NCBI GenBank assembly: GCA_003131635.1 | Contig: PKVZ01000071.1 | Coordinates: forward strand, 58,226-122,225 | Source: Acidobacteriaceae bacterium | GTDB lineage: Bacteria > Acidobacteriota > Terriglobia > Terriglobales > Acidobacteriaceae | Direction of reading: 5' to 3' | DNA length: 64,000 bases | Shown: positions 1 through 64,000 of the stretch, in pieces | How positions within the stretch are numbered: position 1 is the first letter of the stretch | Layout: every line of letters starts with the position of its first letter | Position numbers and translations under genes: made by a program | Notes under the pieces: model-generated | What the model was told of the DNA's origin: nothing | Seen by the model: the letters and a program-made list of their open reading frames with translations, nothing else | The model's database searches: none

Positions 1-30
1 CCGGTCTGCCCAGTTCCGGTCTGCCCAGTG
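1..30. repeat. 15-bp tandem repeat, two copies at window edge
   Basis: Two adjacent 15-bp units, CCGGTCTGCCCAGTT and CCGGTCTGCCCAGTG, differ only in the last base. The array begins at base 1, so more copies may lie outside the window. It is the first of many arrays with this unit length. Confidence 0.85.
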
Positions 31-136
31 AACGCGCAACCCCACATTGCGATGCGCACACATTAAAAAAAACTGGCCGGGAGGATGCGCGATATGGCAT
101 TCCCGCGATAAGCTGGGCTCCTGAAGGAATTCCAAG

Positions 137-1792
137 TTGCTGAACACTTTGTTGCGGGTGTCTTTGTTTCGCTTATCTTGCTTTCTGACCCTGACGTTGT
201 GGGCGACGGCTCTCTCTGCGCCAATTTTCGACGTCAACTTACCCCGTGGCTTGGATTTCACCCTGCAGAATTCGCCCACTCCGCAAAAGTATCTGATCGA
301 AACTATGCCCGGCGGAGTTGCCCTCCTGGATTACAACAATGACGGCTTGCTGGATATTTTCCTGGTGAATGGCGGCCGGATAACCAGCCCCATGCGAACC
401 CCCGAGAATTTCGATCGTCACGACCCGCGCTACTGGAATCGGTTGTACCGGCAAAATGAAGACGGAAGCTTCACCGACGTAACCCAGCAAGCCGGCCTGG
501 CCGACGCTGGCGACGGCAACTACGGCATGGGAGTCGCCGTCGGCGACTATGACAATGATGGCTATCCCGATCTCTACGTCACCAGCTACGGGAAAAATAT
601 CCTGTATCACAACAATGGCGACGGCACTTTCACCGACGTAACCGCGAAAGCTGGCGTGGCTGGCGGCGGCTGGTCAGTTTCAGCGGGATTCTTCGACTAC
701 GATAACGACGGGAAACTCGATCTCTTCGTAACTCGCTACATGGACTGGGATACCAAACACAACAAAGATTGCGGCGGCAACTATCATACTTATTGCCCGC
801 CCGAAGAGTTCCCCGCCACCACCAACATTCTCTATCACAACAATGGCGACGGCACTTTCACCGATGTAAGTCAGCGCTCCGGCATCGCCGCCAAGAAAGG
901 ACGTGCGTTGGGAGTGGCTTTTGCCGATTACGATGGCGACGGATTCACCGACATTTTTGTAGCCAACGATGGGATGCAGCAATATTTATTTCATAACAAC
1001 GGCAACGGCACTTTTACGGAAGTCGGCCTCGATGCTGGCACGGCTCTTTCTCAGGATGGACGCCGGCTCTCAGGCATGGGCGTAGTCTTCCAGGACTATG
1101 ACAACGACGGCCGGCCAGACGTTATCGTAACCGAGTTGCCCAGGGAAATTTACGGCGTCTACCACAACGATGGCGACGGTTCGTTCACCTACCGTAGTCT
1201 GGAAACCGGTCTCGGTTTGCTCTCCAGCGGAAGTTCAGGTTGGGGAGTTGGCCTGGAAGATTTCGACAACGATGGTTGGAAAGATTTATTCGTCGCCCAG
1301 GGCCACGTATTGGACAATGTAGAACAAATCGACCATTCGCTTCACTATCTCGAACCGCCTTTGCTAGCTATGAATCACAATGGACGATTCGAGCGCGGCG
1401 ATTCCGGAAGTACAGTCCCCGCTGCCGCGCGTGGAGCCGCTTTCGGCGACCTGAATAATGACGGCTGGCAGGATGTGGTTATGACAAGCCTCGGCAGCCA
1501 TCCTCAAGTCTTCATCAACCGTGGCGGCAAACTGCACTGGCTCGTGATCACGCTCCGCGGCACGCGCAGCAATCGGGATGGATTCGGCGCCCGCGTACAA
1601 GTGAACGGGCAGACAAGATTCGCCACCTCTTCCGGAAGTTATCTTTCCGCCAGCGATAAACGCCTTCATTTCGGACTCGGCTCTGCTGAGAAAGCAAAAG
1701 TGGAAATCGCATGGCCATCCGGAATTCACCAGACCTTAAACGACGTTCACGCCGACCAGTTTCTGGAAGTGCGTGAGCCGGAGAAACCGTGA
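137..1792 (+). CDS. Secreted CRTAC1-type FG-GAP/ASPIC-UnbV repeat protein
   Basis: An exported protein of unknown function in the FG-GAP/VCBS beta-propeller class. A hydrophobic signal segment covers about residues 8-28. Repeated blades follow to about residue 445, each with a calcium-binding DxDxDG-like loop such as DYDNDGYPD, DYDNDGKLD, DYDGDGFTD or DFDNDGWKD. The last 80 residues contain NRDGFGARVQV, typical of the ASPIC/UnbV domain. The start is TTG, with GAAGGA eight bases upstream. The stop overlaps the start of the TPR gene (GTGA), so the two are probably translated together. CRTAC1/ASPIC proteins followed by TPR proteins are common in Acidobacteria and Planctomycetes, where they are thought to be surface or adhesion proteins. 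The fold is clear; the role is not. Confidence 0.9.
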   Translation: MLNTLLRVSLFRLSCFLTLTLWATALSAPIFDVNLPRGLDFTLQNSPTPQKYLIETMPGGVALLDYNNDGLLDIFLVNGGRITSPMRTPENFDRHDPRYWNRLYRQNEDGSFTDVTQQAGLADAGDGNYGMGVAVGDYDNDGYPDLYVTSYGKNILYHNNGDGTFTDVTAKAGVAGGGWSVSAGFFDYDNDGKLDLFVTRYMDWDTKHNKDCGGNYHTYCPPEEFPATTNILYHNNGDGTFTDVSQRSGIAAKKGRALGVAFADYDGDGFTDIFVANDGMQQYLFHNNGNGTFTEVGLDAGTALSQDGRRLSGMGVVFQDYDNDGRPDVIVTELPREIYGVYHNDGDGSFTYRSLETGLGLLSSGSSGWGVGLEDFDNDGWKDLFVAQGHVLDNVEQIDHSLHYLEPPLLAMNHNGRFERGDSGSTVPAAARGAAFGDLNNDGWQDVVMTSLGSHPQVFINRGGKLHWLVITLRGTRSNRDGFGARVQVNGQTRFATSSGSYLSASDKRLHFGLGSAEKAKVEIAWPSGIHQTLNDVHADQFLEVREPEKP

Positions 1793-2874
1793 TCCACTCA
1801 CTATTGATTCTGTGGTTCGCATGGCAGATCGCCTCGCCGCAGGCCGCCGAGCACATGCAAGCCGGAATTGCGGCGGACAAGCAACGGCAGTTCGAGGTTG
1901 CCATCGCAGAGTTCAAAAAAGTTACCGAACTCGATCCCGCATTCCCCGATGGCTTCGTCAGCCTCGGCCAGGCTTACATGGAAAACGGCGATTACGGATC
2001 TGCCATCCCGCAGCTCAAACACGCATTGGAGCTGAGCCCTGACTTGGCGCCGGCTCATCAGTTGTTGGGCTACGCGCTGCTCACCCAGGGCTATGCCGGC
2101 GAAGCGATTTCGCACTTGCAAATTTCGCCCGACAAAACCGCGTTGGGCATTGCGCAGATTCAAACTGGACAGCTTCCGGAAGCGGTGGCGAATCTTCAGG
2201 CGGCGCTGGCCGCACATCCCAACGATCCCGACCTTCTGTATTACCTGGGCCGCGCCAGCGGCCTGTTGGCCAAGCAATCCATCGACACTCTGCTGTCCGC
2301 GTATCCTGACTCCGCCCGGGCGCACCAGGCCATGGCGGAAAACTACTTCGTGCTGCGCCGCATGCCGGACGCGGAAAAAGAATATCGAGAAGCCTTGCGG
2401 CTGCGGCCCGGCCTTCCCGAAGCTCATCTCGCGCTGGGCGAAGTTTATGCCGGAGCTTTCCAGTGGCCGAAAGCGGAGGAAGAATTTCGCCTGCAAGTCA
2501 AACTCCAGCCCGGCAACGCTGAAGCCGCCTACCGTCTGGGCGACGCTTTGCTCGAGCAAGGTAAGGCGCATGAGGCGCGCGCGGAACTTTTGCGGGCCGA
2601 TCGATTGCTGCCGGAAATGCCGGAAACCCTCTATGCGCTGGGGAAAGCGGCTTCGCTCGAAGGTGACGCCCCGGCAGCCGAGAAGGCTTGGACCAAACTT
2701 CTTTCCATTGAGAAGCAAAGCTCGCTCGCGGCGCAGGCGCACTTTGGCCTGGCAGCACTTTATCGCAAACAAGGAAAGACCGCTGAGGCGCAGCGTGAAA
2801 TGCATGAGTTCGAGAGCTTGCAAAACAACTCAACTCAACCGCAGACATCCGGAGCGCAAGATCCAAAACACTGA
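1789..2874 (+). CDS. Exported tetratricopeptide-repeat (TPR) protein
   Basis: A 361-residue protein with a short N-terminal hydrophobic segment (about residues 3-20), probably a signal peptide or anchor. At least seven helical TPR units follow, for example the blocks containing PDGFVSLGQAYMENGDYG, PEAHLALGEVYAGAFQWP and AEAAYRLGDALLEQGKAH. TPR arrays act as protein-docking scaffolds and no catalytic domain is visible. The GTG start overlaps the stop of the CRTAC1 gene by 4 nt, so the two probably form one operon and may work together at the envelope. The C-terminus is polar and unstructured. The specific partner is unknown. Confidence 0.88.
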   Translation: MIHSLLILWFAWQIASPQAAEHMQAGIAADKQRQFEVAIAEFKKVTELDPAFPDGFVSLGQAYMENGDYGSAIPQLKHALELSPDLAPAHQLLGYALLTQGYAGEAISHLQISPDKTALGIAQIQTGQLPEAVANLQAALAAHPNDPDLLYYLGRASGLLAKQSIDTLLSAYPDSARAHQAMAENYFVLRRMPDAEKEYREALRLRPGLPEAHLALGEVYAGAFQWPKAEEEFRLQVKLQPGNAEAAYRLGDALLEQGKAHEARAELLRADRLLPEMPETLYALGKAASLEGDAPAAEKAWTKLLSIEKQSSLAAQAHFGLAALYRKQGKTAEAQREMHEFESLQNNSTQPQTSGAQDPKH

Positions 2875-2898
2875 TACCGTGACCGTGTAGTTCATAGT

Positions 2899-2918
2899 GA
2901 AGTTCGTAGCCGAACTTC
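2899..2918. other. Perfect 8-bp stem-loop upstream of xylB
   Basis: GAAGTTCG and CGAACTTC flank the four-base loop TAGC in the gap between the TPR gene and xylB. There is no T-tract, so it is not a standard terminator. It could be an operator or a 5'-UTR hairpin of the xylose block. The symmetry is certain and the function is a guess. Confidence 0.45.
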
Positions 2919-2998
2919 TCGGGCCGGCTCGCAGGTGGGCCGGGCAGGTGCGGCCGCGATTTACAGTGGCAGCTGCACGGACCCGGAGGCGATTACAT

Positions 2999-4486
2999 AT
3001 GTATCTTCTGGGAATCGACGTGGGAACCGGCGGCACGCGTGCCCTCGTCATCGATGAGAGCGGACGCGTTATTTCCTCAGCCACCGAGGAGCATCAGCCT
3101 TTTGCGTCCCCTCAAATCGGCTGGGCGGAGCAGGATCCTCGTGACTGGTGGCGCGCCTGCGGAATAGCGGTGCACAAGGCGCTGGCACAAGGCCAACTGC
3201 GTGGTGAACAGATCGCGTGCGTCGGATTTTCCGGACAAATGCATGGAGCGGTCCTGCTGGACGCTCATGAGCGCATCGTACGTCCCGCTCTGATCTGGTG
3301 TGACGTCAGGACTGAGAAGCAATGCCGGGACTTGACAGCACAAATCGGCGCGGAACGTCTGATCCAACTTACATGCAATCCCGCGCTCCCAAATTTCACT
3401 CTGACGAAATGTTTGTGGGTCCGGGAAAATGAGCCCGAAAACTGGAGCCAGGTCCGCTCGCTCCTGCTGCCGAAAGACTACGTGCGATTTCAATTGACCG
3501 GCGAACGCGCCACCGACGTGGCGGACGCCTCCGGCACTCTACTGCTCGATGTTGCCAATCGCCGCTGGTCGAAGGAGATACTGGAACTGGTTCAGATGGA
3601 TGAATCGCTTCTGCCGGCGTTATATGAATCGCCCGCAATCTGCGGCCAAATTTCTGCTGGCGGCTCGGCCGCTACCGGCCTGCAACAGGGAACGCCGGTA
3701 GTGGCTGGTGCTGGAGATCAGGCGGCCGGCGCCATCGGCATGGGAATCGTTTCAGAAGGAGCGGTAAGCGCAACTATCGGCACTTCGGGAGTAGTTTTCG
3801 CAGCCACGGATCGTCCAGCGCTCGATCATCGCGGACGCTTGCACACTTTTTGCCATGCAGTTCCCGGACGCTGGATGGTGATGGGGGTCACCCAGGCTGC
3901 AGGACTGTCGTTGCGTTGGTTTCGCGATCAGTTTAGCGGGGGCAATCGGCTTGAGTCTTACGAGAGCCTAACTGCCGAGGCCGCAAAGGCTCCTCCCGGG
4001 TGCAACGGCCTGCTGTGGGCGCCCTACCTGATGGGCGAACGCACACCCTACCTCGACCCGGAAGCACGCGGAATTTTAGTTGGCTTGACTGCGTCTCATA
4101 CGCGGGCTCATGTGATTCGCGCGATTCTTGAAGGAGTCGCTTTCAGCCTTCGCGACACCTTCACGATTTTTAAAGAAATGGGATTTCCCGTAAAGACGAT
4201 TCGCCTCGGCGGCGGCGGGGCCAGGTCGGCCCTCTGGAGGCAGATTCAAGCGGATATCTATGGCCAACCGGTTCAGACGGTGGAGGCGGAGGAAGGCGCA
4301 GCCTACGGTGCCGCGATCCTGGCAGGCGTCGGAGTCAAGGCGTGGCCCTCAGTTGACGCCGCTTGCAACGCGGTGGTGCGCGTTTCACAGAACACAAATC
4401 CAAGCTTGGAAGACTCGCAGCTTATGGAAAAGACTTATGCGGTGTATCGGCGCATATATCCTGCGATGAAGAACATACTCCACTAA
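2999..4486 (+). CDS. xylB: Xylulokinase (FGGY family)
   Basis: Phosphorylates D-xylulose to xylulose 5-phosphate with ATP, the second cytoplasmic step of the isomerase pathway for xylose. The protein begins MYLLGIDVGTGGTRALVIDE, the FGGY N-terminal phosphate-binding strand. It then shows ALIWCDVRT, an AGAGDQAAGAIGMG glycine-rich segment and LGGGGARSALWRQIQADI in the C-terminal FGGY domain, with a length of 495 residues as usual for XylB. I chose ATG 2999 because GGAGG lies nine bases upstream. A longer in-frame start at 2897 would add 34 arginine-rich residues not seen in the family. xylA follows, which supports D-xylulose over other FGGY substrates such as glycerol or gluconate. Confidence 0.92.
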   Translation: MYLLGIDVGTGGTRALVIDESGRVISSATEEHQPFASPQIGWAEQDPRDWWRACGIAVHKALAQGQLRGEQIACVGFSGQMHGAVLLDAHERIVRPALIWCDVRTEKQCRDLTAQIGAERLIQLTCNPALPNFTLTKCLWVRENEPENWSQVRSLLLPKDYVRFQLTGERATDVADASGTLLLDVANRRWSKEILELVQMDESLLPALYESPAICGQISAGGSAATGLQQGTPVVAGAGDQAAGAIGMGIVSEGAVSATIGTSGVVFAATDRPALDHRGRLHTFCHAVPGRWMVMGVTQAAGLSLRWFRDQFSGGNRLESYESLTAEAAKAPPGCNGLLWAPYLMGERTPYLDPEARGILVGLTASHTRAHVIRAILEGVAFSLRDTFTIFKEMGFPVKTIRLGGGGARSALWRQIQADIYGQPVQTVEAEEGAAYGAAILAGVGVKAWPSVDAACNAVVRVSQNTNPSLEDSQLMEKTYAVYRRIYPAMKNILH

Positions 4487-4503
4487 GTGATAAACTCCTG
4501 CGG

Positions 4504-4575
4504 CTGGAGCAATCGCCGGAGCAATCGCTGGAGCAATCGCGAGAGAAATCGCTAGAGAAATAGATGGAGAAATAC
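4504..4575. repeat. 12-bp tandem repeat x6 running into the start of xylA
   Basis: Six adjacent 12-bp units lie between xylB and xylA: CTGGAGCAATCG, CCGGAGCAATCG, CTGGAGCAATCG, CGAGAGAAATCG, CTAGAGAAATAG and ATGGAGAAATAC. The fifth ends in TAG. The sixth begins with an in-frame ATG and carries the GGAG that serves ATG 4579. The array therefore supplies the ribosome-binding site of xylA and possibly its first codons. Confidence 0.88.
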
Positions 4576-4578
4576 ATT

Positions 4579-5751
4579 ATGACCAGTGCGAACGACTACC
4601 AGCCCCGCGCCGAAGACAAGTTTTCGTTCGGCCTGTGGACAGTGGGCAACCGCGGACGCGATGCCTTCGGCGATGCCGTGCGCCCGCATATTTCTCCCGC
4701 TGAAATCGTCTCCATGCTGGCGGAAGTCGGCGCCTGGGGCGTCAACCTGCATGACAACGATCTCGTGCCGATCGACGCAACCCCCGCCGAACGCGACAGC
4801 ATCGTTCACTCGTTCAAGCAGGCTTGCGAAGGCAACAAGATTGTTGTTCCCATGGCGACCGTCTCACTTTTTTTCCACCCCGTATTTCGTGATGGAGCTT
4901 TCACCGCCAACGATCCTGAAGTCCGTGCCTACGCCCTGCAAAAGACCATGCGGGCCATGGATATTGGAGCCGAGCTAGGCGCCAGGATTTTTGTTTTGTG
5001 GGGTGGCCGCGAAGGCGTGGAGACTGACGCATGTCGCCGGGCGGATGAGGCGATCAAGCGATTGCGCGAGGCCGTCAACTATCTCTGTGAATACAATATC
5101 GACCGCGGATATGGCATGAAGTTCGCCTTGGAAGCCAAGCCCAACGAGCCACGGGCCGACATTTACATGGCCACTACCGGCCAGTATCTAGGCTTCATTC
5201 CTACCCTTGATCATCCGGAAATGGTTGGCGTGAATCCTGAAGTCGCCCACGAACACATGGCGGGACTGAACTTTATGCACGCTGTGGCACAGGCATGGGA
5301 AGCGGGCAAACTTTTTCACATCGATCTAAACGATCAAATGCCGAATCGATTCGACCAGGACCTGCGTTTTGGATCTTCCAATCTGAAGTCTGCATTCTGG
5401 CTGGTAAAGTTTCTCGAAGACGTCGGCTACGATGGCCCCCGCCACTTCGACGCGCATGCCTACCGCACCGAGGACTATGAAGGCGTAAAAGACTTCGCTC
5501 GCGGCTGCATGCGGACTTATCTGATCTTGAAGGGCAAGGCTCATCGTTGGAACGCCGACAAAGAAATACAAGCGATCCTGAGTGAGATTTCGGCCAAGGA
5601 AAACTCCACCTTCGACCCAAGCCACTTCTCGAAAAACAACGCTTCCCAGTTGCTGGCTCGCGCCTTTGACAAAGAAACAATTCTGAAGAAGCGCCTGCCG
5701 TATGAGCGTCTCGATCAGTTGACGGTTGACCTGCTGTTGGGTGTGAGATAA
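4579..5751 (+). CDS. xylA: Xylose isomerase
   Basis: Interconverts D-xylose and D-xylulose with two divalent metal ions, in the cytoplasm. The sequence resembles the shorter (about 390-residue, actinobacterial-type) family: [18 protein letters not shown] near the N-terminus, the catalytic HDND motif in GVNLHDND, the metal/substrate segment [12 protein letters not shown], and HIDLNDQ plus [15 protein letters not shown] later. I placed the start at ATG 4579 because GGAG lies nine bases upstream and the protein then begins [15 protein letters not shown], close to family members. ATG 4564, in frame and inside a tandem repeat, is the alternative and adds MEKYI. The gene lies between xylulokinase and a sodium/solute symporter, a full xylose uptake and entry set. 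Confidence 0.95.
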
Positions 5752-5809
5752 GAAAACCTTCAGCCAGCCTTTTCTGAATCGCTTTCAGACAGATGTGGGA
5801 AAACAAACA

Positions 5810-7513
5810 ATGACGCTACTGGCAGCGACCGCCGTGCCCACCCGACTGGTACATCTTGCTCCCGTCGATATTGTCATCGTTGTTTTTTATTTTGCTCTCG
5901 TGCTCTCGATCGGCTGGTACCTAAAAGGCCGTGCCAATACCGGCGAAGATTTTTTTATGGCAGGCCGCGAGATGACGGCGTGGGTGGCTGGCCTCAGTTT
6001 TCTTTCGGCTAATCTGGGCGCGCTCGAATTGATGGGTTGGGCGGGTTCGGCCTACCAGTACGGCATTCTCGCGACACACTGGTATTGGATCGGCGCCATC
6101 CCGGCGATGCTTTTCCTCGCGCTGGTCATGATGCCGTTCTACTACATTTCCAAAACCCACTCCGTGCCGGGATATTTAAAACTGCGATTCGGTGAGCCCA
6201 GCCGCGCCCTCTCGGCGGTCTCGTTCGCCTTCATGACGGCGCTCATGAGCGGCGTCAACATGTTTGCCATGGCTAAGGTCATGCAAATCGTGCTGGGATG
6301 GGACATCAATTTCAGCATCTGGGTTTCGTCGTTGACCGTGGCCATTTATGTGACGCTGGGCGGCCTGCGCTCGGCAATCTTCAATGAGGTGCTGCAATTC
6401 TTTTTGATCTGGGCCGGCGCCCTGCTGATCCCGATACTCGGATTATATGAAGCCGGTGGGTGGACTAATCTCAAGCTGCAGATCGCTCACCGGGCCTCGG
6501 AGCAGTATGTGCATCTCTGGTCTGGTCTGGGTTCATTCAGCAATAATCCCATGGGAATCAACTGGGCCGGCATTGTCTTCGGACTGGGCGCGATTATTTC
6601 GATGGGCTACTGGACCACGGACTTTCTCGTGGTGCAGCGCATTCTGGCCGCGAAAGATATTCGCAGCGCGGAAATGGCTCCTATCATCGGCGCCGGATTC
6701 AAGATGTTCGTCCCCATCATCGTGATCCTGCCCGGCCTGCTGGGCTTGGCGGTACTGCCGGAAAAACTGGTTCCCGAGTCGGTGGCCGCGGTGACGGGAG
6801 GCCACAGCTACAACGATGTTCTCCCGCTCATGCTCGCCCGCTATTGCGGACCCGGACTTCTCGGCCTGGGTGTCACGGCGCTCATCGCCGGCTTCATGTC
6901 CGGCATGGCCGGCAATGTTAGCGCCTTCACCACCGTCTGGACTTATGACATTTATCGTCCGCTGATCAATAGCAAAGGCAGCGATCATCATTACGTAAAC
7001 ATGGGGCGTTGGACCACAATCATCGGCGTGCTCATCAGCGTCGGTACTGCGTATCTCGTAATGCAGTTCGCCAGCATCATGGATTACGTGCAGGCGCTAT
7101 TCAGTTTCTTCATCGCTCCTCTATTCGGCACGGTCGTGCTCGGAATGCTCTGGAAGCGGGCGACTGGCTCCGGTGGATTTTTGGGATTGCTGTGTGGAAC
7201 GCTTTCTTCGATCGGCATGTGGACGTGGGTAAGAATCGATCCGACCGCGTTGCGGTATGTGGCGCTCTCGTCGCACGCTAAAGCCCTGGCTCAGGATATG
7301 TATCAGGCGCTCTGGTCTTTTGTAGTCTGTGTAGTGGTCACCGTGGTGGTGAGTCTGGCGACAAAACCGATGCCTGACCGCGCATTGACTGGCTTGGTTT
7401 ATGGACTGACAGAAGTTCCCTCGGTCGGCGATGTCCCGCTGTATCAGAAGCCGCTCTTCTGGGCAGCGGTCGTCACCGTCGTTTTTTTCATACTGAACAT
7501 AATTTTTTGGTAG
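5810..7513 (+). CDS. Sodium/solute symporter (SSS family), probable xylose/sugar transporter
   Basis: A polytopic membrane protein of about 567 residues with roughly 13-14 hydrophobic segments. It starts with the SSS-type first helix DIVIVVFYFALVLSIGWYLK and has GRANTGEDFFMAGREMTAWVAG, the conserved loop after helix 1 of SGLT-like carriers. Members cotransport sugars, amino acids or organic acids with sodium. Its place directly after xylB and xylA suggests xylose or a related sugar; this is context only. ATG 5810 is preferred, with a weak GGGA nine bases upstream; GTG 5795 is in frame. The stop codon TAG lies inside the first unit of a 15-bp tandem repeat. Confidence 0.88.
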   Translation: MTLLAATAVPTRLVHLAPVDIVIVVFYFALVLSIGWYLKGRANTGEDFFMAGREMTAWVAGLSFLSANLGALELMGWAGSAYQYGILATHWYWIGAIPAMLFLALVMMPFYYISKTHSVPGYLKLRFGEPSRALSAVSFAFMTALMSGVNMFAMAKVMQIVLGWDINFSIWVSSLTVAIYVTLGGLRSAIFNEVLQFFLIWAGALLIPILGLYEAGGWTNLKLQIAHRASEQYVHLWSGLGSFSNNPMGINWAGIVFGLGAIISMGYWTTDFLVVQRILAAKDIRSAEMAPIIGAGFKMFVPIIVILPGLLGLAVLPEKLVPESVAAVTGGHSYNDVLPLMLARYCGPGLLGLGVTALIAGFMSGMAGNVSAFTTVWTYDIYRPLINSKGSDHHYVNMGRWTTIIGVLISVGTAYLVMQFASIMDYVQALFSFFIAPLFGTVVLGMLWKRATGSGGFLGLLCGTLSSIGMWTWVRIDPTALRYVALSSHAKALAQDMYQALWSFVVCVVVTVVVSLATKPMPDRALTGLVYGLTEVPSVGDVPLYQKPLFWAAVVTVVFFILNIIFW

Positions 7514-7569
7514 CAGATTTCCTGGTAGCAGATTTCCTGATAGCGGACTTTCTGGAAGCGGATTCCTTG
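7510..7569. repeat. 15-bp tandem repeat x4 between symporter and small membrane gene
   Basis: Four adjacent units: GTAGCAGATTTCCTG twice (identical), then ATAGCGGACTTTCTG and GAAGCGGATTCCTTG. The first unit contains the TAG stop of the symporter gene and the array ends shortly before the next gene's ribosome-binding site. The identical pair followed by diverged copies suggests recent unit duplication. Confidence 0.9.
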
Positions 7570-7588
7570 ATCGATGGCGGAGGCAAAG

Positions 7589-7801
7589 ATGATTTCGATT
7601 TCGATCTGGTTTTTCATCGGCATTTCTCTGGCGGTGAATGGCGCGCTGATCCTGGCTGCGGGAATTTACCAGCTGGTAAATCCCCCAGCGAATCCCGGAG
7701 TGGTCCTCTTCAACTTGCATGCCAATGTGTGGTGGGGCGCGCTGCTGCTGGTGGTCGGCGTTATATATTGTTTCAAATTCGCGCCCCGGCGACAGTCCTG
7801 A
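7589..7801 (+). CDS. Small two-helix membrane protein, function unknown
   Basis: A 70-residue protein with two predicted membrane segments (about residues 3-24 and 44-60) joined by a loop containing NPPANPG and LHANVWWG, and a basic tail APRRQS. GGAGG lies five bases before ATG 7589, so that start is preferred over ATG 7574, which has none. It follows the SSS symporter by 75 bp in the same direction and is probably cotranscribed. An accessory role for the transporter is possible but unproven; I do not recognise a named family. Confidence 0.7.
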   Translation: MISISIWFFIGISLAVNGALILAAGIYQLVNPPANPGVVLFNLHANVWWGALLLVVGVIYCFKFAPRRQS

Positions 7802-7868
7802 ACGCACTACAAAAACTGTTTCAAGTTGACCCGGGAATTAGCCGCCAGGCATCCCGTTGCACGTTGCT

Positions 7869-7913
7869 GATCGACAGAGCGAAGATCGACAGAGTGAAGA
7901 TCGACAGAGCGGA
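7869..7913. repeat. 15-bp tandem repeat x3 in convergent intergenic gap
   Basis: Three adjacent units, GATCGACAGAGCGAA, GATCGACAGAGTGAA and GATCGACAGAGCGGA, lie between the small membrane gene and the convergent GH13 gene. No hairpin terminator is visible in the 130-bp gap. The unit is unrelated in sequence to the array at 7510 but has the same length. Confidence 0.9.
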
Positions 7914-7931
7914 GCCTTACATCGCCAGTTC

Positions 7932-10385
7932 CTAACCCACTTTGGCGAGTACAACGAACCCGCGCGCTGGGATGTTCGCGTTTATCTGCCCTCCACTCGC
8001 CTGCAACGTGGCCCCGCCGTTGCCCACGTTAGCCCCTCCATAGACCGTGGCGTCGCTGTTGAAAATCTCCTGCCATCCTCCCGCCGGGAGCCGCCACGAA
8101 TCGGTACCGATGAGATATCCCTGATTAAAGGGTGTGTCATTCAGACTGGCCATGATCAGCAACTGCTGGCCAGGAGAGCTGCGCGTGAAAGCGATCACGC
8201 GATTGTCGTTGTGCTGGTAGATGACATCGATTGCGGTCGACCGCGCCGCCGCAGAGCCTGTCGACAGCCGGATCAGGTCCTGATAGAAGCGAAACAAAAA
8301 CTGCCCGTCCCCCGTGCGCTGGCCAATCAAATCTTCCTTATTCAAGAAGAAACCGTCGTATGTGAAATATTTCGCCGCGCCAATTTCTTCTCCCATCAAA
8401 AACATTGGCGTTCCGGCCGATAGCGCCGACAGGCCGAAAACCCAACGGCTGCGCGCCTCGGCACACGTCCGCGTAGCGCCAATCAGCGGCGCATAATTCA
8501 CCGCCGTCACGATCGTGCGCTCGGTGTTGGCATCGTTACCCGCCTCATCGTGGTTTTCGTGATAGACGATTTTCTTGTATTGCGTAGCCAGCAACGCGCC
8601 GGTGAAGTAATCCATGTTGAGTGGCGCCGTCGTGCCGTAACCTGAATTCTTCAGCAGATTCGCGTAGTTGTCGCCGTAGTTGCCGTCGCCGATTAAATGA
8701 TGATAAAAATCGGCGTACCAAACGGCGTCGAATCCCACCCCTCCCTGGTCGAGCGATTGCGTCATCGCGCTCCAACCCGTGTGATCCTCGGCAATCAGGA
8801 ATGCCGCCGGATTCACCATCTTCACCGTTCGCGCCAGTTCCAGCAGAAACTTGATTCCATAATTATTCGCGCTCCCCACCGGCGATCCATCCCAGTTCAA
8901 CGTGTTGTTCTGATGAATGGCATCGGTCAGTTCCACGCGCAGCCCGTCGATGTGAAAGTCGTCGAGCAGCGCCGCCGCGCTGCTGGTGAACATCTGGCGC
9001 ACATTCTCCTCGCTGAAACGCGGAGTGTAACCGGATGACCCGTTGTTTACGTACCCCCCAACCAGCTTTCCCGGATAGTCCGCCGGCTGCCCTTGATACC
9101 AATACCAAACGTTATCCTGCGGCGCGACATTCGGGTCCGAATCGTATCCCCATTCCGACCGTTCGTTATCGCTGGTCGCAAAGTGGTTGTACACCACATC
9201 CAGAATGACCGCGAGGCCACGCTGGTGGCACGCGCGCACGAAATGCTTCAACTGGTTCCCGCCGCCGGCGCTCGTCTGCAGGCAATAGAAAAGAGACGTC
9301 CCGTATCCCCACTGCAGATCGCCATCGAATTCCAACACGGGCAACAGTTCCACCGCGTTCACGCCAAGGTCCGTCAACTTGTCCACAAACGCCATCGCAT
9401 CGGCAAATGTTCCGGAAGAGGTCGATGGAAATCCAAGCGAACCAACGTGCAATTCATAGATGATCAGATTCTCGATGTTCTGCGGAGGCAGTTTTCCAGC
9501 CGTATATTCGCTCGCCCAAAACTCTTGCGCGGGAATCAGACTCTCCTTCGCGATTCCCGTGTCATCAAAGTCCTGAGTAACTTGATCTGGATCGGAAACT
9601 ACCGAACAACTTACGATCCCGTCCAGATCCAGATAAGAACCTGCATAATGCGCGCCCCCAGGATTGGTTCCTCCACGGCCCACTTGATTGCGGGAGAAGA
9701 TATCGACCTTATAAGTCAGCTCGCCTTGTTCATCGGTGATGCGGTACATATACAGGCGATTCATCCAATCGCTAAAGTTCGCAAGCGCTGGCGTTGCGGC
9801 GATGTTACTTTCCCAAATGCCACCGCCTGTCGATACCAGTGGCACCACGGCAGTTGACAAATCCACTCCTGTGCCATCGTCAGCGATGTAGCCAGTTGGC
9901 GTGCCGTTTGCGAGGGTAAACGGTGCAAAGATCACCTCGGCGTTCTGAGCATGCGGCGCCCACACCGCGAAGTGAATCCCCGGCGTCGCCGATCCCGGCG
10001 GGATGTATTTCTGCGCGCCGAATCTTCGGCCGGTTGCGAACCAGTAATCTTGCTGGGTTGCGCCCGCCGCCAGAGGAAAGCTTCGATATCGCTGGCTCGA
10101 ATTTTCATCGGGCACTTCAGTTGCTACCACCCAGGTATTCGGCGCACCCGCGATATCGGCGACCACTCCCCACTGGAAAATGGTTCCCGTCTGCGCCGAA
10201 TCGAACGATGCCGCGGCGTTGAAAGCGTCACAGCCAGTCCCATCTTGCGTGGCCGCCATCGCCACTTCTGTCCATTGATTGGAAAACTGTCCGCTCGCAT
10301 CCCAGCTTCCGGACAGCCGAACATTGCTGAATAGCTGGCGCTTTACCCCGCTGTGGAACGTAAAGTTGACCGTGATTTGAGCCAT
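7932..10385 (-). CDS. GH13 alpha-amylase/branching-enzyme-like protein with altered nucleophile motif
   Basis: An 817-residue member of glycoside hydrolase family 13. An N-terminal starch-binding or Ig-like region (about 1-130) is followed by a CBM48-like domain beginning at GIHFAVWAPHAQNAEVIF, then the catalytic barrel and a C-terminal beta domain. Conserved regions I (LDVVYNH, 395-401), III (LIAEDH, Glu533) and IV (HENHD, 609-613) are present. Region II reads DGLRVELTDAIH, so the usual Asp nucleophile is Glu485 (codon GAA, complement of 8931-8933). No signal peptide is seen. Substrates in this group are alpha-glucans such as glycogen, starch or maltodextrins. The Asp-to-Glu change may make it weak, altered or inactive. 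It could be annotated as branching enzyme or trehalohydrolase-like; I cannot decide. Confidence 0.85.
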   Translation of the reverse strand: MAQITVNFTFHSGVKRQLFSNVRLSGSWDASGQFSNQWTEVAMAATQDGTGCDAFNAAASFDSAQTGTIFQWGVVADIAGAPNTWVVATEVPDENSSQRYRSFPLAAGATQQDYWFATGRRFGAQKYIPPGSATPGIHFAVWAPHAQNAEVIFAPFTLANGTPTGYIADDGTGVDLSTAVVPLVSTGGGIWESNIAATPALANFSDWMNRLYMYRITDEQGELTYKVDIFSRNQVGRGGTNPGGAHYAGSYLDLDGIVSCSVVSDPDQVTQDFDDTGIAKESLIPAQEFWASEYTAGKLPPQNIENLIIYELHVGSLGFPSTSSGTFADAMAFVDKLTDLGVNAVELLPVLEFDGDLQWGYGTSLFYCLQTSAGGGNQLKHFVRACHQRGLAVILDVVYNHFATSDNERSEWGYDSDPNVAPQDNVWYWYQGQPADYPGKLVGGYVNNGSSGYTPRFSEENVRQMFTSSAAALLDDFHIDGLRVELTDAIHQNNTLNWDGSPVGSANNYGIKFLLELARTVKMVNPAAFLIAEDHTGWSAMTQSLDQGGVGFDAVWYADFYHHLIGDGNYGDNYANLLKNSGYGTTAPLNMDYFTGALLATQYKKIVYHENHDEAGNDANTERTIVTAVNYAPLIGATRTCAEARSRWVFGLSALSAGTPMFLMGEEIGAAKYFTYDGFFLNKEDLIGQRTGDGQFLFRFYQDLIRLSTGSAAARSTAIDVIYQHNDNRVIAFTRSSPGQQLLIMASLNDTPFNQGYLIGTDSWRLPAGGWQEIFNSDATVYGGANVGNGGATLQASGGQINANIPARGFVVLAKVG

Positions 10386-10477
10386 TTGCGATCCTCCTTC
10401 TGGATGGAAGTCATCCGCCGGCGGAGCACGAGGATCTTACCCAATTCGCATGCTCACATAGCTCACGTCACCAATAC

Positions 10478-11863
10478 TCACGTGACTAACGGAGCGTTGG
10501 TGATTCCGGCCGTGCCGAACACCCGCCGGTAGCGATCGATTTCGGCGGGCGTACCCAGTGCCTTCGCATAATTATCGGAGAGCTTGACCGCCGTTCGGCC
10601 CTCCACGGTGGAGACTTTGCAGATCAGACTAATGGGATCAAATCCGCCGCCGCCGCTGGGATCGCAGCCGCGGAAATCGTTTGTGAGCAAAGTACCCCAG
10701 CCGGCGCTGAACCGAATCCGGCGGCCCGGAGTCCACTTTTTCTCATCATGAAAATCGGCAGCACTGCGGAAGTCCCCGCTGCTCGTGCCTGCTTGCAGTA
10801 CTCCGCCAAAATACGCGTGCAGACCGAGTATGTCGTCAACGTCGAGCGCGTCGCTGGCGATGATCAGTTTGTCCTGCGGCTCTCGACCGTGGGCCTTCAG
10901 CCATTCGATATATTCATCACCGGCTATATATGGATTCTTGCTGTCGATGCGCTGGCCCGTCCAATCTGCCACCCAATTCGGCGCGCCCGCCAAAAATTGC
11001 GTCGTGCCGAAAGTATCAGGCAGCATGATCCTGAGCGCCCCCTCGTAAGTCCTCTGCCACAGATCCAGCACCTGGTATTGAGAAGCTTTCAACGCATCGT
11101 CATCTGCCGCCAGGGCAGCGAGAACCATCGGGATTTCGTGCGCATTGGTGCCAATCGCCTCCAGATCGTGTTTGTGTGCAAGGAAAGCATTCGAGGTCCC
11201 GATAAAACCACGCCCCAAGTTGGAAGCCATCGCGTTGACCACATATTCCTGCCACAAAAAGCTGTGGCGGCGCCGGGTTCCGAAATCCGCCACACTTAGA
11301 CCGGGAACGCCGCGCAGGCTTTCGATCTTGTTCCACAGCTTCGTCTTCGCCCGGGCATATAGGATGTCGAGACCAAACTCGCTCAGTCTCTTCAAGCCAG
11401 CCCTTGTTCTTAGTTCGTCAACGATCGAGAGCGCATACAGTTCCCACATCGTCGTCTCGGTCCACAAGCCCTCGAAAGAGAGCTGGAACTGACCATCCTT
11501 CACCGACAGCGCGTAGTCCGACAGTTTAAAATCCCGCTCCAGCCATTCCAGAAACGCCGGTTCAAAGATCCCGCGACGTCCGTAGAACGTATTACCCGCC
11601 AGCCACACCAGTTCAGATTTTCGAAAGCGGAGTTTGCGGACGTGCTCCATCTGCTGCGCGATCTCCTGCACTGGAAACAACTCCGCCAGACGGATCGCAC
11701 ACGAGCGATTGATGAGCGAGAACGAAACGTGAGTTTTCGGAAAATGCTTCCAAACAAACTGCAGCATCAGCAGCTTGTAGAAATCGGTATCGAGCAACGA
11801 CCGGGTAACCGGGTCCAGTTCCCAGTTATGGTTGTGCGCCCGCTCAGCGAAGTTGACAATCAT
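10478..11863 (-). CDS. pncB: Nicotinate phosphoribosyltransferase
   Basis: Makes nicotinate mononucleotide from nicotinate and PRPP with ATP, the entry step of NAD salvage (Preiss-Handler pathway), in the cytoplasm. The 461-residue sequence begins with LLDTDFYKLLMLQFVWKHFP, typical of PncB. It contains the active-site segment GTNAHEIPMVLAAL, whose His is the residue phosphorylated in the family, then SDALDVDDILGLHAYFGG and RIRFSAGWGTLLTNDF of the PRPP-binding half. The gene is 93 bp downstream of the GH13 start on the same strand and 57 bp from the aldo/keto reductase. Its surroundings have no other NAD genes. Confidence 0.93.
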   Translation of the reverse strand: MIVNFAERAHNHNWELDPVTRSLLDTDFYKLLMLQFVWKHFPKTHVSFSLINRSCAIRLAELFPVQEIAQQMEHVRKLRFRKSELVWLAGNTFYGRRGIFEPAFLEWLERDFKLSDYALSVKDGQFQLSFEGLWTETTMWELYALSIVDELRTRAGLKRLSEFGLDILYARAKTKLWNKIESLRGVPGLSVADFGTRRRHSFLWQEYVVNAMASNLGRGFIGTSNAFLAHKHDLEAIGTNAHEIPMVLAALAADDDALKASQYQVLDLWQRTYEGALRIMLPDTFGTTQFLAGAPNWVADWTGQRIDSKNPYIAGDEYIEWLKAHGREPQDKLIIASDALDVDDILGLHAYFGGVLQAGTSSGDFRSAADFHDEKKWTPGRRIRFSAGWGTLLTNDFRGCDPSGGGGFDPISLICKVSTVEGRTAVKLSDNYAKALGTPAEIDRYRRVFGTAGITNAPLVT

Positions 11864-11920
11864 CGGCGCCCGTGGCTTGCGGAGAAATCTTCAGGGAGAG
11901 CCTCAAACCGCAATTCCCTT

Positions 11921-13003
11921 CTAGGCTCGGTCATAAAAACGAAAGAACAGCGACTGCTTTGACACGGGCTCCGCTTTCTCGTTGAGCGCTGCCATCTGTT
12001 GCTGGTTGAGCGGGGTGAACTCCCGCGCCAATTGCACGTTCTGTTCCAGCTGGGCGACGGAATCGCAACCAATAATGACGGTACTAACCGGCAGTGAAAG
12101 CGAGTAATACATCGCCTGCCGCATATCCAGCGTTCCCGGCGTAGGCGCCAGCACCATCCCTTCCCACGAATGTTTCTGCTGCTCAATTGGCGGTGGTGTC
12201 CACGATGCAAGGATGCGGCCACGCGCCGGGACTTTCATTCCGATAATGCCCATCTGCTTCTCGACAGCCAGAGGCAGCAGTTGCTCCGAGAAGCTGTAGT
12301 GATGCGGATCGGCAGCATTGACGGCCATCAGGATCGTATCGAATGAATAGCGATGAATCGCTTCGATCAGCGCGTCCGGCCGGTAGTGTCCGGTAATGCC
12401 CAGATAGCGCACAATTTTCTGATCGCGCGCTTGCAGCAGCGCCTCCATCGCTCCGCCCTTGGAAAATATCTCGTTGATGTCCGTCATCGTTCCAATATCG
12501 TGCAGTTGCCACAAGTCAACGTGATCGGTCTGCAACAGCTTCAGCGAAGTCTCAATCATGCGCATGGAACCATCGCGCGTCCGCTCTTTCGTTTTGGTAG
12601 CCAGGAACGCGGCGCTGCGGCGCTGCTTCATCACTTTACCGACGTATTGCTCGCTCCAGCGATCCGGCCCACCATAGATCGAAGAGGTATCGATGTAGTT
12701 CACGCCGAGATCGAGAGACCTCTCGATGATGGGAACGGCGATGCCTTCGTTGCTAGGCTTCTCGAGCGCAGCTTGGCCGCCAAGACTGAAGATGCCCACT
12801 TTGTATCCCGTCTTTCCCAGATTCCGAGTTGGCATCGCGTCTGCGGTTGCAGTACGGGAAGGCGCAGAAGGCGCATTTGACTGCCCACTCACAACCTCCG
12901 GAAGGGCTGCGGACCCTAACACAGCAGCCCCCAGGATTCCGCCCGCCTTCAGAAAAGTTCGTCGATTGCTGTTGGATGACTTGTCTGATGAATGCTTGCT
13001 CAT
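11921..13003 (-). CDS. Tat-exported aldo/keto reductase
   Basis: An NADP-dependent-type aldo/keto reductase fold with a twin-arginine signal NRRTFLKAGGILGAAVLG at the N-terminus, predicting export in folded form. The catalytic tetrad is recognisable: Asp and Tyr in DTSSIYGG, Lys in FLATKTKER and His in LWQLHDI. ATG 13003 is preferred because GGAGG lies five bases upstream; an in-frame ATG at 13015 adds four residues. The likely substrate is a sugar-derived carbonyl, judged only from the neighbouring Tat-exported sugar enzymes. How a nicotinamide cofactor would be supplied outside the cytoplasm is unclear, unless it is bound before export. Confidence 0.87.
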   Translation of the reverse strand: MSKHSSDKSSNSNRRTFLKAGGILGAAVLGSAALPEVVSGQSNAPSAPSRTATADAMPTRNLGKTGYKVGIFSLGGQAALEKPSNEGIAVPIIERSLDLGVNYIDTSSIYGGPDRWSEQYVGKVMKQRRSAAFLATKTKERTRDGSMRMIETSLKLLQTDHVDLWQLHDIGTMTDINEIFSKGGAMEALLQARDQKIVRYLGITGHYRPDALIEAIHRYSFDTILMAVNAADPHHYSFSEQLLPLAVEKQMGIIGMKVPARGRILASWTPPPIEQQKHSWEGMVLAPTPGTLDMRQAMYYSLSLPVSTVIIGCDSVAQLEQNVQLAREFTPLNQQQMAALNEKAEPVSKQSLFFRFYDRA

Positions 13004-13076
13004 AACGCCCTCCATGTACTGCGTAGCACTCTACGATAACGCCAATGCGCGCTGGAATCCATGCCCAAGTCGAAAA

Positions 13077-13976
13077 TCAATCACCTCGGCCCGCGAGACC
13101 CATCCCTGCCAACACGCCCCGCATGTAGGCAAAGCTCGCGATAACCCCCTGCATGGGAGCGTCGGGATGAATCTCATACTCCAGATCGACGAAGCCCTTG
13201 TACTTCGTCGCGACGAGCGCTTCAAACATCTTGCGCACCGGCATGATTCCGTCTCCCACCGCGACCTGGCTTTCCTTGCTCTGGAAGTTCGTAAGATCTT
13301 TCATGTGAACATTGAACAGCCTGGGACCTGCTTCGTGAATGGCCTGCACCACATCGGTCCCGGCGCGAACCGTATGCCCCACGTCAATGCAGCATCCGAT
13401 ACGGGGATCCATGCCCTTCACCGCCTTCAATACATCCAGAGGCGAATGCCACAACTTATCCTCGGGCCCGTGATTATGGATCGCGATGCGGATGTCGTAC
13501 TCCTTGACGAACTTCTCAATGCGCGGCAAAGTTTCCGGCGCAGGATCGCCGGCGACAATTACGCTGATCCCTGCTCGCTTGCAATATTCGAACTTAGCGC
13601 GGATATCCGCATCCGCATCATTCGCGAAATAAATGGCTCCGGCGGCGTGCAACTTAATACCCGCCCCAGCATAATCCGCCAGCGCACTCGCTTCTTCTTG
13701 CGGATCCATCGGCAGATGATCTTTGACGTCCTTCGCATTCAGCGCAAACACATTCAGTTGCTTCATGAAGCCGATCAGCTGCGCGCGGTTGAAGTTACGG
13801 AACGTGTAGCTGGCGAGGCCTAACCGAATCGGCAATGCTTCGGCAGACGATAGCCGTTCTTGAGTCTGTGCTAATACATTGGTCGGAGCCGCGAACGCCG
13901 CCGCAACCAGCGCCCCGGACCAAACGAACTCGCGTCGCGAAACGACAGTTTTCATGGTCGGCAAATCGTCAGGCAT
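13077..13976 (-). CDS. Tat-exported sugar phosphate isomerase/epimerase-like TIM barrel protein
   Basis: A 299-residue AP-endonuclease-2/xylose-isomerase-like TIM barrel. A twin-arginine motif SRREFVWSGALVAAAF predicts export. Barrel signatures include LASYTF near the start, IAIHNHGPEDKL, IGCCIDVGHTVRAG and FVDLEYEIHPDAP, which supply the usual metal-binding Glu, His and Asp. The ATG overlaps the stop of the upstream Gfo/Idh/MocA gene (ATGCCTGA), so the two are coupled. ATG 13955 is an alternative start. Relatives act as sugar epimerases, isomerases or 3-keto-sugar lyases/hydratases; the exact reaction cannot be read from sequence. Confidence 0.85.
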   Translation of the reverse strand: MPDDLPTMKTVVSRREFVWSGALVAAAFAAPTNVLAQTQERLSSAEALPIRLGLASYTFRNFNRAQLIGFMKQLNVFALNAKDVKDHLPMDPQEEASALADYAGAGIKLHAAGAIYFANDADADIRAKFEYCKRAGISVIVAGDPAPETLPRIEKFVKEYDIRIAIHNHGPEDKLWHSPLDVLKAVKGMDPRIGCCIDVGHTVRAGTDVVQAIHEAGPRLFNVHMKDLTNFQSKESQVAVGDGIMPVRKMFEALVATKYKGFVDLEYEIHPDAPMQGVIASFAYMRGVLAGMGLAGRGD

Positions 13977-15288
13977 GCGGAGCCCATCCCTTCTCGTACT
14001 CGCGCCCCCACATCTTCATCGCATCTGCGTCGCCCTGAATCCGCCCGTCTTTCGTGTCGAGATGCAGTTCCCGGTTAACTTCCCACGCGATGTTCGAAAG
14101 TTGCAGCATCGTGACTGCAACGTTGCCCACGGAGACCGGAGCATTGAGCTTCTCGCCTTTGCGGATTCCCGCGATGAAATTCGCGAAGTGAGCGTCGGTC
14201 ATGGAATCGCGGCCGATCAGATCGGAAGATTCAGTCGTACCCCCGACTTTGAATTCGCCTGTCTTATTTCCTTTGAGGTCGTAGATCTCGTAGCCATCGC
14301 GATCGATCAAGACCGTCCCTGTTGTTCCCATGATGGTCGAACCGCGATCGCGCCCGTAATACTTCATTCCCTGGCAACTCTTGCCCTCCCATGAAATCAT
14401 TGCGTCGTCATATTCGAAGCTCGTCACCAGCGTGTCGTAAAATTGCCAATCGTCTTTGAACTGGTATCTGCCGCCTGACGAAGTAACCCGCTGCGGATAG
14501 TCGACGCCCAGCGCCCAGCGGCAAACATCAACCTCGTGCGTACCGTTATTGAGCGTTTCACCGGTGCCATAAATCTTGAACCAGTGCCAGTTATAAGGAT
14601 GCACATTATCCTTATAAGAACGGCGCGGCGCTGGCCCCTGCCACAAGTCCCAATCAAGCTGCGGCGGCACTGGCGCTTCTTTGCCGACGCCGATCGACTT
14701 CCTCGTGTTGACGTACCAGCTTTTCGCGAAGTAAGGCCTGCCGATAATTCCTGCGTGGATCTTCCCCACGATCTCAATGGTGTGCGGTGAAGAGCGCTGC
14801 TGCGTGCCCATCTGCACCAGCTTGCCGTGCTTCTGCTGCGCCTGCAGCAGCAGTTCGCCCTCCGCCGGATTGTGGCTGCACGGCTTCTCAACATACACGT
14901 GCTTGCCCGCCTGCAACCCCGCGATGGCCATCGGCGCATGCCAATGGTCAGGAGTAGCAATCGTGATCGCATCTATCTCTTTCAACTCGAGAATGCGACG
15001 AAAATCTTTCTCCGCCGCCGGAGCTTCCCCCATCTCCTTCTGGGCAGCGTCGGCGAACTTCTTAAGAATATTGCCGTCCACGTCACAAACATGTGAGAGG
15101 CGCGCCGCGGCCCGGTTCGCCTTGAGCGCCGCGAGATGTGCATAGCCGCGTCCATTCAGACCAATCACCGCAAAGTTGAGGCGATCATTAGACCCCATGA
15201 TTTGCGCATAGCTCTTTGCCGTGGTTCCCACGGCAAGTCCCGCCGCGCCCACCGCCAGTGCATCCAGAAACTCACGTCGTGTGACCAT
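13969..15288 (-). CDS. Tat-exported Gfo/Idh/MocA family oxidoreductase
   Basis: A 439-residue NAD(P)-dependent dehydrogenase. A twin-arginine signal, VTRREFLDALAVGAAGLA, lies at the N-terminus. The Rossmann segment NFAVIGLNGRGYAHL, the family motif VEKP in KHVYVEKPCSHNP, and a C-terminal substrate domain with NNGTHEVDVCRWAL follow. ATG 15288 has AGGAGA six bases upstream and begins at the signal peptide; the longer open frame to 15501 is not needed. Exported members oxidise sugar rings, for example at C3 of glucosides, with tightly bound cofactor. The flanking TIM-barrel proteins, also Tat-exported, suggest a periplasmic oxidise-and-cleave or epimerise pathway. Confidence 0.9.
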   Translation of the reverse strand: MVTRREFLDALAVGAAGLAVGTTAKSYAQIMGSNDRLNFAVIGLNGRGYAHLAALKANRAAARLSHVCDVDGNILKKFADAAQKEMGEAPAAEKDFRRILELKEIDAITIATPDHWHAPMAIAGLQAGKHVYVEKPCSHNPAEGELLLQAQQKHGKLVQMGTQQRSSPHTIEIVGKIHAGIIGRPYFAKSWYVNTRKSIGVGKEAPVPPQLDWDLWQGPAPRRSYKDNVHPYNWHWFKIYGTGETLNNGTHEVDVCRWALGVDYPQRVTSSGGRYQFKDDWQFYDTLVTSFEYDDAMISWEGKSCQGMKYYGRDRGSTIMGTTGTVLIDRDGYEIYDLKGNKTGEFKVGGTTESSDLIGRDSMTDAHFANFIAGIRKGEKLNAPVSVGNVAVTMLQLSNIAWEVNRELHLDTKDGRIQGDADAMKMWGREYEKGWAPHA

Positions 15289-15328
15289 AAAATTCTCCTG
15301 TAACCGATCTTCTCGCCGCAGCCAGTAA

Positions 15329-16345
15329 TCAACAGGAAATTCCAGCCTTCGCCAGCGTCTTCTTGAGTCCGTCCATGCTGATGCGCGTGGACGCCTCGGG
15401 CGTCCCTGCCCCGCGCCAGTGGGTCTCCAGGCTAAGCCCGTAACGGAAGCCATCGCGCTGCAAAGCCTGCAGTTGCCCAACCCAGTCCACCATGCCGCCA
15501 CCTACCGGAGCCCAATCGTATTTGTGATCCGGCTTGCTCACCACATCTTTGCAGTGGCAGTGCCCCACACGATCTTTCGGCAGTAACTCGTAGCCGGTCG
15601 GATAAGGCTTGCTTCCAATGGCTGCGGCATTTCCAGGATCCCAGTTCAGCATGAAATTCTTGTTCGGAATCGCCTTCAGCACTGCCGCCGCTTCTTCGCC
15701 CGTAGCCGTGTTGCAGGACATCTCGTTTTCGAGCAGCAGGACGATATTATCTTTGGCGCAGCGCTCCGCAGCCTGCTGCAATTTGGCATTGATTGCCGCC
15801 CGGTACGGCTTTTGATCATCCAGCCGCCAGTAGTCGAAGCAGCGAATCCTGTCCGTCTCGAAAGATTTGCAAAGCGAAATGCAACGCTCCAGCAGCTTAT
15901 CCTGCGCGCTGGCATCGAACTCCGCATGGAACTGGTCGCGCGATTCGCTCTGCGACGACCGCGGAGCCCCCGGCCAGTCTGTCTTGAACAGCGGGCTCGC
16001 AATATCCGTGACTCGCAGCTTGTGCTCCTCGAGAATCTTCCTCGCATCTTCAACCTGTTTCGCGTCGAGTTCGGTCACGTTCTTGTCCCACATCGAACGC
16101 AACTCGATCCAACGCAGACCAAAATCACCGGAGACGATCTGACATGCCTTCTCGAAGTCCCGCGTAATCTCGTCGTTGATCACCGCCAGCCGGAACGGGC
16201 AGGTCCCTGCGCCTTCCGCCGCCGGATCCATAACTAGCGAATTCATGATTGAGGATGCCGCAACTTTCCTGCCGAATCGTGGCATAGCGGCGCCCAGCCC
16301 TGCCAGTCCTAAACCCGCAAGCACCGCGCGCCGTGTATAGTCCAC
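15329..16345 (-). CDS. Tat-exported sugar phosphate isomerase/epimerase-like TIM barrel protein
   Basis: A 338-residue AP-endonuclease-2-type TIM barrel. It has a twin-arginine signal, YTRRAVLAGLGLAGLGAAMP, then FRLAVINDEITRDFEKAC, LLLENEMSCNT, MLNWDPGNAAAIG, HCHCKDVV and SLETHW, which place conserved Glu, Asp and His at the barrel mouth. GTG 16345 is preferred, with GGAGG five bases upstream; GTG 16357 is in frame. The gene lies 40 bp upstream of the Gfo/Idh/MocA gene on the same strand and is probably in its operon. It is a second, only distantly similar copy of the protein type found downstream. Confidence 0.85.
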   Translation of the reverse strand: MDYTRRAVLAGLGLAGLGAAMPRFGRKVAASSIMNSLVMDPAAEGAGTCPFRLAVINDEITRDFEKACQIVSGDFGLRWIELRSMWDKNVTELDAKQVEDARKILEEHKLRVTDIASPLFKTDWPGAPRSSQSESRDQFHAEFDASAQDKLLERCISLCKSFETDRIRCFDYWRLDDQKPYRAAINAKLQQAAERCAKDNIVLLLENEMSCNTATGEEAAAVLKAIPNKNFMLNWDPGNAAAIGSKPYPTGYELLPKDRVGHCHCKDVVSKPDHKYDWAPVGGGMVDWVGQLQALQRDGFRYGLSLETHWRGAGTPEASTRISMDGLKKTLAKAGISC

Positions 16346-16420
16346 GTTAGCCTCCACGTCCAGATCAGCTTCTGTTTGCCGCGTTCCATCGTCCCGTCAT
16401 CTTGCGGCTCGGTCCACAGG

Positions 16421-17197
16421 TTATTGGTTGACCCCGCTCGCGAGAAATCCTCCATCGACAACCAGAGTCTCTCCTGTAACGAACGAAGCCGCATCGGAAG
16501 CGAGATAGACAGCGGCTCCCACCAGTTCTTCGGTCTTGCCGAAGCGGCTCATCGGCGTCCGGGTCAGCAGTTCCCGTCCGCGCGGCGTGTTGTCGAGTAG
16601 ATCTGCATTCAACGCTGTGCGGAATACTCCGGGCGCAATGGCATTCACCGTTACGCCTTTCTTTGACCACTCTACCGCCAGCGAGCGCGTGAGCGAAAGC
16701 ACCCCTGCCTTGCTGGCCGCGTACGCGGCGACTTCGCTGAGCGCAACAAAACTATTGAGCGAGGCAATGTTGATAATGCGCCCATAACCACGCTCCAGCA
16801 TGTGCCTCCCGAATATCTGGCAAGCCCGCAGCGTTCCAGTAAGATTCGTCTCCACGATGTCGGCCCAGTCTTCTTCCTTCATCGTGAGCGTGGGCATTCG
16901 CTTAATTTTCCCCGCGCAATTAATAAGGATATCGACCTTGCCGAAGCGCTGCAGCGAGGCGGCGAGCAATTGTTCGAGCGATTCGCGATTGCATACATCC
17001 GAACAAATCCGCAGAGTCTTGCCTCCGCGCCGCTCAATCTCGGCCGCCGTTTCATCGACCGGTTGCTGATGGCGCGCAGAAGCGATGACGTCCGCTCCAG
17101 CATCGGCGAGGCCCAGACTCAGCGTGCGCCCGATTCCGGACGTCCCCCCAATCACCGCCGCAGTCTTGCCTTCCAGGCTGAAGATAGTATTCGTCAT
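16421..17197 (-). CDS. SDR-family oxidoreductase (gluconate 5-dehydrogenase/KduD-like)
   Basis: A classical 258-residue short-chain dehydrogenase. It has the cofactor motif GGTSGIG at residues 18-24, NCAG in the middle, catalytic Ser in IINIASLNSF, catalytic YAASK, and the C-terminal SFVTGETLVVDGGFLASG. The cytoplasmic enzyme uses NAD(P). Close relatives by motif pattern include gluconate 5-dehydrogenase and 2-deoxy-D-gluconate 3-dehydrogenase, which act on sugar acids. This fits the hexuronate transporter and uxaC upstream on the same strand. Three 16-bp tandem repeats fill the 41-bp gap between larA and this start. Substrate is inferred from context. Confidence 0.9.
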   Translation of the reverse strand: MTNTIFSLEGKTAAVIGGTSGIGRTLSLGLADAGADVIASARHQQPVDETAAEIERRGGKTLRICSDVCNRESLEQLLAASLQRFGKVDILINCAGKIKRMPTLTMKEEDWADIVETNLTGTLRACQIFGRHMLERGYGRIINIASLNSFVALSEVAAYAASKAGVLSLTRSLAVEWSKKGVTVNAIAPGVFRTALNADLLDNTPRGRELLTRTPMSRFGKTEELVGAAVYLASDAASFVTGETLVVDGGFLASGVNQ

Positions 17198-17245
17198 GAT
17201 TCAGCACAACGTTGATTCATCACTACATCGATTCATCACTACAAT
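17198..17245. repeat. 16-bp tandem repeat x3 between larA-like and SDR genes
   Basis: On the plus strand the units are GATTCAGCACAACGTT, GATTCATCACTACATC and GATTCATCACTACAAT. The third contains the stop codon of the larA-like gene. The first touches the ATG of the SDR gene, so in the minus orientation the array fills the whole gap. No ribosome-binding site outside the repeats is visible. Confidence 0.85.
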
Positions 17246-18507
17246 TTACCGCCGTAAGCCCACAGCCCTAACCCCGGATTCGGAATAAAGAAAACCTCTT
17301 CGCCCTCCACGCGGTTATATCCGTGGTGAAGCCTCTGCGGGTTGTAGCTCGCCAGCGCGGTTTTCAAATCGCCATACTCATAGCCAACGCCTTCAACTTC
17401 TTCCTGGCTGAGATGTCCGGGGCACCACCGGATGGTGAATCGTCCTTCGGAAGATCCATGAATAAGATGAGCAGCCGCGCTCAAATCGCCCGCGAGATCC
17501 CCATTAGCGCTGACCGCCGCCAGCGTGGCCGGAGTTCCGCGATAACCGTATTTCCGGATCAACCCGTCGATGGCTGGGTCTTCGCCAAATTTCCTAACGC
17601 CGGGCGCAAGAATAATCAGCTCCGCACTGTCCGCCATCGCCATTCGCGTGCGATACACCGCCTTGTTGCCCAGCCACGTGCTGTGAAATTCATGCGGATC
17701 GAGATAAACCACCGCCTTTCGAATCGGCGTGTCCAGGATCTCGAAATTCACTTTCAGGCTTAGCGCGGCGGCGCGGTGAAAGCACTCGGCGTCGTCGCCA
17801 ACGAACAGGCCGCGCACTGCCAGCCGGTCGTCTGCCGCCCGTCCCACCACGGTAAGCACGTACACAATCGGCAAGTCCCGCAAAAAACGATCCGACGCGT
17901 AATTGAGAACGTTGCGCACCGGGTTCTCGGCGCGCCCCATGATGCGCTCCATTCCGTAAACCGCGCCCAGATAATGGCTGCGGTTTATGCTCTCACGCCC
18001 TCCCGTCCCCACAAGAATGTTCTTGTTGTAGTTGGCCATGCCGATCACTTCGTGCGGCACAACCTGGCCAATCGAAAGAATAAGGTCGAAGCCCCCATGC
18101 GCAATCAGCCGGTTCACTTGTGCCGGCCACGCATAGTTCAGCTTGCCCTCCGATTGCTCGTGGATGAATTCAGCCGGAACCTCTCCCAGAGTCTCCACAT
18201 CGGTTCGCCAGTTGTGAACCCGAAAAAGCTCCTGCGGAATAGCTCCAAACATTCGCGTGATCTGTTCCGGCCGCATAGCCGCATGCGTGCCCAGCGCCGG
18301 CAGAACTGCTTTCATCCGATCGCCATAATATTCCCATGCGTAACGCGTCAACTCGCCCGCGCGCGAGTGTACGCGGCTCTGATCGGGTGGCACCACCAGC
18401 ACGCTCTTCCGTTCCCCAAGCCGTGACAGACTTTCCACCAGCAGATCGCGCAACTCATCCAGAGATAGATCGCTTTCAACCCCGCCCGTCGCGCAGTAGA
18501 GGCTCAT
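17239..18507 (-). CDS. larA: LarA-family nickel-pincer-dependent racemase/epimerase
   Basis: A 422-residue LarA homologue. Lactate racemase uses the nickel-pincer nucleotide, attached through a Lys. Here the key residues are kept: Asp42 and Arg45 in PPDQSRVH, His75 in LGTHAAM, His152, Lys162 (spacing +10) and His178 (spacing +16 from the Lys), matching the His174-Lys184-His200 pattern of the Lactobacillus enzyme. ATG 18507 overlaps the stop of the MFS transporter gene (ATGA). Cofactor genes larB, larC and larE are not in the window. With uxaC and a hexuronate-type transporter upstream, a 2-hydroxy sugar acid is a more likely substrate than lactate. The symbol marks the family, not the substrate. 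Confidence 0.85.
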   Translation of the reverse strand: MSLYCATGGVESDLSLDELRDLLVESLSRLGERKSVLVVPPDQSRVHSRAGELTRYAWEYYGDRMKAVLPALGTHAAMRPEQITRMFGAIPQELFRVHNWRTDVETLGEVPAEFIHEQSEGKLNYAWPAQVNRLIAHGGFDLILSIGQVVPHEVIGMANYNKNILVGTGGRESINRSHYLGAVYGMERIMGRAENPVRNVLNYASDRFLRDLPIVYVLTVVGRAADDRLAVRGLFVGDDAECFHRAAALSLKVNFEILDTPIRKAVVYLDPHEFHSTWLGNKAVYRTRMAMADSAELIILAPGVRKFGEDPAIDGLIRKYGYRGTPATLAAVSANGDLAGDLSAAAHLIHGSSEGRFTIRWCPGHLSQEEVEGVGYEYGDLKTALASYNPQRLHHGYNRVEGEEVFFIPNPGLGLWAYGGKL

Positions 18508-19841
18508 GCGTCGAGTTCCACCTTCCTCAGTCCGGGGGCCAGCAGACACAAAACAATCAAAGCCAGCAGGTAAGCGCTGGCCGCGATGCCGAAGAGGCTG
18601 GCGTAACTGTGCGTCAGTTGCAGGATGTGGCCTGCATAAAAAGCAAAAAGCGCGCTGCCCACCGATCCCGCCATTCCGCCAATACCCACCACCGATCCTA
18701 CCGCGCGGCGCGGAAACATATCCGACGACGTGGTGAAGAGATTCGCCGACCAACCCTGGTGCGCGCCCGCCGCAATACTGATCAGCGCAATCGCCGTCCA
18801 CACCGACTTGACGCCCGAGGCCGTGTAGATGGGAACCACCATACCAGCGCACAACAGCATTGCCGTAAGCCGCGCATAGTTGGGCGAGATCCCCATGCGG
18901 CGGAAGGGCGTGGGCAACCAGCCTCCCCCGATGCTGCCAATGGCCGACACGTTATAAACAATGATAAGCGGCAATCCAAGGTGCGAAAGGTTCAGATTGA
19001 ATTTCGCGCTGAAGTACGACGGCAGCCAGAACAAATAGAAATACCAGATCGGATCGGTGAGAAATTTCGCAATGGAAAACCCCCACGTCTGCCGGCAGCG
19101 TAACAATCGCCGCCAGGGCACGACCGGAGACGGCCCCATCTCCTCGGCCGCCTCCTCATAGATGTGCCGCAGTTCCCCGGCTGTCAGCGTGGCGTGATCG
19201 CTGGGTTTACGATAATAGCGAAACCACCACAAAATCCAGAGCACGCTGAATAGGCCGGTCGTCAGAAATGCCGCATGCCATCCCCAGCGCAGCGTTACCC
19301 ATGGCACGATTGCCGGAGCGAGGATCGCTCCCACATTTGCTCCCGAGTTGAAGATGCCCGTTGCCAGTGAGCGTTCGCCTTTCGGAAACCATTCGGCCAC
19401 GGTCTTGATCGCGGCGGGAAAGTTGCCCGATTCGCCAAGTCCGAGAAAGAACCGCGCAAAACCAAACTCCAGCACCGTGCTGGCCAGCGCGTGCCCCATC
19501 GCGGAAAGGCTCCATACCGCCATCACCAGCATGTAGCCAATACGCGTGCCCAACTTGTCAATCAGCCGCCCGGCAGCCAGCAGGCCGATCGCGTAGGCAA
19601 TCTGGAACGCGTCCACAATGTAGCCGTAACTTACCTCCGTCATGCCGATGCTGTGTTCGAGCGTGGGCTTCAGGATCGCGATCACTTGCCGGTCCATGTA
19701 GTTGATCGAAGTGGCGACGAACAGCATGGCGCAAACCGTCCAGCGCACCCGTCCCAACTTGGTGCTGGGAGGTACGCTGTGAGGAACGGCAAGAGATGTG
19801 CCGCGCTCCGCTTCGCTGTCCAAAGGCATTCTGTCCGCCAC
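18504..19841 (-). CDS. MFS transporter, anion:cation symporter (hexuronate/ExuT-like) family
   Basis: A 445-residue twelve-helix carrier. After a polar N-terminus come VRWTVCAMLFVATSINYMDRQVIAIL, typical of helix 1 in the ACS group, then AGRLIDKLGTRIGYM (the MFS loop 2-3 motif) and FLGLGESGNFPAAIKTVAEWFP in helix 4. ACS members import galacturonate, glucuronate, glucarate or similar acids with protons. The gene lies 4 bp downstream of uxaC and overlaps the larA-like gene by 4 nt, so hexuronate import is likely. It could carry another aldonate; direct evidence is absent. Confidence 0.9.
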   Translation of the reverse strand: MADRMPLDSEAERGTSLAVPHSVPPSTKLGRVRWTVCAMLFVATSINYMDRQVIAILKPTLEHSIGMTEVSYGYIVDAFQIAYAIGLLAAGRLIDKLGTRIGYMLVMAVWSLSAMGHALASTVLEFGFARFFLGLGESGNFPAAIKTVAEWFPKGERSLATGIFNSGANVGAILAPAIVPWVTLRWGWHAAFLTTGLFSVLWILWWFRYYRKPSDHATLTAGELRHIYEEAAEEMGPSPVVPWRRLLRCRQTWGFSIAKFLTDPIWYFYLFWLPSYFSAKFNLNLSHLGLPLIIVYNVSAIGSIGGGWLPTPFRRMGISPNYARLTAMLLCAGMVVPIYTASGVKSVWTAIALISIAAGAHQGWSANLFTTSSDMFPRRAVGSVVGIGGMAGSVGSALFAFYAGHILQLTHSYASLFGIAASAYLLALIVLCLLAPGLRKVELDA

Positions 19842-19845
19842 GCTC

Positions 19846-21237
19846 CTACAATCGATACGCTTTCTTCACCAATCGATAAGCCAGATCCTGCGCCACTTCC
19901 AAAGCTTCTTCTTCCTCCAGCCGATGCTCGGCAACCAGCTTCGCCAAATAGGCGCAATCCATGCGGCGCGCCAGATCGTGCCTTGCGGGAATCGAAAGGA
20001 AAGCTCGGGTATCGTCGTTGAAACCCACTGTGTTGTAAAAGCCCGCCGTCTCCGTTACCCGCTCGCGGAAGCGCATCATTCCCTCCGGACTGTCATGAAA
20101 CCACCACGGCGGCCCCAGCCGCAGGCACGGATAGTGCCCCGCCAGCGGCCCCAGTTCCCGGCTGTAAGCCGATTCATCCAGCGTGAAAAGAATAATCGTC
20201 AGCTCGCGCTCGTTGCCGAACTGATCGAGCAAAGGGCGAAGCGCCTCCACATAATTCGTCGCCATCGGGATGTCCGCGCCCACGTCACGGCCATATCGCT
20301 CGTAGAGCTTGCGATTGTGGTTGCGCACGCTGCCCGGATGAATCTGCATCACCAGCCCGTCCTCGACACTCATGCGCGCCATCTCTGTCAGCATCTGGGC
20401 ACGGAAAAGTTCCTGTTGCTTCGCGTCCGCCTTGCCGGTGATCACGCGGCAAAACAATTCCTCCGCCTCGGCCGTGGGAAGGTTCGCGGTGCGCGCAGTT
20501 GGGTGCCCGTGGTCTGTCGCGGTGCACCCCAGTTCGCGAAAGCGCAGGCGCGCCACTCGCAGCGCACTCAGATAACCCTTCCATGTCGAAGTATCTTCCC
20601 CGGTCTTCTCGCCCAGCTTCGAAATGTTTTCGTGAAAGTCATCAAACTCAGGATCGACCACCGAGTCCGGCCGGAAAGTCGGCAATATCCTGGCCTTCCA
20701 GTTCGATTCGCGGATGGCCTTGTGCTCGGCCAGCGAATCGAGCGGAGAATCCGTTGTCGCCAGCACTTCAAGATTGAAACGCTCGTACAAAGCGCGCGGC
20801 AGAAACTCCGGCGTCCGCAGCTTTTCTGAGATCGCGTCAAAGTAAACATCGGCGCTCTTTTCCGAGAGTCTCTGCTCCAGCCCGAAAAGCTCCTGGAAGG
20901 CGTAGTCCAGCCACATGCGCGTCGGCGTTCCGCGAAACAACTCGTAATGACTGGCGAAAATACGCCAGACTTTCCGCGGATTCTTAAGTTCCGGCTGCCC
21001 AATCTCCAGGTCTTCCAGCGTGATCCCCTGGCTGTAGAGCATGCGAAAAATGTAGTGGTCAGGCTGCACCAGCAGTTTTGCCGGATCCTGGAAAGGCTCG
21101 TTCCTCGCAAACCATGACGCCTGCGTATGCCCATGAGGACTAATGAGCGGCCGCTCTCGCACGCACTCGTAGAGCGTCCTGGCTATCTTTCGCGTGCCGG
21201 GCTCGGCGGGAAACAAACGATCGGGATGGATCAGCAT
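19846..21237 (-). CDS. uxaC: Glucuronate/galacturonate isomerase
   Basis: Converts D-glucuronate to D-fructuronate, and D-galacturonate to D-tagaturonate, in the cytoplasm. The 463-residue length matches UxaC (about 470). Family signatures include LISPHGHTQASWF near residue 35 (metal-binding His-x-His), LRDALF-type helices, ATTDSPLDSLAEHKAI, MQIHPGSVRNHNRKLYERYG and VGFNDDTRAFLSIPARHD at the C-terminus. It is the first gene of a minus-strand operon with the MFS carrier and LarA-like protein. The later enzymes of the usual pathway (uxuB/uxaB, uxuA/uxaA, kdgK) are not in the window, so the branch taken here is open. Confidence 0.94.
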   Translation of the reverse strand: MLIHPDRLFPAEPGTRKIARTLYECVRERPLISPHGHTQASWFARNEPFQDPAKLLVQPDHYIFRMLYSQGITLEDLEIGQPELKNPRKVWRIFASHYELFRGTPTRMWLDYAFQELFGLEQRLSEKSADVYFDAISEKLRTPEFLPRALYERFNLEVLATTDSPLDSLAEHKAIRESNWKARILPTFRPDSVVDPEFDDFHENISKLGEKTGEDTSTWKGYLSALRVARLRFRELGCTATDHGHPTARTANLPTAEAEELFCRVITGKADAKQQELFRAQMLTEMARMSVEDGLVMQIHPGSVRNHNRKLYERYGRDVGADIPMATNYVEALRPLLDQFGNERELTIILFTLDESAYSRELGPLAGHYPCLRLGPPWWFHDSPEGMMRFRERVTETAGFYNTVGFNDDTRAFLSIPARHDLARRMDCAYLAKLVAEHRLEEEEALEVAQDLAYRLVKKAYRL

Positions 21238-21324
21238 AACTCCGGCTCAACCTTATTCTCTTCGCACCGCGACCGGCTATCGAGGTGGGCGATTTCCGTC
21301 CGCCCACCAGCATACACGCCCGAA

Positions 21325-23964
21325 TCAGTGTCCCAAATATCGGATGCGGCCGGTGAAGGCGCGCCCGTTGCCGTCGATATAAGTCGGGAGCGGATGGGTT
21401 TGATCGAGCACCCCATTTGCCAGTATGTCGTTGGCATGGTTGGTAATGTTGTCGAAACCTCCGCGCAGCGCCCAATAGCGCCCGAACAGATGGAAGCGCT
21501 TTTCAAATTGCAGATTCACAGAATAATAAGTAGGAAGACGAAAAGTTCCCGGAGGATACCCCGGATAAATCTCCGCTTGGTCGGTGGTCGCAAGGAATGG
21601 CAGCCCAGTGCGCGCATCCGCGGAGTAAACCATGTCCACCTTGTGCAAGACGGGCAACTTGAAAAACGGCAGAATGCCCCATCCCACAAAGCGATTCGGC
21701 GTGTCCCACGGATAGGGACCGGGAAGCTGCGGGCTCAACAGCGGAATATCCAGACTGAAATCAAACACCTGATTGGTATGCGAACTCGACCGCGTGTAAG
21801 CCCCGAAGATTTCGTAAGCCTCGCGAAAACGGTGACGCAGACTGATCTGGAAAGCGTCATAGCGGTCGTCACGTCCATTCTGCAGCAGGAAGTTGCCGTC
21901 CACCGCGCCATCCAGCGTGTTGTAGGCGAAGCCATGCGTGCCCCGCTTCTCCAGGAACTCCAACTTCAGAAAGATGGCAGACGGCAATTTCGTCTCCAGG
22001 CCAAGGCTCCAGTTCAGGTACCGCGGCGCGTCGAGCGTATTCCGGTCCACAACAAACGTGGTCGGCGCCGGAATCGGCGCACTCGTCGGATTTCCATTGG
22101 CATCCGTCGGCTGCCCACTCGCATTGAAAAAATAATCAACTCTCTGCCCCTCGAAAGGTTGATGGATCAATCCCAGGCTCGTTGCGTCATAGATGACGCC
22201 AACTCCCGCCGACAGCTTGGTATTGCCCTCCTCGTCCAGAACGTAAGTCCCTGCCAGACGCGGCGAGAACAGCGGGGTTCGCACGATTTCATCCCAGTCG
22301 AAACGCAAGCCCGGCTCGATCAGCAGACGATTCGTGAGCAGCCAGCGATCCTCGGCGTAAGCGCTGGCCTCGGCGTTGTAAATTGTCGAGTAACTGCCTC
22401 CCGAGAACACCGAATAACGCGTGCACGTTGGCGACGGCGCCACCGGCACGCCATTCGCATCGGTAGGGCAAGGCTGGAACGGCTCGTTCGGCTGCAGATA
22501 CGATATCGGCTGCCGCAGAAACTGTGCGTCATAGTTCAACCGGTCCAGGTCCGTGCCAACCTTAATATCGTGGCGTCCGTGCCACTGCTGCGGCGGAAGG
22601 TAAAGATTCGCCAGGCCCTGCACTCTCCGCCCCAGCGCGCTCTCGTTCAGATAGTAGTTGCCTCCGGCTCCCAGCGGCGCTTCGATATAAGGCCCGGTTC
22701 CGTGCGGAGTCAGCGCTACGTTGTACTGGTCTACGCCGAATCCGCTTTCCAGCAGTGCTCCACCGCGCAAATAATATTGGTCCTTGAGCGAGCCAATGTA
22801 GGCGGTCTCCGCGTCGGTTGGCGTCGTCGCCTGCGGCATGAGCACCGACAGTCCGTCATATTCGTCGTGATAGTAGTTCGACAGAAAGCTGGCCGTCACA
22901 ATGTTGCGCGTCGTCAAATTAGTTTGCAATTTCGCCAGGTTGTCCACGCGCCACACGTGATCCGCATCCGCACTGGACGGCAGTTGCTTCGTGATGTCGT
23001 TGTCGTACTCCCCATCCAGTGCGTCGATGAACCACACCTTCCCTTTTCGAATCGGACCGGACATCGTCACAATGGGCACCCACTGGCCGAGCGAAATCCC
23101 CTTGATGTCCTGCAGCCCGGGCGTAAAGTCGGTGGCGGTAACCCGAAAGTGATCGTCGCCCATTCGCGTGTTCAACGCGAGCACGCCGCCCGACCCTTTG
23201 CCAAACTCCGCTGGCTCGCGGCTCGGGGTCACCTCAATCGAGCGGAATGATTCGATGCTGCTTCGCACCACCAGCGCGCCATTCGTCGGCTGCGTTACGT
23301 TGAAGCCGTCCAGCAAAAGCAGCGTTTGGTAGCTCTCCGCGCCCGCCACATGCGGCTGCCCGTAAGCATCCGGTGTGACTCCTGGAATGAAGGTCAGCGC
23401 ATTGCGGTAGTCGTGCGACCCGGGATACGGAATGTCGATAATCTCCGTCGCCGTCAGTTCTTCTTTGGTCGACACCTGTGCCGGATCGATCGCGGGCTTG
23501 GATTCCGCAACATTCACCACCTCACGCGCCTCTTGCTGATGCGTAAGCGTCACGTCCACATTCCCCGTAACCGCGACTTGCACGTTGGGCTCAACTATTG
23601 CGTAGTAGCCAGTCTTCTCCACCCGGATTTCGTAAGCTCCGGAAGCAAGGTTACTGAATTCGCAGTGGCCTACGAAGTCAGTTTCGCAGCGCAAAGCAAC
23701 CGCGGCCGGTGCCGCTTGTAACTGCAACCGCGCCGATCGCACGGCCACGCCGTTTTCATCCGTGACCGTAACCGTGAGTTTCTCCCTCGTGGCACTTCGC
23801 TCCGAAGAAGCCTGCTCAGGAGACGTGCGTATTGAAGCAGGTAGTGAAGCAGATTGCGGCGCGGAACAACAGGATGGGTTCGATGTCTGCGCGGCCCCCG
23901 CTGGCGCGCATAAAGCGGCCGCGAACAGAAATATCCATTTTACGGATGCGCCCCGCCCAGCCAT
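21325..23964 (-). CDS. TonB-dependent receptor with carboxypeptidase-regulatory-like N-terminal domain
   Basis: An 879-residue outer-membrane receptor of the Oar-like type common in Acidobacteria. A signal peptide covers residues 9-25. A CarboxypepD_reg-like beta-sandwich (about 55-130; LTVTVTDENGVAVRSARLQL) is followed by a plug domain with IIDIPYPGSHDYRNALTFIPG and EVTPSREPAEFGKGSGGVLA, and a beta barrel with aromatic-rich strands. The last residue is His rather than Phe. It probably imports oligosaccharides or binds glycans for the enzymes downstream on the same strand, 87 bp away. It is shorter than the usual Oar-like receptors (about 1,000-1,200 residues). Confidence 0.9.
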   Translation of the reverse strand: MAGRGASVKWIFLFAAALCAPAGAAQTSNPSCCSAPQSASLPASIRTSPEQASSERSATREKLTVTVTDENGVAVRSARLQLQAAPAAVALRCETDFVGHCEFSNLASGAYEIRVEKTGYYAIVEPNVQVAVTGNVDVTLTHQQEAREVVNVAESKPAIDPAQVSTKEELTATEIIDIPYPGSHDYRNALTFIPGVTPDAYGQPHVAGAESYQTLLLLDGFNVTQPTNGALVVRSSIESFRSIEVTPSREPAEFGKGSGGVLALNTRMGDDHFRVTATDFTPGLQDIKGISLGQWVPIVTMSGPIRKGKVWFIDALDGEYDNDITKQLPSSADADHVWRVDNLAKLQTNLTTRNIVTASFLSNYYHDEYDGLSVLMPQATTPTDAETAYIGSLKDQYYLRGGALLESGFGVDQYNVALTPHGTGPYIEAPLGAGGNYYLNESALGRRVQGLANLYLPPQQWHGRHDIKVGTDLDRLNYDAQFLRQPISYLQPNEPFQPCPTDANGVPVAPSPTCTRYSVFSGGSYSTIYNAEASAYAEDRWLLTNRLLIEPGLRFDWDEIVRTPLFSPRLAGTYVLDEEGNTKLSAGVGVIYDATSLGLIHQPFEGQRVDYFFNASGQPTDANGNPTSAPIPAPTTFVVDRNTLDAPRYLNWSLGLETKLPSAIFLKLEFLEKRGTHGFAYNTLDGAVDGNFLLQNGRDDRYDAFQISLRHRFREAYEIFGAYTRSSSHTNQVFDFSLDIPLLSPQLPGPYPWDTPNRFVGWGILPFFKLPVLHKVDMVYSADARTGLPFLATTDQAEIYPGYPPGTFRLPTYYSVNLQFEKRFHLFGRYWALRGGFDNITNHANDILANGVLDQTHPLPTYIDGNGRAFTGRIRYLGH

Positions 23965-24165
23965 GCTTCGAGTATCAAATCATTCAGCCCGTGCAGTCCA
24001 GCAAAACGGCCCACTCGACCGTGGCGCCGGTACCGCATCCCAGAGCTCTGCCGGCCCCCCAGGCAACCGCCTCCCGGCCCGTTTGTTCGGATTTCGTAAC
24101 ATAAATCACTTTTTCGCGCCGCCAGCCTGATTTGGTGAAAAACTTATCCCAATTGAGGGGGACGA

Positions 24166-24327
24166 GTGGCTCCGACGGACTGCCCGCGCTGCGGCGGTAC
24201 CGGATTTGTTGCCACGCCAGTGGACATTAGCGGCAAGTCCGAAGGCGTTGCATTTATCCGGGTGAAGTGTCCGGCCTGCGCAGGCTCTGGAAAGAAAAGC
24301 TCCATCCCGCCTTCTACCGCGGGCTGA
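24166..24327 (+). CDS. Small DnaJ-type zinc-ribbon protein
   Basis: A 53-residue open frame starting with GTG 24166, with a strong GAGGGGG four bases upstream. It contains two cysteine motifs of the DnaJ zinc-finger class, CPRCGGTGF (residues 6-14) and CPACAGSGK (residues 35-43), which should bind one zinc ion. Nothing else is recognisable. It stands alone between the divergent TonB receptor gene and the end of the GGDEF gene. Such mini zinc ribbons may act as chaperone adaptors or nucleic-acid binders; the role here is unknown. It lacks an ATG, so automated gene calling may miss it. Confidence 0.72.
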   Translation: MAPTDCPRCGGTGFVATPVDISGKSEGVAFIRVKCPACAGSGKKSSIPPSTAG

Positions 24328-24437
24328 CCGCACGGCCTGTGGTGCTTGCGAAAACGTACGAGCCCGGGCGCCATGTTTTCCCGCCCTGAAGTGGCGCTCC
24401 GGGCCCTACGTTAAACCCATCTTCACGCAATTGAGTC

Positions 24438-24515
24438 TGTCATTCCGAGCCTTTCGTAGCCGCGCCAGCGGCGAGAACGGGCGAGAGCCTGCCCTGAGCT
24501 TGCCGAAGGGAATCT
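24438..24515. repeat. Dispersed intergenic repeat element (GTCATTCCGAGC type)
   Basis: The gap between the zinc-ribbon gene and the GGDEF gene holds TGTCATTCCGAGC (24438-24450) and CCCTGAGCTTGCCGAAGGG (24492-24510), followed by AATCTGCTGTT. I recall similar mosaic sequences as dispersed, non-coding repeats in Acidobacteria and other soil bacteria. No gene is seen here. Family membership is from memory and has not been searched. Confidence 0.55.
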
Positions 24516-24533
24516 GCTGTTCCGCTTTCTGCC

Positions 24534-25808
24534 TCACGCAATGCCCGCCGTCTTGCTCCGCGCCCGCCGCCCCGCCAACGCCGTCTCCACCCGGTTTCGA
24601 CCTCCATCCTTCGCCCGGTAAAGCGCTTTATCCGCCGCCTTCACCACATCGTCCGGCGACGAACTCTTCTCCGTAGAACTGGCCACTCCAATGCTGGCCG
24701 TAACCGAAAGCTCGCTTGCCGCCGGAGCCCGCGCCAGTTGCCGGATCGCATGTCCCCGCGTCCGTCCGCCCCGCGCATTCCGCCGGTCCGGACCGCGCTC
24801 CTCCTGCCGCCGCTCCTGCCCCCGCAGCCGAAAGCTGCTGCCTTCGATCCGCCCTCGCAAATCTTCCAGATCATCCAGAACATCCTTGGTAGTCTTGCCC
24901 GGAAAGACGATGGCGAATTCTTCGCCTCCACATCGGTAAGCCTGTCCTCCACCGGTCACCCGCGCCAGCCGCGATGCCACCAGCCGCAACACTTCATCCC
25001 CGGTATCGTGCCCGTAAGTATCGTTGCAGCGCTTGAAGTGGTCGATGTCGACCATCGCAATCGAATAAGGGGGCTGCAACCGCAGCAATGCTTCATGAAA
25101 CGCCCGCCGCGACGGTAGCGCTGTGAGTTCATCGTGATAAGCCAGCAGATAGGAAGTCTCGACCATCGAAACCGCCAGTATGAATGCCGCGGTGGCGAAA
25201 TATGCCGAGGGGATGCGTCCCACGCCTCCGAAGCGGAGCGCCAGAGCCGTTGCGGCCAGCGCCCACAGCAGTCCGCTTTCCACCGGCTTGCGGAAAAGCA
25301 GAAAGCGTATGAGCAGAATGATCGCCGCAGCCGCGAACGCTATCAGCGTGGCGAATGGCAAATGCGGCGGAACGGAATGATGCCACGCCCGCGGAGCGCT
25401 CGCCAGCGGATCGGGACGGCACAGCACCGCGACCATGACGGACTCGACAAACAGCATCAACGCCGGCGGCGCGACGCTGGAGAAAGTGAATCCCTTTTCC
25501 TGCGCTACTGAGAGCAGAACAAAGTCCAGCGGCAACAGCAATCCCGCTGCCGCGAGCGCCGTGCTTCCTGGTCCGCTGGCGGCTATATGACCGGCAGAAA
25601 AGTACGAGATTGCGCGTTCCGCAAGAAACAAAACCAGCAAAGCAAAAAAGATGCGGCTGGAGTGAAATCGCCACGCAATCAGCATTCCCGCAATCAACGC
25701 CGCATAAAACGCAAACGTGATGAGCGCCGCGCTCGGCGCGATCACCCCCGTCTGCAGCAGGATCGCAACCGCCAGAATCCATAGAGCTGGAGTCAGCAGC
25801 GACTTCAT
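24534..25808 (-). CDS. Membrane-bound GGDEF diguanylate cyclase
   Basis: A 424-residue protein with about seven to eight transmembrane segments in residues 1-222 and a C-terminal GGDEF domain that makes cyclic di-GMP. The substrate motif DIDHFKRCNDTYGHDTGD and active-site GGEEF (294-298) are intact. The inhibitory I-site (RxxD five residues before GGEEF) is absent: that stretch reads TGGG. A charged insertion rich in Arg and Gly (about residues 330-365) splits the domain before SVTASIGVA. No EAL domain is present. The adjacent flagellar cluster encodes an MshEN-domain protein that might sense the product. Confidence 0.9.
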   Translation of the reverse strand: MKSLLTPALWILAVAILLQTGVIAPSAALITFAFYAALIAGMLIAWRFHSSRIFFALLVLFLAERAISYFSAGHIAASGPGSTALAAAGLLLPLDFVLLSVAQEKGFTFSSVAPPALMLFVESVMVAVLCRPDPLASAPRAWHHSVPPHLPFATLIAFAAAAIILLIRFLLFRKPVESGLLWALAATALALRFGGVGRIPSAYFATAAFILAVSMVETSYLLAYHDELTALPSRRAFHEALLRLQPPYSIAMVDIDHFKRCNDTYGHDTGDEVLRLVASRLARVTGGGQAYRCGGEEFAIVFPGKTTKDVLDDLEDLRGRIEGSSFRLRGQERRQEERGPDRRNARGGRTRGHAIRQLARAPAASELSVTASIGVASSTEKSSSPDDVVKAADKALYRAKDGGRNRVETALAGRRARSKTAGIA

Positions 25809-25983
25809 CGGAGTTTAGCCCTGACGATTTTTTGCAACATGGGATGTGCGAACACACGTCTGCCGATCGTTCCCCTCAGGTTATATCCGGACCCCGGCGG
25901 AGAGTAATTGACCGATCAGGTTCGGCGCGCGGCCTCCATCTCCGGACGGCGGGAGCCGCTGGGAACGACGACAGCGTTTGGGT

Positions 25984-26023
25984 GCCCCATTTCTCGCGTC
26001 TTTTGCGAGAAGTGGGGCTTTTT
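25984..26023 (+). terminator. Strong intrinsic terminator or long palindrome, orphan
   Basis: A 14-bp stem (25984-25997 with 26005-26018, one T/G wobble) closes a 7-base loop and is followed by five T. On the plus strand this is a textbook intrinsic terminator, yet no plus-strand gene ends nearby. It could terminate an unannotated RNA beginning around 25850-25900, or be a dispersed palindromic repeat. Confidence 0.75.
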
Positions 26024-26150
26024 CATGCTACGTAAATCTTCAGCCTAATCATCTACGGGGTGATTATGCATTTGACACGTAACGACGCCGATTGCGGCCA
26101 GAACTCCGCTGCCCACAAAGTTCGCTGTGGCTGAGAAACACATGCCGGTT

Positions 26151-26178
26151 TTCTCCGTTCGCAGTTCTCCGTTCGCAG
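26151..26178. repeat. 14-bp perfect tandem duplication
   Basis: TTCTCCGTTCGCAG occurs twice in direct adjacency in the long intergenic region before the response-regulator gene. Confidence 0.85.
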
Positions 26179-26230
26179 CATTACATCACTCATCGCAGAA
26201 ATGCAAAAACTTTTTTTGTGCCGAACCAAA

Positions 26231-26275
26231 ATGTCATCCCGAGGCCCGCGTTTTTTGCGGGCCGAAGGATCCCTA
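26231..26275. repeat. REP-like palindromic element (GTCATCCCGAGGCCCGC)
   Basis: GTCATCCCGA precedes a perfect hairpin, GGCCCGC (26243-26249) with GCGGGCC (26257-26263) around a seven-base loop containing six T, and then GAAGGATCCC. This looks like a dispersed intergenic palindrome of Acidobacteria. The rest of the 25809-26416 gap holds no supported gene. Confidence 0.6.
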
Positions 26276-26383
26276 CCCCCATTGAAGGTGTGCTATTTCC
26301 CCTCCCGTTTTGAACCCTCCGCTCCATTTCTGAAAACACTCCCTTTCGTGCACCCTCGGCTTCGGCTGCGTTTGAGCTTCCTC

Positions 26384-26406
26384 TAATTAGAATCACACTG
26401 TAATTA
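26384..26406. promoter_or_regulatory. Paired TAATTA sites upstream of response-regulator gene
   Basis: Two TAATTA hexamers (26384-26389 and 26401-26406) stand 17 bp apart, just before the operon of signalling genes. Paired AT-rich sites in a GC-rich background are typical of operators. They might bind the OmpR-type protein encoded next. No clear -35/-10 pair is seen. Confidence 0.35.
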
Positions 26407-26416
26407 ATGGCTCCTT

Positions 26417-27103
26417 ATGAGAATTCTGATTGCCGAAGACGATGCGGCGCTCGCCAGTTTTGTGCGCCAGGGATTGCAGGCGGAACACTACACGGTCGAC
26501 GTGGCCGAGGATGGCGAGCGGGCGCGCGCCATGGGCAGCGAGATCGACTACGACCTGGTGATTCTGGATCTGAATCTGCCGCGCGTCGATGGCGTGGCCG
26601 TATTGCGCCATCTGCGCCTGAAGCGGCCCACTCTGCCGGTGCTGGTGCTCACCCTGCGCAGCCGGGTCGAAGACCGGGTGCAATGTCTCGACACCGGCGC
26701 CGACGATTATCTCCCGAAACCGTTTTCCTTCAGCGAACTCTCGGCCCGCATTCGCGCCCTGCTGCGGCGCAGCCATTTGCCCTCGGAGTCCGTGCTCGAA
26801 GTCGAAGACCTGAAGCTGGATCGCGTCGAACACCGCGCCGAGCGCGCCGGCCGCCGCATCGAGCTGACCTCGAAAGAATTTTCTCTGCTGGAATATTTAA
26901 TGCGCAACGCCGGCCGGCAAGTCTCCCGCGCCATGATCATCGAACACGTTTGGAACCTGACTTTTGACACTTCAACCAACGTGGTGGATGTTTACATTAA
27001 TTACCTGCGGAGGAAGGTGGATGATGGACATCCGCGGAAGCTGATCCATACCGTGCGCGGGGTGGGGTATGCGTTGAGCAGCGATGCCGGAGTGCCGGCA
27101 TGA
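26417..27103 (+). CDS. OmpR/PhoB-family response regulator
   Basis: A 228-residue two-domain regulator. The receiver domain (1-115) has acidic pocket EDD (7-9), phospho-acceptor Asp51 in VILDLNLPRVDG and Lys101 in DDYLPKPF. The winged-helix DNA-binding domain (about 128-222) contains IELTSKEFSLLEYLMRNAG and the C-terminal YLRRKVDDGHPRKLIHTVRG. The usual Thr region reads TLRSR. The gene starts an operon; its stop overlaps the next start by 4 nt (ATGA). No typical membrane sensor kinase accompanies it. The neighbouring H-box protein may be its partner. Targets are unknown, possibly the flagellar genes that follow. Confidence 0.92.
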   Translation: MRILIAEDDAALASFVRQGLQAEHYTVDVAEDGERARAMGSEIDYDLVILDLNLPRVDGVAVLRHLRLKRPTLPVLVLTLRSRVEDRVQCLDTGADDYLPKPFSFSELSARIRALLRRSHLPSESVLEVEDLKLDRVEHRAERAGRRIELTSKEFSLLEYLMRNAGRQVSRAMIIEHVWNLTFDTSTNVVDVYINYLRRKVDDGHPRKLIHTVRGVGYALSSDAGVPA

Positions 27104-27882
27104 CGCCGACCTCGGCCGATGCTTCGCGATCCCATGCCGCACCAGCCCATGCTTCACCAGCCGAGGATGCCCGGCGGAAGACGGCAAATCGCAGTCCTCT
27201 GGCGCAACTGCTGCATGCCCTGAACCAGCCGCTCACCGGATTGCAGTGCTCCATGGAAGTGGCGCTGGGCCGTCCCCGGACCAATGAGGAATATGTGCAA
27301 GGCCTGCGCCAGGGGCTGGAACTTACCGGGCGCATGCGGGCCCTGGTGCAGGCGATCCGAGAGGTCGCCGAGGTGGAGGAGGCCGAGGTAGAGGAAATGG
27401 AGAAAGGCCGGGCACAGCTGACGGACACGACTGCGCTAGCGGGCCTTCTGCAGCAAGCGGTGAACGAACTCAGGCCCGTGGCCGAGGCGAAAAACGTGCG
27501 CCTCATGCTGACGCTGGAACTGGAACTGGAGAAGACTGGCGCAGAAACGAAGTTGGCGGTAAGGGGAAAACAACTGGCGCTGGCCGGCCTGATCTTCCGG
27601 CTGCTCGACTCGATTCTGAGTATGGCCGCGCCGGGAACAGCGTTGCGAATTGAGGCTGTATCGCGGACAGGCCAGGCGGGGATTCGGATCGAGTGGCAGG
27701 CGCAAGGTCCAGGATCGGCGTTCTCCCGGCCGGAACTGGGATTGTTGATTGCACGAGCCCGGCTGGAGCGAGTGGGGGCCGAGTGGGAGCGAGCGGCAGC
27801 GGACAATAATAATAATATGGAAACGCTGAACATCCGTCTGCCGGGGTTTCGCGGGTTGAAGTTGAAGAGGAGCGGGGAATGA
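27100..27882 (+). CDS. Degenerate histidine-kinase-like protein (HisKA-like, ATPase box lost)
   Basis: A 260-residue soluble protein. An H-box-like motif LLHALNQPLTGLQC has His39 and resembles the dimerisation/phosphotransfer helix of histidine kinases. The following helices are rich in Glu. The C-terminal part has the layout of an HATPase domain, but the N-box Asn is missing (LIFRLLDSILSM) and no DxGxG box is found. It probably cannot bind ATP, and may act as a phosphotransfer or adaptor protein. Its start overlaps the OmpR-type gene and its stop overlaps the sigma-54 activator gene, each by 4 nt. A run of four Asn codons precedes the last strand. Confidence 0.65.
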   Translation: MTPTSADASRSHAAPAHASPAEDARRKTANRSPLAQLLHALNQPLTGLQCSMEVALGRPRTNEEYVQGLRQGLELTGRMRALVQAIREVAEVEEAEVEEMEKGRAQLTDTTALAGLLQQAVNELRPVAEAKNVRLMLTLELELEKTGAETKLAVRGKQLALAGLIFRLLDSILSMAAPGTALRIEAVSRTGQAGIRIEWQAQGPGSAFSRPELGLLIARARLERVGAEWERAAADNNNNMETLNIRLPGFRGLKLKRSGE

Positions 27883-29123
27883 GTGCATTGACAGTTTTTC
27901 CAAGTCTGGCTTCGGTGGCGGGAGGGGCGGTGATTGCGAGCCCCAGCAGTGCTTTCCGGGAGCAGGTGGTCGATCGTCTTCATGGCCGTTGCCGTCCCCT
28001 GCAAGAGGTGCTGGGCGGGGCCGACGCGCTGGCGAAGCTGGAAAACGGAGACTGGCAGCTGCTGTTTCTTGACCGGCGGGTCTCTGACCTCGAAACCGGA
28101 GAGCTGATCGCGATTATTCAGAAAAGGTTTCCCGGAATTCAGGTGGTGCTGCTCGACTCCGATGCCGGGTTTTCGGAAGAAAACGCGGAAACCAGGGCGC
28201 CGCGGGAGCCGAACTTGCTGCTATCGAACCCCGCCATCGCCGGCGGAGCGCGGCGCATGGCGGCGGAAGCTTCGCCTCCGAGAAAACCCAGCGAAGCCGC
28301 GGAGTGTGCGCCGCTGCCGGGCATGATTGGGCGCAGCGTAGCCATGCAGCGGGTCTATCGCCTGGCGCGGCTGGTGGCGCCGCGCTCGACCACGGTGCTG
28401 ATTGCCGGGGCCACGGGAAGCGGCAAAGAACTGGTAGCGCGCGGGCTGCACCTTCTGAGTCCGCGCACGGCGAGGGCTTTCGTTGCCGTGAACTGCGCCG
28501 CGATTCCGGAAGCGCTGCTGGAATCGGAACTGTTTGGCCATGCCCGGGGGGCGTTCACCGGGGCGGTGCAGGCGCAGGTGGGGCGCATTCCGGCGGCGAA
28601 TGGGGGGACGCTTTTTCTGGACGAGGTGAGTGAACTGCCGCTGGGCATGCAAGCCAAGCTGTTGCGTTTTTTGGAGGAGAAGGAAATACAGCGGCTGGGC
28701 GCCGCGGAAGTGTCGCGGGTCGATGTGCGGGTCATTGCGGCCAGCAACGTGGATCTCGCGGGGCGAACCGGCCGGGGGGGATTTCGCGAAGACCTGTTCT
28801 ACCGCCTGTCGGCTTTTCCTTTGGAGCTGCCGCCGCTCAGCGAGCGCCGGGAAGACATTATTCCCCTGGCGGAGCACTTTCTGGCTTGCATGGCGGCCGC
28901 CATCGGCGGAATCTGTCCGCGGCTGAGCGGCGAAGCGGTTGCTGTTCTCGAAAGCCATCCCTGGAAAGGCAACGTCCGCGAGCTGCAGCACGTCATGGAG
29001 CGGGCTTCGATTCTGGTGGAAAACGGGGACACGGTTCTGACCGAGCACCTCTACTTCCCCTTTCAACCCGCGCCGGTGCATCCTGGCAGCCGAAGCCTTT
29101 CGTGTTCCAGCATTGCCAGCTAA
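27879..29123 (+). CDS. Sigma-54-dependent activator lacking a DNA-binding domain (FleQ/FlgR-like)
   Basis: A 414-residue bacterial enhancer-binding protein. Residues 15-110 form a receiver-like domain with Asp65 but an incomplete acidic pocket. The AAA+ domain (about 146-375) has Walker A GATGSGKE (177-184), the sigma-54 contact loop GAFTGA (224-229) and Walker B GGTLFLDE. After the AAA+ domain the protein ends in FPFQPAPVHPGS and a Ser-rich tail; the usual Fis-type helix-turn-helix is missing. Similar truncated activators, such as FlgR of Helicobacter, work from solution on flagellar promoters. The position before flagellar genes supports that role. Confidence 0.88.
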   Translation: MSALTVFPSLASVAGGAVIASPSSAFREQVVDRLHGRCRPLQEVLGGADALAKLENGDWQLLFLDRRVSDLETGELIAIIQKRFPGIQVVLLDSDAGFSEENAETRAPREPNLLLSNPAIAGGARRMAAEASPPRKPSEAAECAPLPGMIGRSVAMQRVYRLARLVAPRSTTVLIAGATGSGKELVARGLHLLSPRTARAFVAVNCAAIPEALLESELFGHARGAFTGAVQAQVGRIPAANGGTLFLDEVSELPLGMQAKLLRFLEEKEIQRLGAAEVSRVDVRVIAASNVDLAGRTGRGGFREDLFYRLSAFPLELPPLSERREDIIPLAEHFLACMAAAIGGICPRLSGEAVAVLESHPWKGNVRELQHVMERASILVENGDTVLTEHLYFPFQPAPVHPGSRSLSCSSIAS

Positions 29124-29184
29124 GAGCATTCTTATCTCTTTCCCCCACTTCTTGGCCACCACCGTGCAAAGCTTGCCTACAGCT

Positions 29185-30537
29185 ATGACGTCTTTGCCTA
29201 TCGTCCTTCCGAGTGTAATGGCCTCGGAAACGAAATCCGGAGAGGATGAGCAGTTTCTGCGGGAAGCATTCCGCTCTTTTGCGGAAACCGCAACGTCGCT
29301 CGAGCGTTCCTACGGCATGTTGCGCACCGAAGTGGAGCGCCTGCGCGGCGAACTGGCGCAGAGTAATGCCGGCCTGGAGCAAAGTCTCGAAGAGAACCGC
29401 GCCGTGCGGCAACACCTGGACCGCATTCTGAATGGGCTCCCCTGCGGCGTGCTGGTGGCGAAAGCGAACGGCGAAATTTCGCTGCTGAATCCCGAGGCCC
29501 GGCGGCTGCTCAGCCGGGTCAGCCGGGCGGAGGCGGCAGAGTGGAATTTTCCTTCGCACCGCGAGTCTCTGCCGCTGGTGCCGAACGAACTGCGCCAACT
29601 GCTGGAGCGCGTGCGGGCTGGGGCAGGGGAGCAGGAACAATGTTTTCAAGAACAGCCTTTTGACGGCGGCGGCGAAGCCGAGTGCTGGCTGGCGGTGAGG
29701 CACGCGGCGGTCCCGTATCCGGAAAAAGAACAGTCAGCCAACGAAGAGCCCGCCGGCAAAGCCAGCCAACCCGACCCAGTCTCGATCTTCATCCTGCGCG
29801 ACGTGAGCGAAACCAAACGAATGGTGCGCGAGCGGGAAAAACTGCGCCGCCAGCAGGCGCTGGCGGAGATGTCAGCCATTCTGGCGCATGAGATCCGCAA
29901 TCCGCTGGGCAGCCTGGAATTGTTCGCCGGCTTACTCGCCAATGCCGGGCTTTCCGGGGAATCGAGCCAATGGGTGGAGCAGGTGCAGGCCGGCCTGCGA
30001 ACTCTGGCAGCGACGGTAAATAATGTGCTGCACTTTCATAGTTTGCCCGCGCCCAACCGCGTGCCGACGGACTTGGGGCGCCTGCTCGACTGGGCGGGCG
30101 GATTTCTGCTTCCCCTGGCGCGGCAGGCGCGGGTCGAATTATGTCTGCGCAACCGCCTCGAGGGGGTATTCTTCCCCGCCGACCGGCATCGTCTGGAGCA
30201 GGTCCTGCTGAATTTATTCCTCAACGCGCTTCGCGCCATGCCGGGCGGGGGCTGGGTCGAAGTCACCGGACAGCAGATCGATCACGGGGCCGCCGGGGCG
30301 GTGTCGATTTGCGTAAGCGACACCGGACCGGGAATTACGCCGGCGCAAGCCGCCAAGATATTCGAACCCGGGTTCAGCACGCGCCCCGGCGGAGCGGGAC
30401 TGGGGCTGGCAGTGTGCCGCAAGATTGCCGAGCAACACGGTGGGTCGCTCGCCGCCGGGAACCGTGCGGGCATGGGGGCGTGCTTTACATTGACATTTCC
30501 GTTGCCGGAAGAATTCCGGCAAGAGGTGGCGGGATGA
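29185..30537 (+). CDS. PAS-containing sensor histidine kinase (FleS/FlrB/AtoS-like)
   Basis: A soluble kinase of about 450 residues. A coiled coil (about 35-80) leads into a PAS domain (about 80-210, starting LDRILNGLPCGVLVAKANG). The HisKA domain has His235 in AILAHEIRNPLGSLE. The HATPase domain has an N-box LNLFLNALRAM and G-boxes DTGPGI and GGAGLGLAV. It has no membrane segment, as in flagellar FlrB/FleS/FlgS kinases. The next gene, overlapping by 4 nt, encodes the matching NtrC-type regulator. The start is uncertain: ATG 29185 has no clear ribosome-binding site; TTG 29113 and ATG 29218 are in frame. Confidence 0.88.
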   Translation: MTSLPIVLPSVMASETKSGEDEQFLREAFRSFAETATSLERSYGMLRTEVERLRGELAQSNAGLEQSLEENRAVRQHLDRILNGLPCGVLVAKANGEISLLNPEARRLLSRVSRAEAAEWNFPSHRESLPLVPNELRQLLERVRAGAGEQEQCFQEQPFDGGGEAECWLAVRHAAVPYPEKEQSANEEPAGKASQPDPVSIFILRDVSETKRMVREREKLRRQQALAEMSAILAHEIRNPLGSLELFAGLLANAGLSGESSQWVEQVQAGLRTLAATVNNVLHFHSLPAPNRVPTDLGRLLDWAGGFLLPLARQARVELCLRNRLEGVFFPADRHRLEQVLLNLFLNALRAMPGGGWVEVTGQQIDHGAAGAVSICVSDTGPGITPAQAAKIFEPGFSTRPGGAGLGLAVCRKIAEQHGGSLAAGNRAGMGACFTLTFPLPEEFRQEVAG

Positions 30538-31934
30538 ATCGAGTGCTGGTGGTCGACGACGAAGCGGGGATGCGGGCGGCGCTCGAAGCGCACTTCCTGC
30601 GGCGCGACTGGCATGTGGACACGGCGGCGAATGCCGGCGAGGCGCTGGAAAAATTCCGCCGCGGCCTGCATCCGCTGGTGGTGACCGACATTCGCATGGC
30701 GGGAGAGGACGGCTTTGCGGTGATGCGGGAGGCGCGGCTGCTGGCGCCGCACACGGCGGTGATATTGTTGACCGCATTTGCCAGCGTTCCCGATGCCGTC
30801 ACCGCCATGAAGGGCGGGGCCTGCGACTATCTGGTGAAACCGGTGTCGTTTGAACGGCTGGAAGAGGCGGCGGAGCGAATCCTGGCGCAGGCGCGGACTC
30901 AGGCCGAGGCGGCGCAGAGCCTCGCGGGCCACGCTCCCAACTGGCTGCGGGCGCTTGACCGGGCGCGGCAGGCGGCAGCGAGCGATGCCGATGTGCTGAT
31001 CGAAGCCGAAAGCGGCACCGGGAAAGAACTGGTGGCGCGGCTGATCCATCGTTTGAGCCCCCGCCGGGATCGTCCGTTTGTGGCGCTGAATTGCGCCGCG
31101 TTTCCCGAGACCCTGCTCGAAAGCGAACTGTTTGGCTACGCCCGGGGCGCCTTTACCGGAGCCGTCATGGCCAAGCCTGGCCGTTTTGAACTGGCCCACC
31201 GGGGAACGCTGCTGCTCGATGAGGTGGGCGAAATGCCTCTGGGGCTGCAACCGAAGCTGTTGCGGGTTCTGCAGGAGCGGGAGTTTGACCGTCTGGGGGA
31301 CACCCGCAGCGTGCACGTCGATCTGCGCGTCATCTCAACCACCAACCGGGCGCTGTCGGAGATGGTGCGGGAGGGAAAATTTCGCGCCGACCTTTATTAC
31401 CGCTTGAACGTGATCGCTCTGCGCCTGCCGCCCTTGCGGGAGCGCGGGGAAGACATCCGCGAACTGGCGGAACATTTCGCCCGGCTGTATTCCCCGCAAG
31501 GCAAGAGCTTGCGGCTGAGCGCGGAATTTTTGGAGCGCCTGGAAACGCACGTCTGGCCGGGCAACGCGCGCGAACTGGGAAACTGCGTGCGCCGCGCCGT
31601 GGCGTTAGCCACCGGCACGGAAATCGGACGCGAAGGCCTGGAAGGTTCGGCGTGGGATCGGGCCGAAGCGGCGGCGAGGGGCGATGCGGGCGGCGATCAG
31701 TTGCGGGACGATCGCTTGGGCGGCGATCGGGTGGGCGACGATCGCGGCGATGATCAGTTGCGGCCGGGGGTGTCGCTGGAAAACATGGAGCGCAAGCTGC
31801 TCGAAATGACGCTCGAAGCCACGCGGGGCAACCGCTCGCGCGCCGCCGAGCTGCTGGGCGTGAGTCTGCGCACGGTGCGAAATAAGATCCGCTGCTACGG
31901 GCTGCCCAGCTGGAGCAGCTATGTGCATGATTGA
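30534..31934 (+). CDS. NtrC-family sigma-54 response regulator (FleR/FlrC-like)
   Basis: A 466-residue activator with all three domains: receiver (1-120; Asp52 in VVTDIRMAGEDG, Lys in YLVKPV), AAA+ (Walker A AESGTGKE, GAFTGA, Walker B GTLLLDEVGEMPL), and a Fis-type helix-turn-helix at the C-terminus (NRSRAAELLGVSLRTVRNKI). The ATG overlaps the kinase stop (ATGA), so the pair is a two-component system. FlgB follows 43 bp downstream, which points to control of class II/III flagellar operons. A 72-bp tandem repeat encodes an Asp/Arg/Gly-rich linker before the helix-turn-helix. No clear sigma-54 promoter (TGGC-N8-TTGC) was found in the window. Confidence 0.93.
   Translation: MNRVLVVDDEAGMRAALEAHFLRRDWHVDTAANAGEALEKFRRGLHPLVVTDIRMAGEDGFAVMREARLLAPHTAVILLTAFASVPDAVTAMKGGACDYLVKPVSFERLEEAAERILAQARTQAEAAQSLAGHAPNWLRALDRARQAAASDADVLIEAESGTGKELVARLIHRLSPRRDRPFVALNCAAFPETLLESELFGYARGAFTGAVMAKPGRFELAHRGTLLLDEVGEMPLGLQPKLLRVLQEREFDRLGDTRSVHVDLRVISTTNRALSEMVREGKFRADLYYRLNVIALRLPPLRERGEDIRELAEHFARLYSPQGKSLRLSAEFLERLETHVWPGNARELGNCVRRAVALATGTEIGREGLEGSAWDRAEAAARGDAGGDQLRDDRLGGDRVGDDRGDDQLRPGVSLENMERKLLEMTLEATRGNRSRAAELLGVSLRTVRNKIRCYGLPSWSSYVHD
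31692..31763. repeat. 15-bp coding tandem repeat x5 in regulator linker
   Basis: Units GGCGATCAGTTGCGG, GACGATCGCTTGGGC, GGCGATCGGGTGGGC, a 12-bp GACGATCGCGGC and GATGATCAGTTGCGG lie in frame. They encode a flexible Asp/Arg/Gly-rich linker between the AAA+ and DNA-binding domains. Confidence 0.85.
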
Positions 31935-31968
31935 AGCGGAATGATTGAAGCGGAATGATTAAAGCGGG
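31927..31968. repeat. 14-bp tandem repeat x3 at regulator stop / flgB leader
   Basis: ATGATTGAAGCGGA occurs twice and is followed by ATGATTAAAGCGGG. The first unit contains the TGA stop of the NtrC-type gene. The array fills most of the leader of flgB. Confidence 0.88.
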
Positions 31969-31977
31969 GGCAGGGCG

Positions 31978-32367
31978 ATGATGATCGACGATCCGATGAC
32001 CGAGGCGCTCAGCCGCTTTCTGGACGTGAACGTAGCCCGCCACAAGCTGATCGCCGCGAACCTGGCGAATATCGACACCCCGGGCTACCGCACCCGCGAT
32101 CTCGACTTCCGGGCGGAGCTGGCGCGGGCCAACCTGGGGAGCGAGTGGGACGGGACAGGCGCAACTTTGAGTTATGCGGCTTACGCACCGGTAGCGCGGA
32201 CGGTGCGGGGATTGCTGCAGCGTCCCGATGGCAATAACGTCAGCGTGGAGCGCGAAAGCCTGCTGCTGGCGGAGACGCAAATGAAGTTCAATTTGGGAGT
32301 GCAGCTTTTGAAGGACGAGTTCAAGACTATATCGCAGGCCATCAACTCAGGAGGCGCATCGTCATGA
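31978..32367 (+). CDS. flgB: Flagellar basal-body rod protein FlgB
   Basis: A 129-residue proximal rod subunit, exported by the flagellar type III apparatus. The N-terminal rod motif VARHKLIAANLANIDTPGYRTRDLDF is characteristic, and the C-terminus has NVSVERESLLLAETQMKFN. The start has two consecutive ATG codons with GGGGGCAGGG upstream. Its stop overlaps the start of flgC (ATGA). It is the first structural gene of the flagellar cluster. Confidence 0.96.
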   Translation: MMIDDPMTEALSRFLDVNVARHKLIAANLANIDTPGYRTRDLDFRAELARANLGSEWDGTGATLSYAAYAPVARTVRGLLQRPDGNNVSVERESLLLAETQMKFNLGVQLLKDEFKTISQAINSGGASS

Positions 32368-32801
32368 ATCTGTTTGGCATGCTCGAAGTCAGTGGTTCGG
32401 CGCTGGGAGCGGAGCGTTGGCGGGCCGAGGTGGTGGCGGCGAATATGGCCAATGCGGAGACCACGCGGACGTCCCAGGGCGGGGCGTACCGGCGGCAGAT
32501 GCTGGTGTTCCGGGCCCAGCCCATGCCGCGATTTCAGCTGCTGCTGGCGGGTCTGCGCAAGGCGGTTCCGGACGGAGGGGTGCGGGTGGAGCGGGTGGTG
32601 GCGGACACTTCGCCGCTGCCGCGGAGATATGAGCCGGGGCATCCGGATGCGGATAGCGGCGGGTACGTGACTTATCCGAACGTGAATCCGACGATGGAGA
32701 TGGCCGACTTGTTGAGCGCGGTGCGGGCCTATCAGCTGAATGCCGCGGCGGTGCAGGCGGCGAAGAGCATGCTGCAGCAGTCGCTGCAGATTCTGACTTA
32801 G
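32364..32801 (+). CDS. flgC: Flagellar basal-body rod protein FlgC
   Basis: A 145-residue proximal rod subunit. It has the N-terminal signature MLEVSGSALGAERWRAEVVAANMANAETT and the C-terminal YVTYPNVNPTMEMADLLSAVRAYQLNAAAV, both typical of FlgC. It is translationally coupled to flgB and followed after 62 bp by fliE, with a GTAAAA repeat in the gap. Confidence 0.96.
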   Translation: MNLFGMLEVSGSALGAERWRAEVVAANMANAETTRTSQGGAYRRQMLVFRAQPMPRFQLLLAGLRKAVPDGGVRVERVVADTSPLPRRYEPGHPDADSGGYVTYPNVNPTMEMADLLSAVRAYQLNAAAVQAAKSMLQQSLQILT

Positions 32802-32830
32802 CGGTTAGAAAATAAAGCAGCAGTTAGAAA

Positions 32831-32854
32831 GTAAAAGTAAAAGTAAAAGTAAAG
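32831..32854. repeat. 6-bp GTAAAA repeat x4 before fliE
   Basis: Four GTAAAA-type hexamers run into AAAGGA, the ribosome-binding site of fliE, seven bases before its ATG. A weaker 19-bp duplication (GCGGTTAGAAAATAAA and GCAGTTAGAAAGTAAA) precedes them. Confidence 0.85.
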
Positions 32855-32863
32855 GACCAGCCC

Positions 32864-33163
32864 ATGAGCAGCCCGGTATCTTCGTTGCGCATTCTTCCCG
32901 CCGAGATCGAGAGCGCGGCGGCGGGGTTTCCGGCGGCGTCCAGCGGCGGGTTCGCGGATAGCCTGCAGAGCGCGATGGGCGAGATGGGACAGTTGCAATC
33001 GCAGGCGGAGACCAAAGTCGCCGGAGTGCTCGAAGGCAGCGGCGGCGATGTGCATACCGCGCTGATCGCGGTGGAGAAGGCCGACCTATCGTTTCAGCTC
33101 ATGATGCAGGTGCGAAACAAGATTGTTTCCGCCTACCAGGAGATTTCGCGCATGCAGTTCTAA
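32864..33163 (+). CDS. fliE: Flagellar hook-basal body complex protein FliE
   Basis: A 99-residue junction protein between the MS-ring and the rod, the first rod-type substrate exported. The C-terminal half (GDVHTALIAVEKADLSFQLM and QVRNKIVSAYQEISRMQF) is the conserved FliE signature. The N-terminus is variable. Start ATG 32864 has AAAGGA upstream within a hexamer repeat. Confidence 0.94.
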   Translation: MSSPVSSLRILPAEIESAAAGFPAASSGGFADSLQSAMGEMGQLQSQAETKVAGVLEGSGGDVHTALIAVEKADLSFQLMMQVRNKIVSAYQEISRMQF

Positions 33164-33171
33164 GGAAATTC

Positions 33172-33199
33172 AGTTGCCAGTTGCCGGTTGCCAGTTGGC
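33172..33199. repeat. 7-bp repeat x4 between fliE and fliF
   Basis: Units AGTTGCC, AGTTGCC, GGTTGCC and AGTTGGC are adjacent in the 93-bp gap. Related CCAGT/GTTGCC sequence appears again after fliQ (about 45355-45380). Confidence 0.8.
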
Positions 33200-33256
33200 A
33201 GTAAGAACCGCAAGCTGAGCACTGTCCACTGATATCACCGTCCTTGCAGGCAAACC

Positions 33257-34915
33257 ATGGCCGACGACAAACCGCAGTCCTTCGAAGATGTCCTCGGGCG
33301 CCTGGGAGTGTTCTTCAAGGGTCTCAGCTTCTATCAACGCCTGTGGATCGGAGCAGGCGTGGCGCTGGTAGGAGGGACGCTGTGGGTGTTTGTGACCCTG
33401 CTGGGGCAGCCGAAGTACGTGACGCTGTATTCCGGGCTGCGGCCCGAGGATGCGCAGGCGCTGGGCGCGAAGCTCGCGGCGAAAAATATTCCGCATCAGA
33501 TATCTCCCGACGGAGGGAGTCTGCTGGTCCCCGAAGACAAGCTCGACGCCAGCCGCCTGGAGACGGCGGCGGCCGGTTTGCCGCGCAGCGCCCGCCTGGG
33601 ATTCGAATTGTTCGACACCCCCAACTGGGCGGGATCGGACTTCACCGAAAAGGTGAATTATCAGCGCGCGCTCGAAGGCGAACTGGAGCGCACCCTGGCG
33701 ACGCTGAGCGAAGTGGAAGGGGTGCGGGTTCATCTGGTGCTTCCCGAGGAGTCGCTGTTCACCGAGCAGGAGCACGAGGCCAAGGCCGCGGTGATTCTCA
33801 AGACCCGCAGCGGACGATTGTCGGAGCAGGCGCAACTGGCGATTCCGCAACTGGTGGCCAGCGCGGTCGACCGGCTGCGTCCGGAAAATGTAACCGTGGT
33901 CGACGCCGACAGCAACACTCCGCTGCTGCACGGGCGGGAGGGTGGGCGCACCTACGCTCCGGACGAAGAGCTGGCCAAGACGATCGTGCATACCCTGGAA
34001 CCGGTGGTGGGAGCCGATCATGTACGGGCCAGCGTGCACGTGGAGTATGACCTGGGAACGAGCGAGGAGACGCAAGAGACTTACGACCCGAAGACGGCGA
34101 CGGCGCTCACCCAGGAGCATTCCGAGGAGAGCTCGACGGGCGAGGCTCCGGCGGGCGTGCCGGGCACGGCCAGCAACGTTCCCGCCGCCACCCCGGCCCC
34201 CAGCGGCACTACCCCGGCAACTCCGGCTCCGGTAACCCCGTCTCCAGTAACCCCAGCCAGCGCCGAGCATTCCACCTCGAAATCGGATTCGACCACCTAC
34301 GCCATCGGCAAAAGCATTCACCGCAGCGTGGAGCCGGCGGGCCGGGTGCGCCGCATCGCGGCGGCGGTGCTGGTGGACGACGCCGTGGAGTGGACCGAAC
34401 AGGCGGGCAAGCGCACCCGCACCCGGCGCAAGCGGACGGCCGACGAGATGAAGGAAATCGAGCAACTGGCGCGGGCCGCCATCGGGGTGAATACGGAGCG
34501 CGGCGACGTGCTGGCGGTGGAGAATCTTTCCTTCCAGGAGCTGCCGCTCGAAAGCCCGCCCACGCCCACCAAAACCGAACACTGGCGCCGGCTGCTGGAG
34601 CCCTGGCTGTGGACGCTGCGCTACGCCGGGCTGGCCGCGCTGTTCGCGGTGGTCTACTTCCTGATTTTGCGGCCGGTGAAGAAGCAGGCGATGGCTGCCT
34701 TCCGCGAGCTGCCGCAAAAAATCTCGGCCCACAATTCGTCCCAAACATTGGCTGGATCCGGAACCCTGAATGCGCTGGAGCAGCCGGGCGCGCTCCTTTC
34801 CGGCGGGCAGCGCACCAGCGAACTGAAGAAGCTGCTGACCGACAAGGTAAAAGCCGAGCCTGCCGCAGCCAGCCGCCTGGTGGAATCCTGGGTGCGCGAG
34901 GAGCAGGACAAATGA
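33257..34915 (+). CDS. fliF: Flagellar MS-ring protein FliF
   Basis: A 552-residue inner-membrane ring protein. It has an N-terminal transmembrane helix (about residues 30-50), two ring-building motifs including YVTLYSGLRPEDAQALGAKL and EGELERTLATLSEVEGVRVH, a Pro/Ala/Thr-rich variable loop (about 290-345), and a second transmembrane helix near 460. The C-terminal cytoplasmic tail contacts FliG. The loop is low complexity with repeated Pro-Ala/Thr steps. Its stop overlaps the start of fliG (ATGA). Confidence 0.96.
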   Translation: MADDKPQSFEDVLGRLGVFFKGLSFYQRLWIGAGVALVGGTLWVFVTLLGQPKYVTLYSGLRPEDAQALGAKLAAKNIPHQISPDGGSLLVPEDKLDASRLETAAAGLPRSARLGFELFDTPNWAGSDFTEKVNYQRALEGELERTLATLSEVEGVRVHLVLPEESLFTEQEHEAKAAVILKTRSGRLSEQAQLAIPQLVASAVDRLRPENVTVVDADSNTPLLHGREGGRTYAPDEELAKTIVHTLEPVVGADHVRASVHVEYDLGTSEETQETYDPKTATALTQEHSEESSTGEAPAGVPGTASNVPAATPAPSGTTPATPAPVTPSPVTPASAEHSTSKSDSTTYAIGKSIHRSVEPAGRVRRIAAAVLVDDAVEWTEQAGKRTRTRRKRTADEMKEIEQLARAAIGVNTERGDVLAVENLSFQELPLESPPTPTKTEHWRRLLEPWLWTLRYAGLAALFAVVYFLILRPVKKQAMAAFRELPQKISAHNSSQTLAGSGTLNALEQPGALLSGGQRTSELKKLLTDKVKAEPAAASRLVESWVREEQDK

Positions 34916-35925
34916 CCACGCCTCCCCCCACCGGTCTGCGCAAGGCAGCCATCCTGATGGTGTTGCTGGGGGAAGACGCGGCCAGCCAGATTTATCGTCA
35001 TTTGCCGCCCGCCGAAGTGGAGCAGGTGACGCAGGAGATTACCGCGCTCGACTTCGTCAATCCGGAGACCGCTTTGATGGTGCTCGAGGAGTTTCAACGG
35101 CTGGTGATCACGGGAGACTACGTCAGCCAGGGGGGGACGGAGTATGCCAACAAGCTGCTGGTAAAAGCCTTTGGCAAGGAAGGGGCGACCGAGTTGCTGC
35201 GCCAGGTCACACAGGCAGCGGAGGTGAGCGGCGCGAAACTCGATTCGCTGCGAAAAATCGATCCCCAACAGCTGGCCAAGTTCATTGCCGGGGAGCACCC
35301 GCAAACCATCGCGCTGATCCTGGCCCACCTGGAGTCGAAGCAGGCGTCGCTGGTACTGATGCGGCTGCCCGCAGAGTTGCGGGCCGAGCCCATCAAGCGG
35401 CTGGCGCAGTTGCGGCAATTCTCCCCGGAGATGGCGCAGCGCGTGTCGGTGGTGCTGAACAAGCGGCTGGAGGCCTTGGGGGAGCAAACCCGGCGGGCTT
35501 ACGCCGGATTGCGCGGGGTGGCGGACCTGATGAACCGGCTGGATCCGGCCTCGGGCAAAACCATCCTGGAGGCGATCGAAGGGGAGGATCCCAAGCTGGC
35601 GCTTTCCATCCGCAACCTGATGTTCACCTTTGAAGATCTGCTGACGGTGCCGGAAACCGGGGTGCGGGAACTGCTGGGGCAGATGGATAAGAAGACTCTG
35701 GCGACGGCCCTGCGCGGCGCGTCGGAAGAATTGAAGAACTATATCTTCAAGTCCATGTCGTCGCGGGCGGTGGAGATGCTGAAAGAAGATATGGAAGTGC
35801 TGGGGCCGGTAAAGTCGAAAGAAATCAACAAGGCTCAATTGGAAGCGGTGGCGATCGCGCGCAAACTGGAGGCGGAAGGCAAGCTGTCATTGAACTCGGA
35901 GGGGGACGATGAGTTCGTCACCTAG
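34912..35925 (+). CDS. fliG: Flagellar motor switch protein FliG
   Basis: A 337-residue C-ring protein that links the MS-ring to FliM and receives torque from the stators. It begins with TGLRKAAILMVLLGEDAASQIY. The central EHPQ motif (GEHPQTIALILAHL) and the charged C-terminal helix region (FTFEDLLTVPETGVRELLGQ) are present. The start overlaps fliF and the end overlaps fliH by 17 nt. Confidence 0.97.
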   Translation: MTTPPPTGLRKAAILMVLLGEDAASQIYRHLPPAEVEQVTQEITALDFVNPETALMVLEEFQRLVITGDYVSQGGTEYANKLLVKAFGKEGATELLRQVTQAAEVSGAKLDSLRKIDPQQLAKFIAGEHPQTIALILAHLESKQASLVLMRLPAELRAEPIKRLAQLRQFSPEMAQRVSVVLNKRLEALGEQTRRAYAGLRGVADLMNRLDPASGKTILEAIEGEDPKLALSIRNLMFTFEDLLTVPETGVRELLGQMDKKTLATALRGASEELKNYIFKSMSSRAVEMLKEDMEVLGPVKSKEINKAQLEAVAIARKLEAEGKLSLNSEGDDEFVT

Positions 35926-36604
35926 CCGGGCTCCGGTTCTTCCGGCTGCAAACCGCGAGCCGCTGGAAGCCTCGCCCTTCCCCTACAGCGAGGCCGTGGC
36001 TGCGCCCGGCCAGCGCAACTTTACGCTGGTGGGGCGTCCGGCACCGGGCGGGAGCGAATTGGACGCCGCGGCGCTAGCGGCCCGGGGAGCGGACCATGAA
36101 AGACAAGTGCGCGAGTTGGGCCGCCAGCAGGGCGTTGCCGAGGGCCGGGCAAAGTTCGAGGAACAATTGGCGGGAGAGCGGGCAGCGGTGGCGCAGGCCC
36201 TCAAGGATTTCGCCCGCGAGCGCGCCACCTATTATCAGAAACTGGAAGAAGAAGCGGTGCGCCTGGCGATGAGCATTGCGCGCAAGGTATTGCACCGGGA
36301 GGCGCAGGTGGATCCTTTGCTGCTGATGGGGATCGTGCGGGTGGCGCTGGAAAAAATCGAAGGCTCGACCGGCGTCGCGCTTCTGGTGCATCCCGAGCGG
36401 GCGCCCGAGTGGCGGCGTTACCTGGCTTCGCGTGTGGATGCGGGCGACTTGCCGGAAATTGTCGAAGATCCCAGCCTGCGGCCGGAGCAGTGCGGGCTAC
36501 GAACCTCCATGGGAACCGCCGAGCTGGGTCTGGAAGTGCAACTGAAAGAGATCGAGCAGGGCCTGATGGATTTGCTGGCGGCGCGGCCGCAGGGGAATCG
36601 ATGA
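35909..36604 (+). CDS. fliH: Flagellar assembly protein FliH
   Basis: A 231-residue regulator of the FliI ATPase. The N-terminus is Pro/Ala rich. A coiled coil (about 60-120) and a C-terminal domain with EEAVRLAMSIARKVLHREAQ and LRPEQCGLRTSMGTAELGLE match the FliH/SctL pattern. The start overlaps fliG by 17 nt and the stop overlaps fliI by 4 nt, so the FliH-FliI pair is coupled. Confidence 0.92.
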   Translation: MSSSPSRAPVLPAANREPLEASPFPYSEAVAAPGQRNFTLVGRPAPGGSELDAAALAARGADHERQVRELGRQQGVAEGRAKFEEQLAGERAAVAQALKDFARERATYYQKLEEEAVRLAMSIARKVLHREAQVDPLLLMGIVRVALEKIEGSTGVALLVHPERAPEWRRYLASRVDAGDLPEIVEDPSLRPEQCGLRTSMGTAELGLEVQLKEIEQGLMDLLAARPQGNR

Positions 36605-37917
36605 GCGCGGAAGCGGAAGAACTGCTGGCGCCCTACTCTGCCCGGCTGGAGACTTGCGCGGAATTGCGCTGGCGGGGGCGCGTGACCCAGGTGATCGGGC
36701 CGCTGGTCGAGTCGAGCGGACCTTTCTGTTCGGTCGGGGAAGTGTGCGAGATTACCGATTCCAAGGGGCGGGTGATGCCGGGAGAAGTCGTGGGATTTCG
36801 CGGCACGACTGTGCTATCCATGCCATTGCAATCGCCGAGCGGAGTGCGCAACGGCGACGTGGTCTCTAGCTGGGGAGCGCGCCCGGCCATTCGGGTGGGA
36901 GATGGCCTGCTGGGGCGGGTGATTGACGGCGCGGGCGAACCTCTGGACTCGCTGGGGCCGGTGCGCGGACGCGAATACCGGACGCTCGATGCGGCGGCTC
37001 CGCTGGCGCTCGCCCGGGTGCCGATACGCGAACCCCTAAGCTGCGGGATTCGCGCGGTGGATGCTTTTCTGACCTGTGGGCGGGGACAGCGTGTCGGGAT
37101 TTTCGGGGGCAGCGGCGTGGGCAAGAGCACGCTGATCGGCATGATGGCGCGCAACACCGGGGCTGACCTCACCGTCCTCGGGCTGGTGGGTGAGCGCGGC
37201 CGTGAAGTGCGCGACTTTCTGGAGACTCTGGGAGTGGAAGGCTGCCGGCGCTCCTGCGTAGTGGTTTCGACCTCCGATCAATCTCCGCTGTTGCGCATTC
37301 GCGCGGCGCTGGCGGCGACGGCGGTGGCGGAATATTTCTGCGCCCGGGGCAGGCAGGTTCTGCTGGTGGTGGATTCGCTGACCCGTTTGGCCATGGCGCA
37401 GCGCGAGATCGGTTTGGCGGCGGGCGAACCGCCGACGGCGAAAGGGTACACGCCTTCCTGCTTCACCCTGCTGGCGCGCTTGATCGAACGCGCGGGAAGG
37501 TTCAGCCAGGGCAGTATCACAGCGTTTTATACGGTGTTGATGGAAGGCGACGACGAGCAGGATCCGCTGGTGGATGGAGCCCGGGCGCTGCTCGACGGGC
37601 ACGTCATGCTGGACCGGCAGTTGGCGGCGCGCAGCCACTATCCTCCGATCGCGATATTGAACAGCGTAAGCCGGCTGATGTCGGCGGTAGCGTCCGCGCC
37701 GCACCTGCAGAAAGCGCAAACCCTGCGGCGGCTGCTGGCGGCGTATGCCGCGTCGGCGGACCTGGTGCGGATTGGGGCCTACCAGAAAGGCAGTGACTCG
37801 ACTTTGGACAAGGCTCTGCTGCTGATTCCCGAACTCGACCATTTTCTGATGCAGAAGCCGGGCGAAGCGGCGCCGCTCGGGGAGACGATCGAAAAATTGC
37901 TGGCGCTGCCGGGGTGA
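36601..37917 (+). CDS. fliI: Flagellum-specific ATPase FliI
   Basis: A 438-residue type III export ATPase, related to the F1 beta subunit. Walker A is GGSGVGKS, the ERGREV motif is in GLVGERGREVRDFLETLG, and Walker B ends in LLVVDSLTRLAMAQRE. The DGHVMLDR segment near the C-terminus is typical. The start was set at ATG 36601, which overlaps the fliH stop; a longer open frame upstream lies over fliH. Confidence 0.97.
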   Translation: MSAEAEELLAPYSARLETCAELRWRGRVTQVIGPLVESSGPFCSVGEVCEITDSKGRVMPGEVVGFRGTTVLSMPLQSPSGVRNGDVVSSWGARPAIRVGDGLLGRVIDGAGEPLDSLGPVRGREYRTLDAAAPLALARVPIREPLSCGIRAVDAFLTCGRGQRVGIFGGSGVGKSTLIGMMARNTGADLTVLGLVGERGREVRDFLETLGVEGCRRSCVVVSTSDQSPLLRIRAALAATAVAEYFCARGRQVLLVVDSLTRLAMAQREIGLAAGEPPTAKGYTPSCFTLLARLIERAGRFSQGSITAFYTVLMEGDDEQDPLVDGARALLDGHVMLDRQLAARSHYPPIAILNSVSRLMSAVASAPHLQKAQTLRRLLAAYAASADLVRIGAYQKGSDSTLDKALLLIPELDHFLMQKPGEAAPLGETIEKLLALPG

Positions 37918-37952
37918 GGCGTTAGCGGGTTGAGGGGTTACCGGGAAAGATC

Positions 37953-38399
37953 ATGGCATTCCGTTTTCCGCTCGAAGCCATTCTGCACTTTCGCCAAAGC
38001 ATCGAGCACCAGCAGGAATTGCGGCTGCGCGCCGCCAACCAGCAGGTGGCGCGAGGCCAGCATGTGATCGAAACCATCGACGCGCGGCGGCAGGCGCTGC
38101 GGGGCGAACAGGCGAGGGCACTGGGGGTGGGAATGACGGCGGCCGAGCTGCGATTCGGATTGCAGTGTGAGGCCGAACTGCTGCGGCTCCGGGGGGAATT
38201 CGAATTACAGCTGGTGCGGCTGCAACAATTGCGCGAGCAGCAGCGCGAAATCTTCCAGCAGGCGCGGCGCAACCGCGAAACCATGGAAGCGGTGCGCGAT
38301 GAGCAACTCCGTTTGTACCAGCAAGAAGCTGCGCGGCGGGAGCAGCGCGATCTGGACGATCTGTTTCTTCTGCGGAGAGAATACCTGCGGCGTAGCTAA
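37953..38399 (+). CDS. fliJ: Flagellar export chaperone/stalk protein FliJ
   Basis: A 148-residue, almost wholly helical protein rich in Arg, Gln and Glu, predicted to form a two-helix coiled coil. This matches FliJ, the central stalk of the export ATPase. It begins AFRFPLEAILHFRQSIEHQQ, like other FliJ proteins. The position between fliI and fliK is standard. Identification rests on length, composition, N-terminus and order. Confidence 0.85.
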   Translation: MAFRFPLEAILHFRQSIEHQQELRLRAANQQVARGQHVIETIDARRQALRGEQARALGVGMTAAELRFGLQCEAELLRLRGEFELQLVRLQQLREQQREIFQQARRNRETMEAVRDEQLRLYQQEAARREQRDLDDLFLLRREYLRRS

Positions 38400-38592
38400 A
38401 GTTTGCCGGGTACGTGGTCACACTTTGCCTAGCTCGGGTGGCGCGACGGTTTCTCACTCCATCGGCAAAAGTCAGATTCGCTTGAATCGAAGGCCTTTGG
38501 CAACATTTCTCAGCTTTAGGGCCGGCGCGTGTTGGTGGCTACCGGAGTGCATTGACCCACAGCGAACCCGCGGACTTGGCGGGAAAAGCGCT

Positions 38593-40779
38593 GTGAATCC
38601 AATACTGGAATCCATCTCGAACAGCATTTCTATCTCGGCGCTGCCGGCGGCGAACGCTCTGGCTCAACCGGTTGCAGGCCAGCGCGGAACGGGCGGTTTC
38701 GCCTCGACGCTGGCCGCCGCACAAGGATTGTCCACGGCATCGTTGGGATCAAGCGAGCCATCGTCGACTGAGCGATCGTCGACTGGGCCATCGACCGAGC
38801 CAGTTCCAGATGGAAGCACGGCGGGCAGCATCGCAGCGAGTAACGTAGTGGCGAGAGCCACGGTCAATCTGCAGCCGCGGAAGCCACTGAGCGCTGCGAG
38901 TTCGACGATTACGAATAATAATGTGGCTCCGGTGCCCGTGGTTCTTGCCGCGAATCAAGTGGCGTGGTCCGGTTCGCAAACCAGCCTGGCAGGAGCCGCA
39001 TCGTTGCAAAATAACGGCGCGGCTGAAGAAAGCGTTCCTGCACTCCCGGGGCTGGCGACTCCGGAGCCTGCGCTGAACGAATCGGTCGGCAGCGTGGCCA
39101 AGCCTGCCCCTACAGACGCTTTGCTTGGCAACGCGCAGCCCCTTGTTGTATTCCCGGCCTCCGCGCCGCCGGACTCAGCGGCCATTTCATCTTCATCCAG
39201 CGCTGCGTCAGGCAGTCAGCCGAATCATTCGAAGAATGAGTTGGGGGCGACGGAGCCGACTGCAGTGACTGGGAATTCGCAACTGTCGGAGCTTTCATTC
39301 ATCAGCACCAGCACCAGCGAATTGCCTTCCGCAGGCGCGGTCTGGAACGCCTCTTCGGACATTCCGGGGAATGGGGCTCGCTTTGCAGGCGCGACCGCTC
39401 CCCCGGTTCTGCTCGCAAGTGCACTTCCCGAGGCCGGTTCGTTTGCCGGAGCGCAGTCCTTACTGAACGCGAATCTCCAAGCCGCGCAAGATCAGGTTGC
39501 TCAAGATCAACTTGCGCAAGATCGGGTCGCGCAGGATCAGGTCGCGCAAGAACTGCCGGTGCAAGTGCAGACGGCGCCAGAAAACGATTCGCCAGCGGTG
39601 GCGGCCAGCTCGGAGCCTCAAAGTAATGTCCCGCCGCCCGTGGAAATCGGAAACCTGCTTTCCGCGATGGCGGGTGCGCCGGCAGCCGCGTCATCTGTCG
39701 TAAGCTCTCAAGTTCCGCCGCTCAGCCAGAGTGCGTTGCGGCCGGTTGCTGGCAGGGTGACGGCTCCCGCTCTGGCCAGTGTCCGCGGACCAAGTGCGAG
39801 TTCAGTTTCGACATCTGCTTTAGCCACCGAACCGGCGGCGGGCAATGGGTCGCCGGGCACTGGATCGCAGATCGCGAGCCAGTCCCCGTTTTCAGTTTTC
39901 TTTCCCAGTCCATCGTCCAGTCTGGGACCGGGCACGGAAGCTGCGGCGTCGGCTTTGCCAAAGATGATTCTTCCCGCCGCCAGCACTGCCAGTCGCACTG
40001 GCATCACAGCCAATTCCGTTGGGGCAGCCGCGAATTCGCAGAGCGCCGGATTGCAGAGCAACGCGGTTCAGCCGGCAGCGCAGCCAATCGCATCGCAAGC
40101 AACCAAGGATTCACTCTCCGCCAGTGCAAGTGGGAGTTCGCAAGCGGGACCACTATTGCACGCGGAGTCGACGATGGCGGCTCCATCCGTGGCCATCGCG
40201 CAGGCCGCGGCAGCACTGACCTCGGCTCCAGTGGCTGGGATCGCGGCCGCGCAAGCCGCCACTGTTCCCCTGCCGCAGCCGAGTGTGCCCCCTGGAGCAG
40301 GCGCCGCCGGCCCCGCAAGCTCGGTCCCGGCAGCTCCGCAGGCACTGCCCACGGCTGCGCTGGGGCCAGTGCAGATGGCGCAAATGGTCGATCGCGTGGG
40401 CCAATCCGAGATGCGTGTAGGCATGAATACTTCCGCGTTCGGCAACGTCGAGGTTCGAACCGTGGTTCACGCCAGCGATGTGGGGCTGACGATTGGAAGC
40501 GAAAAAGGCGACTTGCGCGCAATGCTGGCGAACGATATGCCGGCCATTGCGAATAATCTGCAACAGCAGAATCTTCGGCTGAGCAGTGTCAGTTACTCGC
40601 AGGGATTTTCATTCTCGAACCAAAGCTCCGGCGGGGGCGACGGGCAGCAGCGTTCTTTTGTTCCGGCTCCGGCGGCTGCAAATTATGGGTCGCCGGAAGC
40701 GCTGGCGGCGGATGCGCCGGAAGTTGCGCCCCTCGGGGGATTTGGGGGCGCGGGTAACAGTCTCAGCATTCTTGCTTGA
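38593..40779 (+). CDS. fliK: Flagellar hook-length control protein FliK
   Basis: A 728-residue protein made mainly of Ala, Ser, Pro and Gln, as in the molecular-ruler part of FliK. A C-terminal domain (about residues 595-690) contains MAQMVDRVGQSEMRVGMNTS, FGNVEVRTVVHASDVGLTIG and LQQQNLRLSSVSYS, the substrate-specificity switch domain that acts on FlhB. GTG 38593 is the best start in a frame open since 38167, with only a weak GGGA upstream. Two coding tandem repeats lie inside the ruler. The 190 bp between fliJ and this start contains no recognised feature. Confidence 0.87.
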   Translation: MNPILESISNSISISALPAANALAQPVAGQRGTGGFASTLAAAQGLSTASLGSSEPSSTERSSTGPSTEPVPDGSTAGSIAASNVVARATVNLQPRKPLSAASSTITNNNVAPVPVVLAANQVAWSGSQTSLAGAASLQNNGAAEESVPALPGLATPEPALNESVGSVAKPAPTDALLGNAQPLVVFPASAPPDSAAISSSSSAASGSQPNHSKNELGATEPTAVTGNSQLSELSFISTSTSELPSAGAVWNASSDIPGNGARFAGATAPPVLLASALPEAGSFAGAQSLLNANLQAAQDQVAQDQLAQDRVAQDQVAQELPVQVQTAPENDSPAVAASSEPQSNVPPPVEIGNLLSAMAGAPAAASSVVSSQVPPLSQSALRPVAGRVTAPALASVRGPSASSVSTSALATEPAAGNGSPGTGSQIASQSPFSVFFPSPSSSLGPGTEAAASALPKMILPAASTASRTGITANSVGAAANSQSAGLQSNAVQPAAQPIASQATKDSLSASASGSSQAGPLLHAESTMAAPSVAIAQAAAALTSAPVAGIAAAQAATVPLPQPSVPPGAGAAGPASSVPAAPQALPTAALGPVQMAQMVDRVGQSEMRVGMNTSAFGNVEVRTVVHASDVGLTIGSEKGDLRAMLANDMPAIANNLQQQNLRLSSVSYSQGFSFSNQSSGGGDGQQRSFVPAPAAANYGSPEALAADAPEVAPLGGFGGAGNSLSILA
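38758..38799. repeat. 15-bp coding tandem repeat x2 plus 12 bp in fliK
   Basis: CCATCGTCGACTGAG and CGATCGTCGACTGGG are followed by CCATCGACCGAG. They are in frame and encode a Ser/Thr-rich stretch. Confidence 0.8.
39487..39546. repeat. 15-bp coding tandem repeat x4 in fliK
   Basis: Units CAAGATCAGGTTGCT, CAAGATCAACTTGCG, CAAGATCGGGTCGCG and CAGGATCAGGTCGCG encode a five-residue repeat of the form QDQVA in the ruler region. Confidence 0.9.
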
Positions 40780-40792
40780 AGGAGAAATTATT

Positions 40793-41266
40793 ATGAGTAC
40801 GAGTCCGGTTGTTCCCACCGCTCCCACCACCGGCACCACCACCGGCCTGCCCAGTGGACAGAGCCTGAACAATATGTTTCTGCAATTGCTGGTGGCGCAG
40901 CTGCAGAATCAGGATCCGACCTCTCCGGTCGACCCTTCGCAGTTTGTGGGACAGCTGGCGCAGTTCAGCGAGCTGAGCGAGGTGACGTCGATTTACACGC
41001 TGTTGCAAGGGTTCGTGCCGGCCACGGGCACCACCGGCGCCACGGGTGGATCCGCACCGGCGACGGGAGCTTCAAGCACTTCGGGAGCGGCGGCTGCGAT
41101 GTTAGCGGCGAATTCCGCACTGACGTCCATTCCTTCCAGCCCGATCTCATCCTCTGCGACAAAATCGGCTGCGACAACTTTGTCCACCTTTGCGTCACCG
41201 TCAATATCCGCACTGACCGGTGCAACCGCCGGGGCCATCCCCAGCAAGATCCAAGGAGCGTTCTAA
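40793..41266 (+). CDS. flgD: Flagellar hook-capping protein FlgD, short form
   Basis: A 157-residue scaffold for hook assembly. The conserved N-terminal domain is clear: LNNMFLQLLVAQLQNQDPTS and PVDPSQFVGQLAQFSELSEV. After about residue 75 the sequence is low-complexity Thr/Ser/Ala/Gly, and the Ig-like/Tudor domains of typical FlgD (220 residues or more) are missing. ATG 40793 has AAGGAG nine bases upstream. The stop abuts the ATG of flgE. Confidence 0.92.
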   Translation: MSTSPVVPTAPTTGTTTGLPSGQSLNNMFLQLLVAQLQNQDPTSPVDPSQFVGQLAQFSELSEVTSIYTLLQGFVPATGTTGATGGSAPATGASSTSGAAAAMLAANSALTSIPSSPISSSATKSAATTLSTFASPSISALTGATAGAIPSKIQGAF

Positions 41267-42793
41267 ATGCCTGATTTTTCTATTCCACTCTCCGGACTCA
41301 CGGCCGAATCCACAGCCTTGTCGGCCATTGCCAATAACCTATCCAACCAGAACACCACGGGCTACAAAGACACCAGCGTGCTGTTCAGCGACTTGTTTTA
41401 CCAGAGCCTGGGAACGACCGGGGCGGGCGATCCGATTCAGGTAGGAGCTGGAGTGGAGGTGGGTTCGATGCCCTCGCTGTTCACCCAAGGCAGCATCAGT
41501 TCCACGGGAGTGCCCACGGATGTGGCGATTCAAGGCGACGGCTTTTTCGCGGTTCAAGGTTCCAATGGCGTGATCGACTACACGCGGGCGGGGGACTTTT
41601 CCACCGACGAGAGCAATTTCCTGGTGAGCTCCACCGGGCAACAGGTACTGGGCTACCCGGCGGTGAATGGGGTGGTGAACACCGGGGCGGGCATTGCGCC
41701 GCTGCAACTGGGAGCGGGGACGATCAGTCCGCCGACGGCCACGGCCAACGTGGACGTGACGGCGAATTTAAATGCCGCCGCAGGAGTGGGGTCGACGTTC
41801 TCCACGCCGGTCACGATTTACGACTCCTTGGGAGCCAGTCATTCGTTGACTTATAACTTCACCAATACGGCGCCGAATACCTGGAGTTACAGTCTCAACA
41901 TTCCGCCGGGAGATTTGAACCCAGGCGCAGGAGGAGCTCCTCCGACGGGGGTTTTGGCGACGGGCACGCTGACCTTCAACGGAAATGGAGTGCTGATTGG
42001 CACCGGGGGAGGAGCGGGGAATCCGGTTTACACGGCAGGAAATACGGGAAACGGAACCGTCTCCGGATTGGGGGTGGACGCAGGGAGCGTTCCGCAGGTA
42101 ATTACGATGACGGCGACGAGTGCGACGCAGTTTACGGTGACGGGATCGGTGACGGGCGCATTGGGAACGGCTACGGTGGGAACTCCGTTCACCTCCGGCC
42201 AACTGAATTTTACGATTGCGGCGGGCTCGACGGCGTTCGCGGCGGGAGACAAGATTACGGTGACGACGACGCCGCTCACGCTGGCCAACGTCACGGCGAT
42301 ACCGATTACCGGCTTCGCGGACGGCGCCACGAACCAGACCTTCAACTGGAATGTGCTGAGCGGGACCAACCCGCTGATCGCGCAGGTAGCGGCGCCGAGT
42401 TCAGCTTCGGCGATCGACCAGGATGGCAGCAGCAGCGGTTCGCTGGTGAACTTCACGATTGGCGGGGATGGCACGATCACGGGATCGTTCAGCAACGGCA
42501 AGACGCAGGCCCTGGGACAAATAGCGCTGGCGAATTTTGCCAACGTCAACGGACTGCAGCTGGATGGCACAACCGATTACTCTCCGACGCTGGCTTCGGG
42601 TCCAGCGGTAGTTGGAGTTCCGGGAGCGGGCAGTTTGGGAACACTTTCGGGTGGATCGCTGGAGTTGTCGAACGTGGATATTGCGACTGAATTCGCCAAT
42701 TTGATCGTCGCGCAACGTGGTTTTGAAGCCGACGCCAAAGCGGTGACTACGTTCGATCAGATCACGCAGGACACAATCGCTCTCAAGCAGTAG
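41267..42793 (+). CDS. flgE: Flagellar hook protein FlgE
   Basis: A 508-residue hook subunit. The N-terminal motif LSAIANNLSNQNTTGYKDTS and the DVAIQGDGFFAVQG segment are standard for hook/rod proteins. The C-terminus ELSNVDIATEFANLIVAQRG and FEADAKAVTTFDQITQDTI is the conserved coiled region. The Thr/Gly/Val-rich middle forms the surface domains. It starts directly after the flgD stop. Confidence 0.96.
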   Translation: MPDFSIPLSGLTAESTALSAIANNLSNQNTTGYKDTSVLFSDLFYQSLGTTGAGDPIQVGAGVEVGSMPSLFTQGSISSTGVPTDVAIQGDGFFAVQGSNGVIDYTRAGDFSTDESNFLVSSTGQQVLGYPAVNGVVNTGAGIAPLQLGAGTISPPTATANVDVTANLNAAAGVGSTFSTPVTIYDSLGASHSLTYNFTNTAPNTWSYSLNIPPGDLNPGAGGAPPTGVLATGTLTFNGNGVLIGTGGGAGNPVYTAGNTGNGTVSGLGVDAGSVPQVITMTATSATQFTVTGSVTGALGTATVGTPFTSGQLNFTIAAGSTAFAAGDKITVTTTPLTLANVTAIPITGFADGATNQTFNWNVLSGTNPLIAQVAAPSSASAIDQDGSSSGSLVNFTIGGDGTITGSFSNGKTQALGQIALANFANVNGLQLDGTTDYSPTLASGPAVVGVPGAGSLGTLSGGSLELSNVDIATEFANLIVAQRGFEADAKAVTTFDQITQDTIALKQ

Positions 42794-42825
42794 GAGCCTT
42801 GCGGAAGCGTCTAATCCGTTGCCGG

Positions 42826-42852
42826 TCTCCGGCGGCTCGCAGCCGCCGGAGA
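42826..42852 (+). terminator. Perfect 12-bp stem-loop after flgE
   Basis: TCTCCGGCGGCT and AGCCGCCGGAGA enclose the loop CGC, 33 bp after the flgE stop. The T-tract is absent, so it may be a weak terminator, an mRNA-stabilising hairpin or a REP-like element. It separates the hook genes from fliL. Confidence 0.5.
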
Positions 42853-42998
42853 GGAATTCTGCGAGCCTAAGAAAGTTCTAATGAGCTTCTCCTAAGCACA
42901 ATCAATGATGAGGAGAACTTCCGCAAGCGTCAGCGGGCAAAGATTGCCCAGAAGATGGGCGGTTGTTTGATCTATCGGGCTGATTAGCGGGCCGTTGG

Positions 42999-43529
42999 TT
43001 GAGCGCTCGCGTCTCGCCGCACCCCTCCCCTTCGTGCTCCCCCGCGGCAACGCGATTGCTTTTTCCCAAGCCAGTGCCCACAAAAAAAAACTCCGCCAAG
43101 GAAGTACCCAGGGGCTGGGGACGATTTTTTTTCTTCGTACTGGCACTTGCGCTGGCCGCGGCAGGCGCCCGGTTCTGGAGCACGCGCAGCGTCGACTCCG
43201 TCACGTCGGGAACGAGTACGCCGGTAAAGAGCACGCTGCATTTGGAAACTTTTGTTTTGAACCTGGCAGGTCCCGATCAAAGGTCCTACCTGCGGGTGGG
43301 CATCGATCTGGGGTTGGGACGGGAGCTGGGAAAAGGGGAGAATGCGCCGCCCGTCGCCGAGGTGCGGGACACCATCCTGAGTGTGCTGGCGCAATCCCGG
43401 GTCGACGATCTGCAGGATGAAAAGGGAAAGACGAAGTTGAAAGCGGACGTGTTGCGCGCGCTGCAGGAGCGAATACCACGGCTGGCGGTCGAGGAAGTGT
43501 ATTTTACCGAGTTCCTGATTCAGCGATGA
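42999..43529 (+). CDS. fliL: Flagellar basal body-associated protein FliL
   Basis: A 176-residue inner-membrane protein of the stator region. A single transmembrane helix (about 42-60, GRFFFFVLALALAAAGARFW) is followed by a periplasmic domain with LHLETFVLNLAG, YLRVGIDLGLGRE and VEEVYFTEFLIQR, the FliL pattern. The start is uncertain: TTG 42999 gives a Pro-rich N-terminus, and GTG 43074 would begin just before the helix. Runs of nine A (about 43082) and eight T (about 43125) flank the helix-coding part. motA and motB are not adjacent. Confidence 0.87.
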   Translation: MSARVSPHPSPSCSPAATRLLFPKPVPTKKNSAKEVPRGWGRFFFFVLALALAAAGARFWSTRSVDSVTSGTSTPVKSTLHLETFVLNLAGPDQRSYLRVGIDLGLGRELGKGENAPPVAEVRDTILSVLAQSRVDDLQDEKGKTKLKADVLRALQERIPRLAVEEVYFTEFLIQR

Positions 43530-43547
43530 GCACCGGCAGGGGGAGAA

Positions 43548-43880
43548 ATGGCAACGGCGGCGCGAACGGCTCCAGCGCAAACTGCGGAAAAGCCGGCGAA
43601 CGAAGCTGGCGGGGCCGCGGTCCGGGCAGCGGATGCGGACTCACAGCCGGATGCTTTGTGGAAGCCGGTGCTGGGTCTGGGCTGCGAACTCACGGTCGAT
43701 CTGCCCGTGCCGGACTTCAAGATTGCGGACCTGTTGAAGTTGCACAAAGGTTCGATCGTGAATGCGCACTGGCGCGTGGGGCGGGATGTTCCCCTGTGCT
43801 TGAATGCCACGCCGATTGGCTGGATCGAGTTTGAGGTAGTGGGCGGCAATCTAGCGGTGCGGCTCACGGAATTGGTTTGA
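43548..43880 (+). CDS. fliN: Flagellar motor switch protein FliN (short)
   Basis: A 110-residue C-ring protein with a poorly conserved Ala-rich N-terminus and a SpoA domain (about 40-110): LGCELTVDLPVPDFKIADLL and the C-terminal NLAVRLTELV. It sits just before the export-gate genes. A second SpoA-domain protein is encoded at 51436, so the cluster has two FliN-type proteins, which may share or divide the C-ring role. The stop overlaps the TTG that could start fliO. Confidence 0.85.
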   Translation: MATAARTAPAQTAEKPANEAGGAAVRAADADSQPDALWKPVLGLGCELTVDLPVPDFKIADLLKLHKGSIVNAHWRVGRDVPLCLNATPIGWIEFEVVGGNLAVRLTELV

Positions 43881-43924
43881 AGCGGGCGGGGGCGGGGGAT
43901 CGGTCGGCCGGGACGGTGAGTTTT

Positions 43925-44254
43925 ATGGCGACACGGGCAATGCAGTTTTCCTCGAGCGGGTTGCGGTCGCAGCTGATGGCGTTATGGGATCGCCTGCTGC
44001 GGATCAGCCGGCGCGCTCCCAAGCGGCTCAGGCTGTGCGAGAGTTTGCCGCTGGGGGAGCGCCGTTTCGTGGCGGTGGTCGAGTTTGAAAAGACGCGCTT
44101 TTTGGTGGGCGGGACCTCGTCGTCTCTGGTGCTGCTGTCGCGCTTGCAGGACTCCGCAGCCCGGACGGACGACGAAGCGGAATCGTGCCCGCCGCGGTTC
44201 GGGGTCGAGTGTGAGGAAAAGCCTGGGGAAAATCGGGGGAACGAAAAATGTTGA
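43925..44254 (+). CDS. fliO: Flagellar biosynthesis protein FliO-like, no transmembrane segment seen
   Basis: A 109-residue protein whose central part RLCESLPLGERRFVAVVEFE and KTRFLVGGTSSSLVLLSRL matches the cytoplasmic domain of FliO. The place between fliN and fliP is the standard one. Unlike usual FliO it has no N-terminal membrane helix, whichever start is used: ATG 43925 (GGTGAG upstream) or TTG 43877, which overlaps the fliN stop. The C-terminus is Glu-rich. FliO normally assists assembly of the FliP ring. Confidence 0.75.
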   Translation: MATRAMQFSSSGLRSQLMALWDRLLRISRRAPKRLRLCESLPLGERRFVAVVEFEKTRFLVGGTSSSLVLLSRLQDSAARTDDEAESCPPRFGVECEEKPGENRGNEKC

Positions 44255-44270
44255 GCGGCCTTTGACGAAC

Positions 44271-44999
44271 ATGTTCACGAACATATTTCCGCGGGTTGCC
44301 CCGGTCATCGCCTTCGCGGCGTTCCGTCCCAAGCATGTATCCGGCCTGAACTGGACTGGACTGGGCGGCGCCAGTGGCTCGGTGCCATGGAACATCGTAG
44401 TTCTGCTGACTCTGCTGACGCTTTTGCCCGCGCTGCTGGTGGCCCTGACTCCGTTCACCCGGCTGCTGATCGTGTTCCATTTTTTGCGGCAGGCGCTGGG
44501 CACGCAGACCGCGCCCAGCAACCAGACGCTGATCGGCCTCGCGCTGGTGTTGACCTACTTCCTGATGCAACCGGTGGGGGCATCGATTTATCAGGCGGCG
44601 GTGGTGCCCTTTCAGCAGGGCCGGGTGGACGCGATGGACGCGGTGGAACTCGGGGCGCCGCCGCTGCGCCACTTCATGCTCAAGTACGCCCGGGAAAAAG
44701 ATCTGGCGCTGTTTCTCGAACTGGCCGGGGCGCCGCGTCCGGCGCGAGCCGAGGACGTGCCCATGCGGGTGGTGGTGCCGGCGTACATCGTCTCCGAGCT
44801 GCGTACCGGATTTCAGATTGGGGTGGCGTTGTTTCTGCCTTTTCTGGTGATCGATCTGGTGGTGGCGGCGGTGACCACGTCGATCGGCATGATGCAGCTT
44901 CCTCCGGTCATCATTTCGACGCCGCTGAAGATTTTGCTGTTCGTGATGGTGGATGGCTGGAATTTGCTGGTGGGGTCGCTGATGAAGAGCTTTGCCTGA
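44271..44999 (+). CDS. fliP: Flagellar export gate protein FliP
   Basis: A 242-residue membrane protein that forms the export-gate core with FliQ and FliR. Signatures include LVALTPFTRLLIVFHFLRQA, LGTQTAPSNQTLIGLAL, MRVVVPAYIVSELRTGFQIG and MGMMQLPPVIIS-like SIGMMQLPPVIIS. ATG 44271 gives the normal length; the open frame extends into fliO without another good start. A perfect palindrome, GAACATGTTC, overlaps the start. Confidence 0.95.
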   Translation: MFTNIFPRVAPVIAFAAFRPKHVSGLNWTGLGGASGSVPWNIVVLLTLLTLLPALLVALTPFTRLLIVFHFLRQALGTQTAPSNQTLIGLALVLTYFLMQPVGASIYQAAVVPFQQGRVDAMDAVELGAPPLRHFMLKYAREKDLALFLELAGAPRPARAEDVPMRVVVPAYIVSELRTGFQIGVALFLPFLVIDLVVAAVTTSIGMMQLPPVIISTPLKILLFVMVDGWNLLVGSLMKSFA

Positions 45000-45080
45000 G
45001 TGGCAGAGCAGGAACATAAAGACAGAGACAAAAGCAAAATCGGAAAACTTAAACACAGGGGAACACAGGGTGAGTCGTTA

Positions 45081-45350
45081 ATGGGATCGGACCAGATTGT
45101 AGCGCTGCTGCGGCACACGATCGAGACGGCTCTGTGGATGGGGGCGCCGCTGCTGATCGCGGCCGTGGTGGTGGGCCTGCTGATCAACGTCGTGCAGGTG
45201 CTGACCTCGCTGCAGGATATGACGATCTCGACCGTGCCCCGGCTGGCGGCGGTGGCGACGGCGGTACTGCTGCTGATGCCATGGATGGTCCGCCGCATCG
45301 GGATGTTCACGCTGCAGCTGTTTTCCGACTTCCGGCCGTTTGTGCGGTGA
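45081..45350 (+). CDS. fliQ: Flagellar export gate protein FliQ
   Basis: An 89-residue protein with two membrane helices. It contains WMGAPLLIAAVVVGLLINVV and QVLTSLQDMTISTVPRLAAV, the family signature. ATG 45081 has GGTGAG upstream. An in-frame GTG at 45000 would add a charged, repeat-like leader (duplicated AACACAGGG) and is less likely. The gap to fliR contains repeats. Confidence 0.95.
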   Translation: MGSDQIVALLRHTIETALWMGAPLLIAAVVVGLLINVVQVLTSLQDMTISTVPRLAAVATAVLLLMPWMVRRIGMFTLQLFSDFRPFVR

Positions 45351-45410
45351 GAGGCAGTTGCCAGTGGCTAGTGCCAGTAGGACGAAAGCCGAGCAAAGGT
45401 CTTGGGTCTC

Positions 45411-45449
45411 AGGTCTTAGGCGAGCCTGAGGGCCGGAAGCCTAAGACCT
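45411..45449. repeat. 11-bp inverted repeat with GACCT/AGACC direct repeats between fliQ and fliR
   Basis: AGGTCTTAGGC (45411-45421) and GCCTAAGACCT (45439-45449) form a stem with a 17-base loop. Further copies of AGACCT or GGTCT surround it (45398-45487) and run up to the ATG of fliR. No T-tract follows. Confidence 0.75.
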
Positions 45450-45489
45450 AAGAACAAAGACCTGAAACCGAAGACCGAAGACCTGAAAA

Positions 45490-46263
45490 ATGACGGACGG
45501 GGTGCATTTCGAGGAACTGTTGGCGGCTGCGGTGTTCACCGGCGCGCGCGTCTCCGGGCTGATGGTGTTCTGCCCGTTTCTCGGCAGCGATGCCGTGCCC
45601 ATTCCGGTGAAGGCGGGGCTGACGCTGCTGCTGACCATTCTTCTGCACCCCTTGCAGGGGCCGGCGGGGCTGGCGCTGGGATCGTGGCAATGGGCGCAGG
45701 TGGCAGTCGGCGAGGTCGTGGTCGGGCTTCTGCTCGGGCTGGTGGCGAACTTTCTGTTCGAGTCGGCCTTGATGGCGGGGCAGATTTTGGGGGTGCAGAT
45801 CGGATATTCGCTGGCCAACGTGTTCGATCCCCAGACGCAGGCCGACACGCCGGTGCTTTCGGAGTTTCACCGGCTGGCGGCGCTGCTGATTTTTCTGCAG
45901 CTCGATGTGCATCACTGGCTGCTGCGGTCGCTGGTGCGGAGCTTCGCTTACCTGCCGCCGGGCAGCGCTTCGGTGACCCTGGGGGTCGCCACCGGCCTTT
46001 TGCATGCGGCCGGAGGGATTTTTTTGGCGGGAGTGCAGATCGCCGCACCCTCGCTGGTGGCCACGCTGATCGCCGATGTGGCGTTGGGCTTTCTCGGCAA
46101 AGCGTCGCCCCAGCTGCCGGTGATGTTTATCGGACTGGCGGTGAAAAATCTTTTGGGATTGACCGTGCTGCTGGGGGCGATGGCGTACTGGCCGCGCCTG
46201 TTCAACCAGCAGTTCACGCGCCTGATTCATGTTTCCGAACAGCTGCTGCACCTGGCCCGGTAA
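45490..46263 (+). CDS. fliR: Flagellar export gate protein FliR
   Basis: A 257-residue membrane protein with about six helices. It shows LLAAAVFTGARVSGLMVFCPFL, GQILGVQIGYSLANVFDPQT and IAAPSLVATLIADVALGFLG, the FliR/SctT signature. The start follows a repeat-rich 139-bp gap and has no clear ribosome-binding site beyond GACCTGAAAA. flhB begins 6 bp downstream. Confidence 0.95.
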   Translation: MTDGVHFEELLAAAVFTGARVSGLMVFCPFLGSDAVPIPVKAGLTLLLTILLHPLQGPAGLALGSWQWAQVAVGEVVVGLLLGLVANFLFESALMAGQILGVQIGYSLANVFDPQTQADTPVLSEFHRLAALLIFLQLDVHHWLLRSLVRSFAYLPPGSASVTLGVATGLLHAAGGIFLAGVQIAAPSLVATLIADVALGFLGKASPQLPVMFIGLAVKNLLGLTVLLGAMAYWPRLFNQQFTRLIHVSEQLLHLAR

Positions 46264-46269
46264 ACCTTC

Positions 46270-47412
46270 ATGGCGGATGAGAGCAAGACCGAGAAAGCGT
46301 CCCCGCGGCGGCGGCAGAAGGCGCGCGAGCAGGGGCAAGTCGCCCGCAGCCGCGATCTGACGGCGGGCCTCGGCGCCATGACCGCCATCGTGTTTTGCGC
46401 CTGGCAGATGCCCGCCTTTGCCGGCGAGTGGCGCAGCCTGATGCGCCAGGAGCTGACCATGGCGGCGACCCGCCCCGAGCAGTTCGTCCCGGTGTGGCGC
46501 AATGGCCTGGGAGTATTTCGCGGCGTCGCGTTGGCCGCCGGCATGAGCTGGCTGGTGGCTACGTTTGGCGGCCTGGCCCAGGGTGGAGTGGTGTTTGCGC
46601 CTTCGGCGCTGGCTCCCAACTGGAAGCGTCTGGATCCGGCAAGCCACGTCGAGCAGCTGTTTTCGCTCGCCGCCCTCAGCCGCCTGCTCAAGTCTCTGTT
46701 GCCGACGACCGTGGTCATCTATTTCGCCGTCGGAGTGCTGGTGCGGGATTGGAGATTTTTCCCCGCCCTGCTGCGCGCCAGCCACACCACTCTGGCGGCC
46801 TTCGCCACCGGACGGATGTTTGAAGTGGCCTGGAAAGGCTCGCTGGTGCTGCTGATTTGGGCCGGAGCGGATTATTTTCTGGAGCGCCAGCGCCACGAGA
46901 ACGACATGAAGATGAGCAAGCAGGAACAGAAAGACGAGTTCAAGGAGACCGAGGGGCATCCTGCCATCAAGCAGCGCATCCGGCGGCTGCAGCGCCAGAG
47001 CCGCCGGCGGCGCATGCTCAAGGACGTGGAGCGGGCGGCGGTGGTGATCACCAATCCCACGGAATACGCCATCGCGCTCGAATACCGCGTGGACATGGAC
47101 GCCCCCGTGGTGGTGGCCAAAGGCCGCAACCTGATCGCGGCCCAGATCAAGGAAATTGCCCGCTGGCAGGGGATTCCGCTGGTCGAGAACGTTCCCTTGG
47201 CCCACGCGCTGTACCGCGCGGTCGAGGTCGGACAATCGATTCCAGCCCAGCTTTACACCGTGGTTGCGGAAATTCTGGCGGCCATCTGGCGGGCGCAAAC
47301 CCGGGCTAACCAAAATCAGGTTCACCAAAATCAGCCGACACAAAATCAGGCCACGCAAAATCCGGCCGCGCCCACCCAAAACTCCAGCGGCCGCGCGGCG
47401 GAGAGGACATAA
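46270..47412 (+). CDS. flhB: Flagellar export switch protein FlhB
   Basis: A 380-residue protein with four membrane helices (about 30-210) and a cytoplasmic domain. It begins DESKTEKASPRRRQKAREQG, the standard FlhB N-terminus. The autocleavage motif, normally Asn-Pro-Thr-His, reads NPTE (262-265) in VVITNPTEYAIALEYR. The rest of the domain (KGRNLIAAQIKEIARWQGIP and LARALY-type region) is normal. The C-terminal tail carries four 15-bp repeats. It switches export from hook to filament substrates together with FliK. Confidence 0.95.
   Translation: MADESKTEKASPRRRQKAREQGQVARSRDLTAGLGAMTAIVFCAWQMPAFAGEWRSLMRQELTMAATRPEQFVPVWRNGLGVFRGVALAAGMSWLVATFGGLAQGGVVFAPSALAPNWKRLDPASHVEQLFSLAALSRLLKSLLPTTVVIYFAVGVLVRDWRFFPALLRASHTTLAAFATGRMFEVAWKGSLVLLIWAGADYFLERQRHENDMKMSKQEQKDEFKETEGHPAIKQRIRRLQRQSRRRRMLKDVERAAVVITNPTEYAIALEYRVDMDAPVVVAKGRNLIAAQIKEIARWQGIPLVENVPLAHALYRAVEVGQSIPAQLYTVVAEILAAIWRAQTRANQNQVHQNQPTQNQATQNPAAPTQNSSGRAAERT
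47311..47370. repeat. 15-bp coding tandem repeat x4 in the flhB tail
   Basis: Units CAAAATCAGGTTCAC, CAAAATCAGCCGACA, CAAAATCAGGCCACG and CAAAATCCGGCCGCG encode a QNQ-based five-residue repeat after the conserved FlhB domain. Confidence 0.92.
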
Positions 47413-47415
47413 GCC

Positions 47416-49503
47416 ATGGCCGCAACCACTACGACCGTGACGGCTCCGTCCTCGCGAAAAAAGAACGCCGCTTCGGAATGGGTGATGCCGATTGCGGCCG
47501 TGGGTTTGATCTTCGTGATGCTGGTGCCGCTGCCGAGCTTCCTGCTCGATCTGCTGCTGGCGGTGAGCATGACCATCAGCGTGCTGGTGCTGCTCTCGGC
47601 CATACAAATTCTGCGACCTTCGCAGTTCTCCGTGTTCCCCAGCCTGCTCTTGTTGCTGACCTTGTTTCGGCTCTCGCTGAACCTGGCTTCCAGCCGCAGG
47701 ATTCTGTTGCACGGCAATGAGGGAGCATCGGCGGCAGGCCACGTCATCGAGGCCTTTGGCCAGTTCGTGGTCGGGGGCAACTACGTGGTGGGATTCGTGC
47801 TGTTCATGGCCCTGATCGCCATCCAGTATCTGGTGGTAGCGCACGGGGCGGTGCGCACGGCGGAAGTCACCGCGCGCTTCACCCTCGATGCCATGCCCGG
47901 CAAGCAGATGGCGATCGACGCGGACTTGAATGCCGGCCTGATCAATGAGGGCCAGGCGCGGGCCCGCCGCGAACAGATTGCCCGCGACGCCGAATTCTAC
48001 GGCGCCATGGACGGCGCCGCCCGCTTCAATCAGCGCGACGCCATCGCCACCATCCTTATTACGGCCATCAATATTATTGCCGGATTTCTCATCGGAGTCT
48101 TTCAGCTCGACATTCCCTTTCGCGAGGCTTTGAAGACCTACACGGTGCTGACTGTGGGCGATGGCCTGGTGACGATGATTCCTTCGCTGCTGGTATCGAT
48201 GGCGGGGGGCATTGTGGTCACCCGCGCCTCCTCCGATGCCACTCTCTCCGTCGATGTGGGGCGGCAGGTGCTGTCGCGGCGCCGGCCCTTAATCATTGCC
48301 GCGGGCGTGATGCTGGCCCTGGCTGCGATCCCGGGATTGCCCAAGTTTTCTTTTTTTCTACTGGCTGCGGGGACGGGATTCCTGGCCTGGCGCGCCCCCA
48401 AATCCGGCGAGGAGCCGTTGGCGGCGGCAGCCGCAGCGGCAGTTGCCGCCGGGGACAAGAAGCCGGGCAAGGATTCGGTGGAAGATCTGCTGAAGCTCGA
48501 CGAACTCAGTCTCGAAGTGGGCTACGGGCTGGTGGCGCTGGTCGATCAAAATCAGGGCGGCCAGCTTCTGGCCCGGGTGAAAGCCCTGCGGCAAAACCTG
48601 GCGCAACAGCTGGGCTTCATCGTCCCGCCGATTCACATCACCGACAACGTCCGGCTGAAGCCGAAGGAATATACCATCGCACTGCGCGGGGAGGAGGTGG
48701 CGCGCTGGGAACTTCACCAGGACAATCTGCTGGCCATCAGTTCGGAAGGCTCGCCGCGCCCGCTGGCGGGGGTCGCGACCAAGGAGCCGGCCTTCGGCGC
48801 GGCCGCGGTGTGGATTCCGGCGGCGTTGCAGAATCAGGCGCTGGCGTCGGGCTACGCGGTGGTGGATCAGACCTCGGTTCTGGCCACTCACCTCGCAGAG
48901 GTAGTGAAGCAGCACGCCCACGAACTGCTTACCCGGCAGGAAACCAAACGCCTGCTCGACCGCCTGGCCGAGAGCCATCCCAAACTGGTGGAGGAGCTGG
49001 TTCCCAAAGTTCTCAGCCTGGGCGAAGTGCAGAAGACTTTGCAGCAGCTGTTGCGGGAGCAGGTTTCGGTCCGCGACCTTTCGACGATTCTCGAGACCCT
49101 GCTGGATATCGCGCCGACCAATAAGAATGCGGTGCTGCTGGTCGAGTCGGCTCGCCAGGCGCTGGCCCGCGCCCTGGTGCGGCCACTGCTTTCAGAGAGC
49201 GGGGGGCTGCGCGTGGTCACGCTCGATCGCGCCCTGGAGGAGGAACTGAGCCGCGCCTTCGGCGCGCAAGTGCCGGCGGGCGCGACCAGCCTGCAGCCGC
49301 CGTTTGCCCGCCGCATTCTCGATGGCCTGCGCAAGCTTGCCGGAGAGCAGGTGGCGGTGGCCAGTCCGGTGCTGCTCTGTGCGACTCCGGCGCGCTATCA
49401 CCTGAAGCGGCTGCTCGAACCCTTTCTGCCAAAAGTGGTGGTGCTCTCGCCGCTCGAAGTTCCACCGGTGATCGAGGTGCAGTCGCTCGGAGTCTTGCGG
49501 TGA
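47416..49503 (+). CDS. flhA: Flagellar export gate protein FlhA
   Basis: A 695-residue protein with eight membrane helices in the N-terminal half and a large cytoplasmic platform for chaperone-substrate complexes. Family signatures include FPSLLLLLTLFRLSLNLASS, FVVGGNYVVGFVLFMALIAI, MPGKQMAIDADLNAGLINEG and ARRRREQ-like RARREQIARDAEFYGAMDGA. The start lies 3 bp after the flhB stop. An Ala-rich linker (about 335-355) joins the two halves. flhF and flhG, which often follow, are absent. Confidence 0.97.
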   Translation: MAATTTTVTAPSSRKKNAASEWVMPIAAVGLIFVMLVPLPSFLLDLLLAVSMTISVLVLLSAIQILRPSQFSVFPSLLLLLTLFRLSLNLASSRRILLHGNEGASAAGHVIEAFGQFVVGGNYVVGFVLFMALIAIQYLVVAHGAVRTAEVTARFTLDAMPGKQMAIDADLNAGLINEGQARARREQIARDAEFYGAMDGAARFNQRDAIATILITAINIIAGFLIGVFQLDIPFREALKTYTVLTVGDGLVTMIPSLLVSMAGGIVVTRASSDATLSVDVGRQVLSRRRPLIIAAGVMLALAAIPGLPKFSFFLLAAGTGFLAWRAPKSGEEPLAAAAAAAVAAGDKKPGKDSVEDLLKLDELSLEVGYGLVALVDQNQGGQLLARVKALRQNLAQQLGFIVPPIHITDNVRLKPKEYTIALRGEEVARWELHQDNLLAISSEGSPRPLAGVATKEPAFGAAAVWIPAALQNQALASGYAVVDQTSVLATHLAEVVKQHAHELLTRQETKRLLDRLAESHPKLVEELVPKVLSLGEVQKTLQQLLREQVSVRDLSTILETLLDIAPTNKNAVLLVESARQALARALVRPLLSESGGLRVVTLDRALEEELSRAFGAQVPAGATSLQPPFARRILDGLRKLAGEQVAVASPVLLCATPARYHLKRLLEPFLPKVVVLSPLEVPPVIEVQSLGVLR

Positions 49504-49553
49504 CTGGGACACAGAAAAATCGAAGCCCGAACGGGGAAGCGAAAAAAGGAGTT

Positions 49554-50387
49554 ATGACCAAGAACACAGCCGAAGCCTATACCGCGTGGCAGGACAGAGA
49601 CAGAAATAGAGATAGTGACAGTGATAGAGACGATAAAGATAAAGAGGAGCGCGACCGCATCCTGCTCGAACAGCTGCCCCAGGTGCGCTATCTGGCGCGG
49701 CGGATTCACGAACGCCTGCCCCGGCAGGTGCCGCTCGAAGATCTGGTGCACGCGGGCGTGATTGGCCTGATCGATGCGCTCAACAAGTTCGACCGCTCCA
49801 AACACGTGCAATTCGGCTCCTATGCCAAGTTCCGCATACGGGGGGCGATACTCGACAGCCTGCGCGAGATGGATTGGGGACCGCGGGAGTTGCGGCGCAA
49901 AGCCCGGGGAATCGAAGAGGCGCAGCGCAAGCTCAGCATGGAACTCAGCCGCGCCCCCACCGAGGTCGAGATTGCCGCCGAGTTGAAACTCGATTTGCGG
50001 GACTTTCAGCAGCTGCTCACCGAGTTGGACGGCCTCGAAGTGGGCAGTCTTCATCTGGAGTCTCCGTGGGACGGCAGAGATGAGGACCTCTGCGATTATC
50101 TGCCCAGCGCCCCGGAAGACACGCCGTTTTTCCGCTGCATGCGCTCCGAGATGAAGCAAATGCTGGCCCGGGTGATCGCCGAGTTGCCGGAAAAAGAGCA
50201 GCAGGTGCTGGCTCTTTATTACTTTGAAGAACTCACGATGAAGGAAGTGGGAGCGGTGCTTGGCATTGGAGAGTCCAGGGTCTCGCAGATCCATTCTTTG
50301 GCAGTGGTGCGTTTGCGGGCGCGGCTGGAGGAAGTGATGAGTCCGTCGAAGCCCAGCCGCCGGGCGGCACCGGCGGGCGGGCAGTAA
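49554..50387 (+). CDS. fliA: Flagellar RNA polymerase sigma factor FliA (sigma-28)
   Basis: Directs transcription of late flagellar genes. Region 2 (QVRYLARRIHERLP, HAGVIGLIDALNKFD, FGSYAKFRIRGAILDSLREM) and region 4 (ALYYFEELTMKEVGAVLGIG, ESRVSQIHSLAVVRLRARLE) are complete. ATG 49554 has AGGAG nearby; GTG 49500 overlaps the flhA stop. An Asp/Arg/Lys tract of about 20 residues, coded by a hexamer repeat, precedes region 2. Two promoters with the FliA consensus occur later in the window. The anti-sigma factor FlgM is encoded at 59513. Confidence 0.95.
   Translation: MTKNTAEAYTAWQDRDRNRDSDSDRDDKDKEERDRILLEQLPQVRYLARRIHERLPRQVPLEDLVHAGVIGLIDALNKFDRSKHVQFGSYAKFRIRGAILDSLREMDWGPRELRRKARGIEEAQRKLSMELSRAPTEVEIAAELKLDLRDFQQLLTELDGLEVGSLHLESPWDGRDEDLCDYLPSAPEDTPFFRCMRSEMKQMLARVIAELPEKEQQVLALYYFEELTMKEVGAVLGIGESRVSQIHSLAVVRLRARLEEVMSPSKPSRRAAPAGGQ
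49593..49646. repeat. 6-bp coding repeat x9 at the fliA N-terminus
   Basis: Diverged hexamers related to GACAGA and GATAGA, later AAAGAT, encode an alternating acidic/basic tract before sigma region 2. Confidence 0.82.
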
Positions 50388-50400
50388 ACGAACAGAGAAA

Positions 50401-50424
50401 GAAAAAGAAAAAGAAAAAGAAAAA
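50401..50424. repeat. 6-bp GAAAAA repeat x4 before fliM
   Basis: Four exact GAAAAA hexamers lie in the 56-bp leader of fliM, preceded by AGAGAAA. They create a purine tract 20-43 bases before the ATG. Confidence 0.9.
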
Positions 50425-50443
50425 AGCAGGCGAGGGGCGCGGC

Positions 50444-51439
50444 ATGCAGAACGAACTGAACCAAGAGGAAATCGATGCCATGGTACGGGCCGCCCGCACG
50501 GGCGGAGGGGCCGATTCCGGCCACAAAGAACCGAACGTCGAACCCTGGGACGTGCACCGGGCGGGGCAGATCGGGCGCGAGCAACTGGCGGCCATCACCC
50601 AGCTGCATGAAAGCTTTGCCCGCAGCCTGACGCTGGCGCTGGGGACGTATCTGCGGGTGGTGTTTGCCGCCGCCCTGGTATCGGCCGAGCATCTCACCTA
50701 CCGCGAGTTTACCGAGCGCATCCCGGAAACCACTTATCTGGCCGCCTGCAAACTGGATCCCATGGGCGTCCGCGGCGCCCTGCAACTGGATCTGAAAGTG
50801 GCTTTCCCCATCATCGATCTGCTGCTCGGCGGCGAAGGCAAGGGCATCGCCGCACCCCGCGACATCACCGAGATTGAAGATCAGATTGTGGAGAGCGTGG
50901 CCCGCATCGTGTGCCGCGAACTGGGTGCGGCGTGGCACGCGATCGAGCTTCAGGTGAGCTTCGAGGAGCGCATCGAGCTGGCGCTGGCGCAGCGCCTGAT
51001 GCTGCCCAACGAAAAGATACTTTCGCTGAGTTTCGAAGTCAGCCTGCTCGAGGTGCGCGGCGGTTTGAATCTGGCCGTGCCGGTCTCGCTCTCGCACGCT
51101 CTGCTGCGCAAAATCTCCAAGGCATGGATGGACAGCCGCCCGCGTGGGCCGGCCGAGTGGCGGGAACGGCTGCAGCGCCGGCTCTTGCAATGTCCGTTTC
51201 CGGTGGAGTTGGGGGTCAACGGCCTCAGCGCCGCGGTGAGCGAACTGGCCGGGATGGCTCCGGGAACCTTGCTGCCGCTGCGGCGCAGCGCCGCCGAGGC
51301 GGCTTCCCTGATTGTGGCCGGAGTTGAGATGTTCGGCGCCGCTCCAGCCCGGGCAGGAAACACGCGTGCGGCCTCGGTGCTGGAGCGCACGCTACAAACG
51401 GAAGTCATGCCCGGGGGAAAGGAGACTCGCAAGCGATGA
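50444..51439 (+). CDS. fliM: Flagellar motor switch protein FliM
   Basis: A 331-residue C-ring protein. The N-terminal CheY-binding peptide is LNQEEIDAMVRAAR. The middle CheC-like domain has ITQLHESFARSLTLALGTYL and LLLGGEGKG, and the C-terminal SpoA domain ends the protein. CheY-P binding here reverses rotation. The stop overlaps the next gene, a FliY-type protein, by 4 nt. Confidence 0.94.
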   Translation: MQNELNQEEIDAMVRAARTGGGADSGHKEPNVEPWDVHRAGQIGREQLAAITQLHESFARSLTLALGTYLRVVFAAALVSAEHLTYREFTERIPETTYLAACKLDPMGVRGALQLDLKVAFPIIDLLLGGEGKGIAAPRDITEIEDQIVESVARIVCRELGAAWHAIELQVSFEERIELALAQRLMLPNEKILSLSFEVSLLEVRGGLNLAVPVSLSHALLRKISKAWMDSRPRGPAEWRERLQRRLLQCPFPVELGVNGLSAAVSELAGMAPGTLLPLRRSAAEAASLIVAGVEMFGAAPARAGNTRAASVLERTLQTEVMPGGKETRKR

Positions 51440-52398
51440 CCGACCCGACTGCGGCTGCTCCCGAAAGCAAGTCGCCTGAATCTGTCCAAATCTCTACCTA
51501 TGTCCAGATCTGGGTGGACAGCTTTTCGCAGGTCATCGCGCAGATCACGGGCGCCCCGGTTCCCTGCCAAATCCTCGGGGAAGCGCCCGCGGACCTTAAG
51601 CCGGCAGCCGAAGGCGAAGCCGCAGATAAAGATAAAGCGGAAAATAAAGACGATAAAGATAGAGATGATAAAGAAAAAAGCGAAGATGATCTGTGGGTAG
51701 TCGTCACCTTGGCAGGAGCCCTGCGGGGAGAGATGAGCGTTCGCCTGTCCCCGGCCAGCATCCTGCGCCTGGGGCAGGCCTTCATGAGCGAGCCGCCGGC
51801 GCCCGACTCGCCGCTCACGCCCGACCACCGGGAGTCGGTGATCGAACTTCTGCGCCAGGTTTCGGGCATCGTGGCGAGCGGCGCCAAAGCGCGCTGGGGT
51901 GAAATTCAGCTCAGTCTCGAAGGGATGGCGGCGGCACCCTCGTGGGCGCCAGCGGAGAGCTTCTGGCTGCAGGCCGGAGCGGAGACGCCGCCCGGCATGC
52001 TGCTGGAATTCGGCTTGAGCGCGGCGCTGGTGGCGGAGCTGCGGGCGGGAAAAACCGAGGCGGCGAAAATCGAAACGGCGAAAGCCGCCATGGACTCTTC
52101 CCCGGAGATTGCGCCCGCCAGCACCGGGCCGGCGGCGGGCGCGCTCGATCTGCTGATGGACGTGCAACTCGCCGTGAGCATGCGATTCGGGTCGAGGCGA
52201 TTGCTGCTGCGCGAAGTGCTCGATCTGAGTCCGGGCGCGGTGGTCGAACTGGATCGCCGGGTGCAGGAACCGGTCGATCTTCTGCTCGATGGCAGACTGA
52301 TCGCGCGTGGGGAAGTGGTGGTGATCGACGGCAACTACGGTCTGCGGGTCAGCGAAGTTTCTCCGCAGGCGCCGGCGCCCGGGCGGCACGATGGATAA
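51436..52398 (+). CDS. fliY: FliN/FliY-type motor switch protein with N-terminal CheC-like domain
   Basis: A 320-residue protein. The C-terminal SpoA domain (about 232-310) has LLMDVQLAVSMRFGSRRLLL and LLDGRLIARGEVVVIDGNYG, the FliN signature. The N-terminal 200 residues look like a divergent CheC/FliM-middle domain. It lacks an obvious CheC ExxN phosphatase motif, so activity on CheY-P is doubtful. A Lys/Asp/Glu tract (about 64-82), coded by hexamer repeats, interrupts the N-terminal domain. It is coupled to fliM by overlap and overlaps the next gene by 8 nt. Confidence 0.82.
   Translation: MTDPTAAAPESKSPESVQISTYVQIWVDSFSQVIAQITGAPVPCQILGEAPADLKPAAEGEAADKDKAENKDDKDRDDKEKSEDDLWVVVTLAGALRGEMSVRLSPASILRLGQAFMSEPPAPDSPLTPDHRESVIELLRQVSGIVASGAKARWGEIQLSLEGMAAAPSWAPAESFWLQAGAETPPGMLLEFGLSAALVAELRAGKTEAAKIETAKAAMDSSPEIAPASTGPAAGALDLLMDVQLAVSMRFGSRRLLLREVLDLSPGAVVELDRRVQEPVDLLLDGRLIARGEVVVIDGNYGLRVSEVSPQAPAPGRHDG
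51625..51678. repeat. 6-bp coding repeat x9 in fliY
   Basis: Diverged hexamers related to GATAAA encode a Lys/Asp-rich tract inserted in the N-terminal domain, similar in style to the tract in fliA. Confidence 0.82.
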
Positions 52399-53314
52399 GG
52401 CGGGCAGGAGCGGGAAGCCGTGGAGGGTGGCTTGGCGCGACTTTCGGCAAAAGCCCACGGTAAAGTGCGGGTGCTGCGGGCGCATCCAGTCGCGCGGAGT
52501 GTGGTGGCCCCTGCGCCGCCGGCCGCGCGGTGTGCGTATGCGGGGATCGTGGTATTGCCAGGCGGATTGTCTGCAGCGGGCGCTCTCGGAGCTGCTGGGG
52601 CGCGAGCCACCGGGATCGGGCCGGGAGGCGGCGGTGTCGCACCGGGTTCCGCTGGGATTGCTGTTACTTTCGCGGCAGCAACTGACCGCGGCGCAGCTCC
52701 GAACCGCACTGGAGCGGCAGCGCGCGTCCGGCGAAGGCAGAATTGGGGACTGGCTGCGGCAGCTGGGTTTTGCCAGCGAGCTGCAAATCACGGCAGCGGT
52801 GGCGCGGCAGTGGGCGTGTCCCGTGCTGAAAACCAGCCCGGCAGCCTTTGCCGCGGGCCGCTTCGTTCCGCTTCCCAATTTTCTGCTGGAGTCTTTTCAG
52901 ATGATCCCGGTGGGATTTGCCGAGGCCACGCGAACCCTTCTCATTGCCTTCAGCGAGAGTATTGACCACACGGTGCTTTATGCGGTCGAGCAGATGCTGG
53001 GATATCGCACGGAGGCGTGTTTTGTGTGCCCCAGCATTTTGCAAAAAGGTTTGCAGGCGCTAGGGCAACGTTATGCGGCAAAAGATGTCGTCTTTGACCG
53101 GCTGGAAAATGCCGGCGAATGTGCCCGCATCATCGGCAGCTACGCCACTAAAGTATCAGCCGAGGAAGTCCGCCTGGCAGCCTGTGGCAAACACATCTGG
53201 ATCCGCCTGGAAGGGCGGCAGCGTGAAACCGTGAACCTGGTGCTGCGCGCTCCGGGCGCCGCCTCGAGCCCTGCGGCGCCCCCGCTTTGGCATCTGCCGG
53301 CGGCTGCGGTTTAA
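52391..53314 (+). CDS. Zinc-binding, MshEN/GspE-N domain protein in the C-ring operon
   Basis: A 307-residue protein not found in standard flagellar sets. The N-terminus has five Cys in KCGCCG (26-29) and WYCQADC (54-60), a likely zinc site. Residues 84-200 match the GspE N-terminal (MshEN) domain: VPLGLLLLSRQQLTAAQLRT, RIGDWLRQLGFASELQ and VLYAVEQMLGYRTEA. MshEN modules in type II secretion and pilus ATPases bind cyclic di-GMP or act as docking modules; here no ATPase follows. The first ligand motif lacks its Arg. The start overlaps fliY by 8 nt. A sigma-28 promoter begins at its stop codon. A link between cyclic di-GMP and the motor is inference. Confidence 0.7.
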   Translation: MDKAGRSGKPWRVAWRDFRQKPTVKCGCCGRIQSRGVWWPLRRRPRGVRMRGSWYCQADCLQRALSELLGREPPGSGREAAVSHRVPLGLLLLSRQQLTAAQLRTALERQRASGEGRIGDWLRQLGFASELQITAAVARQWACPVLKTSPAAFAAGRFVPLPNFLLESFQMIPVGFAEATRTLLIAFSESIDHTVLYAVEQMLGYRTEACFVCPSILQKGLQALGQRYAAKDVVFDRLENAGECARIIGSYATKVSAEEVRLAACGKHIWIRLEGRQRETVNLVLRAPGAASSPAAPPLWHLPAAAV

Positions 53315-53338
53315 AGTCCTGCCAGGATGTGCCGATAA
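53312..53338 (+). promoter_or_regulatory. Sigma-28 (FliA) promoter upstream of cheY-cheX
   Basis: TAAAGTCC (53312-53319), an 11-bp spacer and GCCGATAA (53331-53338) match the FliA consensus TAAAGTTT-N11-GCCGATAA at 14 of 16 positions, with the right spacing. It begins on the stop codon of the preceding gene and lies 68 bp before the cheY start. Confidence 0.85.
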
Positions 53339-53406
53339 CCTTTAAGGCGCGCGCCCTTGCCCTTGGCCGAAGCGTAGGGCAGGCCGCGACAAGATCAGAG
53401 GAGACC

Positions 53407-53793
53407 ATGAACAAGGTGCAGGTTCTCATCGTGGACGATTCCTCGGTGATGCGAAAAATCGTGGAGCGGTCCCTGCGGCAGGCAGGCATCGAGATCGAGA
53501 AGGTCTACGAAGCGGGCAACGGCGCGGAGGCTCTGGTCGTAATGAAAGACGCCAAGGTGGACATCATTCTTTGCGACATCAACATGCCGGTCATGGATGG
53601 CCTGGAGTTCGTGAAGCAATTGGCGGGAGTCGAGAATGCCAAAGGAGTTCCGGTGGTGATGATTACCACCGAAGGCAGCGAGGGCCATGTGGTGCGGGCG
53701 TTATCGGCCGGAGCCAAAGGATATCTGCGCAAGCCGTTCACCGCCGATCAGGTGAAGGAGCACATTCTGCCGGTATTAGCGGGGAAATCGTGA
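53407..53793 (+). CDS. cheY: CheY-like response regulator
   Basis: A 128-residue single-domain receiver. The acidic pair DD (10-11), phospho-acceptor Asp57 in ILCDINMPVMDG, the Thr in VVMITTEG and Lys in YLRKPF are all present. There is no output domain, so it should act by binding FliM, whose N-terminal peptide is encoded nearby. ATG 53407 has GAGGAG just upstream. The next gene, cheX, overlaps by 4 nt (GTGA) and encodes its likely phosphatase. A FliA promoter precedes the pair. The chemotaxis kinase is not in the window. Confidence 0.9.
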   Translation: MNKVQVLIVDDSSVMRKIVERSLRQAGIEIEKVYEAGNGAEALVVMKDAKVDIILCDINMPVMDGLEFVKQLAGVENAKGVPVVMITTEGSEGHVVRALSAGAKGYLRKPFTADQVKEHILPVLAGKS

Positions 53794-54278
53794 GTTTGAA
53801 CGCATCCAATTCGAGTGCAATCGAAAACCATCAGAGCTGGCATCCGGTGCTGGAATTGTCCGCCCAAGAGGTGTTTGAAACCATGCTGGGGAGCCACTTG
53901 GAGGCCGTGTCCGAACCCCCTCCCGAGGAGGTTTTGGATGTCACCGCCATGGTGGGACTGGCGGGCTTGCTGTGCGGAGTCCTGACCATCCGGTGTTCTT
54001 CGCGGGCGGGAGCGCGGATGGCGTCGAAGATGCTTGGCATTGACGCGGAGAAAGCGGCAGCCGAGATATGGGACGCGATGGGCGAAATTTGCAATATGGT
54101 CGCGGGAAATTTCAAGAATAAAATTTCCGGCCTGGGCGATGGCTGCATGCTCTCGGTCCCCACCGTGATTACAGGCGGAGATTATAGCTGTCATTCCATG
54201 GGGAACGCGACCTCTCTGCAAGTCAATTTCTTGTTTGAGGAAGAGCGGATCATCGTGGGCATCGAGATCCACAGTTAG
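53790..54278 (+). CDS. cheX: CheX-type CheY-P phosphatase
   Basis: A 162-residue protein of the CheC/CheX/FliY fold. The catalytic ExxN motif is visible in MGEICNMVAGNFKNKI. The N-terminus HPVLELSAQEVFETMLG and C-terminus SLQVNFLFEEERIIVGIEI fit CheX. It should dephosphorylate CheY-P and is translated with cheY through a GTGA overlap. The protein is likely dimeric and cytoplasmic. Confidence 0.87.
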   Translation: MSLNASNSSAIENHQSWHPVLELSAQEVFETMLGSHLEAVSEPPPEEVLDVTAMVGLAGLLCGVLTIRCSSRAGARMASKMLGIDAEKAAAEIWDAMGEICNMVAGNFKNKISGLGDGCMLSVPTVITGGDYSCHSMGNATSLQVNFLFEEERIIVGIEIHS

Positions 54279-54313
54279 AGTCTCTTGGGCGCGAATGTGC
54301 GTGGGATGGGAAG

Positions 54314-54347
54314 GTTTTGCCGGGCGATTTCAAACTCCGGGCAAAAC
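54314..54347. other. Stem-loop in the cheX-flgF gap
   Basis: GTTTTGCC (54314-54321) and GGCAAAAC (54340-54347) pair around an 18-base loop, 35 bp after the cheX stop. No T-tract follows. The remaining 150 bp to flgF show pyrimidine-rich sequence but no recognised promoter or riboswitch. Confidence 0.45.
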
Positions 54348-54494
54348 ATCCTCTGCCGCTACTTGAAGCTAAGAATTTTCTTCCCTTTCTCCGCCCATCA
54401 TCCCTTCTTTCTAAACACTTAGGCTGAGACCCAACAATTTCACCCTCATCGGTGATGGAACGCTGCGTGCTCCTCTCACCCCGGAGCAACCACC

Positions 54495-55229
54495 ATGGAC
54501 AGCGGTTACTACGCAGCTAGCGCCGGACTCGCGGCGCAAACCCAGGCTCTCGAATTAGTCGCTCATAATCTGGCCAACCTGGCGACTACCGGTTACCGGG
54601 GAGAGCAGACCACGTTTCGTTCTCTGCTGGTGGGAAACGGAGCGGTTCAGACGAATGCATTGAATGCAGCAGTCAATGACTTCGGGGTGCTGAGTGGCAG
54701 CCGGCTGGATCTGACCGCGGGCAGCCTCATCCCTACCGGAAACCCCCTCGATGTCGCAGTCTCGGGCAGCGGTTTTTTTACGGTGCAATCCGCGCAAGGC
54801 GCGCTCTACACCCGCGATGGCAGCTTCCACCTTACGCCCACCGGACAATTAGTGACCAGCCAGGGAAACGCGGTGCTCGGCGAGCAGGGAACAATCATTT
54901 TGCCCGCCGGCAATCTCGCCATCAGTTCCGATGGAACGATATCGGTGGATGGAGCGTTGGTCGACAAGCTGCGTTTGGCGGAATTCTCGCCGCAGACGGA
55001 TTTGACCGCGGTGGGAAATGCGACTTACATCGCACCGGCGGGCTCCGCACTGGTCGCCGCCGACACCTCGGTGAGCCAGGGGATGCTCGAAGGTTCAAAC
55101 GTCAGTCCGACCGAAGGCGTGGTGCAGCTGATCACGGTGCAGCGCAACACGGAAATGCTGGCGCGCGCACTGAGTGCGCTCGACGGCCAGCTTAATCAGA
55201 TTGCGGTGCAGGATCTGCCGAAAGTCTGA
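54495..55229 (+). CDS. flgF: Flagellar basal-body rod protein FlgF
   Basis: A 244-residue proximal rod protein. It begins MDSGYYAASAGLAAQTQALE and LVAHNLANLATTGYRGEQTT, has VAVSGSGFFTVQ and ends with EGSNVSPTEGVVQLITVQRN plus TEMLARALSAL. flgG follows after 47 bp. The pair is distinguished by length and by FlgG having the stronger consensus. Confidence 0.94.
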   Translation: MDSGYYAASAGLAAQTQALELVAHNLANLATTGYRGEQTTFRSLLVGNGAVQTNALNAAVNDFGVLSGSRLDLTAGSLIPTGNPLDVAVSGSGFFTVQSAQGALYTRDGSFHLTPTGQLVTSQGNAVLGEQGTIILPAGNLAISSDGTISVDGALVDKLRLAEFSPQTDLTAVGNATYIAPAGSALVAADTSVSQGMLEGSNVSPTEGVVQLITVQRNTEMLARALSALDGQLNQIAVQDLPKV

Positions 55230-55276
55230 GCCGGCCGAGATAGAAACTGCGGGCTCGGAAGCCAAGGAGAGCAAAG

Positions 55277-56068
55277 ATGATTCGCGCGCTTTACACCGCC
55301 GCCAGCGGAATGACTGCTCAGGAACTCAACCTCGACAATATCGCCAACAACCTGTCGAACTCCAGTACGGCGGGCTTTCGCAGCCGGCGGCTGCAGTTCG
55401 AAGACCTGATCTATCAGAACCTGATCATGCCGGGAGCGGCGGCGACACAGCAGACCACGGTGGTGGCCGGACTGCAGGTGGGTTTGGGCACGCGCTCCGC
55501 CGCCTCGGAAGTAATCCAGTTGCAGGGCGACTTCAGCCAGACCGGCAATCCTCTGGATTTGACCATCCAGGGGCAGGGATTTTTTCAGGTGCTTTTGCCC
55601 AATGGACAGACTGCCTATACCCGGGCGGGAAGCTTTCATACCGACGGGCAAGGCAACCTGGTCGACCAGGATGGCGACGCGGTGCAGCCCGGGATCACTA
55701 TTCCGACGGGCGCGACTTCGATCACGGTGGGTTCCGATGGGACGGTCAGCGTCACTTTGGCGGGGCAGACGGCGGCGCAGCAGGTGGGCTCGCTGCAGCT
55801 CGCGTTGTTCAACAATCCCGGCGGACTGAATAGCACGGGCAGCAATCTGTTTCTCCAGACCACGGCGTCGGGCGATCCCGTGGTCGGGACGCCGGGGGGC
55901 AGCGAAGGGCTGGGCAGCATTGTGCAGGGCATGCTGGAGCAGTCGAACGTCAGCGTAGTCACCGAATTCGTGAATATGATTGTGGCGCAACGATCATATG
56001 AAGCCAGTTCGCGGGTGGTGAATGCGGCGGATCAAATGCTGCAGACCATTAATAATCTCGGCCGATAA
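55277..56068 (+). CDS. flgG: Flagellar distal rod protein FlgG
   Basis: A 263-residue rod protein. The N-terminus MIRALYTAASGMTAQELNLD and NIANNLSNSSTAGFRSRRLQ, the central LDLTIQGQGFFQVLLPNG and the C-terminal LEQSNVSVVTEFVNMIVAQR and YEASSRVVNAADQMLQTINN are all family signatures. AAGGAG lies upstream of the ATG. Confidence 0.96.
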   Translation: MIRALYTAASGMTAQELNLDNIANNLSNSSTAGFRSRRLQFEDLIYQNLIMPGAAATQQTTVVAGLQVGLGTRSAASEVIQLQGDFSQTGNPLDLTIQGQGFFQVLLPNGQTAYTRAGSFHTDGQGNLVDQDGDAVQPGITIPTGATSITVGSDGTVSVTLAGQTAAQQVGSLQLALFNNPGGLNSTGSNLFLQTTASGDPVVGTPGGSEGLGSIVQGMLEQSNVSVVTEFVNMIVAQRSYEASSRVVNAADQMLQTINNLGR

Positions 56069-56090
56069 CGGCCCCTAGGAGCAGATTTTC

Positions 56091-56963
56091 ATGAAGCGGC
56101 TGGTTAGGGCGATGATGATGATCACCGTGGGGCTGGCGGCGGGGTCTTTACCGGGCTGCGCCCAGCCGGCTTGCGGCCCGGTGGTGGTGCGAGCAGAGGT
56201 GGAAGCCGCGCCGGGAGCGCTAAGCCTGGCGGATTTGCTGGCCCCGGGAACCTGTCCGCAGGTGTATCGCGAGGCGGCGCAGGTAAATCTCGGCACAGTG
56301 CCTCGGGCGGGAAGCGCGCGCGTGCTGGAGGGCAGTCAGATTCGCCAGCTGATGGAAGGCTTCGGAACCGAGCGCGGCATTCCCGAACAAATCATTCCTG
56401 AGCGAATCATTCCCGAACGAATCATTCCCGAACGAATTTTGGTGCGGCAGGCGCGAGCGGTTAAGACTTGTGCGGAGATCGCTGAATTCCTGTCGGCTGT
56501 TGGCCGTTCGCCGGAAGGGACAGCGGGCAGCCGATGGCGGGAGGATCTGGACTGCGCCGCCTCGGGCAACATCCCGCAGGACGCGCCGCTCGAACTGCTG
56601 AAAGCCGGCTGGAATGTTGGCTTGGGGCGCTGGGAATTCGGGTTGCGCTGCGGTCGCCCGGCGGATTGCATTCCCTTTCTGGTTTGGAGTCGCGAGAAGA
56701 CGCCGCCAGACGCCTTTCCCCAGTCTTTTCCTTCGAGACGGCCGGAAACTGCGTCCGCGGACGTGAGAGCTACGGCGCGGCTGATCAGGACCGGACAGAC
56801 CGCGATGCTTACCTGGGAGCAGGCGGGCCTTCGCATGGTGTTGCCGGTAACCTGCCTTGAAGCGGGTGGACTCGGCCAATTTGTCCGGGTACGGTTCAAG
56901 AATGCCCCCGGAACGCTGCGCGCCGAAGTAGTAGGTGCCGGAAGCGTGCGGGCGAGCCTGTGA
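56091..56963 (+). CDS. flgA: P-ring assembly chaperone FlgA
   Basis: A 290-residue periplasmic chaperone for FlgI. A signal peptide covers about residues 1-24. The C-terminal SAF-type domain (about 220-290) includes ATARLIRTGQTAMLTWEQAG and PGTLRAEVVGAGSVRASL. A four-copy repeat (about 98-117) of the form PERII lies in the linker. The longer length (typical 220-235) comes partly from this linker and an upstream domain. Its stop overlaps the GTG of flgH. Confidence 0.87.
   Translation: MKRLVRAMMMITVGLAAGSLPGCAQPACGPVVVRAEVEAAPGALSLADLLAPGTCPQVYREAAQVNLGTVPRAGSARVLEGSQIRQLMEGFGTERGIPEQIIPERIIPERIIPERILVRQARAVKTCAEIAEFLSAVGRSPEGTAGSRWREDLDCAASGNIPQDAPLELLKAGWNVGLGRWEFGLRCGRPADCIPFLVWSREKTPPDAFPQSFPSRRPETASADVRATARLIRTGQTAMLTWEQAGLRMVLPVTCLEAGGLGQFVRVRFKNAPGTLRAEVVGAGSVRASL
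56382..56441. repeat. 15-bp coding tandem repeat x4 in flgA
   Basis: Units CCCGAACAAATCATT, CCTGAGCGAATCATT, CCCGAACGAATCATT and CCCGAACGAATTTTG encode a five-residue repeat of Pro-Glu-Arg-Ile-Ile type. Confidence 0.92.
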
Positions 56964-57718
56964 AGATGCCGCTCGATGCCGGGAGAATAATAGCCGGGAT
57001 AAGAACAATCCGGAGAATGCTGGCCTCGCTTGCGGTGATGGTCGCGGTGGTGGTCGCGCTCATTTCCGCAGCCGAAGCGAAACCCAAAGATAAAACTGCG
57101 ACCCCGAAGCGGGATGCGTTGGCCGACTACATCCATCGCGTGACCGGACCGGGGCCGGTTCCCGCCGCCACGACTCCCGGCAGCCTGTGGATCGACAACG
57201 GCCGTCTGGCCAATCTGGTGGCGGATTACAAGGCCTCGCGAGTGGGCGATCTGGTGACCATCAGCATCGCCCAGAATCTGTCGTCGACCAGCACCGGAAA
57301 CGTGGCCACAAGCCGCAATTTTTCGGCTAGTTCGGGGGTTACGGCGCTGCCCGGTCTGTTGAAAACTGCTGGCGTGGCCAACCTGTTTTCCCCAACCTCG
57401 GCGCAAGCTTTGACCGGCAAGGGGCAGGCGACTTCGACTACCGCGCTGACCACCACCCTCACCGGGCGGGTGGTGGCCGTATTGCCCGGGGGAACTCTGG
57501 TGATCGAGGCGGAGCGGCAACTCCTGATGGACGATCAGCGCGAGACCGTGATCCTGCGCGGTCTGGTCCGTCCCGGCGATTTGGACGCCACCAACACCGT
57601 GATTTCAAACAGCGTGGGCGATCTGGAGGTTGAGGTCAAAGGCAAAGGGGTCATTAGCGAGAGCACCCGGCCACCGAACCCGGTCATGAAATGGATCTTG
57701 CGGATACTTAATTTCTAG
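56960..57718 (+). CDS. flgH: Flagellar L-ring protein FlgH, no lipobox
   Basis: A 252-residue outer-membrane ring protein. Family signatures are SLWIDNGRLANLVADYKASR, VGDLVTISIAQNLSSTSTG and VVAVLPGGTLVIEAERQLL, plus the C-terminal PRDLD-type VRPGDLDATNTVISNSVGDL. Typical FlgH is a lipoprotein, but here the N-terminal hydrophobic segment (about 20-37) ends in an Ala-x-Ala-like site (ISAAEA) and has no Cys. The GTG start overlaps flgA by 4 nt; ATG 56966 is an alternative. Confidence 0.93.
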   Translation: MKMPLDAGRIIAGIRTIRRMLASLAVMVAVVVALISAAEAKPKDKTATPKRDALADYIHRVTGPGPVPAATTPGSLWIDNGRLANLVADYKASRVGDLVTISIAQNLSSTSTGNVATSRNFSASSGVTALPGLLKTAGVANLFSPTSAQALTGKGQATSTTALTTTLTGRVVAVLPGGTLVIEAERQLLMDDQRETVILRGLVRPGDLDATNTVISNSVGDLEVEVKGKGVISESTRPPNPVMKWILRILNF

Positions 57719-57737
57719 GGACTTCGAGGAGAACGCC

Positions 57738-58982
57738 GTGCGCCGGGTCAGTCGTTGCTTCGCCTTTGGCTTTGGCTTTGCCTTCGCCTTTGCGTTCGCG
57801 CTGTGCGGAGTGGCGCCTGCCGGGTTTCTTCTACCCGGCGCCGTCGCCCAGAGTGCGGGCCCGAGCGCGGGACAAGTTTCAGCCCAGACTGCGGAACAAA
57901 GTCCGGGCCGGAGTGCGCACCCAAGTTCGGACCACAAAGTGCTGATCCGCGACGTGGCCAGCGTGGAGGGGATCCGCAACAATGCGCTCATCGGTTATGG
58001 ACTGGTGGTGGGGCTTAGAGGTACGGGAGACAAGCAGCAAACTTACTTCACCATTCAGACGCTGGCCAGCATTCTGCAGCGCATGGGAGTCGAGATTCCG
58101 CCGAGCGTGGTGCAAACCACGGTGCAGGTGAAGAACGTGGCGGCGGTATTCGTCACCGCCAGCCTGCCGCCATTCGCGAGTCCGGGGATGCCGCTCGATG
58201 TCATCGTTTCCTCGGCCGGAGATGCGCGCAGCCTGGAAGGCGGATTGTTGCTGCTGACGCCGCTCTACGCCGCCGATGGCCAGGTCTATGCGGCGGCGCA
58301 GGGCCCGCTGGTGGTCGGCGGCTATGCCGCCGGCGCGGGAGCCAACTCCAAGCAGTTGAATCATCCCACCGTGGGACGCATCCCCAGCGGAGCCCTGATC
58401 GAGCGCGACAGTTCGCTCGATCTCACGAAACTGCATGCGGTTTCGATCGTGCTCAACGAAGCCAGCTTCACCACGGTCGAGGAAGTTGCCACGGTCATCA
58501 ACCGGGAACTGGCGTCGCCGGCGGCCACGGTGATCGACAGCCGGCGGGTGGAAATCGGGATCCCGGTGGCGGGCAACGCCAACCTTCCCGCGCTGCTGGC
58601 GCGCATCGAAAACTTTGCGGTCCAGGTGCGGCGCAAGGCGAAGGTGGTGGTCAACGAGCGCACCGGCACGGTGGTGATGGGCCAGGATGTCCGGCTGGGC
58701 GCGGTATCGATTCTGCACGGCAGCTTCTCGATTGAGGTGATCACCACCTACACCGCAGCGCAACCGAATGCGCTGGCCGGAGGGCAGACTGAGGTATTGC
58801 CGGAGACCAAAATCAAGACGGGGGATAGCCCGGCGCGCAACATCGAGCTGAACGAAGGTGCCAGTGTGGAGGAGTTGGTAACGCGCCTGCAGGCGATCGG
58901 TGCAACCGCGCGCGATGTGGTTTCAATCCTGCAGGCGATCAAAGCCGCAGGCGCTCTGGAAGCTGAATTGGAGGTTATCTGA
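57738..58982 (+). CDS. flgI: Flagellar P-ring protein FlgI
   Basis: A 414-residue periplasmic ring protein. A repetitive Phe/Gly/Ala signal peptide (about 5-35) is followed by LIRDVASVEGIRNNALIGYG, VVGLRGTGDKQQTYFTIQTL, MGVEIPP and NVAAVFVTASLPPFASPG, all FlgI signatures. The C-terminal KTGDSPARNIELNEGASVEE and LVTRLQAIGATARDVVSILQ are also typical. GTG 57738 has GAGGAG seven bases upstream. The stop overlaps the ATG of flgJ. Confidence 0.96.
   Translation: MRRVSRCFAFGFGFAFAFAFALCGVAPAGFLLPGAVAQSAGPSAGQVSAQTAEQSPGRSAHPSSDHKVLIRDVASVEGIRNNALIGYGLVVGLRGTGDKQQTYFTIQTLASILQRMGVEIPPSVVQTTVQVKNVAAVFVTASLPPFASPGMPLDVIVSSAGDARSLEGGLLLLTPLYAADGQVYAAAQGPLVVGGYAAGAGANSKQLNHPTVGRIPSGALIERDSSLDLTKLHAVSIVLNEASFTTVEEVATVINRELASPAATVIDSRRVEIGIPVAGNANLPALLARIENFAVQVRRKAKVVVNERTGTVVMGQDVRLGAVSILHGSFSIEVITTYTAAQPNALAGGQTEVLPETKIKTGDSPARNIELNEGASVEELVTRLQAIGATARDVVSILQAIKAAGALEAELEVI
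57757..57800. repeat. 6-bp coding repeat in the flgI signal peptide
   Basis: About seven diverged hexamers of TTTGGC/TTCGCC type encode alternating Phe-Gly and Phe-Ala pairs that form the hydrophobic core of the signal peptide. Confidence 0.8.
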
Positions 58983-59350
58983 TGAGTGCGATTTCTGGTT
59001 CTTCGTATTCCGGTTCCTCGTCTTCTGGTCCTTCGCCCAATACTTTCAATATTTTGCCGGCGGCGAATATCTTGCCACCTCGAGCCGCCCCCGCTTTGGG
59101 CGCAGGGCCGAAGGCGGCCCGCGAATTTGAAGCGCAGCTGATCGGCACCGTGCTGGAGTCTCTGGAAAAGACCTTTGCCGCACTTCCCGGCCAGGATGCG
59201 ATGGCGGGCCAGGACGACTACAACTCTATGGGAACCCAGGCTCTGGCCTCGGCTCTGGCGGCGGGCGGCGGTTTCGGGATTGCCAAGCTGATCACCGAGC
59301 ACATGGAAGCCAGTCAGGCGGCGCACCAAGGTCTCACGCCACCGAAATAA
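58982..59350 (+). CDS. flgJ: Rod-binding protein FlgJ, N-terminal domain only
   Basis: A 122-residue protein with a Ser/Gly-rich N-terminus and a rod-binding domain: AAREFEAQLIGTVLESLEKT and DYNSMGTQALASALAAGGGF plus GIAKLITEHM. The C-terminal peptidoglycan hydrolase domain of enteric FlgJ is absent, as in many bacteria, so another enzyme must open the wall. It is coupled to flgI by overlap (TGATG). Confidence 0.9.
   Translation: MSAISGSSYSGSSSSGPSPNTFNILPAANILPPRAAPALGAGPKAAREFEAQLIGTVLESLEKTFAALPGQDAMAGQDDYNSMGTQALASALAAGGGFGIAKLITEHMEASQAAHQGLTPPK
58994..59038. repeat. 15-bp coding tandem repeat x3 in flgJ
   Basis: Units TCTGGTTCTTCGTAT, TCCGGTTCCTCGTCT and TCTGGTCCTTCGCCC encode a Ser-Gly-rich five-residue repeat at the N-terminus. 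Confidence 0.88.
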
Positions 59351-59368
59351 GCCGCTTCTCAGAACCGC

Positions 59369-59396
59369 TAAAGCTTTAGCTAACTTATGCCGATGG
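59369..59396 (+). promoter_or_regulatory. Possible second sigma-28 promoter upstream of flgM
   Basis: TAAAGCTT (59369-59376) and GCCGATGG (59389-59396) resemble FliA elements, but the spacer is 12 bp instead of 11 and the -10 ends in GG. It lies 80 bp upstream of the better site. Confidence 0.45.
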
Positions 59397-59449
59397 AACA
59401 GGATGAGGAGACGTCCGGGGAAAACGGGCGGGCGAGGTGGCGCAAAAAT

Positions 59450-59476
59450 TAAAGTTTCTTAAGGGTTTGCCGATAG
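59450..59476 (+). promoter_or_regulatory. Sigma-28 (FliA) promoter upstream of flgM-flgK-flgL
   Basis: TAAAGTTT (59450-59457), an 11-bp spacer and GCCGATAG (59469-59476) match the FliA consensus at 15 of 16 positions. The site is 36 bp before the flgM ATG and should drive flgM, the two small genes, flgK and flgL as late genes. Confidence 0.92.
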
Positions 59477-59512
59477 TTGAATTGCAAGGGAATTCAGCGG
59501 AGGAAACACGCT

Positions 59513-59839
59513 ATGAGAATCGATTCGAATCAGGACGCGCAGGCGGCTGCAAACAGCGAGCGGGTCAGCAACCCAGCGCCGGCGAGTGCCAATTCCGCTT
59601 CGGCGAGCGCGGCTGCGAACGCTCTGGGTTCGAGCGCTGTAGGTGAAGATCAAGCCGAGCTTTCGGGCTTCCATCTCGAGGTGCAGGGATTGATGGCGCA
59701 GTTATCCGGGCTGCCGGAGACGGCGCCGCAGAAAGTCAGCGCCCTGCGGGAGGCGGTCGTCAGCGGGAGTTATCGGCCCAATCCGGAGGCGGTGGCGGGC
59801 GCGCTGTTTTCGAATATGGTGGTGAAGCTGGCGGCGTGA
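59513..59839 (+). CDS. flgM: Anti-sigma-28 factor FlgM
   Basis: A 108-residue protein with an Ala/Ser/Asn-rich, probably disordered N-terminal half and a conserved C-terminal sigma-binding half: PQKVSALREAVVSGSYRPNP and EAVAGALFSNMVVKL. FlgM holds FliA inactive until it is exported through the finished hook. ATG 59513 has GGAGGAAA upstream. An in-frame start at 59477 lies too close to the promoter. A FliA promoter directly upstream gives the usual feedback loop. Confidence 0.92.
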   Translation: MRIDSNQDAQAAANSERVSNPAPASANSASASAAANALGSSAVGEDQAELSGFHLEVQGLMAQLSGLPETAPQKVSALREAVVSGSYRPNPEAVAGALFSNMVVKLAA

Positions 59840-59869
59840 TCTGGGCGCAGGCCGGCAGGGGCGGAAGGC

Positions 59870-60169
59870 ATGGCGATCGAAAAAGCCGGCCGGTCCGGCA
59901 GCCGCAACCGGGATGAAATGGCGCCGGTGGGTTTGACTTCTGCCGCACAAAATCGAGGCGCGCGCGATGCGGGCGAGAGACAGCCGCGCCGGCGCGAGCC
60001 GTCCGCGGAAAAAGATTCTGCGGAGCCTCCAGCCGAGGGAACGGAAACTGCTGAAGAGGCTGAAAAAACTGAACACACTAAAAAACTGAACAAATCGAAC
60101 AAACGGAAGACACTGAGGATAACGCCAGACCGCCGCACCGCATCGACCGGCTTGCCTGAAGCGACATGA
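59870..60169 (+). CDS. Hypothetical charged, low-complexity protein between flgM and flgN-like gene
   Basis: A 99-residue frame rich in Arg, Glu, Lys and Ala with no recognisable domain. The second half is a Glu/Lys-rich stretch that ends in a basic tail. Its stop overlaps the start of the flgN-like gene by 4 nt (ATGA), which supports translation. The start ATG 59870 is 30 bp after the flgM stop and has GGGGCGGAAGG before it. It could be a real small export-related protein or a chance frame. Confidence 0.45.
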   Translation: MAIEKAGRSGSRNRDEMAPVGLTSAAQNRGARDAGERQPRRREPSAEKDSAEPPAEGTETAEEAEKTEHTKKLNKSNKRKTLRITPDRRTASTGLPEAT

Positions 60170-60684
60170 GTTCAGAGGAGTCCATTTACGCCGTCCGCGA
60201 CTCGGCAGAGATTCTGCGGCGAACCCCGGAACTGGAGAGGGCGCGTCTGGCACTGATGCGGCAATTGCAGTCCAGCCTGCTCGCCAGCCGCAACGGCGTG
60301 TTGGCGCTCGATCTGGCTGCGATCGGGCAAGGGACGCGAGAGCAGGTCGAATTGAGTCTGCAGCTGGGTAAAAATATCGGCGTTGCAGCAACCTCGGCGG
60401 CGAGAATCGGTCGGCTGATGGGAGCGCGTCGCGCTTGCGGCTGGGCCGCGCTCGCGCCGGAACTCGAACCCGAACTCGAACCCGAACTCAAAGCAGACCT
60501 CAAGCGCGCCGAACTCGAAGTCTTGCAAGCCTTACGGTTGCAATCCGCATTATTGGCGCGGGCGCGGGGGAAGCTGCGCGTGCTTGCGAATATGCTGGCG
60601 GGCCCCAGTGTCAACTATGGTCCACCCTGGGCTTCCAGTGGCGCGCGGGCGCGGGCCTTTGATTTCAAGGGCGGGGAGATCTGA
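60166..60684 (+). CDS. flgN: FlgN-like chaperone for hook-filament junction proteins
   Basis: A 172-residue, mostly helical protein placed directly before flgK, where FlgN (the FlgK/FlgL export chaperone) normally lies. Helices include ILRRTPELERARLALMRQLQ and LELQ-rich segments near the end. A three-copy 12-bp repeat (Glu-Leu-Glu-Pro type) sits in the middle. Sequence similarity to FlgN is weak, so the name rests on position, size and helical content. Confidence 0.6.
   Translation: MSSEESIYAVRDSAEILRRTPELERARLALMRQLQSSLLASRNGVLALDLAAIGQGTREQVELSLQLGKNIGVAATSAARIGRLMGARRACGWAALAPELEPELEPELKADLKRAELEVLQALRLQSALLARARGKLRVLANMLAGPSVNYGPPWASSGARARAFDFKGGEI
60457..60504. repeat. 12-bp coding tandem repeat x3-4 in flgN-like gene
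   Basis: Units CCGGAACTCGAA, CCCGAACTCGAA, CCCGAACTCAAA and the diverged GCAGACCTCAAG encode a Pro-Glu-Leu-Glu repeat. Confidence 0.85.
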
Positions 60685-60687
60685 GCG

Positions 60688-62064
60688 ATGTCGAGTCTCA
60701 ACGCCAGCCTGGCAAGCGCCTTGAGCGGCCTGATCGCGGAACAAGGCGCGCTGGCGGTAACCACCAACAACGTCGCCAACGTGAATACTCCGGGCTATTC
60801 CCGCGAAGAACCGGTGCTGACCGAGAGCAATCCGGTGGTGGTCGATCCCCTCACCTTCGGCACCGGAGTAACGCTGCAGAGTGTCGAGAGCATTACCGAT
60901 CCCATCCTCGAATCCCAAATCCAGCAGCAGACCCAGTCTCAGGGCCAGTTCAGCGCGCTGGCTTCGGCCCTGCAGCAGGTGCAGGTCAACTTCACCAGCA
61001 GTACCAGCGATATCGGGACTGAGATTTCCAATTTCTTTGACAGCGTCAACCAGCTTTCCACCGATGCCTCCGACTTGTCGCTGCGCCAGGGCGTGCTGAC
61101 CGCGGCGGGCAACCTGGCCACCAGCTTCAACACCGCCGCGAACAGCCTGACCCAGCAACAGACCAGCCTGGACCAGAGCGTGGTGCAGCAGGTAGGCCAG
61201 ATCAATCAGCTCACGGCGCAGATTGCGACGTTGAATGGCCAGGTCAGCAGCTTGCAGAATGTCGGAGAGAGTGCGGGAACTTTCGTCGACCAGCGTCAAC
61301 AGGCCATCGACCAACTCTCGGCCCTGGTGGACGTTTCCGTAATCCCCAGCGACAACACGGTCACGCTTACGACCGGCAACGGCACCCCGCTGGTGACCGG
61401 CCTAAAGAGCTTCCTGCTCGGAACCCAGACCAATGCTTCCGGCCTGCATGACGTCTATTCCCAAGGGAAGGACATCACCAGCCAAATCACGTCGGGGCAA
61501 TTGGGGGGGACGATACAGGCGCGGGACCAGGAGATTCCGGCAACTCAGACCCAATTGGATACCCTGGCGGCCGGCTTAGCCAATGCGGTGAATGGGGTGC
61601 AGGTGGGTGGGTTCGATCTGAACGGCGACGTGGGAACCGATTTGTTTAACCCTCCCGCCGCATCCGGTGTGGGGGCGGCGGCGAATCTTTCCGTGGCTAT
61701 CACCGATCCCGCGCTGATTGCCGCCAGTTCCGATGGCACGCCGGGCAGCAATGGAAACGCGGAGGCGATGTACGCCCTCAACAGTCAGAACATTATCAGT
61801 GGCCAAAGTCCCACCGATTACTATTCCGGCATTGTCTTCAACGTAGGCAACAACGCCTCCAATGCCTCGGCGGAACAAAGCGCTTCGGCGCTGGTATTGC
61901 AGCAGCTCAACGATCAGCTGGCGTCGATTTCCGGAGTGTCGCTGGACGAAGAGGCGGCCAACATGGTGCAGTACCAGGACGCCTATTCCGCGTCGGCCGA
62001 GGTCATCACGACGATCAATGACATGATGTACGCCGTCATCCAAATGTCTACCCTTACAGGATAA
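60688..62064 (+). CDS. flgK: Flagellar hook-associated protein FlgK (HAP1)
   Basis: A 458-residue junction protein. The N-terminus LAVTTNNVANVNTPGYSREE is diagnostic, as are GTGVTLQSVESITDPILESQ and the C-terminal SGVSLDEEAANMVQYQDAYS and ASAEVITTINDMMYAVIQM. The central region is Gln/Ser/Thr rich. It lies 3 bp after the flgN-like stop and 6 bp before flgL. Confidence 0.96.
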   Translation: MSSLNASLASALSGLIAEQGALAVTTNNVANVNTPGYSREEPVLTESNPVVVDPLTFGTGVTLQSVESITDPILESQIQQQTQSQGQFSALASALQQVQVNFTSSTSDIGTEISNFFDSVNQLSTDASDLSLRQGVLTAAGNLATSFNTAANSLTQQQTSLDQSVVQQVGQINQLTAQIATLNGQVSSLQNVGESAGTFVDQRQQAIDQLSALVDVSVIPSDNTVTLTTGNGTPLVTGLKSFLLGTQTNASGLHDVYSQGKDITSQITSGQLGGTIQARDQEIPATQTQLDTLAAGLANAVNGVQVGGFDLNGDVGTDLFNPPAASGVGAAANLSVAITDPALIAASSDGTPGSNGNAEAMYALNSQNIISGQSPTDYYSGIVFNVGNNASNASAEQSASALVLQQLNDQLASISGVSLDEEAANMVQYQDAYSASAEVITTINDMMYAVIQMSTLTG

Positions 62065-62070
62065 ATTCCG

Positions 62071-62958
62071 ATGCGCGTCAATCCCGACCCCTATCCCGAT
62101 TTGCTGGCGGCTGTGGCTCAGACGCAGCAGCAGATACAGACTGACGAGCAGGAGATTGCTTCCGGTCAGAGCGTCAACCTGCCTTCCGACGATCCCGCCG
62201 CGGCGGCACTGCTGGCGCAGAATGCGGGCCAAACCGCGCAGGCCGACCAGTTTCAGCGCAGCATTGGCAGCGTGCAGGGCGAAATCCAGAATGCGGATAC
62301 GGCCTTGAGTTCGGTGACCGCGGCGTTACAGCAGGCCATCACGCTGGGAGTGGAGGGGGCCAATGGAACCGTCAATAGCGCCGATCGAGCAGCCATCGCC
62401 ACGCAAATCCAGGGCATTCAAAGCCAGTTGCTCAGTCTGGCAAACCTGAGCTACCAGGGAAACTACGTCTTTGGGGGAACAGCGAACCAAACCACTCCCT
62501 ATGTGCTGGATTCCAGTTCTCCATCCGGGGTCACGTATCAGGGAAATACTGGGGTAAACAGCGTAACCCTGGGCAGTCAGTTCAGCTTGCAGACCAACCT
62601 GCCCGGCTCGCAGTTGTTTTCCGCTCCAGGCGCCGATGTGTTCCAGAGTATTCAGGACCTGATCACCAGCCTGCAGAGCGGCACGGGCATCAATACGGCG
62701 GTGACCGAGGTCGGGGCCGCCAACAACTATATCTCTTCGCAAAGCGTGTTTTACGGCAACGCACTGAACCAACTCACCGCGCAGCAGACTTACCTGGGCA
62801 CCGAAACCACAGAGCTGGCGCAGCAGCAGAATACCGAAGGAGGAGCGAATCTGCCCGACGTGATCAGCAATTTGACCACTGCGCAAACTTCCCTGCAGGC
62901 GACGCTGGAAGCGATCGGGCAGACCGCCAACACCAATCTGTTTGAATATCTGAAATAA
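62071..62958 (+). CDS. flgL: Flagellar hook-associated protein FlgL (HAP3)
   Basis: A 295-residue flagellin-related junction protein. The N-terminal LLAAVAQTQQQIQTDEQEIA and SGQSVNLPSDDPAAAALLAQ and the segment LSYQGNYVFGGTANQTTPYV are typical. The C-terminal coiled helix includes TTAQTSLQATLEAIGQTANT and NLFEYLK. It is the last gene of the plus-strand flagellar run and faces the fliD-fliS operon. A six-base GC hairpin at 62976-62997 lies in the convergent gap. Confidence 0.93.
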   Translation: MRVNPDPYPDLLAAVAQTQQQIQTDEQEIASGQSVNLPSDDPAAAALLAQNAGQTAQADQFQRSIGSVQGEIQNADTALSSVTAALQQAITLGVEGANGTVNSADRAAIATQIQGIQSQLLSLANLSYQGNYVFGGTANQTTPYVLDSSSPSGVTYQGNTGVNSVTLGSQFSLQTNLPGSQLFSAPGADVFQSIQDLITSLQSGTGINTAVTEVGAANNYISSQSVFYGNALNQLTAQQTYLGTETTELAQQQNTEGGANLPDVISNLTTAQTSLQATLEAIGQTANTNLFEYLK

Positions 62959-62980
62959 ATAAAGGAAGAAACAACCGCGG

Positions 62981-63349
62981 CTATAACGTCTGCCGCGAGG
63001 CGCGAGCCCACTCCGCCGCCGACCGCACCCGCGCCCGTTGCGCTCCAAGCCGTGCCCGCTCGGCCAGCAGCTGGCCGTGGATGGAGGGCAATAGCTCACG
63101 AACCCTTTCCACGTTGCGGCGATACTGCTCCAACTCCTGGTCCAGCTCGGAATCGGTCCCCTTGGTGGGAAGAGGCTCGGCGCGCAAGCGCGCGCCCACG
63201 CGTGACAGTTCCGAAAGCAGTTCGGAGATGTCTTGAGGAGTGGCCACACGCCGCTGTCCCGATGCGGCAGTCATACCGTCGAGCCAATGGCACAGGCGTT
63301 GGTTGGTTTCGAGCAAGTCCTGAGCACGGGAAAGCGTCGACAATGGCAT
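62981..63349 (-). CDS. Hypothetical helical protein downstream of fliS (possible FliT-like)
   Basis: A 122-residue Arg/Leu/Glu-rich protein predicted to be almost wholly helical, with no membrane segment. Its ATG overlaps the fliS stop by one base (TAATG), so it is translated with fliS. In many species fliT, a chaperone for FliD, occupies this place and has this size and composition. Direct sequence similarity is not recognisable to me. Confidence 0.68.
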   Translation of the reverse strand: MPLSTLSRAQDLLETNQRLCHWLDGMTAASGQRRVATPQDISELLSELSRVGARLRAEPLPTKGTDSELDQELEQYRRNVERVRELLPSIHGQLLAERARLGAQRARVRSAAEWARASRQTL

Positions 63350-63801
63350 TACGCGTTCCAGTCCGCAGAGAGAGTGGTGGAAGCAGAGATCGCCGGAGAA
63401 TCCGATGGGGACTGGGGAACTGGCGAATCTGGTTTGGCGGTTGCGCGTTCCACCTCCAGCCAGGCTTCATGAACTTCGGTTAATTGAGAAATCTGCCGCT
63501 CGATAAGGATGGAAGATTGTTTTAGTTGAGCTTCGGTGAGTCCGGCGCGCACCAGGCCGTAAAAGCAGGCTAGGTTCCTGGCCACTTCTCCGCCGCGCTC
63601 CATGTTAAGCGAACTTTGCAGTTGGGCAATCACCAGCAAGGCATGATTAATCTCCCGGGTGCGGACTTCAATGGCGCCCTTCTCCAGTGCGATGACGGCC
63701 CGGCGAAGGTCTTCGATTGCCTGTTCGTAGAGAGCGATGACCAGCCGCACCGGGCTTGCGCCGCGCACGTTGGATTCACGGTAGGAAGATCTTGCATCCA
63801 T
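63349..63801 (-). CDS. fliS: Flagellin chaperone FliS
   Basis: A 150-residue cytoplasmic chaperone that keeps flagellin unfolded for export. It begins MDARSSYRESNVRGASPVRL, followed by VIALYEQAIEDLRRAVIALE, INHALLVIAQLQSSLNMERG and GEVARNLACFYGLV, the FliS signature. ATG 63801 lies four bases after the fliD stop. The Pro/Ser-rich C-terminal tail is extra. Confidence 0.94.
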   Translation of the reverse strand: MDARSSYRESNVRGASPVRLVIALYEQAIEDLRRAVIALEKGAIEVRTREINHALLVIAQLQSSLNMERGGEVARNLACFYGLVRAGLTEAQLKQSSILIERQISQLTEVHEAWLEVERATAKPDSPVPQSPSDSPAISASTTLSADWNA

Positions 63802-63805
63802 TTTG

Positions 63806-64000
63806 CTATAGCCCCGAAGTGAGAGTAGGTTCGCTGGAGACCAAGGCACCCGAAGCGGAAGTACCAGAACCCAGCGTGCCCAGTGTCTCAGTGATTTCCT
63901 GCAAAAGCAGAGGGTAGGACTGCAGGGAAGCGTTGACCGAGTCATACTGCGCGGTCAATGCCGCCGTTTGGGTCGTCAAATTGGTCTGGAAGTTAGTAAT
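63806..64000 (-). CDS. fliD: Flagellar cap protein FliD, C-terminal fragment (runs off window)
   Basis: Only the last 64 codons are in the window. The frame ITNFQTNLTTQTAALTAQYD and SVNASLQSYPLLLQEITETL resembles the C-terminal coiled-coil helix of FliD, and the gene ends at TAG four bases before the fliS ATG. The fliD-fliS order is standard. The tail after the helix is Ser/Gly/Thr rich. Identification rests on this fragment and on order. Confidence 0.75.
   Translation of the reverse strand: MTNFQTNLTTQTAALTAQYDSVNASLQSYPLLLQEITETLGTLGSGTSASGALVSSEPTLTSGL

Follow-up and report, generated by a model that had tools for sequence, protein, structure and literature searches.

An aspartate-to-glutamate change private to one Acidobacteriaceae genome at the nucleophile position of a GH13 enzyme, probably a recent mutation or a consensus error

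The window, by which we mean the whole stretch of 64,000 nucleotides of Acidobacteriaceae DNA that was analyzed, carries on its minus strand (positions 10385..7932) a gene for an 817-residue, branching-enzyme-like GH13 protein, identified from its open reading frame and Pfam matches. The alpha-amylase catalytic domain profile (PF00128) scores 52.6 bits against a cut-off of 22, as a GH13 protein should, and the alpha-amylase C-terminal domain (PF02806) scores 45.4 bits (cut-off 21.2); the match to CBM48 (PF02922) is marginal at 23.2 bits (cut-off 22.4). An AlphaFold2 model built from 24 rows (mean pLDDT 87.3, pTM 0.90) predicts the (beta/alpha)8 barrel fold of GH13 and a beta-strand-rich N-terminal domain at residues about 1-115 (10041..10385, minus strand), for which no Pfam match was found. 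In the model, residue 485 closes a strand (481-485), residue 515 lies inside a helix (504-524), residue 533 directly follows strand 529-532, and the loop at 613-617 has low pLDDT.

All 50 of the PDB fold matches listed for the model are branching enzymes, with TMt reaching 0.82, and the top PDB chain by sequence is 8dge, an "Alpha amylase, catalytic domain protein" (1.9e-29). Among the NCBIfam matches listed, no equivalog cut-off is reached. TreZ (malto-oligosyltrehalose trehalohydrolase) gives the best score of these, 173.3 bits, yet falls under its cut-off of 538.8, and the GlgB equivalogs score 150.8, 147.3 and 122.4 bits against cut-offs of 577, 741 and 463.95, respectively. Glycogen branching enzyme GlgB belongs to subfamilies GH13_8 and GH13_9. 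The window protein resembles GlgB in its fold and in GH13 regions I, III and IV, but differs in its own N-terminal domain, its Glu at position 485 and its scores far under the NCBIfam cut-offs, and identity to GlgB is 16-21% in the fold alignments among the matches listed. From these comparisons, we read the gene as a member of a widespread, apparently unnamed and uncharacterized GH13 clade near the branching enzymes and TreZ. Homology places the window copy in GH13; canonical catalysis by this copy does not follow from it.

Several neighboring features differ from the genome of the closest relative, which we call the sister genome. A 5.03-kb block (2895-7921), whose end is 10 bp away from the stop codon of the GH13 gene, is missing from that genome, in which the two flanks meet directly at the matching place (L111 8601/8603). 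The block encodes an FGGY sugar kinase (2897-4486), a xylose-isomerase-like protein (4564-5751) and a sodium:solute symporter (5795-7513). Next to the GH13/NAPRTase pair, at 11921-13015, lies an aldo/keto reductase gene whose product matches a Tat signal weakly; the 40 kb compared from the sister contig contain no counterpart of this gene. A lactate racemase (LarA)-like gene lies at 17239-18852 and has the top dN/dS among the genes compared, 0.257. Farther along, an 879-residue open reading frame (21325-23964) has probably been exchanged or is fast evolving, because it is 77.6% identical to its sister counterpart (dS 0.75), whereas the other compared genes of the sister contig show 93-97% protein identity.

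The residues expected at a GH13 active site are present in the window protein with a single exception. Conserved region I is DVVYNH (residues 396-401; 9183..9200, minus strand, from the sequence), and region II is DGLRVELTD (residues 480-488; 8922..8948, minus strand), which the AlphaFold2 model places where strand 481-485 ends. Region III contains Glu533 (8787..8789, minus strand), the putative general acid/base by alignment and a Glu in 44 of 44 orthologs; region IV contains His612-Asp613 (8547..8552, minus strand), of which Asp613 is the putative transition-state stabilizer, and is conserved in 43 of 44 orthologs, the one other being a fragment that is gapped there. The exception is codon 485, at the nucleophile position (8931..8933, minus strand), which reads GAA (TTC on the plus strand) and places a glutamate within DGLRVELTDAIH. 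Thus, the Glu acid/base and the Asp stabilizer of GH13 are found in the window copy, and the Asp nucleophile of region II is absent. The initial annotation had reported a Glu at the GH13 nucleophile codon, one base away from Asp, with regions I, III and IV intact. Each of these observations holds: GAA at 8931-8933 falls exactly in the nucleophile column; the hallmark residues outside position 485 (Asp396, Asn400 and His401 in region I, Glu533 in III, and His612 and Asp613 in IV) are all in place; and one base separates the two states, since the ten orthologs read carry GAT or GAC at this codon. That annotation also allowed for another Asp occupying the catalytic site, and the alignment shows none. 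A register shift that would bring Asp488 there is ruled out, as all 44 orthologs align at Arg483 and column 488 is variable (Thr in 30, Asp in 8, Ala in 3, Gln in 3).

The distribution of Glu485 was surveyed at two depths. Scanning a single genome for each species yielded 80 loci, or 110 together with those of the relatives search, and 109 of the 110, a set that includes distant GH13 enzymes, had a tblastn match across residues 475-500. Position 485 is Asp in 95 of these 109, gapped in 13 and Glu in one, the window's own copy (L081); in the 13 gapped loci, the gap stems from the pairwise alignment, and inspection by eye shows an Asp after it. The ortholog set proper combines loci L001-L026 with three order-wide surveys, which were positive in 4 of 257, 11 of 243 and 9 of 145 genomes; its 47 loci reduce to 44 distinct sequences once three identical rows are dropped. 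The named orthologs come from Acidobacteriota, Cyanobacteriota, Chloroflexota, Myxococcota, Gemmatimonadota, Actinomycetota, Planctomycetota, Pseudomonadota, Spirochaetota and Riflebacteria. In the alignment, all 44 have Asp485 and none has Glu485, so the glutamate is an anomaly in the nucleophile column beyond chance. A lineage-conserved Glu485 is therefore rejected, and conservation of the Glu among homologs, which the initial annotation had put forward as the check on its reading, gives way to a change private to the window's genome. Homologs with Asp at this place, one half of what the annotation said would refute it, are what the survey found. Of the interpretation offered there, the given sequence does have Glu at the nucleophile position, and altered or lost activity is what one would naturally expect of it if the base is real; the proposed glycan-binding role is without evolutionary support because no relative conserves Glu485. 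One genome of the species was compared, and the glutamate could be fixed in that species. The window's genome has 10 PF00128 matches in all, the window gene included, and a typed region II pattern reads Asp in all its other GH13 loci where the pattern matched; in L114, it found no match.

The gene itself is accessory. Within the genus, 2 of 45 genomes carry it (search at E 1e-100), and at E 1e-60 a search of 396 genomes sampled from the phylum returned one copy, that of the window. Matches occur in 28 phage records, with the best place below 60% identity in each, and one plasmid, from Nostoc, carries an ortholog (47.5% identity). That plasmid (L124, NZ_CP046704.1) is conjugative, and its ortholog is flanked by an SMP-30 gene and by oxidoreductase/hydrolase genes with Nif11-type leader peptides; asparagine-synthase-like and lasso peptide B2 genes lie farther out. 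A Bryobacteraceae ortholog fragment (L005 6-1490, the same gene as L135) has an in-frame TAA at fragment residue 50, with homology on either side of it.

The nearest ortholog, G036, is the gene on contig PLUI01000247.1 of L001 (the gene is identical and the flank is found in that contig). Its protein is 94% identical to that of the window and its codon 485 is GAT. In the tree, the window copy and L001 are sisters with support of 100/100, on tips of 0.033 (window) and 0.021 (L001). The codons of the two genes differ by 111 synonymous and 47 replacement changes, and their 173 base differences occur all along the gene, 123 of them at third codon positions. The resulting dN/dS is 0.132 gene-wide and 0.092 over residues 301-700, and other genes give 0.077-0.257 in the 11 of 16 with a match, the remaining five having none. 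The GH13 gene has been under purifying selection, which, given the low gene-wide dN/dS, acted for most of the time since the sister split. When L002, L003 and L005 serve as outgroups, parsimony assigns seven replacements to the window and eight to the sister, 32 of 47 being ambiguous, and therefore shows no general acceleration.

A second private change lies 90 bp away from codon 485. Codon 515 (8841..8843, minus strand), in helix 504-524, reads CTG for Leu at an otherwise invariant arginine; all 44 distinct orthologs have Arg515, with Arg codons in the 10 orthologs read. Across 8.15 units of tip length, the other 44 tips show 41 changes that are unique and break an otherwise invariant column, a rate at which 0.17 such breaks are expected on the window tip against the two observed (Poisson P 0.012). 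A single break has P 0.15, and site 485 was pre-selected by the finding. Arg515Leu hints at recent relaxation or at a local sequence error and alone is not significant. With two private changes at invariant sites, relaxed selection is a better fit than one random error, and we treat it as a weak hint. Decay across the whole gene is not supported by the dN/dS and the open frame, with Arg515Leu a weak hint the other way.

We consider it highly probable that the clade consists of ordinary canonical GH13 enzymes and that the window's copy carries an Asp485Glu change, from recent mutation or from an assembly-consensus error, that likely cripples it if real. The clade would follow the standard retaining mechanism, in which Asp485, at the end of beta-strand 4, attacks an alpha-glucan at its anomeric carbon, with Glu533 as acid/base and Asp613 stabilizing the transition state; we infer these three roles by alignment to the GH13 catalytic triad (PMC5347038, in part). 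One base change, GAT or GAC to GAA, makes Asp485 read as Glu in the window's genome; it postdates the split from the 94%-identical sister species, and the glutamate is no lineage trait. If the base is real, Glu would keep the charge while its extra methylene would misplace the carboxylate, leaving little or no glycosyl transfer or hydrolysis, and we expect a strong reduction in activity. Its loss is not certain, because some GH13 proteins with altered triads, such as BmaN1, are reported to be active (PMC5347038, in part).

Mutation and consensus error carry about equal weight, the second private change favoring real relaxation slightly. That the gene is losing function in the window's strain under relaxed constraint, with Asp485Glu and Arg515Leu as early missense decay, comes close to an even chance: two invariant columns are broken on a short branch, the genome has further GH13 genes, and the gene is dispensable, being present in only two of the 45 genomes of the genus. 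The pre-selection of site 485, the intact frame and low overall dN/dS, and the balanced replacement counts all count against it. It is a serious but somewhat less than even possibility that the organism itself has Asp485 and that the draft contig holds a consensus error or a minority-strain base. The difference is a single base private to one assembly, a draft of 308 contigs that is 88.5% complete and 3.5% contaminated; the sister genome is likewise metagenome-assembled, and a second odd base lies nearby. The undamaged frame argues against error, however, as do sister differences that are distributed along the gene as in real divergence.

Glutamate is the nucleophile in other retaining glycosidase families. 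It is also a carboxylate, so that Glu485 might still serve as nucleophile with altered specificity or rate, and in a Lutzomyia GH31 protein the nucleophile place is annotated as Glu (E408), in silico only (PMC8063059, in part). With no ortholog sharing Glu485 and no obvious compensating change in Arg515Leu, we regard such re-tooling as improbable. The fuller proposal, that one Acidobacteriota species has a GH13 enzyme with a working Glu nucleophile or a protein switched to a different reaction or to binding, and that Arg515Leu is a linked adjustment, strikes us as more doubtful still. GH13-type pseudoenzymes exist, for example plant MKIP1, a branching enzyme that has lost catalysis, but that loss is conserved across a widely diverged clade (PMC13172542, in part), whereas Glu485 occurs in one genome, is shared by none of the 44 orthologs and accompanies intact residues in the other catalytic regions, making a selected pseudoenzyme or glycan-binding protein the least probable reading.

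Two sets of altered-triad proteins are among the closest known systems. Like the window protein, the BmaN1 group (named GH13_45 in PMC11448133, in part) consists of GH13 proteins with an aberrant catalytic triad, but in that group Lys takes the nucleophile place and His that of the stabilizer, both conserved in 27 sequences (PMC5347038, in part), whereas the window has Glu485 and Asp613 and a single Asp-to-Glu change in one genome. MKIP1, a plant class III branching enzyme, is similarly a branching-enzyme relative with a changed triad; unlike the window protein, it shows a clade-wide loss in which His and Asn replace two Asp, and it was inactive when assayed (PMC13172542, in part). A partial literature search found no measured Asp-to-Glu replacement of the GH13 nucleophile, and published cases may exist.

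Should Glu485 prove real and the enzyme active, the rule of an Asp nucleophile in GH13 would have an exception, and the protein would test how strictly the carboxylate must be placed. As matters stand, the main lesson is that when one draft genome shows an altered catalytic residue, relatives should be checked before function is inferred. The GH13 clade itself, spread over many phyla and with no curated equivalog among the matches listed, is the more useful target.
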